64,000 nt of DNA from Acrocarpospora phusangensis. Its GTDB lineage: Bacteria; Actinomycetota; Actinomycetes; Streptosporangiales; Streptosporangiaceae. Within the stretch, counting starts at the first letter, position 1. The number at the start of each line of letters is the position of its first letter. Shown here piece after piece: positions 1-64,000 of the stretch. Position numbers and translations under genes: made by a program. Under the pieces are notes generated by a model. That model was given only the letters and a program-made list of their open reading frames with translations. It did not search any database and had not been told where the DNA came from. The DNA lies in NCBI RefSeq assembly GCF_016862995.1, contig NZ_BOOA01000029.1:1-64000 (forward strand), in the 5' to 3' direction.

Positions 1-1
1 T

Positions 2-1414
2 AACGCCACGTACAACAACGACGCGGTGGCGAGTTCGGGGGGGTTGACGTTCAACCCGGATGGGTCGGTGACGTGGTCGGGGCCGTTGGCGGTGGGGGAG
101 ACGATGACCGCCACGGCGTCGATTACGGTCAACAATCCCGCGACCGGTGGCGACACGATGACGAGCCTCGTCACCTCCACGACCACGGGCAGCAACTGTC
201 CGGTGGGGAGTTCCGATCCGGGGTGCGTGACGTCGGTGGAGGTGCTGCGTCCGGAGTTGACGATCGTGATGGCGGCCGACAAGGTGACCGCCGAACCGGG
301 TGAGACCGTGGCGTACACGGTGACCGTGACGAACACGGGCGAGACCCCCTATACGGGGGCGGCTTTCACGAACTCGCTTTCCGGTGTGCTGCCCGACGCG
401 ATCTACAACAACGACGCGGCGACCGACATCGGCGCCGTCGACTTCGCCAGCCCGCTGCTGAGCTGGAGCGGTGACCTGGCCATGGGCGCGGTCGCCACGA
501 TCACGTACTCCGTCACCGTCCGCGACCCGGACCCGGGCGACAAGTTCATGACCAACCGGGTGGTCTCCACGACGCTCGGCAACACCTGCCCCGCCGGCAG
601 CGCCGACAGCCGGTGCGTGGCGGCCGTCACGGTCCTGGTCCCCGCCCTCACCCTGGCGATGAGCACCGACGTGGCCACCGTGGTCGCGGGCGCCAAGGTC
701 GTGTACACGGTGACGGTCACCAACACCGGCCAGGTCCCGTACGTGGGAGCGAGCTTCACCGACTCCCTGGCCGGGATCCTGGACGACGCCACGTACGGCA
801 ACGACGCCACCGCGACGACGGGCGAGGTGCAGTTCACCGCGCCCACCCTGACGTGGACCGGCGACCTGGCCGTCGGGGCCGGCGCGACCATCACGTACAG
901 CGTGACCGCGGTCAATCCGAGCGGCGGGGACGCCACCCTCGTCGGCGCCCTGACCTCGGGCACGCGCGGCAGCACCTGCCCGGTGGGAGGCGGCGATCCT
1001 CGCTGCGCCACCAGCGTGACCGTCATCGCGCAGAGCATCGTCCTGGCCGACCTGACCGAGGACTTCACCCTGACGGGCGTCCCGGACAGCACCGTACGCG
1101 GCGACGGAGCCGTGACCATGACGGTGATCACCAACAGCCCGACGGGCTACAACGTCACGGTCCGGGCCACCGCGCCGGAGCTCACCGCGCCCGGCATCGC
1201 CGCCACGATCCCCGTGTCGGCGCTGAAGGTCCGGGAGAGCGGGACGAGCACCTTCCAGCAGATGTCCAGCACCGTGCCGGTCTCCGTCCACGAGCAGGAC
1301 ACGGCGTCGGCCCCGGCCGGCGACCCCCTGAGTACGGATTATGAGGTCGATATCCCATTCGTCCCTTCTGGGACTTATTCGGTGACCCTCGACTACATCG
1401 CCAGCACCCAATAA
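2..1414 (+). CDS. DUF11-repeat secreted surface protein, 5' end outside the window
   Basis: The reading frame is open from the first bases, so the start and signal peptide lie upstream. The visible 470 codons contain one partial and two complete DUF11-like beta-sandwich repeats of about 128 residues, marked by a YTVTVTNTG core and a YNNDA/YGNDA turn. Each repeat ends in a Cys pair about ten residues apart (NCPVG..PGC, TCPAG..SRC, TCPVG..PRC), probably a disulphide, which fits an extracellular site. The last ~125 residues are a different domain, closely similar to the product of the next gene. No transmembrane anchor or sorting signal follows; the protein ends YIASTQ. The role is probably a surface fibre or adhesin; the ligand is unknown. 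Confidence 0.75.
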   Translation, partial: NATYNNDAVASSGGLTFNPDGSVTWSGPLAVGETMTATASITVNNPATGGDTMTSLVTSTTTGSNCPVGSSDPGCVTSVEVLRPELTIVMAADKVTAEPGETVAYTVTVTNTGETPYTGAAFTNSLSGVLPDAIYNNDAATDIGAVDFASPLLSWSGDLAMGAVATITYSVTVRDPDPGDKFMTNRVVSTTLGNTCPAGSADSRCVAAVTVLVPALTLAMSTDVATVVAGAKVVYTVTVTNTGQVPYVGASFTDSLAGILDDATYGNDATATTGEVQFTAPTLTWTGDLAVGAGATITYSVTAVNPSGGDATLVGALTSGTRGSTCPVGGGDPRCATSVTVIAQSIVLADLTEDFTLTGVPDSTVRGDGAVTMTVITNSPTGYNVTVRATAPELTAPGIAATIPVSALKVRESGTSTFQQMSSTVPVSVHEQDTASAPAGDPLSTDYEVDIPFVPSGTYSVTLDYIASTQ

Positions 1415-1426
1415 AAGACGATGTAT

Positions 1427-1447
1427 CCGATATGGCCTACATATCGG
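1427..1447. other. Perfect 7-bp stem-loop after the DUF11 gene
   Basis: The arms ccgatat (1427-1433) and atatcgg (1441-1447) pair perfectly around a 7-nt loop, 12 bases after the stop codon. There is no T-run afterwards, so it is at best a weak terminator or an mRNA 3'-end stabiliser. Confidence 0.35.
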
Positions 1448-1555
1448 CCCCCCAACGTCTTCATGGGAATACCTAAAAAGATGATCTAGGGGTTTGTTTC
1501 ATAGTCCGTCTGGCGATCATGTCAGAAGGGATGAAAGATTAAAGAGGGAGTTGAA

Positions 1556-2083
1556 ATGCCAACATTCCGGAATGCGCATATTCTGGGCATTTGCCTGGCG
1601 CTGGCGGGCGCGGTGACCGTGGCGGCGCTGGAGGCCGGGTCCCCGGCGTTGGCGGACACCGACACGGGCACCACGACGGCCAACGTCGAGGTCACCTCGT
1701 CCATCACGCTGAGCGATCTGACTGCGTCATTCACCCTGACCGGCGCCCCCACGGACACGCCGAGCACGCAGATCAGCATGAAGGTCACCACCAACAACTT
1801 CGCGGGTTACAACGTCACCGTGGCGCCGGCCACCGCCAACCTGACCGGTGCGATCGCCGGCAACAGCGACGTCATCCCGGCCGGCCTCCTCCAGGTCAAA
1901 GGCACAGGCGTGGGCGCTGCCTTCACCGGCCTGACCTTCGGTACCCCGCTCGTGGTGCACACCCAGGACAACGCTTCCGTGGCCGCGGGTGACACGATCA
2001 ACAACGACTACCAGATCACCATTCCATTCGTCCGTCCGGACACCTACACGACGACGCTCAACTACGTCGCCACCACGCTTTAA
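1556..2083 (+). CDS. Small secreted protein sharing the C-terminal domain of the upstream DUF11 protein
   Basis: The 175-residue product has a signal peptide (about residues 1-37, ending SPALA-DTD). The mature ~138 residues align by eye with the C-terminus of the preceding gene: SITLSDLTASFTLTG against SIVLADLTEDFTLTG, GYNVTV in both, HTQDNASVAAGD against HEQDTASAPAGD, and YQITIPFV against YEVDIPFV. It therefore looks like a free-standing copy of that module. A good Shine-Dalgarno (gggag) lies 6 bases before the ATG. There is no anchor, cysteine or catalytic motif. The function is unknown; a surface-assembly partner of the DUF11 protein is an inference from adjacency and homology. Confidence 0.75.
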   Translation: MPTFRNAHILGICLALAGAVTVAALEAGSPALADTDTGTTTANVEVTSSITLSDLTASFTLTGAPTDTPSTQISMKVTTNNFAGYNVTVAPATANLTGAIAGNSDVIPAGLLQVKGTGVGAAFTGLTFGTPLVVHTQDNASVAAGDTINNDYQITIPFVRPDTYTTTLNYVATTL

Positions 2084-2198
2084 CGGGCGGGACTCGCGGC
2101 GGTCGCGGGGCCGGGGGAATTTACGCCACCGGCCCTATTATTAGGGGGTCCATATTCGCTCACGGCGCCGCCGGTGGGCGATAATTTTATTCAAAGGT

Positions 2199-2864
2199 AT
2201 GCGTTTAATGGTCTTTCGTGACAGTTGCGTACGGAGAGCCGGGCGTATTTCCCGCGCCCACGCCGCGGCGGCGATCGCGCTGCTCGCCGCGCAGTCCTGG
2301 AGCGGCACGGCGCACGCGTCCGTGACGCCCAAGCCCAAGCCCTCGCCCAAGCCGCCCGCGCTGAACATCGCCATCGACAACGGGCACACCAGCGTGCGCC
2401 AAGGTGACCGGCTCACCTACACGATCAAGATCGCGAACACCGGGGCCGCCGCGACCCCGGTCCTGCGGGTCTTCCAGGCCCTGGTGCCGGGCCTCGAACT
2501 GATCTCCTCGACGCCGGCGGGCACGGTCACGGCGAAGAACATCGAATGGAACAAGTCGCTGGCAGCCGGGGAGAAGGCCGAGTTCAACGTGACCGCCGAA
2601 GTGGGTGAGCTGGAAGCCCAGCTGCAACGGCTGACGGTCGTGGCCTGCGCGGCGGACAAGAGCAGCGAGCGGTCGATCGTCTGCGCGGCGCACTCGGACC
2701 GGGTGCCGGCCGCGGGCGGGCCGGTCCAGAGCCAGGTGCCGGGCACCAGCGCGAGTGAGTGGTACATCGCCGTGGGCGGCCTGGGACTGCTCGTGGCCAC
2801 CGGCGTGTTCGTGGGCTGGCGGCTGCGGCGGCGCAAGCCCGCGCGGGCGCCGATGGCCCCCTGA
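2199..2864 (+). CDS. Secreted DUF11-domain protein with C-terminal membrane anchor
   Basis: The 221-residue product has an N-terminal signal sequence (about 1-41, ending AHA-S), then a Lys-Pro linker (KPKPSPKPP). A single DUF11-like domain follows (about 50-150; the LTYTIKIANTG core matches YTVTVTNTG upstream). Two Cys (VACAAD, IVCAAH) may form a disulphide. A membrane helix (about 187-208) and a basic tail (RLRRRKP) anchor it with the domain outside. It is the third surface gene in a row on this strand. Aaagg lies close to the ATG and a -10-like gataat at 2180-2185. No clear sortase motif precedes the helix. Confidence 0.7.
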   Translation: MRLMVFRDSCVRRAGRISRAHAAAAIALLAAQSWSGTAHASVTPKPKPSPKPPALNIAIDNGHTSVRQGDRLTYTIKIANTGAAATPVLRVFQALVPGLELISSTPAGTVTAKNIEWNKSLAAGEKAEFNVTAEVGELEAQLQRLTVVACAADKSSERSIVCAAHSDRVPAAGGPVQSQVPGTSASEWYIAVGGLGLLVATGVFVGWRLRRRKPARAPMAP

Positions 2865-2975
2865 CGAAGCGGATGCGGCCCCTGACCGGACGTCGGGGGT
2901 CACATCGCCCTCGATCGGGGCCGCCTCCCAGGTGCGGAAATCGTCAAGAGGGAGCGCCTGAGCTGGGATGCGTTA

Positions 2976-2981
2976 CATAAT
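2976..2981 (+). promoter_or_regulatory. Candidate -10 box for the glycosyltransferase gene
   Basis: Cataat ends 8 bases before the ATG at 2990, and no Shine-Dalgarno is visible. This is the spacing expected of a near-leaderless actinobacterial transcript. No convincing -35 hexamer is present. Confidence 0.35.
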
Positions 2982-2989
2982 GAAACGCA

Positions 2990-4789
2990 ATGGATGCGCT
3001 AAGTGACTACCCCGTCGATGTCAGTGTGCTCGTCCCCGCGTACAACTGCCGGGCTTTTCTTGATCGATGTCTGACCTCGCTGCTGGTGCAGCGGGTCAGC
3101 AAAGAGATCATCGTGGTGGATGACGGTTCCACCGACGAGAGTCTCGCGCTGCTGGAGCTGTACGCGCGGCACCACCCCGCGATCAGGGTGATCTCCCAGG
3201 AGCACACGGGCGCGCCGGGCAGTGCCCGCAACCGCGCGCTGAGCCGGGCTCGCGGGCGTTACGTGTTCTTCTGCGACGCCGACGACTATCTCGGGCCGTT
3301 CGCCCTGGAGAAGATGCTGGCGATGGCCGACAGGAACGGGTCGGACATCGTGCTCGGCAAGGTCGTGGGGCACGGCCGCCGGGCGCCCGCGTCCATGTTC
3401 CGGGCCAACGCCGACCGGGTGACCCTCCAGGGCAGCACGGTCTACAACAACCTCAACGTCTTCAAGCTCTACCGCAAGTCCATGCTGGAACGGCACCGCA
3501 TCCGGTTCGACGAGTCGCTGCGGGTCGGGGAGGACATGGACTTCGCCGTCCACGCGTACTGTCACGCGGACGTGATCTCCGTCGTCGCCGACTACGACTG
3601 CTACCACCTGATGGACCGGGAGGACGGCACCAGCGTCATGCAGGAGCCGGGCAGCCGGGAGCCGATCGCCTGGCTGCGCATGGTCAGGATCCCGATCGGC
3701 CGGATGGCGCGGCACGTGCCGCCGGGCCCGCTCCGCGACCATCTGCTGCTGCGCCACTTCACCTTCGACGTGCTCGCCCAGCTCGGCGAGCCGTTCCTGG
3801 CGGCCGACGAGGGCGACCGCGAGAAGATCGCCGTCGAGGTGGCCGACCTCTGCGACGAGTGGCTGACCGACGGGGTCCGCGCCCGGCTGAGCGCCGCCGA
3901 CAACGCCCGCCTCACCTCGCTCACCGACCCCGACCGGCTGGTACGGCTCGCGCGGGTGCAGTCCGCCCCCCTCCGCCGCCGCCTGACGGCCCTGGAATGG
4001 GCGGGCGACCACCTGCAGATCTCGGGCAGCGTCACGCTGACCGGCTTCGAGGGCGCCGTCGGCCTGCTCCTGAAGGAGCGCTCCCAGCGCGCCGAACGCA
4101 AGATCCCGGTGACCCGGGTGGCCGACCTGTTCAGCGCCTCCATCGACGTGGGCGAGCTGGCGACGGGCATCTGGGACGTCTTCGTGGCCGTGGAGTGCGA
4201 GGGCATCCGCCGTCTCGGCCGCCTGGGCGCCGACCGGGACCGCCGTGCGACCCGGCCGGTGCCGCGGTTCACCGGCGGGGTGGTGGCGCTGCCGTACCTG
4301 ACCAGGCCGTACGGGAACCTGAGTCTGGACGTGGGCGGGCACGTGGTCCGGGTGCCCGCGTCGGTGCGGCTCACGCACACCGAGTGGATCGAGCGGCGGT
4401 TACGGATCGAGGGCCAGGTCATGGTGGGGGGCCGGCCGGGAGCGGCGGCCGTGCGCCGGCTGGTCTGGCGGGAGCGGCGGACCGGCAGGGAGCGCCACGA
4501 GGAGGCCGTGTCCACCGGATCGCGGGCCTTCGCCGCCGAGACCGGTCCGCTCGGCCGGGGAACCTGGGACGCCTACCTGGAGCTGGACATGGGCGGCCCC
4601 ACGGCCAGATTCCCGGTCAAGGTGGGGGAGCCCAAGAGCCTGGAGCGTCCGCGAACATGGTGGCAGGGCACGACGCGCTGGACCACCCGTCCGTACGCGA
4701 CGGCGGTCAGCCATCGATTGAGCACGTCAGTGCGGCGCGCGTCCTTCTTCACGCTCGCCCGCCGGGCTTTCCGGAGGATTCGTTTCTAG
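2990..4789 (+). CDS. GT2 family glycosyltransferase, teichoic-acid type
   Basis: The 599-residue product begins with a GT-A fold (about 8-230). SVLVPAYNC opens the nucleotide-binding strand, VVDDGSTD is the sugar-nucleotide motif, and FFCDADD carries the DXD metal site. The remaining ~350 residues contain two similar beta-rich stretches (around GDHLQISGSVTLTG and RLRIEGQVMVGG), like the C-terminal modules of the TarS/TarP poly(ribitol-phosphate) glycosyltransferases. It probably decorates a wall teichoic acid or similar polymer on the cytoplasmic face. There is no membrane helix. It follows three surface-protein genes, so a cell-wall role fits. The acceptor and sugar cannot be read from sequence. 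Confidence 0.75.
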   Translation: MDALSDYPVDVSVLVPAYNCRAFLDRCLTSLLVQRVSKEIIVVDDGSTDESLALLELYARHHPAIRVISQEHTGAPGSARNRALSRARGRYVFFCDADDYLGPFALEKMLAMADRNGSDIVLGKVVGHGRRAPASMFRANADRVTLQGSTVYNNLNVFKLYRKSMLERHRIRFDESLRVGEDMDFAVHAYCHADVISVVADYDCYHLMDREDGTSVMQEPGSREPIAWLRMVRIPIGRMARHVPPGPLRDHLLLRHFTFDVLAQLGEPFLAADEGDREKIAVEVADLCDEWLTDGVRARLSAADNARLTSLTDPDRLVRLARVQSAPLRRRLTALEWAGDHLQISGSVTLTGFEGAVGLLLKERSQRAERKIPVTRVADLFSASIDVGELATGIWDVFVAVECEGIRRLGRLGADRDRRATRPVPRFTGGVVALPYLTRPYGNLSLDVGGHVVRVPASVRLTHTEWIERRLRIEGQVMVGGRPGAAAVRRLVWRERRTGRERHEEAVSTGSRAFAAETGPLGRGTWDAYLELDMGGPTARFPVKVGEPKSLERPRTWWQGTTRWTTRPYATAVSHRLSTSVRRASFFTLARRAFRRIRF

Positions 4790-4800
4790 GCCAACTCCCG

Positions 4801-4853
4801 CTAATGCGAAGCATTTGCAACTGCTCTACTGTTGTGGTCAAAGTTCGCATTAG
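4801..4853 (+). promoter_or_regulatory. Nur-box-like operator inside a 10-bp inverted repeat, upstream of the metal importer
   Basis: Positions 4804-4820 read aTGCga-N5-ttGCAA, close to the Streptomyces nickel repressor (Nur) consensus tTGCaa-N5-ttGCAA as I recall it. The same region forms a perfect 10-bp inverted repeat, ctaatgcgaa (4801-4810) with ttcgcattag (4844-4853). It ends just before the ribosome-binding site (ggaggt) of the CbiM-type gene. A Fur-family metal repressor bound here would block transcription, so nickel is a better substrate guess than cobalt. No cobalamin riboswitch is present in this short leader. Confidence 0.5.
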
Positions 4854-4866
4854 CGGAGGTAATCCC

Positions 4867-5871
4867 GTGCACGTGCCTGATGGCTTCTTCACCGCATCGG
4901 TGTCCATAGGGGCGGCCGTCGTGGCCGCCGCCGGGGTGGGCGTGGCGCTGCGCAACGCCAAACAGGAGCTCGACGACCGGACCGCGCCCATGGCGGGCCT
5001 GGTGGCCGCGTTCGTCTTCGCGGTCCAGATGCTCAACTTCCCCGTCGCGGCCGGCACCAGCGGCCACCTCCTGGGAGGGGCGCTGGCCGCGATCCTGGTG
5101 GGGCCCTATACGGCGGTGCTCTGCATCGCCGTGGTCCTCCTCGTGCAGGGGTTCTTCTTCGCCGACGGCGGGCTGACCGCGCTCGGCATCAACATCACCC
5201 TGATGGGCATCGTGACCGCCGCCGTCGCCTGGGGAGTCTTCCGGCTGATCGTGCGGGCCGCGCCCAACCGGGGCGCCGTCGTGATCGGCTCGTTCGTGGC
5301 GGCGCTGGTCTCGGTGCCGGTCTCGGCGCTGGTCTTCGCGGTGCTCTTCGCCATCGGCGGCACGGCCCCGATCGACGCGGGCGCGGTCGCCGCCGCCATG
5401 GGCGGCGTGCACGTGCTCATCGGCATCGGCGAAGGGCTGATCACCGCCGTCACCGTCAGCAGCGTGCTGGCCGTCCGCCCCGACCTGGTGTACGGCGCGC
5501 GCGGGCTGGCCAGGCCGCTCGTGCTCCGCACCGCCGAGGGCGAGCAGGTCGTGGCGCCGCAGCAGCAGCCCGCCGAGCCCAAGCCGCTGCGCCCGTTCCT
5601 GGTCGGCGCGGGCGTCGTGTCGCTGCTGCTCGCCGGCATCGTCAGCTTCTTCGCGTCCAGCTCGCCCGACGGCCTGGAGAAGGTCGCCGAGGACAAGGGC
5701 TTCCTCGGCCAGGCCGCCGACCACCTCTTCGGCGGCTTCGCGCTGGCCGACTACGGAGACGTCGGCGGCATCCCGGTCGGGGTCGCGGGCGTGCTGGGCG
5801 TGCTGATCACGCTCGCGGTCGGCCTGGGCATCGGCTACCTCGTGCGCCGCAAGCAGAAGGTCGCCAGCTGA
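4867..5871 (+). CDS. cbiM: ECF nickel/cobalt transporter S-component, CbiM-CbiN (NikMN) fusion
   Basis: The GTG at 4867 is chosen because it gives the N-terminus Met-His-Val-Pro-Asp-Gly. In this family the Met1 amine and His2 bind the metal, and a third ligand is the His of SGHLLGG, also present. It is preceded by ggaggt. The 334-residue product has a CbiM core of about six membrane helices, then a linker and a C-terminal CbiN-like part containing PDGLE and a last helix. It captures Ni2+ or Co2+ outside and passes it through with CbiQ and the CbiO ATPase. The next gene starts one base after the stop. The open frame continues upstream into the glycosyltransferase, but that part is an alternate-frame shadow. 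Confidence 0.88.
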   Translation: MHVPDGFFTASVSIGAAVVAAAGVGVALRNAKQELDDRTAPMAGLVAAFVFAVQMLNFPVAAGTSGHLLGGALAAILVGPYTAVLCIAVVLLVQGFFFADGGLTALGINITLMGIVTAAVAWGVFRLIVRAAPNRGAVVIGSFVAALVSVPVSALVFAVLFAIGGTAPIDAGAVAAAMGGVHVLIGIGEGLITAVTVSSVLAVRPDLVYGARGLARPLVLRTAEGEQVVAPQQQPAEPKPLRPFLVGAGVVSLLLAGIVSFFASSSPDGLEKVAEDKGFLGQAADHLFGGFALADYGDVGGIPVGVAGVLGVLITLAVGLGIGYLVRRKQKVAS

Positions 5872-5872
5872 G

Positions 5873-6625
5873 TTGGGCGCCGGTCACCACCACCAGCTGT
5901 ACCGTGCGGGGGACACCCTCGTGCACCGGCTGCCGCCGCAGTGCAAGCTGGTGGCGGTGGCCGCGTTCGCGATCGTGGTCGTGGCGACCCCGCGAGAACG
6001 GTTCTGGGCTTTCTGTGGCTATCTCCTGCTGCTGGCGACCGTCGCCGCGATCGCCAGGGTCCCGCCCGGGCATGTGCTCCGGCGCATGGTGGTCGAGCTG
6101 CCGTTCGTGCTGTTCGCCTTCGCCATCCCGGTCATCGGGCTGGGCGAGCGGATCACCGTCTGGGGTGTCTCGCTCAGCGTGGACGGGCTCTGGGCGAGCT
6201 GGAACATCCTGGCCAAGGCCACCCTCGGCGTGATCGCCTCGATCCTGCTGGCGGCGACCACCGAGCCACGCGGCATGCTGCTGGGCGCGCAGCGGCTGCG
6301 CATGCCCCAGCTGCTCGTGCAGATCGCCACGTTCATGCTGCGCTACCTGGACGTGGTGCTGGACTCGATGCGCCGGATGCGCGTCGCCCGCGAGTCGCGG
6401 GGTTTCCAGGCCAGGGACATCCGGCAGGCGCCCATCCTGGCCAAGTCGGCGGGCGCGCTCTTCATCCGATCGTACGAGCGGGGGGAACGGGTGCATCTGG
6501 CCATGTTGAGCAGGGGGTACACGGGATCGATGCCCATATTGCACGATATTTCGGCTGATGTGCGGCAGTGGTTGGCCGCGGGGGCGCTTCCTCTCGCGGC
6601 GGCGGCCGTACTGTTCCTGACATGA
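5873..6625 (+). CDS. cbiQ: ECF transporter transmembrane T-component CbiQ
   Basis: The 250-residue polytopic protein has about five hydrophobic segments. The cytoplasmic coupling helices of the family are visible as RRMRVARESRGF and ERVHLAMLSRGY, each with the A-R/S-R-G signature that contacts the ATPase. It starts with TTG one base after the CbiM stop and its TGA overlaps the CbiO ATG (atga at 6622-6625), so translation is probably coupled. It links metal capture by CbiMN to ATP hydrolysis by CbiO. Confidence 0.88.
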   Translation: MGAGHHHQLYRAGDTLVHRLPPQCKLVAVAAFAIVVVATPRERFWAFCGYLLLLATVAAIARVPPGHVLRRMVVELPFVLFAFAIPVIGLGERITVWGVSLSVDGLWASWNILAKATLGVIASILLAATTEPRGMLLGAQRLRMPQLLVQIATFMLRYLDVVLDSMRRMRVARESRGFQARDIRQAPILAKSAGALFIRSYERGERVHLAMLSRGYTGSMPILHDISADVRQWLAAGALPLAAAAVLFLT

Positions 6626-7359
6626 CGCTCGAAGTGCGGGACCTCGCCTACGCCTACCCCGACGGGACCCAGGCGCTGTTCGGGGTGGACCTGCGGATCG
6701 CGCGGGGCGAGCGGGTGGCGCTCCTCGGCCCGAACGGCGCCGGCAAGACCACCCTGGTCATGCACCTGAACGGCATCCTGACGGCCGGGCACGGCACCGT
6801 GCGGGTGGCGGGCCTGGAGGTCGGCAAGGAGACGCTGCGCGAGATCAGGCGCCGGGTGGGCCTGGTCTTCCAGGACCCCGACGACCAGCTGTTCATGCCG
6901 ACCGTCCGCGAGGACGTCGCCTTCGGCCCGGCCAACATGGGCGTCCGCGGCGAGGAACTGGACCGGCGGGTACGGGACGCCCTGGACCGGGTCGGCATGC
7001 TGGACGCCATCGACCGGCCGCCGCACCACCTGTCCTTCGGCCAGCGCCGGCGGGTCGCCGTGGCCACCGTCCTGGCCATGGACCCGGAGATCCTCGTCCT
7101 GGACGAGCCGTCCTCCAACCTGGACCCGGCCTCCCGCCGCGAGCTGGCCCAGATTTTGCGCAGCCTGGACGTCACCGTCCTCATGGTCACCCACGACCTC
7201 CCGTACGCGCTGGAGCTGTGCGAACGGTCGCTCATCCTCAGCGGCGGGGTGATCGCCGCCGACGGCCCCACCCGGGAGCTGCTGGCCGACGAGAGCCTGC
7301 TGACCACCCACCGCCTGGAGCTGCCCTACGGGTTCGCGGTGCCCTCCCCAGGGACCTGA
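6622..7359 (+). CDS. cbiO: ECF transporter ATPase CbiO
   Basis: The 245-residue ABC ATPase has a Walker A (GPNGAGKTT), Q-loop (VFQDPDDQLF), a signature variant LSFGQRRR, Walker B plus catalytic Glu (ILVLDEPSS) and the switch His (VTHD). Q-D-P-D-D-Q is typical of ECF/CbiO-type ATPases. The ATG at 6622 overlaps the cbiQ stop; a longer in-frame start at 6568 would only add residues read inside cbiQ. The 3' end overlaps the convergent potassium-channel gene by 34 bp. No further transporter gene follows, so the three genes form a complete importer. Confidence 0.9.
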   Translation: MTLEVRDLAYAYPDGTQALFGVDLRIARGERVALLGPNGAGKTTLVMHLNGILTAGHGTVRVAGLEVGKETLREIRRRVGLVFQDPDDQLFMPTVREDVAFGPANMGVRGEELDRRVRDALDRVGMLDAIDRPPHHLSFGQRRRVAVATVLAMDPEILVLDEPSSNLDPASRRELAQILRSLDVTVLMVTHDLPYALELCERSLILSGGVIAADGPTRELLADESLLTTHRLELPYGFAVPSPGT

Positions 7360-8381
7360 TCGGGCTCTCCGGGCTCTCCGGGCTCTTCCTCGGGCACGTG
7401 GATGACCACGACCTGGTCGCCCGCCGCCAAGGTGTCCACCCGCGCGTACGGAACGACCTGGCCGTCGCGGACGACCGCGATGACCATGCCCTCGGCCCGG
7501 CTCGGGGGCTGCCCCACCTCGGCGGCGGAGACCGGGCGTTCGTAGAGGTCGAGGCCGTGGCCGTACACGAGGAAGTCCTCGATGAGGGTGCTGACGGCCG
7601 GGCTCTGGGTGGCCACGCCGAGCATCCGGCCGGTCGCCTCCGAGCTGGTGATGACCACGTCGGCGCCGCTCCGCCGGACCAGCGGGTCGTTCTCCGACTC
7701 GCGCACCGCGGCCACCACGGTCGCGCCCGGGTTGAGGTTGCGCGCGGTCAGCGTGACCAGCGCGGTGGTGTCGTCCCGCTGGGTGGCGATGATCACTTCG
7801 GCGGCCTGGGCGATCCTGGCCCGGCGCAGGATCTCGCCGCGGGTGCCGTCGCCGATGACGCCGACGAACCCGTCCTCGTTGGCCTCCGCGATGGCGGCCG
7901 GGTTGGGGTCGACGACCACGATCGACTCCTTGGCCCGCTCGTTGTCCAGCAGGGTGCGGATCGCGGCCCGGCCCTTGGTGCCGTAGCCGACGACCACGGT
8001 GTGCCCGCTCAATCGGGACCTCCAGCGGTTGGCGAGGAACTCTTCCCTGGTCCGCTGGGTGAGCACCTCCAGGGTGGTGCCCACCAGCACGACCAGGAAG
8101 ACGATACGCAACGGCGTCACGGCGAGGATGTTGATCAGGCGGGCCGTGTCGGAGACGGGCGTGATGTCGCCGTAGCCCGTCGTGGAGACGGTCACCGTCG
8201 CGTAGTACAGCGCGTCCAGCACCGAGACTTCGCCGTCGTAGGTGTCGCGGTAGCCGTCCCGGTCCACCGCGACGAGGAGGAAGACCAGGCCGAGGGCGGC
8301 GAAGGCATACCAGATCCGGCGCAGCACGGCGCGGAGCGGGCTGACGGAAATCCGCGGCAGGCGGATGCCCTCATCGGTCAC
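7326..8381 (-). CDS. Potassium channel with RCK (TrkA-N/TrkA-C) domains
   Basis: The 351-residue product has two membrane helices (about 25-40 and 84-106) around a pore loop with the K+ selectivity filter TTGYGD at residues 67-72. Next come an RCK/TrkA-N Rossmann domain (VVVGYGTKGRAA, then VVDPNP) and a TrkA-C-like domain (about 255-335). This is the MthK-type layout of a ligand-gated K+ channel. Its last 34 bases lie inside the convergent cbiO gene. Regulation is not visible. Confidence 0.88.
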   Translation of the reverse strand: MTDEGIRLPRISVSPLRAVLRRIWYAFAALGLVFLLVAVDRDGYRDTYDGEVSVLDALYYATVTVSTTGYGDITPVSDTARLINILAVTPLRIVFLVVLVGTTLEVLTQRTREEFLANRWRSRLSGHTVVVGYGTKGRAAIRTLLDNERAKESIVVVDPNPAAIAEANEDGFVGVIGDGTRGEILRRARIAQAAEVIIATQRDDTTALVTLTARNLNPGATVVAAVRESENDPLVRRSGADVVITSSEATGRMLGVATQSPAVSTLIEDFLVYGHGLDLYERPVSAAEVGQPPSRAEGMVIAVVRDGQVVPYARVDTLAAGDQVVVIHVPEEEPGEPGEPDQVPGEGTANP

Positions 8382-8495
8382 CCGCCGATCTTACGGTCTG
8401 GCCGTCCGCATATCAGGGGCCACTTCGGTCCCCGGCGGTAGGACCGGAGGTTTGTGGGGGCCTTGGGTAAAGTGGGCCACGCGGAGGAGGTTCAT

Positions 8496-8840
8496 ATGAA
8501 GCTGCGGCTCGCGCGGAGATCGCTCTCCGGTGCCGTCGTGGTGGCCGTCGAGGGCGAACTCGACCTGTTCACCGCACCCTTCCTGCGCGATGAGGTCCGC
8601 GACGCCATCAAACAGGATGGCGCCGTCCTGGTGCTCGACCTCACCTCGCTGTCGTTCATGGATTCGAGCGGGCTGAGCGTGCTGATCGAGGCGTGGCGGC
8701 TGGCCACCAGCGAGGGCGGCGGGGTTACGCTGGCCGCGCCCCAGGCGCCGGTGGCCCGGATCCTGCGCACCACCGGGCTGGATCGGCGGATCAAGGTCTA
8801 CCCGGATGTCGACACGGCCATTTTGCGGCACCCCGAGTAG
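8496..8840 (+). CDS. STAS-domain anti-sigma factor antagonist
   Basis: The 114-residue single STAS domain has the phosphorylation motif FMDSSGLSVL; the Ser in DSSG is the residue an anti-sigma kinase would phosphorylate. The ATG at 8496 is favoured by ggaggagg five bases upstream; the in-frame start at 8454 lacks one. Unphosphorylated protein would sequester an HATPase-type anti-sigma kinase and release a SigB/SigF-like sigma factor. No kinase or sigma gene is adjacent, so its partners lie elsewhere. The PP2C phosphatase at 22115 could act in such a circuit (inference). Confidence 0.85.
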   Translation: MKLRLARRSLSGAVVVAVEGELDLFTAPFLRDEVRDAIKQDGAVLVLDLTSLSFMDSSGLSVLIEAWRLATSEGGGVTLAAPQAPVARILRTTGLDRRIKVYPDVDTAILRHPE

Positions 8841-8873
8841 AACTTCATTCGGTTGGCGGGTTAGGGTCCGGCT

Positions 8874-9647
8874 ATGGACCTGAAGGATGCAGCAGCAATC
8901 ATCTCGGGCGGCGCCAGCGGTCTCGGCGAGGCCACGGCCAGGGAACTGGCGGGCGTCGGCGCGACCGTCGTCATCGCCGACCTGAACGAGGAGCGGGGCA
9001 AGGCGCTCGCCGACGAACTGGGCGGCGTGTTCGTCCGCACCGACGTGGCGGACGAGGCGTCTGTGCAGGCCGCGGTGGACGCGGCGGTGGCGACCGGCAA
9101 GCCGTTGCGCGCGGTGATCAACAGCGCCGGCATCGGCTGGGCCTCCCGGACGGTGAACCGGGACGGCTCGCCGCACGACCTCGCGTCGTACCGGAAGGTG
9201 ATCGACGTCAACCTGATCGGCACCTTCAACCTGATGCGGATCGGCGCGGCCGCGATGGCCAGGACCGAGCCGCTGGGGGAGGACAAGGCGCGCGGCGTCG
9301 TCATCAACACGGCCTCGGTGGCCGGCCTGGAAGGGCAGACCGGGCAGGTCGCCTACTCGGCGTCCAAGGGCGGGATCATCGGCATGACGCTGCCCGCCGC
9401 CCGCGACCTGGCGGCCATCGGCGTCCGGGTGCTGACCATCTGCCCGGGGATCATCGACACCCCGATCTACGGCTCCGGGCCGGAGTCGGACGCGTTCAAG
9501 GCGCAGCTGGCCGCGCCGGTGCCGTTCCCGAAGCGCATGGGCCGCGCGTCGGAGTTCGGCCACCTGGTCCGCGCCCTGGTAGAGAACGACTACATGAACG
9601 GCGAAGTCATCCGCTTCGACGGCGGCATTCGATTCCAGCCGAAGTAA
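8874..9647 (+). CDS. SDR-family 3-hydroxyacyl-CoA dehydrogenase-like oxidoreductase
   Basis: The 257-residue classical short-chain dehydrogenase has the cofactor motif SGGASGLG, VIADLN after beta-2 (an acidic residue there suggests NAD), NSAG, the catalytic Ser in NTASVAG and YSASK. The sequence resembles type II (HSD17B10-like) 3-hydroxyacyl-CoA dehydrogenases, for example FNLMRIGAAAM and the ICPGIIDTP segment. It lies 15 bp before an enoyl-CoA hydratase gene on the same strand, so two successive beta-oxidation steps are probably co-transcribed. The acyl chain length is not determinable. Confidence 0.82.
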   Translation: MDLKDAAAIISGGASGLGEATARELAGVGATVVIADLNEERGKALADELGGVFVRTDVADEASVQAAVDAAVATGKPLRAVINSAGIGWASRTVNRDGSPHDLASYRKVIDVNLIGTFNLMRIGAAAMARTEPLGEDKARGVVINTASVAGLEGQTGQVAYSASKGGIIGMTLPAARDLAAIGVRVLTICPGIIDTPIYGSGPESDAFKAQLAAPVPFPKRMGRASEFGHLVRALVENDYMNGEVIRFDGGIRFQPK

Positions 9648-9662
9648 CCCAAGTGAGGTCTC

Positions 9663-10427
9663 GTGTCTGACGAGGTTCTGGTAGAAACCGACGGCGGCGT
9701 CGCCGTCATCACCATCAACCGGCCGCAGGCCAGGAACGCGATCAACGGCGCGGTGGCGCGCGGCATCGCGGCGGCCGTGGACGAGCTGGACGCCAGGTCG
9801 GACGTCTCCGCCCTGGTCCTCACCGGCGCGGGCGGCACCTTCAGCGCCGGCATGGACCTGAAGGGCTTCCTGGCGGGGGACTTCCCCGCCGTGGAGGGCC
9901 GCGGGTTCGGCGGCCTGACCGAGTCGTCCCCCAAGAAGCCGCTGATCGCGGCCGTCGAGGGGTACGCGCTGGCGGGCGGCTTCGAGCTGGCGCTCTCCTG
10001 CGACCTGATCGTGGCCTCGGAGGAGGCCAAGTTCGGGCTGCCGGAGCCCAAGCGGGGCCTGGTGGCCGCCGCCGGCGGGATCATGCGGCTGCCGCGGCGC
10101 ATTCCGTACCACGTGGCGATGGAGATCGCGCTCACCGGTGAGCACTATCCGGCGGCGCGCCTCTACGAGCTCGGTCTCGTGAACCGGGTCACCCCGGCGG
10201 GGGGCTCGCTGGCGGGGGCGCTGGAGCTGGCCAAGAAGATCGCGGCGAACGCGCCGCTGGCGCTGACGGCGACCAAGAAGATCATCCTGGAGTCCCAGGA
10301 TTGGTCGCGGGACGAGATGTTCGCCAAGCAGGGCGCGATCGTCAACCCGATCTTCGGGTCGAAGGACGCGATGGAGGGCGCCGCGGCTTTCGCGGAGAAG
10401 CGCGCGCCCAACTGGAAGGGCGAATAA
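9663..10427 (+). CDS. Enoyl-CoA hydratase/isomerase (crotonase family)
   Basis: The 254-residue crotonase fold has the first oxyanion-hole segment GTFSAGMDLKGF, the second AGGFELALSCD and the usual FGLPEPKRGL. A Glu sits at the first catalytic position (GGFELAL) and at GLPEPKRG. The start is GTG with gaggt upstream. Co-oriented with the SDR gene, it probably hydrates 2-enoyl-CoA before that enzyme oxidises the 3-hydroxy product. An isomerase or hydrolase role is possible, as the family is mixed. Confidence 0.8.
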   Translation: MSDEVLVETDGGVAVITINRPQARNAINGAVARGIAAAVDELDARSDVSALVLTGAGGTFSAGMDLKGFLAGDFPAVEGRGFGGLTESSPKKPLIAAVEGYALAGGFELALSCDLIVASEEAKFGLPEPKRGLVAAAGGIMRLPRRIPYHVAMEIALTGEHYPAARLYELGLVNRVTPAGGSLAGALELAKKIAANAPLALTATKKIILESQDWSRDEMFAKQGAIVNPIFGSKDAMEGAAAFAEKRAPNWKGE

Positions 10428-10470
10428 CGACGGGTCCGGGGGGTAGTCCGCGCGCATGGCCCGAACTGCG

Positions 10471-10476
10471 TACCGT
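10471..10476 (+). promoter_or_regulatory. Candidate -10 box giving a leaderless rhomboid mRNA
   Basis: Taccgt is followed by 6 bases and then ATG at 10483, so transcription would start at or next to the start codon. No clear -35 is seen. Confidence 0.35.
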
Positions 10477-10482
10477 AAAGGC

Positions 10483-11094
10483 ATGAGCGACGGACTGCCC
10501 CCTCTCACCCCGACCCCCCGGGAGCGTACGGCCAGCCTGCTGGCGGGCGCCCTGGGCAGCGTCATCGTCATGCTGTTCCTGGTCGGCGGCATGTGGGCGC
10601 TGGAGATCGTCGATTACCTGGGCGACGGCGCCCTCGACCAGTACGGCATCGTGGCCCGCGACCCGGACGGTCTGGCGGGCATCTTCGCGGCGCCGTTCCT
10701 GCACGCCGGCTTCCAGCACCTGATCGCCAACTCGCTGCCGCTGCTGATCCTGGGCTTCCTGGCCGCCATCCGGGGCATCGGCCGGTTCCTCGGCGCGAGC
10801 CTGATCATCATCCTGGTGAGCGGGCTCGGGGTGTGGTTCGTGGCCCCGCCGAACACGGTGACCCTGGGCGCCAGCGGCCTGGTATTCGGCTATTTCGGAT
10901 ATGTCGTAGGGCGGGGGCTTTTCGACCGGCGGATTCTCGACATCGTGCTGGCCGTTGTCGTCGCGGTCATGTACTACTCGATTATTTTCGGGATTTTGCC
11001 GGGACAGGCGGGAATCTCCTGGCAGGGGCACCTGTTCGGGCTGATCGGCGGAGTCCTGGCCGCCTGGCTGCTGCGCCGCAGGCGCGAGTACTGA
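10483..11094 (+). CDS. Rhomboid-family intramembrane serine protease
   Basis: The 203-residue protein has about six membrane helices. The rhomboid motifs are present: LHAGFQHLIANS for the H-x-x-x-N helix, the nucleophile in LGASGLVFGYFGY (GASG Ser) and the partner His in SWQGHLFGLIGG. It would cleave membrane proteins within the bilayer; the substrate is unknown. The start at 10483 is preferred over the in-frame ATG at 10456 because of the leaderless-type promoter spacing. A BlaI-like regulator gene follows 13 bp downstream. Confidence 0.82.
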   Translation: MSDGLPPLTPTPRERTASLLAGALGSVIVMLFLVGGMWALEIVDYLGDGALDQYGIVARDPDGLAGIFAAPFLHAGFQHLIANSLPLLILGFLAAIRGIGRFLGASLIIILVSGLGVWFVAPPNTVTLGASGLVFGYFGYVVGRGLFDRRILDIVLAVVVAVMYYSIIFGILPGQAGISWQGHLFGLIGGVLAAWLLRRRREY

Positions 11095-11107
11095 CACAAT
11101 TGTTCTT

Positions 11108-12678
<1,571 letters not shown>

Positions 12679-12765
12679 TCATGAGATGGTGTCCCCCTTG
12701 ACGTAACGGAGCAAAACTCCCATCGTTCGCTTAAAAAGCGCTCCCACTCCGCCACCTAGCGAAGT

Positions 12766-13581
12766 GTGGTCTCCCAAATGTCCGATTCGGTTGGCACTCT
12801 CTCCGAGCGTGAACTCACCGTGCTCTCCTTGATAGGCGCGGGCAGCAGCGCGAAGCACATCGCCGCGCAGTTGGGCATCAGCGCGTCCACCGTGGAAAGT
12901 CATAAACGCCGCATATACGCCAAGCTCGGTGTCACCCACCAGAGTCAGGCGGTCTCCCAGGCCATCGCGCTCGGCCTGTTCGACGCCCCGGCCAAGGACC
13001 GGGACGAGACCGAGATGGTGGTCGTGCACGCCCGCCCCGGCGCGCCGGTCGGGCAGGTCACCCAGGCGCTGCTCAGCCACGGCCGCCCGTTCATCCTGAC
13101 CCCCGAACTGGACCCCGGCCAGTGGCGCTTCCGGGGCCGCTTCGTCACCGTCCTGGTGGATCCCACCCCGCACGACTGGCTGGCCACCGCCTGCTTCCGC
13201 GCCCCGGTCGTGGTGATCCCGTCCGTACGCTCCGACGACGACCTGGTCCGGGAGGCCATGCGGTACGGCGCCCGCGCCCTGGTCTGGCTGGAGGACGTGC
13301 CCGACCTGCTCTGCACCACGCTGGCCATGGTCGCCCACGGCTACGTGATCATGGCGGGCACCCATCTGCCCGCCGCGTCCTCGCTGGAACTGAGCGGCAG
13401 GGAACGTGACATCCTCGACTCGATCGCCATCGGGCACACCCTCCAGCAGACCGCCCGCTCGCTCGGCATCTCGGTCAAGACCGTGGAGAACACCCAGGGC
13501 CGCCTGTTCCGCAAGCTGGGGGCCAGAAACCGCCCAGAGGCCCTGACGAATGCGTACCGTCAGGGCCTCGTGCCGGGCTGA
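12766..13581 (+). CDS. Transcriptional regulator with two LuxR-type HTH domains
   Basis: The 271-residue protein has a LuxR helix-turn-helix at each end. The first (about 10-72) contains LSERELTVLSLI, AAQLGISASTVESHKRRIYAKLG. The second (about 207-268) contains LSGRERDILDSIA, ARSLGISVKTVENTQGRLF and RKLGARNRPEA. Between them is a ~130-residue alpha/beta segment (VVVIPSVRSDDDLVREAMRYGARALVWL) that resembles a receiver fold but lacks the usual acidic pocket. Such a protein could bridge two half-sites or oligomerise on DNA. The start is uncertain (GTG 12766 or ATG 12778); neither has a good ribosome-binding site. It lies next to the haem peroxidase gene. Confidence 0.75.
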   Translation: MVSQMSDSVGTLSERELTVLSLIGAGSSAKHIAAQLGISASTVESHKRRIYAKLGVTHQSQAVSQAIALGLFDAPAKDRDETEMVVVHARPGAPVGQVTQALLSHGRPFILTPELDPGQWRFRGRFVTVLVDPTPHDWLATACFRAPVVVIPSVRSDDDLVREAMRYGARALVWLEDVPDLLCTTLAMVAHGYVIMAGTHLPAASSLELSGRERDILDSIAIGHTLQQTARSLGISVKTVENTQGRLFRKLGARNRPEALTNAYRQGLVPG

Positions 13582-13590
13582 GCCTGACCC

Positions 13591-15150
13591 CTACTGGCCG
13601 CGGCTGGTGGGGTCGACGCGGGCGAAGGTCAGCAGATCGACCATCCGGAAGTCACCCGCGGGGCCGGAGCGCCGCGGGAGCGTCGGCACCCAGGTGGGGT
13701 TGGTCCGGAGGAAGGAGTTGTTGTCCAGCTGGAGCAGGCCGATGAAGACCTCGCCCACGATCCGGGCGCCCACGCCGGCCAGCTTCAGGCCGCCCGCGAC
13801 CTCGGCCTCCTTGAGGATGTAGTACCAGAGCGGCGTGCTGGCGGGCAGGCCGTGCCCGATCGCCTGGAGCTCGGGGAAGTGCTGGGCCTCCAGGGCCGGG
13901 ATGCCGATCGCGCGCGCGATGTTCTGCCCGGACGGGATCGACCAGGTCACGTGGCGCAGCAGGTTGCGCTGCACCAGCGAGGTGGGCGGCTCGCCGGAGG
14001 CGATCGCGCCCAGCGGCAGGTTGAACAGCGGGGTCGAGATCTTGGTGTCGATGCGCTTGTTCGGCCGGACCTGACCGTCGCCGAAGTCGAAGAAGGTCTG
14101 CCAGCCGATGAAGCGGCGGGGCGCCCGCGCTCCGCCGCGCAGGTCCACCGGGTCGGCCTGGCCCTGGCCGGCCGGGTCGAAGATGAAGCCGAAGAAGGCC
14201 GAGCCGTCGGGGTTGCCGGCCAGGTTGGCCCGGTAGGAGGGCCGGACCATGCTGTGCCCGAAGCGGTAGCAGGCGCCCTGGAACTCCACCGGGATGAACT
14301 GCTGGCCCGCCAGCGGGCGGTAGAACCGGCGCCCGCCGATGAGGATGGAGTTCACCACGTCCTGGCCGATGACCAGCGGCAGGAACTCCCGCAGGATGAT
14401 CCACTGGTAGTGCCAGCGCACCAGCTGCTGGGCGGCGGGGAAGACGTTCCCGGTCATGCCCTGGGCGCGCAGGTGGTCGACCACCCGGTTGTGGAAGAGC
14501 AGGAACGCGCAGTGCAGGCCGGCGATGATCAGGTTCTCGTCGTTGCGGGGGTCGCCGATGATCGCCTGGCCGTTCGCCATCCGGGGCAGATCCTCGAAAA
14601 GGCCGCCGCTTTCGACCTTGAGTTTGGCGGGGTCGGCGGGGTTGTATAGCTGCGGGTCGGCGACCGGGCCACGGCCGTAGACCGAGTCCAGGTCCAGGCC
14701 GGGCGTGCGGGTGTTGGGCGTCGCCTCCGGCGCGGTCACCGTGCCGAGCGGCGAGGAGCGGTCGAACGTCATGTCGTGGTCGAGGAACTGACCTAAGAAG
14801 GTGACGCCAGCGGTGTGCGTGGCATTGTCGAGGTTGTTCGGGCTGAGTTCGGGATTGGTGATGAGCCGGATCGGGCCTTCGGCGAGCGGGTCCTTGGCGT
14901 CGACGACCCCGCCGGCGCGGCCCATCTCGACGAGTGCGGGACGCAGGCTCGACGCGTTGAAATCGGCGAACGGTGGCAGGTTAAAGATCCGTCCGAAACG
15001 GTCGGACGCGACGGCGGTCCCTCCGGACTGTGTGGTCACCACCCGGGCTATCGCCTCGGCCGGCGCCAGGGACAGCGCCCCAGCTCCTGCGCCGAGTCCG
15101 GCGAGGAATCCCCGTCGGCTCACTCCCCGGTTCGCTCCGTGTGCAGCCAT
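13591..15150 (-). CDS. Tat-exported animal-type haem peroxidase
   Basis: The 519-residue product has a twin-arginine signal (SRRGFLAG, then a hydrophobic stretch ending APAEA). The peroxidase-cyclooxygenase hallmarks follow: GQFLDHDMTF, where the Asp-His pair corresponds to the haem-linking Asp and distal His of myeloperoxidase; PRNDENL and LLFHNRVVD; and the proximal His in CYRFGHSMVRPSY. It should oxidise halides or phenols with H2O2 outside the cell. The ATG at 15150 is chosen for its ggag 5 bases upstream. The gene ends 9 bp from the convergent dual-HTH regulator. Confidence 0.85.
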   Translation of the reverse strand: MAAHGANRGVSRRGFLAGLGAGAGALSLAPAEAIARVVTTQSGGTAVASDRFGRIFNLPPFADFNASSLRPALVEMGRAGGVVDAKDPLAEGPIRLITNPELSPNNLDNATHTAGVTFLGQFLDHDMTFDRSSPLGTVTAPEATPNTRTPGLDLDSVYGRGPVADPQLYNPADPAKLKVESGGLFEDLPRMANGQAIIGDPRNDENLIIAGLHCAFLLFHNRVVDHLRAQGMTGNVFPAAQQLVRWHYQWIILREFLPLVIGQDVVNSILIGGRRFYRPLAGQQFIPVEFQGACYRFGHSMVRPSYRANLAGNPDGSAFFGFIFDPAGQGQADPVDLRGGARAPRRFIGWQTFFDFGDGQVRPNKRIDTKISTPLFNLPLGAIASGEPPTSLVQRNLLRHVTWSIPSGQNIARAIGIPALEAQHFPELQAIGHGLPASTPLWYYILKEAEVAGGLKLAGVGARIVGEVFIGLLQLDNNSFLRTNPTWVPTLPRRSGPAGDFRMVDLLTFARVDPTSRGQ

Positions 15151-15262
15151 GAACACTCCCGCGACTTAGTGGCATATGTCCGGGAATTATGTAATCCGTA
15201 ACTTTAGCGACTCAAGGTACATAGGCTGACATGAAACCCTTAAGGGAGGTTTTCTGGAAATA

Positions 15263-15286
15263 TACCCCTAACGGGAATTAGGGGTA
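15263..15286. promoter_or_regulatory. Perfect 9-bp inverted repeat upstream of the receptor-like gene
   Basis: Tacccctaa (15263-15271) and ttaggggta (15278-15286) pair perfectly around cgggaa, in the intergenic region between the divergent peroxidase and membrane-receptor genes and about 30 bp before the latter. There is no T-run, so a repressor or activator site is likelier than a terminator. It is not the IdeR iron box, whose arms run TTAGG to CCTAA. Confidence 0.4.
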
Positions 15287-15316
15287 AATTGAATAAGGAT
15301 GAGGGAAAGGATGGGC

Positions 15317-17902
15317 ATGATCGCGGCGGATCAGCGGCGACTGCAGGGGGTGCTGGAGGGGCTGCTGCGGCGGCCCTCGTTCTGGCGTGGGGATCCGCCG
15401 TTGCCGGTGCTCCTGCTCGTCGGCGCGGATTCCGCCGACACGGCGGTGGCGCTGGCGGCGCCGTTCAAGGGGAGCCTGCCGTACGCGGCGCCGGTGGGGG
15501 AGGAGCTCAAGGACGTGCCGGCGCTGGTCAACGCGCTGGCGGGGGAGAACGGCGATCTCGGGGCCGCGATCGGCGGGTCGTTCCTGCCGGCGCCCCGGTT
15601 CCCGCTCGCGCAGTTCGTGCTGTGGGCGCGGGAGCAGCGGGCCCAGCGGCCGGAGGACTGGACCGGCGTGTGGCCGCCCGCGCCCGAGTCCCGCAAGGGC
15701 CAGGACGAGTTCCGGGCCCGTTACCGCAAGTGGCGCTGGGAACGGTACGGCGAACGCCGGGCCCGCCGTACGGCCGCGGACTTCGTGGTGCGCGCCGCGA
15801 CCACCTGGGTGCCGCTCGGCATGGCCGTGGCGCTGCTGGCCGGATGGGACGTCGTCGACCTGCTCTCGCTGATCCCCTGGGTGGTCGGCCTGATCGTGGC
15901 CGCGGCGGGCACCGCCGTCCAGGCCGCGCTGTCGATCAGGGGGACTTTCTTCTCCGGCTGGTTCCGCCGCCACCGGTACGTGAATCTGCGCCGTAAACGA
16001 TTCGAGAGCCGCCACAAGTACGCGTTACGCCTGGCCGCCGAGCCCGACCTGGACAAACTGCTGGTCTACGCGATGTTCCAGGACCTCCGGCAGGCGTACC
16101 AGAAATGGGTCATCCCGTGGCCGAGCTGGGGGCGCGGCTGGTACGGCCTGCTGGTGCTGCGGGAGCCCGGACCTGGGGTGACCCGGTTCCTGGGCGTGCT
16201 GCGGGACGTGATCGCCGACACCGGCGTGCATCCGCCCCTGCTGGTGCTGGCCGCCGGGGACGGGCCGATCCCGCCGGCCACCCCGGTCCGGCCGCTCGCG
16301 CTGCTGCCCGAAGCGATTCAGGACTGGCGCGCGCAGGTGCCCGAGCCATTCATCCCGGTCACCGTGAATGAGTCTGACATTCCCGACATGGGGGCATTTC
16401 GACCGACGCCGTTGCGGGCATTCGGCTATTGGGCCGTGGTGGCTCTGCTTGCTTTCGGACCGATCGCGGTGGTGGGGCGTACCTGGATCGGCTGTGGCGA
16501 CGGCCTGCGCGAGGTCGAGAGGCAGTGCGTCGGCCTCAGCGACGATCTCAACGAGATCGAGCCCGACCCGCTGCTCGCGCCCGTCCTGGAGCGCATCCAG
16601 CGGCAGAACCGCGAGGTCCAGGACGACCAGCGGGTGATCACCGTCTTCTATCTCGGCCCGCTCACCACCAGCCGCAGCGGCGGCGACCAGATCAGCGGCT
16701 CGGCGGGGGAACTGGCCGGGATCGCGGCCCGGCAGCTGGCCTACAACCGGCTGCACAGCTGGCAGATCAGGGTCGAGTTCGCCAACGCCGGCCAGGACTT
16801 CGTCAGCGCCGCCTACGCCGCCCAGATGATCAAGGACCGGGCGGCGGGGGATCCGAACATCGCGGGGGCCATCGGGTTCGCCTGGAGCCGTACCGAGACG
16901 CAGGACGCGATCCGGCTGCTCAGCGACGCGCACATGCCGATGCTGAGCACCACCAACACCGCCGACACCACCCCGCTGGTGTACGGCATGAAGCCCTCCC
17001 CCTCCTTCTTCCGGATGGCCGCCCCCAACTCCGCCCAGGCCAAGGCCGCCGAGTTCTGGCTCCAGCGGGGCCTGCCCGGCGGCGGCAAGGTCCCGGCCGA
17101 AAAGGTGGCCGTCCTGCTGGAGATCGACGAGCGGGGGCGGGAGCTGTACAGCAAGGACCTGGCCGACGGCCTGACCGCCCGGCCCGGCGCGCTGTACGCC
17201 GACGCCAGGCGCTACGTCTTCCGCGACGAGAACCAGCTGGCCGCCCAGGTCGACCAGGCCTGCCAGGACGGCGCGGCCGTGCTCTTCTACACCGGCCGCT
17301 CCAGCTACCTGGGCAACCTGGTGGACACCAAGGAACACCAGTGCGGCCGCGACGTACGGGTGCTCGCCGGCGACGAGGTGACCGGCAGGCTGGCGCAGAT
17401 CCTGGCCGACGGCTCCTCGGTCAACAACCCGCAGATCTCCTTCATCGCCCTCAACGACGCCCGCGCCGAGCAGGACGGCTCGGAGGCGATCAACGACACC
17501 CAGCGCGAGATCGAGGCGTGGATCAAGGACGTGCACCCCGAGCGCGGCCGGTCGGTCTCCCGGGTGCACGCCAGGATGGGCTACGACGCGCTTCTGGCGA
17601 TCACCAGCGCCATCGACCAGATCAAGGCCACCAACGTGGATCCGGCCGTGAACATCGCCCAGAGCGTCGCCTACAACCTGCGCGGGCTGGGCGTGGACGG
17701 GCACATCCAGGGAGCGACCGGGAGCTTCTACTTCTCCACCGACGCCGACTTCCACACCGCGCTGCCGCGGGAACTCTGGCTCTTCTCCAGCGAACCGGGG
17801 CAGACCGTGCCGATCCTGCGGGGCAAGTGCACGGTGGACACGAGCACGGAGGACCCGGCCGAGCTGGACGTGGGCTGCACGACAGAGCCCGCGGCTCCGT
17901 GA
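15317..17902 (+). CDS. Membrane protein with extracellular type I periplasmic-binding (ABC substrate-binding-like) domain
   Basis: The protein is about 861 residues; ATGs at 15299, 15311 and 15317 are possible, and gaaagga suits 15317. Counted from 15299, a cytoplasmic region (1-160) has a strand VLLLVGADSADTAV that looks like a P-loop position without its GK(S/T). Two membrane helices follow (about 165-182, 186-208), then a basic cytoplasmic loop, a third helix (374-393) and an extracellular ~470-residue domain. That domain resembles branched-chain amino-acid binding proteins (FYLGPLTTSRSG, GAIGFAWSRTETQDAIRLLSDAHMPM split by motif, MLSTTNTADTTP). No permease or ATPase gene is nearby, so it is probably a sensor or receptor, not a transporter. 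The role is unknown. Confidence 0.65.
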   Translation: MIAADQRRLQGVLEGLLRRPSFWRGDPPLPVLLLVGADSADTAVALAAPFKGSLPYAAPVGEELKDVPALVNALAGENGDLGAAIGGSFLPAPRFPLAQFVLWAREQRAQRPEDWTGVWPPAPESRKGQDEFRARYRKWRWERYGERRARRTAADFVVRAATTWVPLGMAVALLAGWDVVDLLSLIPWVVGLIVAAAGTAVQAALSIRGTFFSGWFRRHRYVNLRRKRFESRHKYALRLAAEPDLDKLLVYAMFQDLRQAYQKWVIPWPSWGRGWYGLLVLREPGPGVTRFLGVLRDVIADTGVHPPLLVLAAGDGPIPPATPVRPLALLPEAIQDWRAQVPEPFIPVTVNESDIPDMGAFRPTPLRAFGYWAVVALLAFGPIAVVGRTWIGCGDGLREVERQCVGLSDDLNEIEPDPLLAPVLERIQRQNREVQDDQRVITVFYLGPLTTSRSGGDQISGSAGELAGIAARQLAYNRLHSWQIRVEFANAGQDFVSAAYAAQMIKDRAAGDPNIAGAIGFAWSRTETQDAIRLLSDAHMPMLSTTNTADTTPLVYGMKPSPSFFRMAAPNSAQAKAAEFWLQRGLPGGGKVPAEKVAVLLEIDERGRELYSKDLADGLTARPGALYADARRYVFRDENQLAAQVDQACQDGAAVLFYTGRSSYLGNLVDTKEHQCGRDVRVLAGDEVTGRLAQILADGSSVNNPQISFIALNDARAEQDGSEAINDTQREIEAWIKDVHPERGRSVSRVHARMGYDALLAITSAIDQIKATNVDPAVNIAQSVAYNLRGLGVDGHIQGATGSFYFSTDADFHTALPRELWLFSSEPGQTVPILRGKCTVDTSTEDPAELDVGCTTEPAAP

Positions 17903-17911
17903 GCCGCGGGC
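17887..17911. terminator. Bidirectional hairpin between convergent genes
   Basis: A perfect 10-bp stem, gcccgcggct with agccgcgggc, closes a 5-nt loop containing the upstream stop codon. It separates the receptor-like gene from the convergent citrate synthase gene. It has no long T-run, which is usual for actinomycete terminators. Confidence 0.65.
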
Positions 17912-17938
17912 ACGTCAGAGGACGGGTTCAGGAAGGGG

Positions 17939-19045
17939 TCAGTGCTTGCCGACCACGTCGGCGGCGCCGGGAACGTCGTGGACCGAGCGCTGGGACGGGC
18001 CCACATAGGTCGCGCTGGGGCGGACGAGCCTGCCCGTGCGCTTCTGCTCCAGGATGTGGGCGGCCCAGCCGGCCGTACGGGCGCAGGTGAACATGGAGGT
18101 GAACATGTGCGAGGGGACCTCGGCGAAGTCCAGGATGACGGCGGCCCAGTACTCGACGTTGGTGGCGAGCACCCGGTCGGGCTTGCGGGCGTGCAGCTCT
18201 TCGAGCGCGGCCGTCTCCAGCGCCGCCGCCACCTCGTAGCGAGGCGCGTTCAGCTCCTTCGCGGTCCGGCGCAGCACCCGCGCCCGCGGGTCCTCGGCCC
18301 GGTAGACCCGGTGGCCGAAGCCCATCAGCCGCTGGCCCTTGTCCAGCTCGCTCTGCACGTACTTCTTGGCGTCGCCCATCTGCTCGACGCCCTCGATCAT
18401 GTGCAGCACCCGGGCCGGAGCGCCGCCGTGCAGCGGGCCCGACATGGCGCCGACCGCGCCGGACAGGGCCGCGGCCACGTCCGCGCCGGTGGAGGCGATC
18501 ACCCGCGCGGTGAACGTGGAGGCGTTCATGCCGTGCTCGGCGGCCGACGTCCAGTACGCGTCGATGGCCTTCACATGCGCCGGGTCGGGCTCGCCCCGCC
18601 AGCGGATCATGAAACGTTCGACGATGGTCTCCGCCTCGTCCACGCGGCTCTGGGGGACCATCGGGAGGCCGAGCCCGCGGGCGGACTGGGCGACGAACGA
18701 CAGCGCCGTCACCGAGGCGCGCGCGAGGTCGTCGCGGGCCTGGACGTCGTCGATGTCGAGCAGGGGCCGGAAGCCGTACGCGGGCGCCAGCATGGCCAGG
18801 GCGCTCTGCACGTCTACCCGGATGTCACCGGAATGGACAGGAACGGGGTACGGCTCGGCCGGGGGGAGGCCCGGCTGGAACTCGTTGTCGACCAGCAGAC
18901 CCCATACGTTCCCGTAGGAGACCCGGCCGACCAGCTCCTCGATGTCGACGCCCCGGTATCGCAGGGCGCCCCCTTCTTTGTCCGGTTCCGCGATCTCGGT
19001 CTCGAAAGCCACCACGCCTTCGAGCCCGGGTTTAAAGTCGGACAC
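17939..19045 (-). CDS. Citrate synthase (type II-like short form)
   Basis: The 368-residue enzyme carries the catalytic residues of citrate synthase: His in SGPLHGGAP, His in [15 protein letters not shown], and the arginine-bearing segment [14 protein letters not shown]. It condenses acetyl-CoA and oxaloacetate (or propionyl-CoA, if it acts as a methylcitrate synthase). No prp genes are adjacent, which favours citrate synthase. The start is GTG with ggagg about 10 bases upstream. It is divergent from pdxH and shares its upstream region. Confidence 0.88.
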
Positions 19046-19216
19046 TCTCGGCCGCCTCCCTCTCTTGTGAAGTCAAAAGCCTTGATGTCGAGATACCGGC
19101 GGGTCAATTTAACCTCTCGCGGTGCCGCGGGTCGCCGCCGGTCCCTCCCCAACACCGTCTCCCCAGGTAGGGGGTCGTGCGTCGGACATCTACCAAGCGC
19201 GCAAGAATACCTTTTC

Positions 19217-19855
19217 GTGGACAGCAGATCGCACCTGGCCGGGCTCCGCCGCAGCTACAACGGCGAGCCCCTGCTCGACGTGGCCGACGACCCGGTGACC
19301 CAGTTCACCAGGTGGTTCGCCGACGCGGTCGACGCCGGGCTCCCGGAACCCAATGCCATGATCCTGGCAACCAGTTCGGCGGGGGGAAGACCCTCGGCCA
19401 GAACAGTTCTGCTGAAAGGCTTCGACGAGCAAGGTTTCACGTTCTTCACCAACTACGAGTCGCGCAAGGGCCGGGATCTGGCCGAGAACCCGCGCGCCTG
19501 CCTGCTCTTCCCCTGGCATCCGCTCCGCCGCCAGGTGCGGGTGGAGGGCCGGGCCTCCCGCGTGTCGCGCGAGGAGACCGAGAAGTACTTCCGCTCCCGC
19601 CCGTACGGCTCGCGCATCGCGGCCTGGGCCTCCCGGCAGTCGGCGGTGCTGCGGTCCCGCCAGGAGCTGGACGACCGTTTCGCGGAGCTGGCCGAGCGCT
19701 GGCCGGAGGATCCGCCGGTGCCGGAGTTCTGGGGCGGCATCCGGGTGGCGCCGGTCGAGGTCGAGTTCTGGCAGGGCCGCGCCGACCGCCTGCACGACCG
19801 CCTGCGCTACCGCCGCTCCGACGGCCGCTGGGTCATCGAGCGACTGGCCCCCTGA
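19217..19855 (+). CDS. pdxH: Pyridoxamine 5'-phosphate oxidase
   Basis: The 212-residue FMN enzyme oxidises pyridoxine or pyridoxamine 5'-phosphate to PLP. Family blocks are clear: [65 protein letters not shown], and the C-terminal [13 protein letters not shown] with the final RLAP. GTG at 19217 is the sensible start; the frame is open far upstream only because it runs antisense through citrate synthase. No Shine-Dalgarno is visible, so the mRNA may be leaderless. Confidence 0.92.
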
Positions 19856-19915
19856 CCCCTCGTGCGACACCCCCTGACATGGGCTGATGTTCGTGCCATG
19901 GGAAGCTAGCCAGCC

Positions 19916-21154
19916 GTGAGCTTTGTCAGAGACCTCCTGAGGCGCCATTTCGTCGACACCCGGCCGCTCCAGATCCCCGACTACCGGCGGCTGCTTGGCG
20001 GCCAGGCGGTGGCCTTCGTGGGGTTCCAGCTCACCGCCGTCGCGGTCAGCGCCGAGGTGTTCACGCTGACCAAGTCCTCGCTCTGGGTCGGCCTGCTCGG
20101 CCCGGTCGCCCTCATCCCGCTGATCGTCTTCGGGCTGTGGGGCGGCGCCATCGCCGACGCCATGGACCGCCGCAGGCTCCTGCTGACCGCCTCCATGATC
20201 AGCTGGTCGGCCACGCTGGTCCTGGTCGTGAACGCCTTCACGCTCCAGAACGTGTGGGTGATCATGGCCGCGGTGGCCCTGCAGTCGACCGGGTTCGCCA
20301 TCGCCTCGCCCACCCGCAACGCGATCATCCCCCGGCTGGTGCCGCGCGAGCTGGTGCCCTCGGCCAACACGCTCAACTTCCTGTTCAGCAGCATCGGCTC
20401 GGTCCTCGGCCCGCTGCTCGGCGGCTTCATCATCGCCGGCGGCGGGTACGGCTTCGCCTACCTGATCGACGCGGTGCTGTTCACGGCCAGCCTCTACGCG
20501 GCGCTGCGGCTGCCCCGGCTGGACCCGCAGGGCGAGGTGACCGCGCCGGGCCTGCGGGCGGTGGCCGGCGGGCTGCGCTACATCATGGCCACGCCGGTGG
20601 TGCTGATGTCGTTCGTGGTGGACATCATCGCCATGTCCTTCGCGATGCCCCGGGCGCTCTACCCGGAGATGACCGAGATGCGCTTCGGCGGCTCCGGCAT
20701 CGCGTACGGCTGGCTGTCGGCGGCGATCGCGCTCGGCGCGGTGGCCGGCGGGCTGTTCTCGGGGTGGGTGGGGCGGGTGCGGCGGCAGGGGCTCGCCCTG
20801 ACGTTCGTGATCGCCGTCTGGGGCGTCACGGTGGCCGCCGCGGGTCTCGCCCAGGCCCTGTGGCTGGTCGTGCTCCTGCTGGCCTTCGGCGGCTTCGCGG
20901 ACCTCGTCTCGGCCGTGTGGCGGCAGACCATCCTCCAGACGTACGCGCCGGACGCCATGCGCGGGCGGCTGCAGGGCGTCTTCTTCGTGGTCGTGGCGGG
21001 CGGGCCGCGCCTGGGCGATCTCCGGGCCGGCGCCACCGCGAGCTCCTTCGGGCTGGTTCCGGCGTGGGTGGGCGGCGGCCTGCTGTGCGCGGTGACGGTG
21101 GTGGTCGTGGGGCTGGCGGTGCCCGCGTTCCGCCGCTACCAGGTGCGATCCTGA
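19916..21154 (+). CDS. MFS exporter (EntS/MFS_3-like)
   Basis: The 412-residue protein has about twelve hydrophobic helices. The MFS loop motif is present as GGAIADAMDRRRLLL between helices 2 and 3. Its layout resembles MFS_3/EntS-type exporters (siderophore or small-molecule efflux). It precedes the IdeR-type iron regulator by 159 bp on the same strand; a role in siderophore export is possible, but no iron box is visible upstream and no siderophore synthesis genes are present. Confidence 0.78.
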   Translation: MSFVRDLLRRHFVDTRPLQIPDYRRLLGGQAVAFVGFQLTAVAVSAEVFTLTKSSLWVGLLGPVALIPLIVFGLWGGAIADAMDRRRLLLTASMISWSATLVLVVNAFTLQNVWVIMAAVALQSTGFAIASPTRNAIIPRLVPRELVPSANTLNFLFSSIGSVLGPLLGGFIIAGGGYGFAYLIDAVLFTASLYAALRLPRLDPQGEVTAPGLRAVAGGLRYIMATPVVLMSFVVDIIAMSFAMPRALYPEMTEMRFGGSGIAYGWLSAAIALGAVAGGLFSGWVGRVRRQGLALTFVIAVWGVTVAAAGLAQALWLVVLLLAFGGFADLVSAVWRQTILQTYAPDAMRGRLQGVFFVVVAGGPRLGDLRAGATASSFGLVPAWVGGGLLCAVTVVVVGLAVPAFRRYQVRS

Positions 21155-21313
21155 GGTAAATCCTTCGAGAACCCTTCCGAGTCCCGGTCCGGTCGCGGAC
21201 ATGGAAGGATTCAGGTCCCTCGCACGTTGCCAATCGTGCACGGGTTCGCCGCCCAGGTCGGCTGAACCAGCTGGTAGGTCGTAGCATCGAGGGCAGACCG
21301 GGAGGAAGACGTT

Positions 21314-22012
21314 GTGACCGCACACGGCCTGATCGACACCACGGAGATGTATCTCCGCACGATCTACGAGCTGGAAGAGGAAGGCATCGTCGCGTTGCGC
21401 GCGCGCATCGCCGAACGACTGCAGCAGAGCGGCCCCACGGTCAGCCAGACGGTGGCGCGGATGGAGCGCGACGGGCTGGTCAAAGTGGAGGGCGACCGCC
21501 ACCTCACCATGACCGATCTCGGGCGCACGCTCGCGATCCGGGTGATGCGCAAGCACCGCCTGGCCGAGTGCCTGCTGATCCAGGTGATCGGCATGCCCTG
21601 GGAGGAAGTGCACATCGAGGCGTGCCGATGGGAGCACGTCATGTCCGATTCGGTGGAGGCGCGGCTGGTGAAGCTGCTCGACAACCCCACCGAATGCCCG
21701 CACGGGAACCCCATCCCCGGACTGGACGAACTCGGAGCGTCCGGTTTGGAGGAATATGAGGCGGTCTCGGCTATGGCTGATCTGGCCGGACCCCGAGATA
21801 TACCCGTGGTGGTCCGCCGAATTAGCGAACAAGTGCAAAGCGATCCCGCCGTGATGCTTAAACTCAAGCAAGTTGGGATACAACCCGGACGCGAGGTGAC
21901 GCTCGCGGCGAGCGACGACGGTGTGCGGGTGACAGGTGACGACGAAGCGGACAACACTCTCGCGGAGCTACCGCGCGATGTCGCCACGCATGTATTCGTC
22001 ACCAGACGCTGA
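21314..22012 (+). CDS. ideR: DtxR/IdeR-family iron-dependent repressor
   Basis: The 232-residue product has an N-terminal winged helix (SGPTVSQTVARMERDGLV), a metal-binding dimerisation domain and a C-terminal SH3-like domain (about 150-230). All the DtxR ligands are kept with a shift of two: Met12, His81, Glu85, His100, Cys104, Glu107, His108. With Fe2+ it should repress iron-uptake genes through TTAGG-type boxes. The start is GTG with ggaggaag upstream. No such box was found in this window. Confidence 0.9.
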   Translation: MTAHGLIDTTEMYLRTIYELEEEGIVALRARIAERLQQSGPTVSQTVARMERDGLVKVEGDRHLTMTDLGRTLAIRVMRKHRLAECLLIQVIGMPWEEVHIEACRWEHVMSDSVEARLVKLLDNPTECPHGNPIPGLDELGASGLEEYEAVSAMADLAGPRDIPVVVRRISEQVQSDPAVMLKLKQVGIQPGREVTLAASDDGVRVTGDDEADNTLAELPRDVATHVFVTRR

Positions 22013-22114
22013 TCCCAGCGGTTCTTCCCGGGAGCCCCTCCTCTCCCACGACAGCACTGGCTCTGGCAAGGCAGGAGCACCCGTGGCCCGCATCCCCCGA
22101 GGGGTGGTCGTTGG

Positions 22115-24337
22115 ATGAAACGTTGGGGGGATCTGTCGCAGGACACCGCCGACCATCTTTCCGCCGGTTCCGTCCTTGACCACGCGGAGATGGCGGTCGT
22201 CGTCACCGACCGTTTCAGCAACGTCCTCTACTGGAACCCGTTCGCGGAGCGCCTGTTCGGCCGGCCCGGTCACCACGGCCTCGACGACGTGCTCTCGCTC
22301 GGGATCATGGAGAAGGACCACCCGCTCGCCGTGGACCTCGCCAAGCACGTCCTGAAGGGCGGCGTCTGGGAGGGCACCTTCGACGTCGTACGGATCGACG
22401 GGACGATGATCTACGTGCGGGCCCAGGCGGTGCCCATGCGGCATCCGTCCGGATCCGTCACCGGGATCGTTATCACCGCGCGCGAGGCGATGCGGAGCAA
22501 CGAGCGCGAGAAGGACCGGTTCGGCCTGCTGGAGCGCATCGGCGAACGGCTGGCCGGCTCGCTGTACGTGGAGGAGACCCTCAACCGGGTCGCCGAGATG
22601 CTCGTGCCGCAGTTCGCCGACCACTGCTTCATCGAGCTGATGGAGGGCGACCGGCTGATCCGCAAGGTGTCCACGCACGTGAACGGCTGGACGCCGCCGC
22701 CGGACACCTGGAAGCCCATCGGCGCGGAGATCCGCTACCCGCAGGGCCACTACGGCGACGCCGCGCTGCGCCGCCAGGAGACCATCCTGGTCGAGGACTT
22801 CTCCCAGGTGAGCTACCCGTCGCCGAGCGAGGGCGCGGCCCGGGTGTGCGGCGAGATCGGCATGACCTCGGCCATCGTGGCGCCGCTGTGCGCCCGCGGC
22901 GAGACGCTCGGCCTGATGTACCTGGCGATGTCCAACCTCACCGACCGGCGCTCCCCGCACTACGACGCCTTCGACCGCGACTTCGTGGGGGCCATCGCCA
23001 CCCGGGTGGCGCTCGCCGTGGACAACGCGCTGCTGTTCGAGGAGGAGCGGCACACCGCCGAGTCCTTCCAGAAGCACCTGCTCCCGCGTGAGCTGCCGAC
23101 GCTGGACGGGCTGGAGATCGCCGTCCGGTACTACCCGGCCGCGCCGCTGGCCAGCCACGGCCAGGGCATCCAGACCCAGGTCGGCGGCGACTGGTACGAC
23201 GTGATCCCGCTCTCCGCCGGACGCGTCGGCATCGTCATCGGCGACGTGGAGGGCCGGGGCGCCAAGGCCGCCGCGGTCATGGGCCAGCTGAGGGCCGCGC
23301 TGCGCGCCTTCGCCCAGGACGACAAGCCGCCCGCCGACATCCTGGCCAGGCTCGACGAGTGGACCAGGGTCGTGGCCGCACCCGAGCACGACGACTTCGG
23401 CGCCGACGTCACCAGCCCGCCGATCGTCACCTGTCAGTACCTGGTGTACGACGCCTGGTCCCGGCAGCTCTCCTTCGCCAACGCCGGCCACTCGCCGCCG
23501 CTGCTGATCGTGGACGGCAGCGTCACCGAACTGGACATCACCGAGGTCGGCCAGCCCCTGGGCGTACGGGCCTCCGGCATGCACGCCGACCTGGTCTACA
23601 AGGAGGAGACCCGGGTCCTGCCGCCCGGGGCCACGCTCCTGCTCTATACCGACGGCCTGGTGGACCGGCGGCCCGCCCGCGGGACCGACGAGCCCTCGCT
23701 GTCGGACGACGAGACCCTGCAGATCCTCTGCGACAAGGTCGCGAAGATCGCCGGGGAGTCGGTGGAGCGCATCGCCGACACCGCGACCGTCGCGGTGCCC
23801 GGCGAGATCGACGACGACATGGCCATCCTGGTCGTGCGCTCGGTGGGCGCGGAGCTGGAGTTCGAGGAGCGTACCTTCCCGGCTCAGCCGATCATGGTGG
23901 GCGAGGCGCGGCGCATGGCGTCGGAGGCCTTCGCCGGCTGGAACGTCCCCGAGGAACGTGCCGATCTGGCCTGCCTGCTGGTCTCCGAGGTGGTCACCAA
24001 CGTGGTGCTGCACGCGGCCGCGGCCAGCGTGCCCCGCAGGGAGCTCGCGCTCGACGGGCCGCCGCTGCCGTTCGACGAGTCCTGGGACGTGCCCGGCCTC
24101 GACGAGGAGATCGCCAACGACAAGGAGTTCACCCTGCGCCTGCGCCGGGGCGACGAGTCCATCTGGGTCGAGGTCTTCGACCAGGACCTGCGGCTGCCGC
24201 GCATCCGCAGCGCCGGCGAGAACGACGAGGGCGGCCGGGGGCTCTACCTGGTCGACCAGCTGGCCCGCCGCTGGGGTTCCCGCCCCACCAAGGAAGGCAA
24301 GGCCGTCTGGTTCGAGATCCCGCTCGGCGGTCGCTGA
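22115..24337 (+). CDS. PAS-GAF-PP2C(SpoIIE)-HATPase multidomain phosphatase/regulator
   Basis: The domains of this 740-residue protein run in order. A PAS (about 22-128; VVVTDRFSNVLYWNPFAERLFG) and a GAF (about 145-310) precede a PP2C/SpoIIE phosphatase (about 330-595) with metal motifs GGDWYDV, GDVEGRGAKAA and DDDMAILV. Last is an HATPase_c anti-sigma-kinase-like domain (about 605-740; LLVSEVVTNVVLHA and ENDEGGRGLYLV). Cytoplasmic signals sensed by PAS/GAF would control dephosphorylation of STAS antagonists, while the HATPase domain could bind or phosphorylate them. This is the actinobacterial partner-switching design for SigB/SigF-like factors. The STAS protein at 8496 is a possible client, though not adjacent. 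Confidence 0.85.
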   Translation: MKRWGDLSQDTADHLSAGSVLDHAEMAVVVTDRFSNVLYWNPFAERLFGRPGHHGLDDVLSLGIMEKDHPLAVDLAKHVLKGGVWEGTFDVVRIDGTMIYVRAQAVPMRHPSGSVTGIVITAREAMRSNEREKDRFGLLERIGERLAGSLYVEETLNRVAEMLVPQFADHCFIELMEGDRLIRKVSTHVNGWTPPPDTWKPIGAEIRYPQGHYGDAALRRQETILVEDFSQVSYPSPSEGAARVCGEIGMTSAIVAPLCARGETLGLMYLAMSNLTDRRSPHYDAFDRDFVGAIATRVALAVDNALLFEEERHTAESFQKHLLPRELPTLDGLEIAVRYYPAAPLASHGQGIQTQVGGDWYDVIPLSAGRVGIVIGDVEGRGAKAAAVMGQLRAALRAFAQDDKPPADILARLDEWTRVVAAPEHDDFGADVTSPPIVTCQYLVYDAWSRQLSFANAGHSPPLLIVDGSVTELDITEVGQPLGVRASGMHADLVYKEETRVLPPGATLLLYTDGLVDRRPARGTDEPSLSDDETLQILCDKVAKIAGESVERIADTATVAVPGEIDDDMAILVVRSVGAELEFEERTFPAQPIMVGEARRMASEAFAGWNVPEERADLACLLVSEVVTNVVLHAAAASVPRRELALDGPPLPFDESWDVPGLDEEIANDKEFTLRLRRGDESIWVEVFDQDLRLPRIRSAGENDEGGRGLYLVDQLARRWGSRPTKEGKAVWFEIPLGGR

Positions 24338-24400
24338 ACTGCCGAAATCCCCCAGGTGGGTTGCTGGCATGTGACCGGCTTCGGTGCTTGACTCGAAACC

Positions 24401-25180
24401 ATGGAGCTGGTGTACGAGCGCAGGGGGTCCGGGCCGCCGCTGGTGCTGATCCATGGCATCGGGCACCGCTGGCAGGCTTGGGCACCCGTCCTTGACCTGC
24501 TGGCCGAGCGGTTCGATGTGATCGCGGTGGATCTGCCGGGGTTCGGGGCCTCGCCGCCGTTGCCGCCGGGCATGCCGTACAACGCGGAGACGCTGGCGTA
24601 TGCCGTGGAGGCGTGCTGGGAGCGGCTGGGTGTCCGGGACCCGCATGTGGCGGGGAGCTCGCTGGGCGGGTATCTGGCGCTGGACATGGCCTCGCGCGGG
24701 GTCGTGCGGTCGGCCACGGCGTTGGCGCCGACGGGGTTCTGGTCGCGGTCGGAGCTGTTCTACGCGCGGGCGATGCTGCGGCTGCTGCGGGCGGCCGCCG
24801 TGGCGTCCCCGCCGGAGATGGCGGGATCACGGCTGGGGCGGGCGATGCTCGGGCGGCTGCTGGTGTGGAAGCCGTCGCGGGTGCCGTCCGAGGAGCTGGT
24901 GGCGGGGATGGGCGCGTTGCGGGCCTCGGTGGGGTTCGACGACACGCTCGACTCGTTCCTGTGGCAGGCGCCGCCCGCGCCGCCCAAGGTGCCGATCACG
25001 GTGGCCTGGGGCGAGCACGACCGGCTGCTGGTGCGCCGCCAAGCCGTACGGGCGGGGCGGTGGGCGCAGCAGCGGGTCAAGCTGCTGAAGGGGTGCGGGC
25101 ACCTGCCGATGAGCGACGATCCCGAGCTGGTGACGCGGGTGATCACTGATGGGGCGCGGGAGCTCAGTCCTACGGGGTGA
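24401..25180 (+). CDS. Alpha/beta hydrolase
   Basis: The 259-residue hydrolase has the oxyanion HG (IHGIGHRWQ), nucleophile elbow GSSLGG (Ser87), acid in WGEHDRLL and His in GCGHLPMSDDPE. There is no secretion signal. The substrate cannot be told. Its last 11 bases overlap the convergent gene at 25170, and the two gene ends share the intergenic termination space. Confidence 0.82.
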   Translation: MELVYERRGSGPPLVLIHGIGHRWQAWAPVLDLLAERFDVIAVDLPGFGASPPLPPGMPYNAETLAYAVEACWERLGVRDPHVAGSSLGGYLALDMASRGVVRSATALAPTGFWSRSELFYARAMLRLLRAAAVASPPEMAGSRLGRAMLGRLLVWKPSRVPSEELVAGMGALRASVGFDDTLDSFLWQAPPAPPKVPITVAWGEHDRLLVRRQAVRAGRWAQQRVKLLKGCGHLPMSDDPELVTRVITDGARELSPTG

Positions 25181-26009
25181 ACACGCGGACCGACCTGATC
25201 ACGCGGCCGATGTCCGGCCAGAGGCGTTTGTGGGTGTCCGGGATGGTGATCCAGAGGATGCCCGGGCGGGGTGAGCCCGTGTCCAGGGCGACCACCGCGG
25301 CGAGTTCGACCCTGGCCTTGCGGCCGGCGTCGCTCTCGGGCATGTGCATCTCGCGGACGATCACCCAGCCGTTCTTGACCGGGTACGAGGCCACGTCGAC
25401 GCCGGCGGTGCCGCTGGGGAAGTTGCCGTCCTGTCTGGCGTCCAGGAAGCCGGCGACGATCTCGTACATGCTGTCGCCGGGGGTCAGGTCGGCGGTGTGG
25501 CGGTAGCTGTCGATGTCGGCCCACCACTGGCGGTCCAGGTCGGGACCGTACTCCTCGGTGACGAAGGTCTGGCGTCGGGTGTAGGTGCCGTCCACGATCG
25601 GGCCGGTGCCGAGCGGTTTGCTCCGTCCCCAGGGTTTGCCGAGTTCGACGAACGTGAGCCGGGCCTTCTTGTCCCTGACCTGGCCGATCACGGCGGAGCC
25701 CTGGCCGGGGTAGCGCTTCAGGCGGACGATCTCGCCTTCGGCGATGCGTTCGACCTGGAGCGTCGGGCTGGGAGTGGGGCTCGGGGGCTCGGGCGTGGGC
25801 ACCTCGGCGATCTCGGGTTCCGGGGGAGTCGGCGGAACCGGCGGAGCCGGTGGGGTCACGGCGGCAGGGCCGGGTTCCGGGGTGTCCGAGCTGGTGGCGA
25901 GGGAGATGCCGACCACGATCTGGGTGATCAGCAGGGCCGAGCCGAGCACGTTGACGGCCGTGGGGACGCGGCCGAAGATCCTCTGACCCCGGGGGGATAC
26001 TTTGGGCAT
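25170..26009 (-). CDS. Membrane-anchored extracytoplasmic protein of unknown function
   Basis: The 279-residue protein has one N-terminal helix (about 16-38), a Pro-rich linker (about 42-82, repeated P-x-P, P-P-x-P) and a ~195-residue C-terminal domain with Trp-rich segments (RQWWADIDSY, NGWVIVREMHMP, HKRLWPDIG) and no Cys. I do not recognise the domain. Its ATG overlaps the stop of the upstream gene by one base (TGATG), so it is translationally coupled to the 306-residue membrane protein. Confidence 0.6.
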   Translation of the reverse strand: MPKVSPRGQRIFGRVPTAVNVLGSALLITQIVVGISLATSSDTPEPGPAAVTPPAPPVPPTPPEPEIAEVPTPEPPSPTPSPTLQVERIAEGEIVRLKRYPGQGSAVIGQVRDKKARLTFVELGKPWGRSKPLGTGPIVDGTYTRRQTFVTEEYGPDLDRQWWADIDSYRHTADLTPGDSMYEIVAGFLDARQDGNFPSGTAGVDVASYPVKNGWVIVREMHMPESDAGRKARVELAAVVALDTGSPRPGILWITIPDTHKRLWPDIGRVIRSVRVFTP

Positions 26010-26929
26010 CAGCTCGCCTCGGGGAGGAGCACGAGGCCGGCGCGGCGGGCGTCCTTGACACTTTCCCGCAGTGCGGCCTCGACCAGGCGGGCCCGCTCAC
26101 TCATCGCGTCGAGCTCACCGGCGGCCAGCCGGTCGCGCACCGTGCGCGCCAGCAGTTCCCGGTAGGCGTCGCTGTCCTCCGCCATGTCCTGGAGTGTCTG
26201 CCATTCCGTGTACGCCTCGTCGGCGGCCATCGTCCGCAACGCGTAGTCCTCCAGGGCGTCCACCCGCTGGGTCAGCGACTCGGTGGCCACCCGCAGCGCG
26301 TCCGCGTGCGTGGCCAGCATGGTGGAGATCCGGTCGGTGACCTTTCCCCGGCGTACGGAGCGTTGCTCGCGGCGCAGGCGGGTCATCTCGGTCAGGGTTT
26401 CGGCGATCTCCCATTCCTGGCGGGGCAGGGTGACCCGGTTGGCGATGTCGTCCAGCAGGCCGGCCTCGTTGACCTTGGACTCCAGGACGGTGGCGACGGC
26501 GGTCTGGGTGCGCTCCATCAGGGCGGCGTCCTCCGGCTCGAAGTCGCCGGCCAGCCGGAAACGGCCGCGGTGGCGGCGGGCCAGGCGGCTCACCGGGGAT
26601 TCGCCGGCCAGGGCCAGCAGGAGCAGGAAGACGATCAGTTCCAGGCCGAGGCCGGTCAGGAACATCGTGGTGAAGCCGTACCCGATCCAGAGGGTGAGCA
26701 GGCCGGCCTGGAGGATCAGGCCGCCGACCAGGGCGAGGCGGCCGTAGAGGGGGGCGATCAGCGCGGGGAGGAATCCCCATAAGGATGCTGAAAGCAGGCT
26801 CGCCCAGGCGTCGGCGGGGACGCGGCCGCCCCAGCGCGGCGCAGCGATCGGAGTGTTGAGGAACTGGGGGTGGGCCGCCATCAGGGCACGGTCCGACGCC
26901 GGGAGTTCCGGGTCAAGAATGGGCTTCAT
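26009..26929 (-). CDS. Membrane protein with long cytoplasmic helical domain, unknown function
   Basis: The 306-residue protein has two or three membrane helices (about 42-110), followed by ~190 residues that are strongly helical and charged (heptad-like LTEMTRLRREQRSVRR, then ATESLTQRVDALEDY). This looks like a coiled-coil cytoplasmic platform. It is the middle gene of a tight three-gene operon: the upstream small gene overlaps its ATG by 4 bases and its stop overlaps the next ATG. I do not recognise the family. Confidence 0.6.
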   Translation of the reverse strand: MKPILDPELPASDRALMAAHPQFLNTPIAAPRWGGRVPADAWASLLSASLWGFLPALIAPLYGRLALVGGLILQAGLLTLWIGYGFTTMFLTGLGLELIVFLLLLALAGESPVSRLARRHRGRFRLAGDFEPEDAALMERTQTAVATVLESKVNEAGLLDDIANRVTLPRQEWEIAETLTEMTRLRREQRSVRRGKVTDRISTMLATHADALRVATESLTQRVDALEDYALRTMAADEAYTEWQTLQDMAEDSDAYRELLARTVRDRLAAGELDAMSERARLVEAALRESVKDARRAGLVLLPEAS

Positions 26930-27090
26930 CTAACGGTCTGACCCCAGATCAGCAGCATGGCGATGACGAACACGATCATCACGCCGGCGTACGCGACATT
27001 GCCCAGCCGGAAGAACCGGCGCACCTTGTTCAACAGCCACGCGAACAGGAACGCCAGGAAGATCAGGAGAATCAGCCCGGTGGTGTCCAC
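26926..27090 (-). CDS. 54-residue membrane protein, first gene of the operon
   Basis: This short gene reads on the minus strand from GTG (27090) to TGA (26928-26926). The product is two hydrophobic helices (VDTTGLILLIFLAFLFAWLL and AGVMIVFVIAMLLIW) joined by a basic loop with NKVRRFFRLGN. The stop overlaps the next ATG as ATGA, the mark of coupling, so it is unlikely to be chance. A -10-like cataat sits 6 bases before the GTG. The tiny protein probably assembles with the two downstream membrane proteins (inference). Confidence 0.65.
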   Translation of the reverse strand: MDTTGLILLIFLAFLFAWLLNKVRRFFRLGNVAYAGVMIVFVIAMLLIWGQTVR

Positions 27091-27096
27091 ACGCCC

Positions 27097-27102
27097 ATTA
27101 TG
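27097..27102 (-). promoter_or_regulatory. Candidate -10 box for the three-gene membrane operon
   Basis: Cataat on the minus strand ends 6 bases before the GTG of the 54-residue gene, giving a leaderless transcript. A -35 box is not clear. Confidence 0.4.
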
Positions 27103-27132
27103 AGCGGAAAATCCGGGGCTTGGCGGGGTTCG

Positions 27133-28278
27133 TCAGAAGCCGAACGAGCGCCCGATGATTTCCTTCATGATCTCCGTGGTGCCGCCGTAGATGGTCTGCA
27201 CGCGGCTGTCCAGCCAGGCTTTGGCGACCGGGTATTCGAGCATGTAGCCGTACCCGCCGTGGAGTTGCACGCAGCGGTCCACCAGCTTGGTCTGGAGCTC
27301 GGTCGTCCACCACTTGGCCTTGGCGGCGTCCACGGCGGTGAACTCGCCGGCGTTCAGGGCCAGGATGCACTTGTCCACGTACAGGCGGGCGATGTCGACC
27401 TCGGTCGCCAGTTCGGCCAGGACGAACCGGGTGTTCTGGAAGGAACCGAGGTTGCGGCCGAACGCCTGGCGGCTCTTGCAGTAGTCGATCGTCGCCGCCA
27501 GCACGGTCTCGGCCACCGCCACCGCGCCGACCGCGATCGACAGGCGCTCCTGCGGCAGGTTCTTCATCAGGTGGAAGAAACCCTGGCCGTCCTCGTCGCC
27601 CAGCCGGTTGGCGGCCGGCACCCGGACGTCCTCGAAGAAGAGTTCGGCGGTGTCCTGGGCGTGCATGCCGACCTTGTCCAGGTTCCGGCCCCGGGAGAAG
27701 CCCTCCATGCCGCGCTCGATCACGAACAGCGTGGTGCCGCGCGCCCCGGCGGAGGGGTCGGTCTTGGCGACCGTGACGACCAGGTCGGAGTTGATGCCGT
27801 TGGTGATGAAGGTCTTCTGGCCGTTGACGATGTAGTCGTCGCCCTGGCGGATCGCGGTGGTGCGGATGCCCTGGAGGTCGCTGCCCGCGCCCGGTTCGGT
27901 CATCGCGATCGCGGTGATCAGCTCGCCGGAGGCGAAGCCGGGCAGCCAGCGCTGCTTCTGCTCGTCGTTGGTGAGATCCACGAAGTACGGCGCCATGACG
28001 TCGTTGTGGAGCGAGAAGCCGACGCCGGTGGCGCCGATGCGCATGATCTCCTCGACGATGACGGCGTTGTAGCGGAAGTCGGTGACGCCGGCGCCGCCGT
28101 ACTCCTCGGGGACGCCGAAGCCGAACATGCCGAGTTTGCCGGCTTCCGTCCAGACCTCGCGCGGGATGACGCCGTCCTGCTCCCATTGGGCATGGTGCGG
28201 GGCTACCTCGCGGGCCAGGAACTCGCGTACGGTCTCGCGGAAGAGCTCATGCTCCTCGTCGTAGAGGTCACGCTGCAT
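27133..28278 (-). CDS. Acyl-CoA dehydrogenase, long-chain (ACADL) type
   Basis: The 381-residue flavoenzyme starts at 28278 (MQRDLYDEEH, with ggaagg upstream); the frame extends 39 codons further without support. FAD/substrate motifs are AMTEPGAGSDL, FITNG, and the C-terminal CVQLHGGYGYMLEYP and IYGGTTEIMKE. The usual MCAD base (the Glu of YEGT) is Gly here. The Glu of LPQERL instead matches the base position of long-chain and isovaleryl enzymes. It therefore most resembles LCAD, acting on long or branched acyl-CoA in the first step of beta-oxidation. Confidence 0.87.
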   Translation of the reverse strand: MQRDLYDEEHELFRETVREFLAREVAPHHAQWEQDGVIPREVWTEAGKLGMFGFGVPEEYGGAGVTDFRYNAVIVEEIMRIGATGVGFSLHNDVMAPYFVDLTNDEQKQRWLPGFASGELITAIAMTEPGAGSDLQGIRTTAIRQGDDYIVNGQKTFITNGINSDLVVTVAKTDPSAGARGTTLFVIERGMEGFSRGRNLDKVGMHAQDTAELFFEDVRVPAANRLGDEDGQGFFHLMKNLPQERLSIAVGAVAVAETVLAATIDYCKSRQAFGRNLGSFQNTRFVLAELATEVDIARLYVDKCILALNAGEFTAVDAAKAKWWTTELQTKLVDRCVQLHGGYGYMLEYPVAKAWLDSRVQTIYGGTTEIMKEIIGRSFGF

Positions 28279-28539
28279 CGGGTACGCCTTCCGGGGTCGG
28301 GCTGGGTCCGCCGTGGCCAGAATACGATTCGGTTTCGTGCAGGTACACCGTTCTGGGGGATTGATACCCGCTGGAGCGCTCCCGCTGAACGGCAAACGTC
28401 TCTTCTGTTACAACTGGGCCACAAGCTTGGTAAGGGTGTTCAAGGGGCTGCTGAGATCCTTGTTGAGCCCCTAGGATCACGTCTGTTTCATGTTTGAGTG
28501 GTCCGATTTGGGCCGATCTTCGACCATTCGGAGCGTGCG

Positions 28540-29862
28540 GTGTTCAGGCGGCGATCAGTACTCCGACAAGCGGCTGTCGCATCTGGCCTGGGCATCTTGA
28601 GCGGTGCCATCTTATTGATCGGCCCCGCGGAGGCGGTGGACACCGATCACCGCACGTATGACTACCTGTGCAAGGGGGCATTGGTCGAGGGCACCAAGCC
28701 TCTGAAGGTCACCGTCTCCGTCCCGCGCACGGTTACCAGTGGTCAGGGCCTCCAGGTGGGGTGGGCGCTCGGCGACTCGCCGTTCAAGGCACCGGAGGCG
28801 CTCGCGGTCGGCGCGAAGCTGTCCGTGAAGGCTTCGGCTGTGATTGCCAACTATTGGGATGGCACCGGTCTGCTTGAGTCGACCGGGAGCAGCACAACCA
28901 CGGCTGCTCTCGCGAAGGGTGCCGCGTTAACCCTGCCGACCATCACCGCTGGCTCTTACATGACCAGCCGTGACGGCACCATCAACGCGAAGCCCAGCGA
29001 CCTGGTCTTCAATCTCGCGCCTGCGGAGACTTCGAGCCTCTTCAACGACACCATCGTCGCTGACCCCGGTGAGGGTCTCGTTCGCGGATGGTTCAACTTC
29101 GGCAATCAGTGGACCTACGCGGGCAATCGCGCGAATGTGGAGTTCGCGTCCGGCAGCCTCAAGGACTATCAGGACGACATCCAGCACGCGACGGTGGACA
29201 ACGCGACCGCGACGGTGAAGTTCACCGGGACCGGGATCGACATCCTCTCGGAGCGGGACAACGACATGGGCCAGGTATCCATCCTGCTCGATGACGCGAC
29301 GACACCTGTGATCAGGGACGCCTCGAAGAAGGCGGACGGGACCCCGCTGGGCGCGACCGAGCCCAACAAATTGGGGCAGGAAGCTCTCTGGTCTGTGAAG
29401 GGCCTGGCCTATGGGGAGCACACAGTGAAGCTGTCCAAGGTCAGCGGGACTCCCGGCGGGACCTACATGATCCTCGATGCTCTCAAGGTCTACGCGGAGT
29501 CGAAGCCCGAGCTCTACAAGGCTTTCGAGACCAAGTGCGAGGCCCCCACGGACGTCGTGGTGTCCCAGATCAAGGTCGTCAAGCCCAGCGCGACGCCGTC
29601 CTCCAGTAACCACACGACGGTGTCGCCGACGCCTAGGCCGACTACGACGACGACCGTTACGGTGACGCCGTCGGCTTCGACCAGTCAGTCGCCGCAGGTG
29701 ATCGTCACGCCGAAGGGTGGGGCGCAGACCGGGGAGATGGCGGTTGAGGGGCCTTCGGGGCGGGTTTATATCTGGCTCGGGGTTGTGCTGGTGTTGGGCG
29801 GTGTGGGCGCAGGGCTGGTCTGGCGGCGGCGTGTCAAGGCGGACGCCGGGCGCGCGGGCTGA
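28540..29862 (+). CDS. Sortase-substrate surface protein with galactose-binding-like domain
   Basis: The GTG at 28540 is chosen for its ggag 6 bases upstream (28498 lacks one). The 440-residue product has a signal peptide (about 1-32, ending AEA-V), a beta domain beginning YLCKG (about 40-165), and a jelly-roll module (about 168-322) with FTGTGIDILSERDNDMGQV and KGLAYGEHTVKLSK, resembling carbohydrate-binding, galactose-binding-like domains. A Thr/Ser/Pro stalk follows, then TPKGGAQTG (390-398), a membrane helix (409-428) and a basic tail RRRVK. The C-terminal layout is that of a sortase substrate, and a sortase gene follows 15 bp downstream. Confidence 0.72.
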   Translation: MFRRRSVLRQAAVASGLGILSGAILLIGPAEAVDTDHRTYDYLCKGALVEGTKPLKVTVSVPRTVTSGQGLQVGWALGDSPFKAPEALAVGAKLSVKASAVIANYWDGTGLLESTGSSTTTAALAKGAALTLPTITAGSYMTSRDGTINAKPSDLVFNLAPAETSSLFNDTIVADPGEGLVRGWFNFGNQWTYAGNRANVEFASGSLKDYQDDIQHATVDNATATVKFTGTGIDILSERDNDMGQVSILLDDATTPVIRDASKKADGTPLGATEPNKLGQEALWSVKGLAYGEHTVKLSKVSGTPGGTYMILDALKVYAESKPELYKAFETKCEAPTDVVVSQIKVVKPSATPSSSNHTTVSPTPRPTTTTTVTVTPSASTSQSPQVIVTPKGGAQTGEMAVEGPSGRVYIWLGVVLVLGGVGAGLVWRRRVKADAGRAG

Positions 29863-29877
29863 GGTTTTCGGGGTGTC

Positions 29878-30921
29878 ATGAACGAGCTGGAGCCGGGTCA
29901 GCAGCCGTCGCACATGCAAGGGCCGCAAGGGCAGCCGATGCAGGTGCCGCAGGTGTACCCGCAGGCCGTGCAGCCACAGCTGATACAGCCGCAGGCCGGG
30001 CAGCCACAGCCGCAGGCCGTGCAGCCGATGCAGCCGCAGCCGGTGCAGCAGCCGGGAGTGGCGCCCACGTCGGTGGAGTTGACGCCCGCGCAGCAGCACG
30101 TCATGCAGATGGCGCAGCAGTACCAGATGCAGGTTCAGCAGGCGGTGCCGCAGCAGGCGCCGGTGGGGCCTGAGGAGCAGCGGCGGCAGCGGTGGAACAA
30201 GGCGTTGCCGGCGATTTTGGTGGTCGGGTCCTTCGGTGGGATCGCGCTGATCATGGCGGGGTTGCTGGCGGTGTTGTCGCCGCAGGAGGCCGCGATCCAG
30301 GGGCCGCCGGGGCCGGGGATCACGCCGATGGCGCAGCCGGGGGCGTTGCCGCCGACGGTGGGGCCAGGCGGGGCCGATGTTCCGCTCACGGCGGCGGCTC
30401 CGAGCGCGCCACCGCCGATCCCGGCCGTGGTGCCGGTGGACCCGATCGTCAGCACCGGCGCGGTCGCCCCCGCGAGGATCGTCATTCCGCAGGTCGGGCT
30501 CAACGCTCCGCTTCGTTCTGTGGGGGTTCTCCGGAACGGTGAGGTTCAGGTGCCGCCGCTGTCCATGCCCAGGGTCGCCGGGTGGTACAAACTCGGCCCG
30601 GTGCCCGGCCAGCCGGGACCCGCGGTGATCCTCGGCCACGTCACCACCAAGCGCGGACCCGCCGTCTTCCACCGTCTCCGCGAGGTGAAGCGCGGCAACA
30701 AGATCCAGGTTGTCAGGACCGACGGCACGGTGGCCGAATTCACCGTGGACGGGGTCGAACAAGTCAGCAAGAACACCTTCCCGACCAATCGTGTGTACGG
30801 CAGGCTGGATACCGCCGGGCTTCGCCTCATCACCTGCGGCGGCGTCTACAACCGCAGAACCGGCCACTACACGGACAACATCATCGTCTACGCGACCCTG
30901 AGCGCCACCAAGACCACGTAG
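29878..30921 (+). CDS. Class F/E-like sortase with Gln-Pro-rich cytoplasmic head
   Basis: The 347-residue protein has a cytoplasmic N-terminal stretch of ~100 residues rich in Gln and Pro, a signal-anchor helix (110-133), a Pro-rich linker and a C-terminal sortase barrel (about 197-343). The catalytic triad is His254 (ILGHVTT), Cys320 (LITCGG) and Arg326 (YNRRTGHY). The transpeptidase would cut a sorting signal and attach the protein to the wall. It is paired with the upstream substrate gene. The T-C-G-G context fits class F of actinobacteria, but class assignment by eye is approximate. Confidence 0.85.
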   Translation: MNELEPGQQPSHMQGPQGQPMQVPQVYPQAVQPQLIQPQAGQPQPQAVQPMQPQPVQQPGVAPTSVELTPAQQHVMQMAQQYQMQVQQAVPQQAPVGPEEQRRQRWNKALPAILVVGSFGGIALIMAGLLAVLSPQEAAIQGPPGPGITPMAQPGALPPTVGPGGADVPLTAAAPSAPPPIPAVVPVDPIVSTGAVAPARIVIPQVGLNAPLRSVGVLRNGEVQVPPLSMPRVAGWYKLGPVPGQPGPAVILGHVTTKRGPAVFHRLREVKRGNKIQVVRTDGTVAEFTVDGVEQVSKNTFPTNRVYGRLDTAGLRLITCGGVYNRRTGHYTDNIIVYATLSATKTT

Positions 30922-31112
30922 ACCCCCGTACGGACCCGAACCACGCAAGCCAGCGCAAAGTAAGCAGGCACCTCAGCAGATCGGCCCAGTCCTTCAACGG
31001 GTGACCGGATTCCCAGCCAGAATTCAGCGGATTCTCAGGATTCGCCCGGCATATAACTCGATATTTCCTGAAATGCTGATGCGCTATCTGGCCACCACCT
31101 AGGGGAGCGGAA

Positions 31113-32060
31113 GTGACGACCACCACCGGACGACACCGCCTGGCCACCAGAGCCGCCGTCGCCGGAGCCGCCGCCTTCCTCGGCCTGATCGCCCTCCCCG
31201 TCCTCGCCGCCGACTTCGACGATACGGTCCGCTACAACTGCTCCAGCACCACCTACCCCCTCCAGGTGACGCTGGACGGTCCGGCCGCCAACCCGACGCC
31301 TAGCCAGGTCGTCACGGTGACCTGGGCCATGGCTCCGGATGCCCCGTCCAGCCCGGCGGAGGGCGGCGCTCCAACAGAGTCTCTGCTGACCGCACCGGTG
31401 GACATCTCACCGAGCGACGCTGTGGTGATCGAGGGCAAGGCGACCATCACGGGCCTGCCGCTGGGTGCGACCACGATCTCGGCGTCGCCTAGCGCCACCG
31501 AATCGGCTGTGGCGTTGCTGACCGCGAGCGCAACGATGTCGCTGATACCCGACATGGTGCTGGTGTTCACGCCCACGGCGACAGGCACGGTGGCTGTCGC
31601 CGCGGGCGGCTTCGTTCTTAAGATCATCCCGTCTGGCGGCGGCTCGACCAGCACCCCCTACACCTGCGAGCTCGCCAACCCGGCGTCGCTGGCGACTCTT
31701 ACCATCGCGGTCGTCACATCCGCCGCGACGTCCGAGTCGGACGACCCCACCACCACGACGACCCAAACCGCGTTCGAGACGGAGACGGTCACGGCGACGG
31801 CGACCGAAACGGAGACCGAGACGGTGACCAACTCGGTTGATACGACCAACACGGTTTCGGTCACGAACACGAGGCAGATTGGGATCACGCCGGTGGGTGG
31901 GGCGCAGACCGGTGGGGGCGGGGATCTGGGGCCGGACGCGCGGCTCATCATGATGGCCGGGACGGCGCTCATCGGGGCCGCCGCCATCGGTGGCCTGGTC
32001 CTTCGTCATCGCCTGGGCCGCCGCCTCAGCCTTCACGCCAATCGTGGTACGGACACCTGA
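31113..32060 (+). CDS. Sortase-substrate surface protein (YNC...YTC domain)
   Basis: The 315-residue product starts with GTG 5 bases after gggag. A signal peptide (about 1-32, ending VLA-A) precedes a beta domain bounded by two Cys (RYNCSS and PYTCEL), probably disulphide-linked. A Thr/Glu-rich stalk follows (ETETVTATATETETE). The C-terminus has TPVGGAQTGGGG, then DLGPDARL, a membrane helix and a basic end (RHRLGRRL). The domain and sorting region closely match the next gene, so the two are probably duplicates. Confidence 0.72.
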   Translation: MTTTTGRHRLATRAAVAGAAAFLGLIALPVLAADFDDTVRYNCSSTTYPLQVTLDGPAANPTPSQVVTVTWAMAPDAPSSPAEGGAPTESLLTAPVDISPSDAVVIEGKATITGLPLGATTISASPSATESAVALLTASATMSLIPDMVLVFTPTATGTVAVAAGGFVLKIIPSGGGSTSTPYTCELANPASLATLTIAVVTSAATSESDDPTTTTTQTAFETETVTATATETETETVTNSVDTTNTVSVTNTRQIGITPVGGAQTGGGGDLGPDARLIMMAGTALIGAAAIGGLVLRHRLGRRLSLHANRGTDT

Positions 32061-32242
32061 TGCGACACACGCACACCATGTTTGTTAGGTTCCCTCGGTG
32101 TGGGTAATCGATGACAGATCGACCGTATCCACCCCAGACCCCATGACAACTCCATAGGATCGGAAAACCGAACCGTGACCATGGGCTGGAAAGCTGGGCC
32201 AACCGTAAACCGGGCAGACTGTCTGAAATGGGAGATAGGTCA

Positions 32243-33112
32243 GTGCTGAAGTTGAAGGCACGGCGTCGCATCGCCACCAAGGCCGCCGCAGCCGGAGTTG
32301 TCAGCGCAGGCATCCTCTTCGGCGTCTTACCCCTGTTCGGAGCCACCGCGGACACCAAGACGATCACTTACAACTGCACGACCTCGGGCGGCGATCCGCA
32401 GAACCCGGACCTCATCACCACGCTGACCGCCACCGCAACGGCCGGTACCACCGCCACCTCCATCCAGAGGATCGCGATGGTCTGGACGAACCTGAACACC
32501 GTCACCGGCAAGATGATGACCGCGCCCGTCACCATCAACACCACCGACACCGTGATCTTCGAGGGTGAGATCGTGATGACCGGCCCTCAGACGGGCGTCA
32601 CAGCCACGGTCACGGCGTTGGCCACGCTGACCCCCGCCGCGCAGGTCGCGCAGGGAGCGGCGATTCCGTTGCCGACCGTCTCCGTGACGGCGACCCCGGC
32701 CGCCACCGGCACCGTCTCGGTGAAGACCACCGGATTCCTGCTGACCATCGGTGCGAGCACATCCGCCCGGGAATACGATTGCGCCATGGCCTCCACCGCG
32801 ACCGCAGCCGCCGCCACCGTCGTGGTCGCCAGCGGCGCGGCCAGCCCGAGCCCCACCCCCACGCCCACACCGAGCCCGACGCCCTCGGCCACCACCCCCA
32901 CTCCCCGCCAGACCAGAACGTTCACCGCGACCGTCACCGCCAGCCAGCCCGGCCAGGTGACCAACACCCCCGGCGGTGGTGTCTCGACCGGCGGCGGCGG
33001 TGAACTGGGCCCCGACGGGCGGCTGCTCGTTCTTGGCGGGACCGCGCTGATCCTCGCCGCCATCACCGGCGGGCTGATGCTGCGTTCGCGGCGCGGCGCC
33101 GTACGCCAGTAG
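32243..33112 (+). CDS. Sortase-substrate surface protein, paralogue of the preceding gene
   Basis: The GTG at 32243 (MLKLKARRR) is preferred because gggagatagg precedes it; the in-frame ATG at 32228 has no ribosome-binding site. The 289-residue product has a signal peptide (ending GATA-D), a beta domain from TYNCTT to EYDCAM, and a Ser/Thr/Pro stalk (PTPTPTPSPTPSATTP). The C-terminus has TPGGGVSTGGGG, ELGPDGRL, a membrane helix and an R-rich tail. A TGTVSV..GF.L.I block is shared with the previous protein (TGTVAVAAGGFVLKI). Its stop lies 7 bp before the second sortase gene. Confidence 0.72.
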   Translation: MLKLKARRRIATKAAAAGVVSAGILFGVLPLFGATADTKTITYNCTTSGGDPQNPDLITTLTATATAGTTATSIQRIAMVWTNLNTVTGKMMTAPVTINTTDTVIFEGEIVMTGPQTGVTATVTALATLTPAAQVAQGAAIPLPTVSVTATPAATGTVSVKTTGFLLTIGASTSAREYDCAMASTATAAAATVVVASGAASPSPTPTPTPSPTPSATTPTPRQTRTFTATVTASQPGQVTNTPGGGVSTGGGGELGPDGRLLVLGGTALILAAITGGLMLRSRRGAVRQ

Positions 33113-33119
33113 GACGCGT

Positions 33120-33950
33120 ATGACGACGCCGCCGGGACATTTTCCGCCCGGACATCCGGGATACCAGCAGCAGGTGTACGCGCAACCCGCCTACCAGCCG
33201 TACGCGCAGGAGTATGAGAGGCGTCCCCGGCTGAACGGGACGCAGGTCGTGCGGGCGGTGCTGATTCTGGCCGCGCTGGCCGGGGTGGCCACGGTCGCGG
33301 CCGGGCTGATGTTCTGGCTGGGCTCGCCGGAGGAGTACGCGGCGCCGGAGCGGACCACGCTGCGGTCGCAGGCGGGCGTGCTGGCGCCGAGCGTGGGGCC
33401 GGGCGGGCCGGGGCAGATGGCCCAGGCGGAGCCGTCCGCGCCGCCGCCGGCGCCGCCGTTGCCCGCGGCCGAACCGCTGCTGCCCTCCTCGCCCAAACGA
33501 CTCATCATCGCCAAGCTCGGCATCAACGCGCCGATCAAGTCGGTGGGCCTGGACAAGCGCGGCGCGATCGAGACGCCGCCGATCGCCAACCCCAACCTCG
33601 TCGGCTGGTACCGCGGCGGCCCCACCGCCGGCCAGGCCGGGCCCGCCATCATGCTGGGCCACAAGGACACCCAGACCCGCAGCGCCGTCTTCAGCCGCCT
33701 CCACGAACTCCGGTACGGCGACACGGTCGAGGTCATCCGGGGCGACGGCACCATCGCCATCTTCACCGTCGGCGGCGTCGAGCAGGCCAACAAGGAGACC
33801 TTCCCCACCGACCGCGTGTACGGCAACGCCGACGACGCGGAGCTGCGTCTCATCACCTGCGGCGGCACCTACAACCGGAGCACGGGGCACTATGTGGATA
33901 ATGTCATCGTGTACGCGAGAATGACCGGAACGCGGCTCGCGAACTCCTGA
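33120..33950 (+). CDS. Class F/E-like sortase, second copy
   Basis: The 276-residue sortase has a short Tyr/Pro/Gln-rich head, a membrane helix (43-67), a Pro-rich linker and the catalytic barrel (about 126-272), with His181 (MLGHKDT), Cys247 (LITCGGTYN) and Arg253 (NRSTGHY). The barrel is clearly similar to the first sortase (both have TFPT(N/D)RVYG and LRLITCGG), while the N-terminal heads differ. It is close behind the two paralogous substrates, so it is likely their cognate enzyme. Confidence 0.86.
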   Translation: MTTPPGHFPPGHPGYQQQVYAQPAYQPYAQEYERRPRLNGTQVVRAVLILAALAGVATVAAGLMFWLGSPEEYAAPERTTLRSQAGVLAPSVGPGGPGQMAQAEPSAPPPAPPLPAAEPLLPSSPKRLIIAKLGINAPIKSVGLDKRGAIETPPIANPNLVGWYRGGPTAGQAGPAIMLGHKDTQTRSAVFSRLHELRYGDTVEVIRGDGTIAIFTVGGVEQANKETFPTDRVYGNADDAELRLITCGGTYNRSTGHYVDNVIVYARMTGTRLANS

Positions 33951-34005
33951 TCACAAAGAGCGCCAAATACGACTATCGTGCTCCTCAAAAAGAGGAGGAG
34001 GACTC

Positions 34006-35043
34006 GTGGGCCTGCTATCGAATCTTCTGTTGCCGGGGCGGCTTAGGACGGGGCCCACGGTTCTGTTGCCCGCGAAGGTGAAGCCGGACGCGCTGCTGGA
34101 GGCCGTACAGCTCGCCGATCCGACCGCGGCGCAGGACGGCGAGGAACTGCTCGCGGCCGGGACCCGGATCCACGCGCCGCTGGAGTTGACCGCCGACCTG
34201 TTGCGGAAGCTGAGCATCGAGGACGAGGAACGGCTCTGGGCGTACCGGGTGGTGGCCGAGCGGCCGCTGCCGATGGACTACTACGACAAGTTCCTGGCGG
34301 CCGGGATCGCGTACCGGTACGGCGGGTGGTCGCTCTGCGAGGGTTCCGCGGACGACCCGGCCGAGGACGATTCGCGCCTGGCGGCGGTGTACCTGCCGGA
34401 AATGCCGGACCAGGAGGAACTCGCCGCCCTCCTCCGCGGCCTGCTACGCCTCCCGGAAGCCACCGAAACCGCCGAAACCACGGAAGCCACCGAAGCCGCC
34501 GGAACCACCGCCGAGGCTGAAACCGAAGAAGCAGAAGAAGCCGAGGTAGCCGCCGCTGAGGAGACCGCATCCGCGGAAGCGGCATCCGAGGAGGCGGCGT
34601 CCGAGGAGGCGGCGTCCACTGAGGCCGCGTCTGAGAGCGCTGCTTCCGACGAAACCACGCCCGAAGCCGGTTCCGAGGCTGCGACGGACGACACCGCGTC
34701 CGAGGAGGCCGCCTCTGAGGAAGAGGTGGATGAGCCCGGGAAGAGCGGGCTGGTGGTTCAGGCGGGGCAGAGCATCGTCTACACCGGGGCCGACATCCAG
34801 GTCACCGCCAGCTATGAGACGCGGTTCCCCGCCGTGGTCGCGGGGCTGCTGCCGTACGCGACGGAAGTGGTCAGGATCGCGGTGCGGGCGCTGGAGGACG
34901 GCGAGCTGGAGGGGGACGATCTCGTGCTCGAACCCGGCAAGGTGGCGCTGGCTCTGGGGAGCGCGCTGGACGGCCCGGTCGTGGACGCGTGGGGCTTCCA
35001 GATTCTGGAAGCGGAGGATCTGCTGCCCGCGCGGCGCGCCTGA
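34006..35043 (+). CDS. Hypothetical protein with acidic Ala/Glu/Ser low-complexity linker
   Basis: The 345-residue cytoplasmic protein has a GTG start behind gaggaggagg. The N-terminal part (about 1-145) has MGLLSNLLLPGRLRTGPTVLLPAKV and a Tyr-rich MDYYDKFLAAGIAYRYGGW. Residues ~150-245 are an Ala/Glu/Thr/Ser tract with repeated AASEEAASEE. The C-terminal part (about 250-345) is ordered and acidic (IQVTASYETRFPAVVAGLLPYA). No signal peptide, membrane helix or known motif is seen. It ends in a strong terminator, so the sortase block stops here. The function is unknown. Confidence 0.6.
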   Translation: MGLLSNLLLPGRLRTGPTVLLPAKVKPDALLEAVQLADPTAAQDGEELLAAGTRIHAPLELTADLLRKLSIEDEERLWAYRVVAERPLPMDYYDKFLAAGIAYRYGGWSLCEGSADDPAEDDSRLAAVYLPEMPDQEELAALLRGLLRLPEATETAETTEATEAAGTTAEAETEEAEEAEVAAAEETASAEAASEEAASEEAASTEAASESAASDETTPEAGSEAATDDTASEEAASEEEVDEPGKSGLVVQAGQSIVYTGADIQVTASYETRFPAVVAGLLPYATEVVRIAVRALEDGELEGDDLVLEPGKVALALGSALDGPVVDAWGFQILEAEDLLPARRA

Positions 35044-35071
35044 TCCGAGACAGGTAACAGGCAACAAAGGG

Positions 35072-35106
35072 GCGGACCCCTCCGTGCCAGGCACGGAGGG
35101 GTCCGC
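35072..35106 (+). terminator. Strong intrinsic terminator after the low-complexity gene
   Basis: A perfect stem of at least 15 bp, gcggacccctccgtg with cacggaggggtccgc, closes a 5-nt loop and is followed by ttggtttt. It is the best terminator in the window on sequence grounds and could also stop the convergent His-rich gene. Confidence 0.85.
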
Positions 35107-35162
35107 TTGGTTTTCATCCGGTTTCCTGCCGTGTCACCCCGGCAGGAAGTCGGCTATCGCCT

Positions 35163-35678
35163 TCAACCAGCGACACCGAACCGGCCACAGTGGTGGTGGC
35201 GGTGGTGGATGTGGCCGAAGTGGTGGTGGCGGTGGTGGAAGTGGCCATGCCCGTGGTGACGGTGGTGGTGGTGGCCGTGGTGGCGGTGGTGGCCCCAGTG
35301 ACGGTGCTCGCCCCAGTGACGGTGGTGACCGAAGACCCGGTGCTCACCGTGGTGGCGCTGGTCGCCGAAGTGACGCTGCTCGACGAAGAAGCGCTGGTTG
35401 TTGAACTGGCGCTGGTCGTTGTCCTGGCGCTGACGGTTGTCGATGTCGATGTCGATGTCGTCGTGGTGACGGCGCCGCTCCTCGGGGTCGTGCTGCATGA
35501 GGTTCTCGGCAGCCTCGCCCGGGCCCTCCGGCTGCGCCGGGACGACCGGCTGGACCTTCGCGGTCGCGCTCAGGGCGACAGCGGCGGCGTGCGCGCTGGG
35601 GGCCATGGCGAACATGGCGGCGACGGCCGGAACAACGGCGAAACCGGTCGCCAGAGCGAGCTTGAGTTGGCTCTTCAT
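35163..35678 (-). CDS. Secreted histidine-rich protein
   Basis: The 171-residue product begins MKSQLKLALATGFAVVPAVA with a signal peptide ending AHA-A (about 30). The linker has DIDIDID and Asn/Gln/Arg-rich repeats (QFNNQRFFVEQRHFGDQ). The last ~71 residues hold about 32 His in H-H-x, R-H-H and G-H patterns and end HHHCGRFGVAG. Agagagg upstream supports the start. It probably binds Ni, Zn or Cu outside the cell; no catalytic motif is seen. A Val-rich frame on the other strand is its shadow. It is divergent from the L,D-transpeptidase. Confidence 0.7.
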   Translation of the reverse strand: MKSQLKLALATGFAVVPAVAAMFAMAPSAHAAAVALSATAKVQPVVPAQPEGPGEAAENLMQHDPEERRRHHDDIDIDIDNRQRQDNDQRQFNNQRFFVEQRHFGDQRHHGEHRVFGHHRHWGEHRHWGHHRHHGHHHHRHHGHGHFHHRHHHFGHIHHRHHHCGRFGVAG

Positions 35679-35988
35679 TAGACGATCCTCTCTTTTATGA
35701 GAAACGATGCGAGATTCGTCGATCCCGTATCTAAGTGATCTTCTTACTCGAATCGCTTGCTACTTGTCGATCTCCCCGATTTTCGAAAGAAGCCGACACA
35801 CTCATGCGTAAAGGACGATTGATTTTCACACAAGCCGATTCTTTGCAATACGACACGGCGTGGCGTTATTGATTGGCTCTGACATGGTGGTACGGCCCTG
35901 CCGGAGACGAACCGCTCGTGTCGCCGTCCTTAATTTCGGGCCTTCGCATGTCATAGTTCCTTCGTTGGTTTCTTTTCGGAGGTGTCCG
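35679..35988. other. 310-bp intergenic region between the divergent His-rich and L,D-transpeptidase genes
   Basis: The region is distinctly AT-richer than its surroundings and must hold divergent promoters and the ggaggt ribosome-binding site at about 35978-35983. I see no gene, no matched Nur or Zur box and no terminator. A frame open from 35860 into the transpeptidase lacks a start signal. Weak -35-like ttgcaa lies at 35843-35848. Confidence 0.5.
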
Positions 35989-37503
35989 ATGCGAGTACCT
36001 TTTTTGCTCTCGATAGCCACCGGTAGCGCGATCGGCGTTTTGGTCCCCGTTTTCGGTGATGTCCTGGGCGCGACCGCCCACGCCGAGATCGCGTACGCCA
36101 AGCGCGCCGTGACCGCGTTCACCGAGCCCGCCCAGGCCACGCCGGCCCAGGGCAAGCCCCGGACGAAGGGGCACAATCGCGCCCGCGGGAAGGGCGCACG
36201 TCACTACCGCGTGCGCGGGGGAGTCCACTACCGGGCCGGGCACGCCAAGGCGGGCGTCAGGAGGGCCCAGACGCGGGTGCAGGGGCCCATGGCGCGCCGC
36301 ATCCGGCTCATGGAGCGCGCCGCCGAGCGCAAGGTCGAGAAGCAGATGATGCGCCAGGCCGAGCTCAAGCAGGAGCGGCGTGTCGAGCAGACCCGGCATC
36401 GCCAGGCGGGGCGTCCGCACCACCGGCGTTACGAGGAGCCGCGCCAGCGCCATGCCGAGCGCCCGCAGCCGCGTTACGCCTCAGAACCGCGGCAGCGTTA
36501 CGCCGAGGAGTCGCGCCCGCGTTACGTCGAGCAGCCGCAGCAGCGCTATGCCGAGCGTCCGCAGCCGCGTTACATGGAGGAGCCCCTGCAGCGCTTCGCC
36601 GAGGAGCCGCGTCAGGGCTACTTCGAGCAGCCGCAGTCGCGCTACTCCGACGACTCGCGGCAGCGCTACGCCGAGCAGCCCCAGCAGCGTTACGCCGAGC
36701 GCCCGCAGTCGCGTTACGCGGAGCAGGACCGTTACGACGACCGTTCGCAGGACGGTTACAGCTCGCGCCCGATGATTCGTCCTATTTCGTACCCGCAGGA
36801 CCGTCCGCGTGCCATCGCGCCTATGAACCTGCCCGACGGAATTAAGCGACATTTGCCCCGTGTCACTACTTGGTCCACTTTGCCCAGAGTGCCCCGGGAT
36901 CACCACGCTTTCGCGCGGACCAGTGGCCGCATCCTTCATCCGACGAAGCCGAAAATCGTTTATGGCCGCCCCGGCGGAAAGCCGATCGGCGTCCTGCCCA
37001 CTCATTTGGTAGAAAGTCCGACATGGGTCCCGGTAGTGGACTCGCGACCGGATTGGGCGCGCGTGCTCCTGCCCAGCCGTCCCAACCATTCGACCGGCTG
37101 GATTCACACCGGCTCGGGTGGCGTGCAGTACTCCCACAGCGACTACAGAATCAATGTCGACCTGAGTTCGCACCGAATGTCGATTCACCGGGGCGGCCGC
37201 GTCGTGGGCAGTTGGCGGGTGGCCACCGGCGCCGCGCGCACGCCCACCCCGGTCGGCCGCACGTTCGTCATGTCCGCGGTCGACACCGGCAAGGGGTACG
37301 GCGTGCCGGTGCTTCCGCTGGGCACCCACTCGCCCACCCTGCGCACCTTCGACGGCGGCCCCGCCACCATCGGGCTGCACGGCTGGTCCGACTCGAGTGT
37401 GTTCGGCCAGAGCGTCAGCAACGGCTGCGTCCGCGTGCCCCGGTCGGCCCTCCAGACGATGGCGAAGGTCCCGATGGGCACCGTGGTCACGATCGGCAGA
37501 TGA
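35989..37503 (+). CDS. L,D-transpeptidase with octapeptide RY-repeat stalk
   Basis: The ATG at 35989 follows ggaggt and gives a signal peptide (about 1-31, ending AHA-E). The 504-residue product has a basic Lys/Arg/Ala segment (about 50-146), then about 13 octapeptide repeats (147-257, pattern R-Y-A-E-x-P-x-Q) rich in Arg, Tyr, Glu and Pro, a linker, an SH3-like stretch, and a C-terminal YkuD catalytic domain (about 385-504) with the motif HGWSDSSVFGQSVSNGCVRV containing the catalytic Cys. It would make 3-3 peptidoglycan cross-links or anchor proteins. The strongly positive repeat stalk is unusual. Confidence 0.82.
   Translation: MRVPFLLSIATGSAIGVLVPVFGDVLGATAHAEIAYAKRAVTAFTEPAQATPAQGKPRTKGHNRARGKGARHYRVRGGVHYRAGHAKAGVRRAQTRVQGPMARRIRLMERAAERKVEKQMMRQAELKQERRVEQTRHRQAGRPHHRRYEEPRQRHAERPQPRYASEPRQRYAEESRPRYVEQPQQRYAERPQPRYMEEPLQRFAEEPRQGYFEQPQSRYSDDSRQRYAEQPQQRYAERPQSRYAEQDRYDDRSQDGYSSRPMIRPISYPQDRPRAIAPMNLPDGIKRHLPRVTTWSTLPRVPRDHHAFARTSGRILHPTKPKIVYGRPGGKPIGVLPTHLVESPTWVPVVDSRPDWARVLLPSRPNHSTGWIHTGSGGVQYSHSDYRINVDLSSHRMSIHRGGRVVGSWRVATGAARTPTPVGRTFVMSAVDTGKGYGVPVLPLGTHSPTLRTFDGGPATIGLHGWSDSSVFGQSVSNGCVRVPRSALQTMAKVPMGTVVTIGR
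36427..36759 (+). repeat. Tandem 24-bp coding repeats (octapeptide stalk)
   Basis: About 13 degenerate 24-bp units encode R-Y-A-E-(x)-P-(x)-Q, with centres gcgttacgcc or gcgctacgcc. The units are diverged in third positions, so the array is probably old and under protein-level selection and not a recent slippage expansion. Confidence 0.7.
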
Positions 37504-37552
37504 CCCGGCGGGCACCCCTGGCGGAATACCGTTCTGCGGTAAGCTGTTACTG

Positions 37553-37569
37553 ACCGAACAATGCTCGGT
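37553..37569. promoter_or_regulatory. Near-perfect 17-bp palindrome before the thiolase gene
   Basis: Accga-aca-atg-ctcggt type: seven of eight half-site base pairs match around a central A (37561). It lies 20 bp before the thiolase GTG and overlaps the likely promoter. The size and symmetry fit a TetR-family repressor of fatty-acid genes, but no such regulator is encoded nearby. Confidence 0.4.
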
Positions 37570-37588
37570 TTCTGAGTTGGAGGGCAGT

Positions 37589-38734
37589 GTGGCAGAGGCG
37601 TACATCGTGGGAGCGGTCCGGTCCCCGGTCGGGAAGAAGAAGGGCGGGCTGTCCGCCGTTCACCCCGTCGACCTGGCCGCGCACACGCTCAGCGCGCTCA
37701 TCGAGCGCACCGGCGTCGACCCGGCGGCCGTGGACGACGTCATCATGGGCTGCGTCATGCAGTTCGGCCCGCAGTCGATGGACATCGCGCGCAACGCCTG
37801 GCTGAGCGCGGGCCTCCCGGAGACCGTGGCGGGCGTCACCATCGACCGCCAGTGCGGCTCCTCCCAGCAGGCGATCCACTTCGCCGCCCAGGGGGTGCTG
37901 TCCGGCACCCAGGACCTGGTCGTCGCCTCCGGCGTCGAATCCATGTCCATCGTCCCGATGGGCTCCAGCATCACGGCCGCGCTGGAGAAGGGCATGCCCT
38001 TCCCCTTCGGCGAGAAGTGGGTGGAGCGGTACGGCAAGCAGGAGATCTCACAGTTCCGCGGCGCCGAGCTGATGGCCGAGAAGTGGAACCTGTCCCGCGA
38101 GGACCTGGACCGCTACGCGTACGAGAGCCACCAGCGGGCGGCGAAGGCGATCGCCAACGGGTACTTCCGCGACCAGATCGCTCCGCTCAACGGGGTCGAG
38201 GACGACGAGGGCCCGCGCCCGGACACCACCATCGAGAAGATGGCCCAGCTCCGGACGCTGCGGGAGGACGGCCGCATCACCGCGGCCACCTCCTCGCAGA
38301 TCTCCGACGGCGCGGGCGCCCTCCTGATCGCCTCGGAGCAGGCGGTGCGCGACCACAACCTGACCCCCATGGCCCGCATCGTCACCCTCGCCCTGACCGG
38401 CGACGACCCTGTCTACATGCTCACCGCGCCCATCCCGGCCACCCGGAAGGCCCTGCAGAAGGCCGGCCTGAGCATCGACGACATCGACGTCGTCGAGATC
38501 AACGAGGCGTTCGCGCCGGTTCCGCTGGCCTGGCTGGCCGAGCTCGGCGCGGACCCGGCCCGGACGAACCCGAACGGCGGCGCGATCGCCCTCGGCCACC
38601 CGCTGGGCGGCACCGGCGCGATCCTGATGACGAAGCTCCTGCACGAGCTGGAGCGGGTCAACGGCCGCTACGGCCTGCAGACCATGTGTGAGGGCGGCGG
38701 CCAGGCCAACGTCACCATCATCGAGCGCCTCTGA
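37589..38734 (+). CDS. Acetyl-CoA acyltransferase (thiolase)
   Basis: The GTG at 37589 follows ttggaggg and gives the normal N-terminus AEAYIVGAVRSPVGK. The 381-residue thiolase has the acyl-binding Cys in DRQCGSSQQ, the His of GHPLGGTGA and the second Cys in TMCEGGGQA. It splits 3-ketoacyl-CoA or condenses acetyl-CoA. It stands alone, with no hydroxyacyl-CoA dehydrogenase neighbour, so its pathway is not fixed. A palindrome before it hints at repression by a fatty-acid regulator. Confidence 0.88.
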   Translation: MAEAYIVGAVRSPVGKKKGGLSAVHPVDLAAHTLSALIERTGVDPAAVDDVIMGCVMQFGPQSMDIARNAWLSAGLPETVAGVTIDRQCGSSQQAIHFAAQGVLSGTQDLVVASGVESMSIVPMGSSITAALEKGMPFPFGEKWVERYGKQEISQFRGAELMAEKWNLSREDLDRYAYESHQRAAKAIANGYFRDQIAPLNGVEDDEGPRPDTTIEKMAQLRTLREDGRITAATSSQISDGAGALLIASEQAVRDHNLTPMARIVTLALTGDDPVYMLTAPIPATRKALQKAGLSIDDIDVVEINEAFAPVPLAWLAELGADPARTNPNGGAIALGHPLGGTGAILMTKLLHELERVNGRYGLQTMCEGGGQANVTIIERL

Positions 38735-38763
38735 CGATCACACCCGAGAAGCGATCACCACCC

Positions 38764-38800
38764 GAGAGGACCGTCCTGCCGCACGCGGGGCGGTCCTCTC
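38764..38800. terminator. Bidirectional terminator between thiolase and the histidine kinase
   Basis: The arms gagaggaccg (38764-38773) and cggtcctctc (38791-38800) pair perfectly, with further pairing inside the 17-nt centre and atttg after it. The kinase stop codon lies at the edge of the right arm. Confidence 0.75.
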
Positions 38801-40172
38801 ATTTGTCCGCGAGCTCTCGGGCGGCCGGCAGCTCGATGTGCACGATCGTCCCGGACCCGAGCGCGGAGGAGATCCAGCACCGGCCGCCGTGCGCGTCCGT
38901 GATCGCCTTGACGATGGACAGCCCCAGGCCGGCGCCGTCGGACAGGCGCTCCTCGCCGCGGTGGAAGCGGTCGAAGGCGCGGGCGGCCTGCTCGGGGGAC
39001 ATGCCCGGCCCGTCGTCGGCGATCTCCAGGAGCACCTTGCCGCCGGTCTCGGCCAGCCGGATGAACGCGGGCGTGCCCTGCGGGGTGTGGGCGCGCACGT
39101 TGGCCAGCAGGTTGACCACGACCTGGCGGATCCTGGCCTCGTCCACGAGCGCGACGAGCGTCGGGGGCGCGTCCACGATGATCGAGGACTCGGGGTCCAG
39201 CGCGGTGGCGTCCGCGGCGGCCTCCCGCGCGATCTCCGACAGGTCGGTCTCGGAGAGGGTGAGCGCGGCGCTGCGGTCGAGCCGGGCCAGCTCCAGCATC
39301 TCGGAGACGAGTTTGCCCATCCGGGTCGCCTCGTCCTCGATCCGGCCCATGACCTTGGGCAGTTCCTTCTCGGGGATGGCCCCGGCGCGGTACAGCTCGG
39401 CGTAGCCGCGGATGGCGGCCAGGGGCGTACGCAGCTCGTGGGAGGCGTCGGCGGCGAAACGGCGGATCCGGTCCTCGGAGGCCCACCGGTCCCGGAACGA
39501 GGCGCTGATCCGGTCCAGCATCAGATTGATGGCGCTGCCCAGTTTGCCCACCTCGGAGGTGCCCTCCGGCATGCGCGCCGACAGGTCGCCGCCCCGCGCG
39601 ATGCCCAGGGCCATCCGCGCCATCCGCCCGAGCGGCGCCAGGCCGGTCACGATCAGCAGCCGCCCGAGCAGCGCCAGCAGCGCGATCAGCAGCCCGCCCG
39701 TCACCAGCTCGGCGAGGAGCACCCGGCGGACCGGATCGTCCACACTGTCCAGCGGGACCGCGACGATCACCAGCCGGGCCCCGATCCGGGTCCGCGCCGC
39801 CGCCGCCATCAGATCCCCGCCCAGCTCGAAGGTACGGCCCGCCGACGCGTGCGCCGTCAGCCGCTCCAGGCCGATGCCCTCCACCAGCCCCGGCACCGAA
39901 CCGGCCTGCGGCGCGTCCCCGCTGACCAGCCGGGTCCGCCGGTTGTTCAGGTTGAGGGTGACCACGGCGAAGGTGGACCCGGTCAGGGCCTGGGTGAGCG
40001 TGTCGGTGGCCTCCACCCGGCGGGACGCGGTGGAGGTGGCGGCCAGCAGCTGGCCTTCCAGCCGGTCGTACAGGTGGCCCCGGAGCACGACGGCGCTGAC
40101 CGCGGATAACACCACCAGCAGGAGGGCGCTGATGGCGAGCAGTCCGGCCAGAAGACGGGTGCGCAGCGACAT
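38799..40172 (-). CDS. Sensor histidine kinase (OmpR-system partner)
   Basis: The 457-residue membrane kinase has helix 1 at about 8-30, an extracytoplasmic sensor region, helix 2 at about 155-178 and a HAMP (APLGRMARMALGIARG). A HisKA domain (DASHELRTPLAAIRGYAELY) and HATPase (NLLANVRAHTP, EIADDGPGM, GAGLGLSIVKAI) follow. It directly follows the response regulator: the ATG starts right after that stop. The architecture is like TcrY/CseC-type envelope sensors; the ligand is unknown. Confidence 0.88.
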   Translation of the reverse strand: MSLRTRLLAGLLAISALLLVVLSAVSAVVLRGHLYDRLEGQLLAATSTASRRVEATDTLTQALTGSTFAVVTLNLNNRRTRLVSGDAPQAGSVPGLVEGIGLERLTAHASAGRTFELGGDLMAAAARTRIGARLVIVAVPLDSVDDPVRRVLLAELVTGGLLIALLALLGRLLIVTGLAPLGRMARMALGIARGGDLSARMPEGTSEVGKLGSAINLMLDRISASFRDRWASEDRIRRFAADASHELRTPLAAIRGYAELYRAGAIPEKELPKVMGRIEDEATRMGKLVSEMLELARLDRSAALTLSETDLSEIAREAAADATALDPESSIIVDAPPTLVALVDEARIRQVVVNLLANVRAHTPQGTPAFIRLAETGGKVLLEIADDGPGMSPEQAARAFDRFHRGEERLSDGAGLGLSIVKAITDAHGGRCWISSALGSGTIVHIELPAARELADK

Positions 40173-40859
40173 CTAGGGCCGCAGGGCGTACCCCACACCG
40201 CGCTGGGTGTGGATGAGCGGGGGGCCGAGCGGGTCCAGCTTGCGGCGCAGGTAGGAGATGTAGGTCTCCAGGACCTGGGAGGAGCCGCCGTAGCCCCACA
40301 CCTGGTCGAGCAGCTGCCGTTTGGTCAGCACCAGGCCCGGGTGCTCCATCATGAAGGCGAGCAGCCGGAACTCGGTGGGGGACAGGTCCACCCGGACGCC
40401 GCCCCGGCGCACCTCCCACCGCGCCTCGTCCAGCTCCAGGTCCGCCACCCGCAGCACGTCGCCGTTGGGCCGCTCCTCGGCGTCCGGCACGGTCGTACGG
40501 CGCAGCACCGCCCGGATCCTGGCGATCAGCGCCTCCACCGAGAACGGTTTGGTGACGTAGTCGTCGGCGCCCATGGTCAGCCCGCGTACGGTGTCGGAGA
40601 CGGCGTCCCGCGCGGTCAGGAAGATCACCGGTGTCTGCACGCCCTCGTACCGGATGCGCCGGCACACCTCGAATCCATCGATGTCGGGCAGCATGACGTC
40701 GAGGACGACGAGATCCGGGCGCCGGGCGGCGAACTCGCGCAGCGCGTCGCGGCCGTTGGCGACCGCCGTCACGTGGAAGCCGTGGAAGCGCAGCGCGACA
40801 TCCACGATGTCCCGGATATTCGGTTCGTCCTCGACGACGAGGATTCTGGTCTCACTCAT
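40173..40859 (-). CDS. OmpR-family response regulator
   Basis: The ~228-residue protein has a receiver with acidic pocket (VVEDEPN), phosphoacceptor Asp (VVLDVMLPDIDGFE), Thr (FLTARD) and Lys (DDYVTKPFS). A winged-helix output domain follows (LSPTEFRLLAFMM, DQVWGYGG, ETYISYLRRKLD, RGVGYALR). ATG at 40859 is preferred over GTG at 40868. It is co-transcribed with the downstream kinase; the secreted DUF5666-like gene 53 bp upstream may belong to the same unit. Confidence 0.9.
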   Translation of the reverse strand: MSETRILVVEDEPNIRDIVDVALRFHGFHVTAVANGRDALREFAARRPDLVVLDVMLPDIDGFEVCRRIRYEGVQTPVIFLTARDAVSDTVRGLTMGADDYVTKPFSVEALIARIRAVLRRTTVPDAEERPNGDVLRVADLELDEARWEVRRGGVRVDLSPTEFRLLAFMMEHPGLVLTKRQLLDQVWGYGGSSQVLETYISYLRRKLDPLGPPLIHTQRGVGYALRP

Positions 40860-40912
40860 GACTGACACAAGTATGGGTGCTTCCGTACGGCCAGAAGCCC
40901 CAAATGTCCGTT

Positions 40913-41389
40913 TTAGCTGCCCAGGACCTTGCTTTCGGGGTTCTTGAGCTTCTTTGGTACGCGCACGAGCGCCGCTGTCGGGTTCGGCTTCCCGGCCACG
41001 CCGATGGCGAAGACCCGGTCACCCACCACGAGCGTGCCCAGGTCGGCCTTGGCCCCGGCGCGGCGGAACCGCGTGTCCGACGTGGTCTTCCACGTCCAGG
41101 TCACTCCGTCACGGCTCCGTACGGTCAGCGTCGAGGCGTCCTTCGCGACGATCGAGCCACGCTGCCAGGTGTAGTCGACGAAGGCGTTCTTGGTCCGCAG
41201 GGTGGCGGTGCCGTGGATGCCGACGGCCTTGCGCTTGACCCGGCTGAGCGGCGTGGCGGCCCCCTGCCGTGAATCGGCGGAGGCCTTCGCCGGGGCGTAC
41301 GCGACGGGGCCGGCGGACGCCGTGGACGCGGGGGCCGAGGCCAGGAACACGGCCGCGACCGTGGCGCCGAGGGCGAGCTTCATTCTCAT
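40913..41389 (-). CDS. Secreted DUF5666-like protein
   Basis: About 158 residues from the ATG at 41389 (41383 is also possible). The signal peptide ends ASA-G, followed by an Ala-rich stretch. A small beta domain runs about 55-150 (GSIVAKDASTLTVRSRDGVTWTWKTTSDTRF, then GDRVFAIGVAGK), with the strand pattern of DUF5666 OB-like modules. There is no lipobox or anchor. It sits just upstream of the two-component genes on the same strand and may be a sensor accessory or a target. Confidence 0.62.
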   Translation of the reverse strand: MRMKLALGATVAAVFLASAPASTASAGPVAYAPAKASADSRQGAATPLSRVKRKAVGIHGTATLRTKNAFVDYTWQRGSIVAKDASTLTVRSRDGVTWTWKTTSDTRFRRAGAKADLGTLVVGDRVFAIGVAGKPNPTAALVRVPKKLKNPESKVLGS

Positions 41390-41452
41390 GGAGCCCAGCA
41401 AAGCCGCCCACGCTGGGCTGATCAGCGGAGAAAGGTGAGAAATCCGTGTGAA

Positions 41453-42184
41453 CTAGAAGGGAACCCTGGCCACGCAGAACACGGTCTGGCCGAACGGCGG
41501 CCGGATGAACCGCTCGATGAACCGCGTGCTCGGCACCACGGTCCGGTCGTAGATCTTGACCAGGCGCGGGTCCGGATACCCGACACCGCCCCGCCGCACG
41601 GCCAGCCACCAGGCGATGCCGCCGAGGAAGTTGATCGGCTTCAGCACGTCCACGTCCAGCCCCGCCGCCGCGACGGTACGGCCGAGCGTGGCCGGCGTGT
41701 ACCGCGTGACGTGCCCGACCTTGCGATCGAAGTCCCCATAGAGCTGCATGTAGCCGGGCACCCAAATGATGATCTTGCCGCCGGGCTGGGTCACCTCGGC
41801 CAGCGAGCGCAGCGCCTCGACGTCCTCCTCGATGTGCTCGAGGACGTTCATCATCACCACGGTGTCGACCTTGTTCTCCAGCGGGATCGCGGTCGGCAGC
41901 CCGAACTGCAGCACGTCGATGTCGTCCCGATCGGCGAACCGCTTCTCCAGCTGCTCCACGCAGTACGGGTCGAAGTCGCTCACGACCAGCCGGTCCAGCC
42001 GGGGCAGGAACTGCTCGGCGAAGTGCCCGAGACCGGATCCGATCTCCAGCATCGACCGGCCGACGTGCGGCGCGACCATGTCGAACTCGTACTGCCGGTA
42101 ATTCCGGGCTTCGTCCCCGCCCAGGTGGTTCTCCAGGGCCTCGTCTCCGGCCGCCGGCTGAACTACTCGGTCATACCCAGACAT
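41453..42184 (-). CDS. Class I SAM-dependent methyltransferase
   Basis: The 243-residue enzyme has the SAM site SMLEIGSGLGHFAE, the acidic VVSDFDPYC after strand 2 and VVMMNVLEHIEEDVEALRSL around motif III (read as VVMMNVLEHIEE). The C-terminal part (FDRKVGHVTRYTPATLG, NFLGGIAWWLAVRRGG) resembles methyltransferases often found near polyprenyl-phosphate or glycosyl genes. The substrate is unknown. It is divergent from the first STAND ATPase gene. Confidence 0.78.
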   Translation of the reverse strand: MSGYDRVVQPAAGDEALENHLGGDEARNYRQYEFDMVAPHVGRSMLEIGSGLGHFAEQFLPRLDRLVVSDFDPYCVEQLEKRFADRDDIDVLQFGLPTAIPLENKVDTVVMMNVLEHIEEDVEALRSLAEVTQPGGKIIIWVPGYMQLYGDFDRKVGHVTRYTPATLGRTVAAAGLDVDVLKPINFLGGIAWWLAVRRGGVGYPDPRLVKIYDRTVVPSTRFIERFIRPPFGQTVFCVARVPF

Positions 42185-42288
42185 GCGATCCTCGTTTACG
42201 GCAGGTGGCGGTGTGCGAAGTCTAGTGCCCCGGCCCGGGCGGATGATTCAGAACACCCGTTCCGCGTCCTGAGGGTTACGATTCGTGA

Positions 42289-44265
42289 ATGCCCGCCGAA
42301 CAGGCCGGCTTCGTCGGCCGCAGGCCGGAGATCGCCGAAGTCGCCCGACTGCTGGAGCTGTCGCGCCTGGTCACGCTGACCGGCGTCGGCGGAATCGGGA
42401 AGTCCCGGCTGGCCGGCGCGGTGGCGGACGAGCTGCGGGCGGGCTTCCCCGGCGGCGTCACCCGGGTGGACCTGGCCGAGGTCCGCGACCCCGGACTGCT
42501 CGCCCCCACGGTGGCGGAGGCCGTCCCGCTCGCCGAGGAGCCGGCCAGGACCCCGGAGGAGACGCTCGCCGCGTACCTGGCCGACCGGCGGCAGCTGCTC
42601 GTGCTCGACGGCGCGGACGCGCTGGTGGACGGATGCGCAAGGCTGACCGAGACCCTGCTCAAGGCCGCGCCCGAGCTGCGGATCATGGTGACCAGCCGGC
42701 AGTCCCTGGACGTGGCGGGGGAGCACCTGTTCGTGGTCGGCCCGCTGGCCAAGGCCGACGCGATCACCCTGCTCAACGAACGCGCCGGACGCGCGCTGGT
42801 CGAGGACGGCGGGCTCTGCGAACGCCTGGACGGCATCCCGCTGGCCATCGAACTCGCCGCCGGCCGCCTCGCCGACCGGTCGGTGGCCGAGGTCATCGGC
42901 GGCCTCGGCGACCGGTTCCGCCTGCTGGACGGGCTGCGCCGGGTGATCGGCTGGAGCCACGAGCTGTGCTCCCCGGGCGAACGGCTGCTCTGGGCCCGGC
43001 TGGCCGTCTTCTCCGGCCGCTTCGACCTGTCCGCCGCCGAGGAGGTCTGCGCCGACCGCGTCATCCCGCCGTACGAGGTGCTCGACTTGGTCAGCGGCCT
43101 GGTGGAGCGCTCGATCCTGGTGCGCGAGGAGGGCTCCCGCTACCGCATGCTGGACACCGTCCGCGAGTACGGCGCGGAGTGGCTGCGCCGCCTCGGCGAG
43201 GAGGAGACCTTCCGCCTGCGCCGCCGGCACAAGAACTACTACCTGCGCCTGGCCCGCCGCGGCGAGACCGAGTGGTTCGGCCCCGGCCAGGGGGCGGTCC
43301 TGACCAGGACCAGGTCCGAGCACGGCAACCTGCGCAGCGCCCTGGAGTTCTGCCTGAGCATCCCCGGCGAGGTCCGCGACGGCCTGGAGCTGGCCGGCTG
43401 CCTCTGGTTCTACTGGGTCGGCTGCGGCCACCTCGGCGAGGGCCGGCACTGGCTGGAACAGGCGCTCGCGCTGGACCCCTCGCCCACGCCGGAACGCGCC
43501 AAGGCCCTGTGGGCGACCGGATACGTGGCCCTGCTGGGCGGCGACACCGACCGCGCCGTACGCCTGCTGGAGGAGTGCCGGGAGGGCGGCGACAACCGGA
43601 CCAGGGCCAGGGCCACCCACCGGCTGGCCAGCGCCGCCCTGCTCACCGACGACTACGCCGCCGCCATCCCCCTCTTCGAGGACGCCCTGGACCAGTACGC
43701 CTGGCTCGGCATCCTGGACAGCCAGACCCTCCTGGGCAAGGTCGGCCTGTCCCTGGCCCTGGCCTTCGACGGGCGGCTCCAGGAGTGCCTGCGGCTGACC
43801 CAGGAGGTCAGGGCCGACTGCGAGGCCCACGGCGACCGGTGGGTGCTGTCGTACGCGTACTACGCGCAGGCGTACGCGCACTGGGCGAACGGGGAGCCGG
43901 ACGAGGCCGAGCGGCTCGCCCGGGAGTCGCTGGAGATCAATCGGTCCTTCGACGACCTGGTCGGCACGGTGCTGGACGTGGAACTGCTGGCCCTGGTGCT
44001 GGCGGACGCCGGGGAGTACGGGCGGGCGGTGCTGCTGCGGGGCGCGGCGGCCCGGCTGTGGCGCTCGGTCGGTCCGCCCCTGTTCGGCTCGCGCGGTTTC
44101 AACGCCCCGCACGAGGACTGGGAGAGCCGGGCCAGAAGCGCCCTGGGGGACGCCGGATACGAGGCCGCGCTGGCCAGAGGCCGCCAGGCCGGGCTGGACT
44201 ATGCGTTAGAAATATCTTCCCCAGGAGTGGTTTTCTCCACAGGTGTGGTCGATTCTCGGCCCTGA
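42289..44265 (+). CDS. STAND/AfsR-like ATPase with TPR region, no DNA-binding domain (copy 1)
   Basis: The 658-residue product has an NB-ARC-type ATPase (about 5-290): P-loop GVGGIGKSRL, Walker B variant RQLLVLDGAD, IMVTSRQSL and GIPLAIELAA. A winged-helix-like bridge (GWSHELCSPGERLLWARLAVF) and TPR-like helices (about 350-620) follow. Relatives often end in a LuxR HTH or begin with a SARP domain; neither is here. The Walker B acidic pair is altered (LDGAD instead of the usual LDNCEH). It is probably a signalling switch acting through protein contacts. Confidence 0.78.
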   Translation: MPAEQAGFVGRRPEIAEVARLLELSRLVTLTGVGGIGKSRLAGAVADELRAGFPGGVTRVDLAEVRDPGLLAPTVAEAVPLAEEPARTPEETLAAYLADRRQLLVLDGADALVDGCARLTETLLKAAPELRIMVTSRQSLDVAGEHLFVVGPLAKADAITLLNERAGRALVEDGGLCERLDGIPLAIELAAGRLADRSVAEVIGGLGDRFRLLDGLRRVIGWSHELCSPGERLLWARLAVFSGRFDLSAAEEVCADRVIPPYEVLDLVSGLVERSILVREEGSRYRMLDTVREYGAEWLRRLGEEETFRLRRRHKNYYLRLARRGETEWFGPGQGAVLTRTRSEHGNLRSALEFCLSIPGEVRDGLELAGCLWFYWVGCGHLGEGRHWLEQALALDPSPTPERAKALWATGYVALLGGDTDRAVRLLEECREGGDNRTRARATHRLASAALLTDDYAAAIPLFEDALDQYAWLGILDSQTLLGKVGLSLALAFDGRLQECLRLTQEVRADCEAHGDRWVLSYAYYAQAYAHWANGEPDEAERLARESLEINRSFDDLVGTVLDVELLALVLADAGEYGRAVLLRGAAARLWRSVGPPLFGSRGFNAPHEDWESRARSALGDAGYEAALARGRQAGLDYALEISSPGVVFSTGVVDSRP

Positions 44266-44283
44266 GCGTGATTTGCTGCGGGC

Positions 44284-46296
44284 GTGAATCTGCCCGCCGA
44301 GACGAGCACCTTTGTCGGCCGCTACCTGGAGTTATCTGAGCTCCGCCGATTAATGGGCGAGTCGCGGCTGGTCACGCTGACCGGTCCGGGCGGTGTCGGC
44401 AAGACCCGCCTCGCCATCCGCGCCGCCGCCTCCGATCCCGGCATCCGGGTGTACTTCGCCGAACTGGCCGCGGAACGCAACGGCGACCTGCTCGCGCACG
44501 CGGTCGCCGCCGCCCTCGGCCTGCGCGAGCAGTCGGTCCGCCCGCAGGCCGAGGTGGTCGCCGACCATCTGGCCGGCCGGCGGCTGCTGCTCGTCCTGGA
44601 CACCTGCGAGCACCTCATCGAGGCCGCCAGGGACCTGGCGGGACGCATCCTGGCCGCCGCCCCCGGCGTGCGCCTGCTGGCGACCAGCCGGCAGCCGCTC
44701 GGCCTGCCGGGGGAGCGCGTCTACCGGGTGGAACCGCTGATCGCCGCCGACGCCGAACGCCTGTTCTGCGAGCGCGCCGTCGCCGTCCTCCCCCAGTTCA
44801 CCCCGACCGACGCCGTGGTACGGCTCTGCAGCCGCCTCGAAGGCATCCCGCTCGCGCTCGAACTGGCCGCCCGGCGGCTGCGCGCGCTCTCCCCCGAGGA
44901 GATGGCCGACCGGCTGGACGACCGGTTCGCGGTGCTGGGGGGCGGGAGCCGTACCGGGCGGCATGACGGGCTGCGGTCGGCGGTGGGGTGGAGCCACGAG
45001 CTGTGCACGCCCGACGAGCGGCTGCTCTGGGCCCGGCTGTCGGTCTTCGCCGGCTCCTTCGACGTGGACGCGGCCAACCAGGTCTGCGCCGACGAACGTC
45101 TCGCCAACGTGCCGGGCCTGCTGGCCAGGCTGGCCGACAAGTCCATCGTGCGGGCCGGCGACGACCGCTACCGCATGCTCGACACCATCCGCGAGTACGG
45201 CAGGGACTGGCTGCGCGAACTCGGCGAGGAGGAACTCCAGCTCCGGCGGCACCGGGACTACTACCTCACCCTGGCCCGGGAGGCCGACGCCGACTGGTTC
45301 GGCCCCAACCAGTTCACCTGGGCGCTCTGGGTCCGCTGCGAGCTGCCCAACCTGCGGCTGGCCCTGGACCACAGCATCGCCAGCGCGGTCGGCCTGGAGC
45401 TGGTCGGCGCGCTCTGGTTCGTCTGGTTCTGCCTCGGCGAGATCCGGGAGGGGCGCTACTACCTGGACCGGGCGTTGGAACGTAACAGCAAACCAGGACC
45501 AGCCCGGACGAAAGCGCTGTGGGCCGCGGCCTGGGTGTCGTTCGCGCAGGGCGACCTGGACCTGGTCGCGCGCCGCACCGCCGAGGCCTGCGAGGCCGCG
45601 CTGGCCCAGGAGGACTGGGTCGGCGCCGGATACGCCCACCTCGGCCTGGGCGCGCTGGCCATCGTCAAGGGCGATCCTGCGCACGGCGGCGCGGTCGTGG
45701 AGCAGGCGATCCGCTACTTCGACCAGGCCGGCGGCCGGCATGTCGGCCGCCTGGTGGCCGCCACCGTGTTCAGCCTCTGCCTGCTGATGCGCGGCGAGCA
45801 CGAGCGGGCCGCCGCCGTGATGGCCGCCCAGGGCACCGAGTGCGAGCTGGTGGGGGAGGTCTGGGCCCGGTCGTGCGGCGACTACATCAGGTCCCGGGTG
45901 GCGCTGGGCCGCGGCGACGCGGTGGCGGCGGACCGGCTGGCGCGGGCCGGGCTGAAGGCGGTCTGGCGGTTCGGCGACGTGCTGGGCAGCGCGGTCGCGG
46001 TCGACCAGCTGGCGGTGACGGCCGCCGCCATCGGCGACCACCTGCGGGCGGCCCGGCTGCTCGGCGCGGGCCAGCGGATCTGGGACGGCTTCGGCCTGAG
46101 CCAGTTCGGCTCGCCCGACTTCGCCGGGCCGCGCCTGGAGGCGGAGCACCGGGCCAGGACGGCGGTGGGCGACGCGGCGTTCGACCGCGAATACCGGGAA
46201 GGCGAGGCGATCCCTCCCGAGCGTGCGGTCGGTTACGCCTTGGGCGGTCTTCCCAATTCGCGAGTTGTACGGTGGAATCTTCCCGCCCCCGAATGA
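44284..46296 (+). CDS. STAND/AfsR-like ATPase with TPR region, no DNA-binding domain (copy 2)
   Basis: The 670-residue paralogue of the preceding gene starts with GTG 18 bp after its stop. It has P-loop GPGGVGKTRL, Walker B LLLVLDTCEHL, LLATSRQPLGLPGE and EGIPLALELAA. The bridge segment GWSHELCTPDERLLWARLSVFAG is nearly the same as in copy 1, followed by TPR-like repeats. It also lacks any DNA-binding domain. The ECF sigma gene follows by 31 bp, so a regulatory unit of two STAND ATPases, sigma factor and membrane partner is plausible. Confidence 0.78.
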   Translation: MNLPAETSTFVGRYLELSELRRLMGESRLVTLTGPGGVGKTRLAIRAAASDPGIRVYFAELAAERNGDLLAHAVAAALGLREQSVRPQAEVVADHLAGRRLLLVLDTCEHLIEAARDLAGRILAAAPGVRLLATSRQPLGLPGERVYRVEPLIAADAERLFCERAVAVLPQFTPTDAVVRLCSRLEGIPLALELAARRLRALSPEEMADRLDDRFAVLGGGSRTGRHDGLRSAVGWSHELCTPDERLLWARLSVFAGSFDVDAANQVCADERLANVPGLLARLADKSIVRAGDDRYRMLDTIREYGRDWLRELGEEELQLRRHRDYYLTLAREADADWFGPNQFTWALWVRCELPNLRLALDHSIASAVGLELVGALWFVWFCLGEIREGRYYLDRALERNSKPGPARTKALWAAAWVSFAQGDLDLVARRTAEACEAALAQEDWVGAGYAHLGLGALAIVKGDPAHGGAVVEQAIRYFDQAGGRHVGRLVAATVFSLCLLMRGEHERAAAVMAAQGTECELVGEVWARSCGDYIRSRVALGRGDAVAADRLARAGLKAVWRFGDVLGSAVAVDQLAVTAAAIGDHLRAARLLGAGQRIWDGFGLSQFGSPDFAGPRLEAEHRARTAVGDAAFDREYREGEAIPPERAVGYALGGLPNSRVVRWNLPAPE

Positions 46297-46327
46297 TCCG
46301 ATCCCCGCTGGAAGTTGATCCCCCCGA

Positions 46328-46870
46328 ATGCAGGACGACGAGGCGATAGCCCGCGCGTTGTCCGGCGATCTGGCCGCCTACGAGGTGCTGGTCGCCCGGT
46401 ACAGCGCGGTCGCGCACCGGACCGCGCACCTGCTCGGCGCGGGGCACGAGGCGGAGGACGTGGTCCAGGAGGCGTTCGTCAAGGCGTACCGGCATCTGTC
46501 GGGGTTCCGGAGGGATTCGGCCTTCAAGCCGTGGCTGCTGCGGATCGTCGCCAACGAGACGCACAACCTGACGCGGTCGCGGGGGCGGCGGGCCGAGCTC
46601 GCCGTACGGCTCGGGCAGGAGACCGAGGAGGTGTCCCAGGACGGGAACCCGGAGGGGGAGGCCGTGGCGGCCGATCGGTCGTCCCGGTTGCTCGCGGCCG
46701 TACGAGGGTTGCCTGATCGGGAACGTGAAGCGGTGGTTTGCCGGTATTTCCTGCAGTTGTCGGAAGCGGAGACCGCAGAGGTGCTCGGCTGTCCGGTGGG
46801 GTCGGTGAAATCCCGCACGTTCCGTGGCCTGCGGCGACTGCGAGAGGAGGTGGGCCGTGAACTCCTCTGA
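46328..46870 (+). CDS. ECF sigma-70 family RNA polymerase sigma factor
   Basis: The 180-residue product has region 2 (YEVLVARYSAVAHRTAHLL, EAEDVVQEAFVKAYRHL and FKPWLLRIVANETHN) and region 4 (LPDREREAVVCRYFLQLSEAETAEVLGC, ending SVKSRTFRGLRRLRE; quoted in parts). There is no region 1 or 3. The ATG at 46328 gives the expected start DDEAIARAL. The next gene starts within its last 14 bases, the usual sigma/anti-sigma coupling. Confidence 0.88.
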   Translation: MQDDEAIARALSGDLAAYEVLVARYSAVAHRTAHLLGAGHEAEDVVQEAFVKAYRHLSGFRRDSAFKPWLLRIVANETHNLTRSRGRRAELAVRLGQETEEVSQDGNPEGEAVAADRSSRLLAAVRGLPDREREAVVCRYFLQLSEAETAEVLGCPVGSVKSRTFRGLRRLREEVGRELL

Positions 46871-47783
46871 TAACTCTTCTGAGAACGCCGACGAATTTCC
46901 GGAGAACGAGCAGACGCCGGAAGTTGTGCCGGGAAGTGACGATTTTTCGGGATTTGGGGATCTGGAGGATGAACTGCGGGCGCTGAGCGACGCGCTGGCA
47001 GTCCCCGAACCGAGCCCACCGGCCGACGTCGCCCGCGCCGTCCGGGCCGTCCTGGAACGCGAAGCCGAGGAACGCGCCTCACACGACGAAACCCCCGAGG
47101 GCGATCTACCGCAGTCCCCGCTTTCTCCGCGGCGCCAGATTTCGGAGCTTGAGGGTCCTGAGGCTGAGGGTTCGGAGCGGCCTGGTTCGCACGTGGTTTC
47201 CAGGCGTTGGCGGAGGCGGCGCCGGGTGGTCGCGGTCGTGGCGGCGTTCCTGGTGGTCCTGATCGCGGCCACGCCGCAGGGCCGGGCCGCCGTCGCGTCC
47301 ATCCTGCGGTTCGCCGGCGTGGAGATCAGGATCGGCGAGCCGTCCCCGCTGCCCACCGGCGTGCCGTCCCCGCTGCCGGGCGAACGCCGCGTCTCCCTGG
47401 ACGACGCCCGCGCCCAGGTGCGGTTCCCGCTGGTCGTGCCCGCCGTGCTCGGCGAACCCGCCGACATCAGGGTCGCCGACGACGGCCGCGTCGTCTCCAT
47501 GTTCTGGCCCGGCGTCCGCCTCGACCAGTACGACGGCACCCTCGCGGAGGTCTGGCGCAAGGACCTGGGCCCGCCCTGGCCGGAGTCCGTCAACGTGGGC
47601 GGCGTTCCCGGCGTCTGGATCCAGCAGAAGCACGGCATCCAGTACAACCCGCCGACCGGTCCGCCCCAGGAGTTCCGGCTGGCCGGACCCACCCTGATCT
47701 GGCAGCGCGGCCCCGTCGGCCTCCGCCTGGAAGGCCCGGCCACGATCGACGAAGCCCGCCGGATCGGCGCCTCCGCGCAGTAG
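46857..47783 (+). CDS. Single-pass membrane protein, probable anti-sigma factor partner
   Basis: The GTG at 46857 follows gaggaggtgg and overlaps the sigma gene by 14 bases. The 308-residue product has an acidic cytoplasmic part (about 1-118), one membrane helix after RRWRRRRR (about 124-143) and an extracytoplasmic domain with ~165 residues (FPLVVPAVLGEPADIRV, PGVWIQQKHG). There is no zinc HxxxCxxC motif, so it is not a ZAS-type anti-sigma factor. The assignment rests on gene order. The outer domain resembles DUF4367-like regions. Confidence 0.68.
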   Translation: MNSSDNSSENADEFPENEQTPEVVPGSDDFSGFGDLEDELRALSDALAVPEPSPPADVARAVRAVLEREAEERASHDETPEGDLPQSPLSPRRQISELEGPEAEGSERPGSHVVSRRWRRRRRVVAVVAAFLVVLIAATPQGRAAVASILRFAGVEIRIGEPSPLPTGVPSPLPGERRVSLDDARAQVRFPLVVPAVLGEPADIRVADDGRVVSMFWPGVRLDQYDGTLAEVWRKDLGPPWPESVNVGGVPGVWIQQKHGIQYNPPTGPPQEFRLAGPTLIWQRGPVGLRLEGPATIDEARRIGASAQ

Positions 47784-47872
47784 CGGGTTCACGCGTGAGA
47801 TTGATCACTCATGGGACAGCTGGATCGGCCCGGCGTGAAATGCGCCCATGCGTCGGGGCGGAATGGGAGGTG

Positions 47873-48886
47873 CTAGTCCGCCAGCCAGGTGTCGATCTCG
47901 GTGAGGAGTTCCTTCTTCAGGGAGTCCGGGGCCGCCGAGGAGCGGATCGACTGGCGGGCCAGCTCGGCCAGTTCGGCGTCGCGGAAGCCGTACACGTCTC
48001 TGGCCAGTTCGTACTGGGGGAGCAGGCGGGCGCCGAAGAGCAGCGGGTCGTCGGCGCCCAGCGCGATCGGGACCCCGGCGTCGAAGAGCCGCCGCAGCGG
48101 CACGTCCTCGGCGTGCTCCACCACGCCGAGCCCGACGTTGGAGAGCGGGCAGACCTCGCAGGCGATCTGCCGGTCGGCCAGCCGTTCCATCAGCCGGGGG
48201 CTCTCGGCGGCCCGCACCCCATGCCCGACCCGGTCGGCGTCGAGATCGTCCACGCACTCGGCCACGCTGACCGCGCCCAGCAGTTCCCCGCCGTGCGGCA
48301 CCGCCAGCAGCCCGGCCCGCTTGGCGATCCGGAACGCGCCGTCGAAGTCCCTGGCCCGGCCCCTGCGCTCGTCGTTGGAGAGCCCGAAGCCGATCACGCC
48401 CCGATCCCGGTACTGGGTGGCCAGCCGGGCCAGCGTGCGCGCGTCCAGCGGATGCCGGGTGCGGTTGGCCGCGACGATCACGGCCACCCCGATGCCGACC
48501 TGCCGGGCGGCCCGGTCGGCCGCGTCCAGCATGAGTTCGAGCGTCGCGGTCAGCCCGCCGAACCGCTGCGCGTAACCGGACGGATCCACCTGGATCTCCA
48601 GCCACCGCGAGCCCTCCGCCCGCTCGTCCTCGGCGGCCTCCCTGAGCAGCCGGTACACGTCCTCCGGGCGGCGCAGCACCGAGCGGGCGATGTCGTACAG
48701 ACGCTGGAACCGGAACCAGCCGCGCTCGTCGGTGGCCCGCAGCCGCGGCGGCCAGTCCTCCACCAGCGCGTCCGGCAGGTGCACGCCCTGCTCGGCGGCC
48801 AGCTCGATCAGCGTGGTGTGCCGCATCGAGCCGGTGAAGTGCAGGTGCAGGTGTGCCTTGGGCAGTGTGGGGAGCGGGCGTGGCAT
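47873..48886 (-). CDS. Adenosine-deaminase-family metal-dependent hydrolase
   Basis: The ATG at 48886 has aggataagg upstream and gives the normal N-terminus PRPLPTLPKAHLHLHFTGSM. In this 337-residue TIM barrel the zinc site is HLHLH, with the catalytic Glu in PHGGELLG, a His in RVGHGVR and an Asp in GADDPLLF. Canonical adenosine deaminases read HxHLDG; here it is HLHFTG, so the substrate may be another aminated purine or nucleoside. It lies 47 bp downstream of the aminotransferase gene. Confidence 0.82.
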   Translation of the reverse strand: MPRPLPTLPKAHLHLHFTGSMRHTTLIELAAEQGVHLPDALVEDWPPRLRATDERGWFRFQRLYDIARSVLRRPEDVYRLLREAAEDERAEGSRWLEIQVDPSGYAQRFGGLTATLELMLDAADRAARQVGIGVAVIVAANRTRHPLDARTLARLATQYRDRGVIGFGLSNDERRGRARDFDGAFRIAKRAGLLAVPHGGELLGAVSVAECVDDLDADRVGHGVRAAESPRLMERLADRQIACEVCPLSNVGLGVVEHAEDVPLRRLFDAGVPIALGADDPLLFGARLLPQYELARDVYGFRDAELAELARQSIRSSAAPDSLKKELLTEIDTWLAD

Positions 48887-48933
48887 TTCCTTATCCTGCC
48901 GCACCCGCTCCGGGCCCCGGGCGGGCTTTACCC

Positions 48934-50133
48934 TCAGCGGGCCTCGGCGAACAGCTTGGCCAACCGGCTGATGCCCTCGGCGAGGTCCTCGTCGCCGAGC
49001 GCGTAGGAGAGCCGGAAGTAGCCGGGCGTGCCGAACGCCTCACCGGGCACCAGCGCGACCTCCGCCTCCTCCAGGATCAGCCCGGCCAGCTCGGCCGTGG
49101 TGGCCGGCCGCTGCCCGCGCAGCTCCTTGCCCAGCAGCTCCTTGACCGACGGGTACGCGTAGAAGGCCCCGAAAGGTTCAGGGCACACCACGCCCGGGAT
49201 CTCGTTGAGCAGGCGGACCATGGTCTGCCGCCGCCGGTCGAACGCCTCCCGCATGGCCGCCACCGCGGTCAGATCGCCGCTGACCGCCGCCAGCGCCGCC
49301 GCCTGCGCCACGTTCGACACGTTCGAGGTGGCGTGCGACTGGAGACTGGTCGCCGCCTTCACCACGTCGGCCGGGCCGATCAGCCAGCCCACCCGCCAGC
49401 CCGTCATCGCGTACGTCTTCGCGACGCCGTTCAGCACCACGACGCGGTCCCTGAGCTCCGGCACGGCGGTCGCGACGCTGGTGAACTTGGCGTCGCCGTA
49501 CACGAGGTGCTCGTAGATCTCGTCGGTGACCACCCAGAGCTCCTTCTCCAGCGCCCAGCGGCCGATCTCGGCGATCTGCGCGGGGGAGTAGACCGCACCC
49601 GTGGGGTTGGACGGCGAGACCAGCAGCAGCGCCTTGGTGCGCTCGGTCAGCTTCGCCTCCAGCTGCTCCACCGAGGCCAGGTAGCCGGTGGTCTCGTCGG
49701 TGACCACGTCCACCTGCACGCCCCCGGCCAGCTTGATCGCCTCCGGATAGGTCGTCCAGTACGGCGCGACCACCAGCACCTCGTCGCCCGGGTCCAGGAG
49801 GGTCGCGAAGGCCTCGTAGACGGCCTGCTTGCCGCCGTTGGTGACCAGCACCTGCGCGGCGTCCACGGCCAGGCCGGAGTCCCGCTTGGTCTTGTCGGCG
49901 ATGGCCTGCTTCAGCTCGGGCAGGCCCCCGGCGGGCGTGTACTTGTGGAAGCGCGGGTTCCGGCACGCCTCCACCGCCGCCTCGACGATGTAGTCCGGGG
50001 TCGGGAAGTCGGGCTCACCTGCGCCGAACCCGATCACCGGGCGGCCGGCCGCCTGCATGGCCTTGGCTTTGGCGTCCACGGCCAGGGTGGCGGACTCGGT
50101 GATGGCGGCGACTCGCGCGGAGATTCGGGACAT
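48934..50133 (-). CDS. aspC: Class I pyridoxal-phosphate aminotransferase (aspartate type)
   Basis: The 399-residue fold-type I enzyme has [16 protein letters not shown], the PLP-contact segments [11 protein letters not shown] and [11 protein letters not shown], and the Schiff-base Lys in [15 protein letters not shown]. It interconverts aspartate or alanine and their 2-oxo acids with glutamate; aspartate is the usual assignment for this locus beside secE. It is divergent from the tRNA-Trp/secE side. Confidence 0.85.
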
Positions 50134-50240
50134 GAGTCCATGTTTTCAGAACACGGACCGCGTTTCCCGCGCTATTCCAGCATCCGGACATTGCCACACG
50201 GTAGCTTTGAGCTGCGGGGACGTACGGGGAAGTTACTGGT

Positions 50241-50269
50241 TCGACGAAGCAGCCATTCCCACGTACACT
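50241..50269 (+). promoter_or_regulatory. Candidate promoter of the tRNA-Trp gene
   Basis: Tcgacg (-35, 50241-50246), a 17-bp spacer, and tacact (-10, 50264-50269) lie about 55 bp before the mature tRNA 5' end. Both hexamers match four of six consensus positions. Confidence 0.5.
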
Positions 50270-50324
50270 TCACCGTCTAGTGGGCCACAACGCCGAAACA
50301 GTCGGGTAGGGTGGTGCACGGCTT

Positions 50325-50397
50325 AGGGCACTAGCGCAATTGGTAGCGCACCGGTCTCCAAAACCGGCGGTTGGGGGTTCGAGTCCCTCGTGCCCTG
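50325..50397 (+). tRNA. trnW: tRNA-Trp (anticodon CCA)
   Basis: The cloverleaf is readable. Acceptor agggcac pairs with gtgccct, the D arm is gcgc/gcgc, the anticodon stem is ccggt/accgg around ctccaaa (CCA at 50358-50360), the T arm contains gttcgagt, and G is the discriminator. CCA is not encoded. It precedes secE, the standard actinobacterial place for tRNA-Trp. Confidence 0.96.
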
Positions 50398-50442
50398 CGG
50401 AGTGCGGTCCGCGCACTAAGGGCGTAAGAGCCGCCGGTTGCG

Positions 50443-50724
50443 ATGGACACGACGGATCAGGTGAGGACTGTGGCGATCGACACGCGCGGCGAGGCCGCGG
50501 CACAGCCAGGCAAGCCGAGCGGCGAGAAGAAGACGAAGCGCACCTCTCCCGCCCTTTTCTATCGGCAGGCCGTCGGCGAGCTGCGTAAGGTCATCTGGCC
50601 TACCCGGAAGGACCTGATCAACTACACCATCGTGGTCCTCGTGTTCTGTCTGATCATGGTGGGAATCGTGTCCGGACTGGACTACCTGTTGACGAGGGGC
50701 GTGCTCGCGATCTTCGGTTCCTGA
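50443..50724 (+). CDS. secE: Preprotein translocase subunit SecE
   Basis: The 93-residue protein has a basic N-terminal tail and the conserved [20 protein letters not shown] amphipathic segment. One membrane helix follows ([17 protein letters not shown]). It stabilises SecY in the Sec channel. ATG 50443 or the later GTG at 50461 could be the start. It is followed 44 bp later by nusG, as usual. Confidence 0.93.
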
Positions 50725-50768
50725 TCGCCGCGCACGTCAGTTCCACCGAAGAAAGAGGAATTGTCACC

Positions 50769-51530
50769 GTGTCCGAGTCCCCGCTGCCGGTCGACGGCTC
50801 CCACGACGAGCACGACGAGTGGGAAGCCGAGACGACGGAAGAGGCAGAAGAGGTCGAGCAGGAGGTCGAGGAGGCCGCCGGCGCAGGCGATGCTGACGTC
50901 GAGGCCTCCGCCGTCGACGAAGACGGTGACGTGCTTCCCGATGTCGACCCCATCGAAGAGTTCAAGCGCCAGCTCCGCGGCCAGTTCGGCGAGTGGTACG
51001 TGATCCACTCGTACGCGGGCTACGAGAACCGGGTGAAGCAGAACATCGAGAGCCGTACCGGTTCGCTCAACATGGAGGACTTCATCTTCCAGGTCGAGGT
51101 GCCGACGCACACGGTCACCGAGTTCAAGGGCGGCAAGAAGACGCCGATCAAGGAGCGGGTGCTCCCCGGTTACGTGCTGGTCCGGATGGACCTGACCGAC
51201 GAGTCCTGGGCCGCCGTGCGGAACACGCCCGGCGTGACCGGCTTCGTCGGCCTGTCCAACAAGCCCAGCCCGCTCAACCTCGACGAGGTCGCCAAGCTGC
51301 TGGCGCCGGAGCCGACCGAAGAGGTCAAGAAGGCCTCGGCGAAGGCCACGGCCTCCACCGTCGAGTTCGAGATCGGCGAGTCGGTCACCGTCATGGACGG
51401 CCCGTTCGCCACGCTCCCCGCCTCGGTCAGCGAGATCAGCCCCGAGTCGCAGAAGCTCAAGGTGCTGGTGTCGATCTTCGGCCGGGAGACGCCGGTGGAG
51501 CTCTCGTTCAACCAGGTCTCGAAGATCTGA
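50769..51530 (+). CDS. nusG: Transcription termination/antitermination protein NusG
   Basis: The 253-residue product has a ~75-residue acidic N-terminal extension (Glu/Asp/Ala), common in actinobacteria. Next come the NGN domain ([44 protein letters not shown]) and the KOW domain ([18 protein letters not shown]). It binds RNA polymerase, Rho or S10. The start is GTG. A short leader separates it from secE. Confidence 0.95.
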
Positions 51531-51573
51531 TCTCGGCGATCTGACCTCCACGATCTGACGGAGTCGTCCGGGG

Positions 51574-51595
51574 GCTCGGGCCCTTTGGCCCGGGT
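51574..51595 (+). terminator. Hairpin between nusG and rplK
   Basis: A 9-bp stem with two G-T pairs, gctcgggcc with ggcccgggt, closes a cttt loop and is followed by cttcg. It would separate secE-nusG from the ribosomal genes. A -10-like tagact at 51612-51617 could start rplK mRNA. Confidence 0.55.
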
Positions 51596-51715
51596 CTTCG
51601 TCCCGGTCAAGTAGACTCGTCTAGTTCTCCCCGCTACGCGGGGACGCCCCAGGCTGCCCACAGGCAGGTAAACGCCGGGGCACCACGGAAAAACATTGAG
51701 GACCCGGAGAGAGTC

Positions 51716-52147
51716 ATGCCTCCCAAGAAGAAGATCGCGGCGTTGGTGAAGGTCCAGCTTCCCGCTGGCCAGGCCACCCCCGCGCCGCCCGTCGGTACCG
51801 CGCTCGGTCCGCACGGCGTGAACATCATGGAGTTCGTCAAGCAGTACAACGCGGCCACGGAGGCTCAGCGGGGCAACATCATCCCCGTCGAGATCACCAT
51901 CTTCGAAGACCGCACCTTCACCTTCATCACGAAGACGCCCCCGGCGCCTGAGCTGATCAAGAAGGCGCTCGGCCTCAAGGGCGGCTCCGCCAACCCGCTG
52001 AAGACCAAGGTGGGTCACCTCACCAAGGAGCAGCTGCGGCAGATCGCCGAGACGAAGATGCCCGACCTGAACGCCAACGACATCGAGATGGCCGAGCGCA
52101 TCATCGCCGGCACCGCCCGTTCCATGGGCATCACGGTCGCCGAGTAA
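51716..52147 (+). CDS. rplK: 50S ribosomal protein L11
   Basis: The 143-residue L11 is complete and has [37 protein letters not shown] (with the Pro22/Pro26-type prolines) and the rRNA-binding C-terminal part [24 protein letters not shown]. It is the thiostrepton-region protein. A good Shine-Dalgarno (ggagag) precedes the ATG. Confidence 0.97.
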
Positions 52148-52210
52148 GACTTTCCCACCCAGTGGAAGGGCCTCGCGCGGCCCGTACCACGAACTCCTGT
52201 AGGAGCAGCA

Positions 52211-52924
52211 GTGAAGCGCAGCAAGAACTGGAAGAACGCCGCGGTCCAGATCGACCGCGACTCCGTCCTCTCGCCGCTGGACGGCGTGCGGCTGGCCAAG
52301 AAGACCGCCTCCACCAAGTTCGACGCCACCGTCGAGGTGGCCCTGCGGCTGGGCGTCGACCCGCGCAAGGCCGACCAGATGGTCCGTGGCACCGTCAACC
52401 TCCCGCACGGCACCGGCAAGACCGCCCGGGTCCTGGTCTTCGCGACCGGTGACCGTGCCGAGGAGGCCCGCGCCGCGGGCGCCGACATCGTGGGCGCCGA
52501 CGAGCTCATCGAGGAGGTGGCCAAGGGCCGCCTCGACTTCGACGCCGTCGTGGCCACCCCGGACCTGATGGGCAAGGTCGGCCGCCTGGGCCGCGTGCTC
52601 GGTCCGCGTGGCCTCATGCCCAACCCGAAGACCGGCACCGTCACGCCGGCCGTCGGCAAGGCCGTCACCGACATCAAGGGCGGCAAGATCGAGTTCCGGG
52701 TCGACCGGCACGCGAACCTGCACTTCATCATCGGCAAGGCCTCCTTCGAGGAGCGCCAGCTGGTGGAGAACTACGCGGCCGCCCTGGACGAGGTGCTGCG
52801 GCTCAAGCCGTCCGCCGCCAAGGGCCGCTACCTGAAGAAGGTCACCTTCGCCACGTCCATGGGCCCCGGCATCCCGGTGGACCCGAACGTGACGCGCGCG
52901 ATGACCGCGGAGATCGACGCCTGA
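52211..52924 (+). CDS. rplA: 50S ribosomal protein L1
   Basis: The 237-residue L1 is full length and carries the hallmark [13 protein letters not shown] and [22 protein letters not shown] (quoted in two parts). The start is GTG after taggag. It binds 23S rRNA and, in many bacteria, its own mRNA as repressor of rplK-rplA. A clear terminator follows. Confidence 0.97.
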
Positions 52925-52943
52925 GCCGCTCAGGACTGACAGG

Positions 52944-52975
52944 CCCCCATCCGGGTAACCGGGTGGGGGTCTTTC
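52944..52975 (+). terminator. Intrinsic terminator after rplA
   Basis: An 11-bp stem with one T-G pair (cccccatccgg with ccgggtggggg) closes a gtaa loop, and ctttcattt follows. It ends the rplK-rplA transcript before the lipoprotein gene. Confidence 0.85.
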
Positions 52976-53085
52976 ATTTGTTCGCGGAGAACGCGGGGGT
53001 GTGGAGAAAGTGTGCGGATATCGCGCGACCGCCGCATCGATCTTTCCGCGAACGTAGGCTCTGGGCGACGAAGGGACGACAACAC

Positions 53086-53898
53086 ATGCGCCGACTTCTT
53101 GTGGCCGCCGCGCTGATCGCCGCGGCCGGGTGTGGCACGACGACAGCACAGCCCCTCGGGGAGGTCCAGCTCTCGGCGGCCGACGCCTTAGCCCAGACCG
53201 CTCAGAAGGCCGAGGACGTCACGTCCTACGCGGCCGACATCGTGGTCGACTTCAGCGACCAGAAGGGCTCCTCGGGCAACGTGCGCGGCACGATGCTGTT
53301 CCAGCAGAAGCCCACCCTCGCCTCCGACATCAATCTCAGCCAGGTGACGTTCGCCGGCCAGCCCCTGCCGGGCGGCGTCCGGGTGATCCTCGCCGACGAG
53401 ACCGCCTATCTGAAGCTGGACGTGCTCAAGCAGCTGACCGGCAGCACCAAGCCCTGGGTCAAGGTCGGCCTGAAGGACCTGGGCGACGACGTCAGCGTCC
53501 GGCAGTTCCTCAGCCAGGCCCAGCAGATCGACCTGAAGTCCAGCGTCGCCCTGCTGACCGCCTCCAAGGACGTCAAGGCCGTCGGCCAGGAGACCGTGAG
53601 CAACGTGGACACCACGCACTACGCGGGCACGTTCCCGGTGGCCGAGGCCGTCAAGCTGCTGCCCGCGGACTCGCAGGCGGCGATCGCCGGGCAGCTCTCG
53701 GCGGTCAAGGACATGAAGTTCGACGCCTGGATCGACGCCGAGGGCCTGCCCCGCAAGATTCAGCTCAACGGCGGAGCCGAGCAGGGCACCTTCAGCGCCG
53801 CCCTGGTCTTCACCTCCTTCAACGAGCAGCTCTCCATCGCCGCCCCGCCCGCCGACCAGGTAGGCGACATGCCCAAGGGCGCCCCGGTAACCGAATAA
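53086..53898 (+). CDS. LppX/LprG-like lipoprotein
   Basis: The 270-residue product starts at 53086 behind aaggga; the frame is open upstream but without a start signal. The signal peptide ends in a lipobox with the acylated Cys in LIAAAGCG. The mature half-barrel has YAADIVVDFSD, GTMLFQQKP, VILADETAYLKL and TTHYAGTFPV, typical of the actinobacterial LppX/LprG fold that carries lipids. A lipoprotein gene between rplA and rplJ recurs in actinomycetes. A direct link with ribosomes is not implied. Confidence 0.82.
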   Translation: MRRLLVAAALIAAAGCGTTTAQPLGEVQLSAADALAQTAQKAEDVTSYAADIVVDFSDQKGSSGNVRGTMLFQQKPTLASDINLSQVTFAGQPLPGGVRVILADETAYLKLDVLKQLTGSTKPWVKVGLKDLGDDVSVRQFLSQAQQIDLKSSVALLTASKDVKAVGQETVSNVDTTHYAGTFPVAEAVKLLPADSQAAIAGQLSAVKDMKFDAWIDAEGLPRKIQLNGGAEQGTFSAALVFTSFNEQLSIAAPPADQVGDMPKGAPVTE

Positions 53899-53969
53899 AT
53901 CCCGCTTTGGTCGGTGGTGGCGGCCGGTCCTGGGGGCTGGTCACCACCACCGATTTGTTTAAGCGGGGA

Positions 53970-54169
53970 TTGACACGTACTCTGTGTTCTGCCAAAGACC
54001 GCCGGTCGTCTTCGGGTGCCTACAAGCCCGTTGACCGAAGGATCCACGTGAGTGGACGGCCCGCGCAGGTGTGGATGTGAGCTTCGCTAGTCGTGAGCCC
54101 CGTGCGCCCTGCGCCGGGGCTTGTTCGTTTTTCACGCCTTCGCCGGTGGCACATCTGGAAGGAGGGCCC
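53970..54169 (+). promoter_or_regulatory. rplJ promoter/leader region (L10 leader)
   Basis: A consensus -35 ttgaca (53970-53975) begins a ~190-base untranslated leader before rplJ. The leader contains several complementary segments and ends in a terminator hairpin. This is the place and layout of the L10-L12 autoregulatory leader, in which excess L10 binds its mRNA. I did not fold it fully. Confidence 0.6.
54096..54132 (+). terminator. Leader terminator (attenuator) upstream of rplJ
   Basis: Agccccg pairs with cggggct (7 bp) and an inner gcgc/gcgc extends the stem; a bulged T and a 3-nt loop complete it. The tail tgttcgttttt is U-rich. It ends 38 bases before the rplJ ATG, so read-through must be regulated. 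Confidence 0.65.
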
Positions 54170-54694
54170 ATGGCGAAGTCGGAGAAGACCGGCGCGGTCG
54201 CCGAGCTCACGAGCGAGTTCGACAGCTCCAGCGCCGCTGTTCTGACCGAATACCGCGGTCTCACCGTCGCCCAGCTCAAGCAGCTGCGCGTTTCTCTCGG
54301 TGGGAATGCGAAGTTCGCCGTGGCGAAGAACACGCTGACCAAGATCGCGGCGAACAACGCCGGGATCACCGTCCTCGACGGGCTGCTGAACGGCCCGACC
54401 GCGATCGCCTTCGTCAAGGGCGACGTGGTGGAGGCGGCCAAGGGTCTGCGTGAGTTCGCCAAGGCCAACCCCCTTCTGGTGATCAAGGGCGGTGTCGTCG
54501 ACGGTAAGGCGATGACCCCGGCCGAGATCTCCAAGCTGGCTGACCTTGAGTCCCGTGAGGTGCTCCTCGCGAAGCTGGCCGGCGCCCTGAAGGCCAAGCA
54601 GTCCCAGGCTGCCGCCACCTTCGCCGCGCTGCCCACGCAGATGGCTCGACTGGCCGAAGCCCTGCGCGTCAAGCGCGAAGAGGCCGGCGAGTAA
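54170..54694 (+). CDS. rplJ: 50S ribosomal protein L10
   Basis: The ATG at 54170 follows ggaagga and gives [13 protein letters not shown]. The 174-residue L10 has [27 protein letters not shown] and GPTAIAF, with the C-terminal helix that binds L7/L12 dimers. The frame open upstream to 54071 runs through the leader hairpin and is not coding. Confidence 0.96.
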
Positions 54695-54772
54695 TCAGGA
54701 AGGTCCGCGAAAGCGGGGGGAAACGCAGACCGCGGTCCCTTTTAACGTAGCTAGATTCACTGGAGGAACACC

Positions 54773-55159
54773 ATGGCGAAGCTCAGCACCGACGAGCTGC
54801 TCGAGACCTTCAAGGAGATGACCCTCCTTGAGCTGTCCGACTTCGTGAAGCTCTTCGAGGAGACCTTCGACGTCAAGGCCGCCGCCCCGGTCGCCGTCGC
54901 GGGCCCGGCCGGTCCGGCCGCCGCCGTCGAAGAGGTTGAGGAGCAGGACGAGTTCGAGGTCATCCTCGAGTCGGCCGGCGACAAGAAGATCCAGGTCATC
55001 AAGGAGATCCGTACCCTCACGAGCCTGGGCCTCAAGGAGGCCAAGGACCTGGTGGACGGCGCTCCCAAGTCCGTCTTCGACGGCAAGGTCAGCAAGGAGC
55101 AGGCGGAGAAGGCCAAGGCTGCCCTCGAGGGCGCCGGCGCCAGCGTCACCGTCAAGTAA
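54773..55159 (+). CDS. rplL: 50S ribosomal protein L7/L12
   Basis: The 128-residue product has an N-terminal dimer domain ([21 protein letters not shown] split by family), an Ala/Pro/Val hinge and a C-terminal factor-binding domain ([32 protein letters not shown]). Ggagg precedes the ATG. It recruits elongation factors on the stalk. Confidence 0.97.
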
Positions 55160-55181
55160 CGCTTGTCAGATCCTGTCCGAT

Positions 55182-55213
55182 AGGAGCGGTTCACTTCGGT
55201 GGGCCGCTCCTTT
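55182..55213 (+). terminator. Intrinsic terminator with UUCG tetraloop after rplL
   Basis: A 13-bp stem (two G-T pairs), aggagcggttcac with gtgggccgctcct, closes a ttcg tetraloop and is followed by tt. It ends the rplJ-rplL transcript. Confidence 0.8.
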
Positions 55214-55279
55214 CGCGTTCCTATACCGTGCCCTGTGTGGGCGTAGAAGCAGGCGGAGAGATCGTCTCCGGAGGCCGGG

Positions 55280-55771
55280 GTGGCGCGTGACGTGCGCCGG
55301 GCGCCGGCCCGGCTGAACGCCGCTCTGGCCATGCTCGCGGCGGGCTTCACGGCCCTGGGCTGGCTGGCCTGGCAGGGCAGGGCCGAGGAGCTGGCACTGG
55401 CCGCGGACCGGCAGGCCGCCGTGCAGGCCGCCGCCACCCACGCGATCAACCTGATGTCGCTGGACCACCGCTCGATCGACTCCACCCTCAACCGCATCCT
55501 GGCCACCTCCACCGGCGAGGCCAAGGCGGGCTACCAGGGCACGATGCGGGAGGTCGCGCTGGCCAACAAGGTCCAGCAGACGGGGGTGCTCCGGGCGGCC
55601 GGGCTGGCCTCCTACAACGCCAGGAGCGCGCAGGTGCTCGTGGTGGCGGACGCGGTGATCGACTGGGCGGACCGGGACGATCCGGCCGAGGAGCGGTTCA
55701 CCCGCTGGCGGATGACCGTGGTCAAGGAGTCCGGCAAGTGGCTGGTGTCCCGGGCGGAGCTGGTCCCGTGA
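55280..55771 (+). CDS. Mce-associated-like membrane protein (first of pair)
   Basis: The 163-residue product has one N-terminal helix (about 13-29, LAMLAAGFTALGWLAW) and an outer alpha+beta domain of SnoaL/NTF2 shape. HAINLMSLDHRSIDSTLNRIL is a typical Mce-associated motif and WRMTVVKESGKWLVSRAELV its final strands. The GTG has ggagg upstream. The stop overlaps the next GTG (GTGA). No mce genes are present, so its partner is elsewhere or it acts differently. Confidence 0.6.
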   Translation: MARDVRRAPARLNAALAMLAAGFTALGWLAWQGRAEELALAADRQAAVQAAATHAINLMSLDHRSIDSTLNRILATSTGEAKAGYQGTMREVALANKVQQTGVLRAAGLASYNARSAQVLVVADAVIDWADRDDPAEERFTRWRMTVVKESGKWLVSRAELVP

Positions 55772-56274
55772 AACTCCGGCTGACCGCCTTCCTGGCCGTC
55801 CTGGCGGTCGCCGCGGGCGTCGCGGCCGGGTGGGTGTTCCTGGACCAGCGGCGGATGGCGGAGGGCCGTGCGGCGGGCCAGGAGGCGGCCAACGCGGCCG
55901 TCACGTACGCGGCGGACATGTTGTCCTACGACTACCGGACGATCCAGGAGGATCGGGCCCGGGCCCGGGCACACGCCACCGGCGATCTGGTGGGCCGGCT
56001 GGACCGCCTCGCGAAGACGCTCGCCCCGGCCGCCGCGCGCCAGAAAACGGTGCAACAGGCTGTAGTCGCCGGAGCCGCCGTGGAATCCGCGACGCCGGAC
56101 GAGGCCCGCGTACTGGTCTTCCTCAATGTCACGACGTCCTCGTCCGAAACCACGTCGGAGAGCCCGCGGCAGCAGGTGGTCCAGAACAGAGCACGCCTGG
56201 TCATGGTACGAATCGATGATCGTTGGCTGGTTTCGGACCTTTCGACCCTCCTGGGTAACACGCCCATCCGGTGA
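55768..56274 (+). CDS. Mce-associated-like membrane protein (second of pair)
   Basis: The GTG at 55768 overlaps the previous stop; the earlier in-frame start at 55738 is inside that gene and unnecessary. The 168-residue product has a membrane helix (about 5-24) and the same fold pattern as its neighbour: YAADMLSYDYRTIQED matches HAINLMSLDHRSIDS, and VMVRIDDRWLVSDLS matches VVKESGKWLVS. The two look like an ancient duplication. Confidence 0.6.
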   Translation: MKLRLTAFLAVLAVAAGVAAGWVFLDQRRMAEGRAAGQEAANAAVTYAADMLSYDYRTIQEDRARARAHATGDLVGRLDRLAKTLAPAAARQKTVQQAVVAGAAVESATPDEARVLVFLNVTTSSSETTSESPRQQVVQNRARLVMVRIDDRWLVSDLSTLLGNTPIR

Positions 56275-56697
56275 GCCGCGTTATTCAATTGTTAGTCAAG
56301 GTTGGGTTTAGCCCCACCCCCGGCGGGGATGCCCAATGCACGGCAGCGGTCGACCGTCGGTCAACGTTCGGTCCTGCGCGTGACAGAGCGTTAGCTGCAC
56401 CCGGTCCAGGGTATCGACAGGGTCTCGCGGCTTTCGAATGTGGCGCGGAGGGGAAAAACCCAGCGTGGTGGCCATTGGTTAGCGGAAATGTCGGCTCTCG
56501 GGCTTGACGTTTCGGCGCAGACGGGTGATGCTGCCAGCAACGTGGAGCGCAGAGCGAGAGCGGAGTGGACAGGTGTATGCCCATCGGCTACACTGCCCCT
56601 TTGCGCTGCCCTTTGACGACCGCTTCTCTCAGTAACCTTGCTGCATGGTCGTCTGGCGTGCGTGTAGTCAGTCCGCGAGCCCTCGGAAGGACATCTG
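56275..56697 (+). other. 423-bp rpoBC upstream region
   Basis: There is no supported gene here: the short open frames lack ribosome-binding sites and family features. It holds at least one good promoter (56566-56594), a second -35-like ttgacg at 56504-56509 with gatgct 17 bp later, and another ttgacg at 56613-56618 with a poorly spaced -10. Tandem promoters with a leader of ~100 bases would suit RNA polymerase genes. Confidence 0.6.
56566..56594 (+). promoter_or_regulatory. Probable rpoBC promoter
   Basis: Tggaca (-35, five of six matches), a 17-bp spacer and tacact (-10, four of six). Transcription would start near 56601, about 97 bases before the rpoB TTG. Confidence 0.6.
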
Positions 56698-60162
<3,465 letters not shown>

Positions 60163-60177
60163 GGGGGAGATAGCACA

Positions 60178-64000
<3,823 letters not shown>

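Follow-up and report, generated by a model that had tools for sequence, protein, structure and literature searches.

Two class F sortases and three neighboring substrates with a candidate P-x-G-G-(A/V)-x-T-G sorting signal in Acrocarpospora phusangensis

Gene organization of the locus

The window analyzed here is a stretch of 64,000 nucleotides from Acrocarpospora phusangensis in which five genes, and all of the features described below, lie on the + strand in the order S1, SrtF-a, S2, S3, SrtF-b. According to the ORF list, S1 (28498..29862) encodes a predicted secreted substrate of 454 aa and is separated by 15 bp from the gene of the class F sortase with which it pairs, SrtF-a (29878..30921; 347 aa, catalytic domain near 30460-30900). 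S2 (31113..32060) and S3 (32228..33112) encode predicted secreted substrates of 315 and 294 aa, respectively, and a gap of 7 bp separates S3 from the second class F sortase, SrtF-b (33120..33950; 276 aa, catalytic domain near 33465-33926), with which S3 pairs. The five open reading frames, their C-termini and the interleaving of substrates and sortases are as a first-pass annotation of this DNA had described them. The same gene order, including the flanks, is found in the loci of Acrocarpospora corrugata and A. pleiomorpha, which hold the closest relatives of SrtF-a (89% and 86%, respectively).

The substrates and their C-terminal signals

The three substrates have in common an N-terminal hydrophobic segment, a stalk rich in Pro, Thr and Ser, and a tripartite C-terminus composed of a motif, a helix and a basic tail, which is the layout of the NCBIfam model NF058571 (GVDTG_CTERM). 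In S1, the motif is TPKGGAQTG (29707..29733), followed by an E-x-x-x spacer, the membrane helix and the tail WRRRVKADAGR; this signal, with Gln at P2, defines the S1 subtype. The motif of S3 is TPGGGVSTG (32966..32992), followed by the spacer GGGELGPDGR, the helix and the tail RSRR; it has Ser at P2 and defines the S3 subtype. The S2 signal, TPVGGAQTG (31887..31913), shares its P2 residue with S1, and its spacer, GGGDLGPDAR, is of the S3 kind.

Inspection of the C-termini of S1, S2 and S3 found neither LPxTG nor LAxTG before the helix, as the first-pass annotation had stated. Its further proposal, that Gly-Gly takes the place of the Leu-x spacer, has to be reworded: counted from the T-G, it is Gly at P4 and Ala or Val at P3 that occupy the places of Leu and Pro in LPxTG, and an invariant Pro is located further upstream of P4.

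The pattern P-x-G-G-(A/V)-x-T-G is present in 3 of the 53 predicted genes of the window, which are S1, S2 and S3. The same three were the only matches among the 317 ORFs of the window (E-values of 1.8e-18, 2.2e-18 and 3.5e-21) when we used a profile of 56 signals from which all rows of the window, of two other Acrocarpospora loci (L057 and L058) and of a further locus of the same genome (L040) had been removed; with residue-shuffled window ORFs, this profile gave 0 matches in 6,340 sequences.

A structure model of the S1 ectodomain (mean pLDDT 78) consists of a beta-sandwich with a second beta domain inserted, and profile comparison with S2 and S3 indicates that a beta domain is common to the three proteins while the extra insert belongs to S1. 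Foldseek returned poor whole-chain matches for this ectodomain, with TM values by query of at most 0.22 among the matches listed. Carbohydrate binding by S1 was considered and set aside, as neither a CE2_N match (E 0.016) nor the partial resemblance to the CEX esterase 6hfz is strong enough. The presence of several substrates with related ectodomains beside more than one sortase could be read as a sign that SrtF-a or SrtF-b is a polymerase linking S1, S2 and S3 to each other in a pilus-like manner and not to the wall; the structure model, in which the domains are predicted to be compact beta domains, argues against this, and we regard it as very improbable.

Relation to known sorting signals

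The first-pass annotation had left open whether this signal had been described. The signal type is indeed modeled, as NF058571, which has the same C-terminal layout and core as S1 to S3 and matches 47 of 63 family signals at E <= 0.01 and, among 62 diverse partners of class F enzymes, 32. NF058571 is a model name for which the tools consulted showed no enzyme assignment, and the proteins of the window score below its cut-off of 29 bits (S1, 10.3; S2, 19.1; S3, no match), also when the best stretches in a genome search are taken (14.3, 23.7 and 14.2 bits for S1, S2 and S3, respectively). At E <= 0.01, PF00746 and TIGR01167 match 2 of the 63 family signals each.

Turning to the literature, the available portion of one paper gives sorting specificities for sortase classes A to E and none for class F, and states that the sortases characterized up to then recognize a PXT core (PMC5148588). 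In the accessible parts of papers from 2020 and 2026, class F sortases are without an assigned function or role (PMC6998099, PMC13251363). Judging from the same excerpts, the substrate screens of these two studies used LPxTG-type filters, in one case six LPxTG-like pentapeptides and in the other PF00746; with such filters, both screens could have missed the signals described here, few of which are matched by PF00746. We found no paper on a GVDTG-type signal in the open PubMed Central literature, where absence is weak evidence. As far as our searches reach, then, the class F family is known and a signal of this kind is modeled in NCBIfam, and the signal has not appeared in print within the literature searched.

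The two sortases

By their sequences, SrtF-a and SrtF-b are class F sortases, with scores of 196.9 and 200.8 bits, respectively, against the class F model NF033748 (cut-off 166). The predicted structure of SrtF-a (mean pLDDT 90.1) has the sortase fold, with 132 residues aligned to 7f87_A at Z 17.2 and an rmsd of 2.2. A search of solved structures by sequence gave one match, to the sortase D structure 4d70 (E 0.00094), and no close solved relative.

According to the first-pass annotation, both enzymes possess the catalytic His, Cys and Arg. His and Cys are indeed there, as they are in 260 (His) and 260 (Cys) of 261 aligned class F domains. The Arg is not: at its position, located by eye by setting N-I-I-V-Y of class F against R-L-I-V-Y of class E, SrtF-a and SrtF-b have Asn, as do 257 of the 261 domains, the other 4 having Ser. 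The change from Arg to Asn has already been reported for actinobacterial class F sortases, in the available part of PMC6998099, and the non-class-F sortases of the own genome keep the Arg. Four residues before the Cys, the 261 domains have Arg in 222 cases, His in 25 and Lys in 8, and we conjecture that this basic residue may stand in for the missing catalytic Arg.

A further comparison is with class E, represented by SrtE1 and SrtE2 of Streptomyces coelicolor, which is likewise actinobacterial, shares the fold and has its own non-LPxTG signal. This signal is LAxTG according to the portion of PMC5148588 at hand, unlike PxGGxxTG.

Association of the signal with class F sortases

To place the locus in a wider context, 118 actinomycete genomes drawn evenly from the class were searched with NF058571 at E <= 1e-5. 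The matches listed number 38, in 32 genomes, and class F sortases are present in at least 75 of the genomes. Of these listed matches, 35 of 38 have a class F sortase at most 2 kb away; 33 precede it on its own strand, and 2 are on the opposite strand. As for the three unlinked matches, the first ends 14 bases from a contig end, on a contig that has a class F domain from base 207 onwards; another is located at a contig edge, and the last is about 40 kb from a class F domain. In 41 genomes of the host family, the family profile has 47 matches, and for 36 of them a class F domain is no more than 2 kb away. A motif common in proteins far from sortase genes, the outcome that the first-pass annotation had named as speaking against its reading, is thus not what either survey found.

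The 11 family-profile matches located away from class F domains are single genes, in 11 of the 17 signal-bearing genomes, and they constitute one family: the other ten match the gene on contig C84 of the own genome at 40-55% identity (E <= 1.6e-35). Because P2 is Ala in 8 of the 11, this family may be a substrate of SrtF-b acting at a distance, as its signals suggest.

We also started from the enzymes. For 250 class F domains preceded by 900 bp of available sequence, a partner ending in a C-terminal helix was identified in 199 cases, and 135 of these 199 partners carry the strict motif. Relatives of the window weigh heavily in this pooled frequency; among them, 91 of 105 partners have the motif, vs 41 of 89 class-wide. 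Strict PxGGxxTG was found in 0 of 60 ORFs that likewise encode a C-terminal helix and lie over 1.5 kb away from any sortase, and in 15 of 54 non-partner ORFs nearer to a sortase, most of which are S2 genes. In the class-wide set, 132 class F sortases have 900 bp upstream, 89 with a partner and 43 without one by our detector. Apart from the 41 strict signals, the 89 partners comprise 17 with other P(2-5)TG forms, 22 with Ala-Gly for Thr-Gly (e.g., PHAGGGG) and 9 with neither form. An alignment of 62 diverse partners, whose column identity is otherwise 9%, still yields P-x-G-G-x-x-T-G-x-G-G-x-A; their ectodomains include CHRD (6), ice-binding-like (4) and DUF4397 (4) domains. Several sortase columns differ strongly between enzymes with Thr and with Ala at P1 of their partners, in a comparison made without correction for descent, and we withhold any claim on the determinant of this choice. 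Together, the genus-free profile and the neighborhood counts support the proposal of the first-pass annotation that the C-termini of S1 to S3 are non-LPxTG sorting signals paired with sortases.

In the genome of A. phusangensis itself, the family profile, built with these sequences among others, has five significant places: S1, S2, S3 and one gene each on contigs C95 and C84 (next E 0.079). The C95 gene encodes a protein with the motif in tandem. The genome encodes six class F sortases, five of which are accompanied by a partner broadly of this type, namely SrtF-a, SrtF-b and the enzymes on C95, C13 (TPKGAVDTG) and C111 (TKAPGAGGGG). The sixth, on contig C1, has no such partner upstream. Separately, a protein with LAKTG lies near a class F gene at locus L092 and was considered as a class F substrate.

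A different account of these neighborhoods is that class F enzymes are ordinary LPxTG or LAxTG sortases, the PxGGxxTG tails being plain membrane anchors or signals for another enzyme and their proximity incidental. Propionibacterium acnes SrtF, which is class F by its name in the literature, is reported in the available text of PMC7451113 to act in vitro on LPQTGE, unlike the signals of S1 to S3, and in the own genome a protein with LPKTG adjoins the class F gene on C1. That LPKTG gene, however, follows the class F gene and immediately precedes the gene of a sortase outside class F, and we rejected it as a class F substrate. Furthermore, credible LPxTG signals are absent from the 89 class-wide partners, which gave 3 chance regex matches, and the adjacency to class F of nearly all listed GVDTG_CTERM matches also speaks against this account, which we consider quite improbable.

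Pairing of enzymes and signal subtypes

The conservation of the two-enzyme arrangement was followed in 78 loci, the window and 77 relatives that were fetched by similarity to its sortases; the relatives are correlated. Two sortases, each with a recognized upstream signal, are present in 34 of the 78; the remaining 44 have a single sortase, or no recognized signal in the sequence covered. In 34 of the 34 scorable loci, the signal ahead of the first sortase is of the S1 type, lacking the GPD(G/A)R spacer, and that ahead of the second is of the S3 type, which has this spacer. P2 is Q in 23, D in 6, H in 3 and E in 2 of the S1 signals; in the S3 signals, it is A in 24, S in 6, D in 3 and E in 1, so that A or S accounts for 30 of 34 and Asp or Glu for 4 of 34. 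P2 differs between the S1 and S3 signals of a locus in 31 of the 34 loci and is identical in 3. Where a middle substrate is present (13 loci), its P2 agrees with S1 in 10 and with S3 in 3.

A FastTree phylogeny of 143 class F domains, from which rows more than 86% redundant and nearly all partnerless rows had been dropped beforehand, separates all 26 rows with an S3-type upstream partner from the others by a branch of support 99, and SrtF-b belongs to this clade. The S1 label needs 6 changes on this tree, and its pattern also labeled some distant enzymes as S1. All partner labels together need 29 changes vs 82 for shuffled labels; shared descent inflates this contrast, and we therefore take the tree as a sign of stable pairing and not of specificity. 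The tree and the 34 scorable loci bear out the idea of the first-pass annotation that the two enzymes pair with different signals.

It may be argued that the two sortases are redundant, each accepting every PxGGxxTG tail, and that the subtypes only mirror the descent of the gene pairs. Subtypes inherited with the pairs give a correlation that is no proof of specificity, S2 combines both subtypes, and at some loci the P2 residues of S1 and S3 overlap in Asp or Glu. On the other hand, the subtype assignment is kept in every scorable locus, P2 differs within most of them, and the second sortase was present in 14 of the 14 genomes specifically checked, each of which has a pair of class F domains separated by about 2 kb. 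Redundancy is, in our estimation, a tenable but rather unlikely reading. An earlier idea, that SrtF-b had been lost in Nonomuraea and relatives and that SrtF-a alone served both subtypes, was dropped because a genome search, with which an HMM scan agrees, found SrtF-b there.

Proposed mechanism and implications

We think it likely that P-x-G-G-(A/V)-x-T|G is the site at which class F sortases cut, and that they attach the product of the neighboring gene to the wall, each enzyme serving its own signal subtype. After export, S1, S2 and S3 would be retained in the membrane through their C-terminal helix and basic tail. SrtF-a or SrtF-b would cut the Thr|Gly bond, and the Thr carboxyl would be joined to the amino group of a wall precursor, as other sortases do; we infer this cleavage and attachment from the shared fold, the catalytic Cys and His, the C-terminal layout and the T-G. 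S1 would be handled by SrtF-a and S3 by SrtF-b, which probably also serves the fourth, unlinked substrate on C84. The GGGG-x-x-GPD(G/A)R spacer and P2, where SrtF-a would go with a large polar or acidic residue and SrtF-b with a small one, are the likely discriminating features. By its P2, S2 would go to SrtF-a.

Several observations count against this mechanism: the activity reported for P. acnes SrtF; the absence of a phenotype reported, in the accessible part of PMC13251363, for an Actinoplanes missouriensis mutant with four class F genes deleted; the class F sortases without a detected partner, the partners with neither signal form and the unlinked matches; and the loci in which P2 of S3 is Asp or Glu or is common to both enzymes.

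Many actinomycetes carry several class F sortases, and a genome-wide signal candidate resolved into subtypes names their substrates and opens the question of their role to direct experiments. As ligation tools, two orthogonal pairs of enzyme and signal encoded in a single operon would be useful as well.

A broader speculation, which we hold to be unlikely, is that class F represents a separate sorting branch, with Asn for Arg, the basic residue near the Cys as a stand-in, and a Gly-Gly-x-x-(Thr/Ala)-Gly signal without the Leu-Pro core, in which one enzyme might cut or cross-link a single chain with tandem signals at many sites and build up a wall coat that is acidic and graded in length. Some genomes do encode a substrate with the signal in tandem, repeated 4 to 7 times with Asp-rich linkers in between.

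Candidate catalytic residue of the class F sortases

The analysis of the alignment of 261 class F domains indicates that the residue four positions before the catalytic Cys is basic in 255 of them (Arg in 222, His in 25 and Lys in 8), while the position of the last-strand Arg is occupied by Asn in 257 of the same domains. The basic residue at Cys-4 may be a relocated catalytic residue.

Variation of the sorting signals and their genomic location

A fourth substrate, unlinked to the sortases and carrying the signal TPAGGVATG, is encoded in the genome from which the window comes (C84:8752-8904; L366:2523-3509, minus strand in L366). Among the 17 genomes of the family having the signal, 11 have conserved a substrate of this type, one in each.

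At least two motif matches were found in 13 of 201 class F partners, the secreted proteins encoded next to these sortases, and eight of the 13 are of the tandem kind. The partner at C95:3058-3801 of the same genome (L040:3058-3801) has five strict copies separated by Asp-rich linkers; by eye, three congeners have 4, 7 and 6 copies, and class F partners of two other genera have 2 to 4. Besides L040, the loci of the tandem-motif partners are L333, L334, L335; L220, L225, L245; L304, L317, L319 and L322.

In some partners, K/R-A-P-x-A-G-G-G-G-T replaces the form ending in T-G, with Ala, not Thr, at P1 (C111 of the same genome, L041; L116, L119, L120, L126-L130, L264, L268 and L269).

Genes downstream of the sortase operon

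Immediately downstream of SrtF-b, the second sortase gene, lies a gene (34006-35043 of the window) whose product contains a long region of Glu/Ala/Thr/Ser repeats; the start of this protein is conserved in two Acrocarpospora loci (L057 and L058). A small secreted protein (35163-35678, minus strand), whose C-terminal half is very rich in His, likewise has a homologue with a similar start in both loci. An L,D-transpeptidase gene (YkuD, PF03734, E = 1.6e-15; 35860-37503) is located 1.9 kb past the operon, and the N-terminal part of its product is long, repetitive and rich in Arg, Tyr, Glu and Pro.
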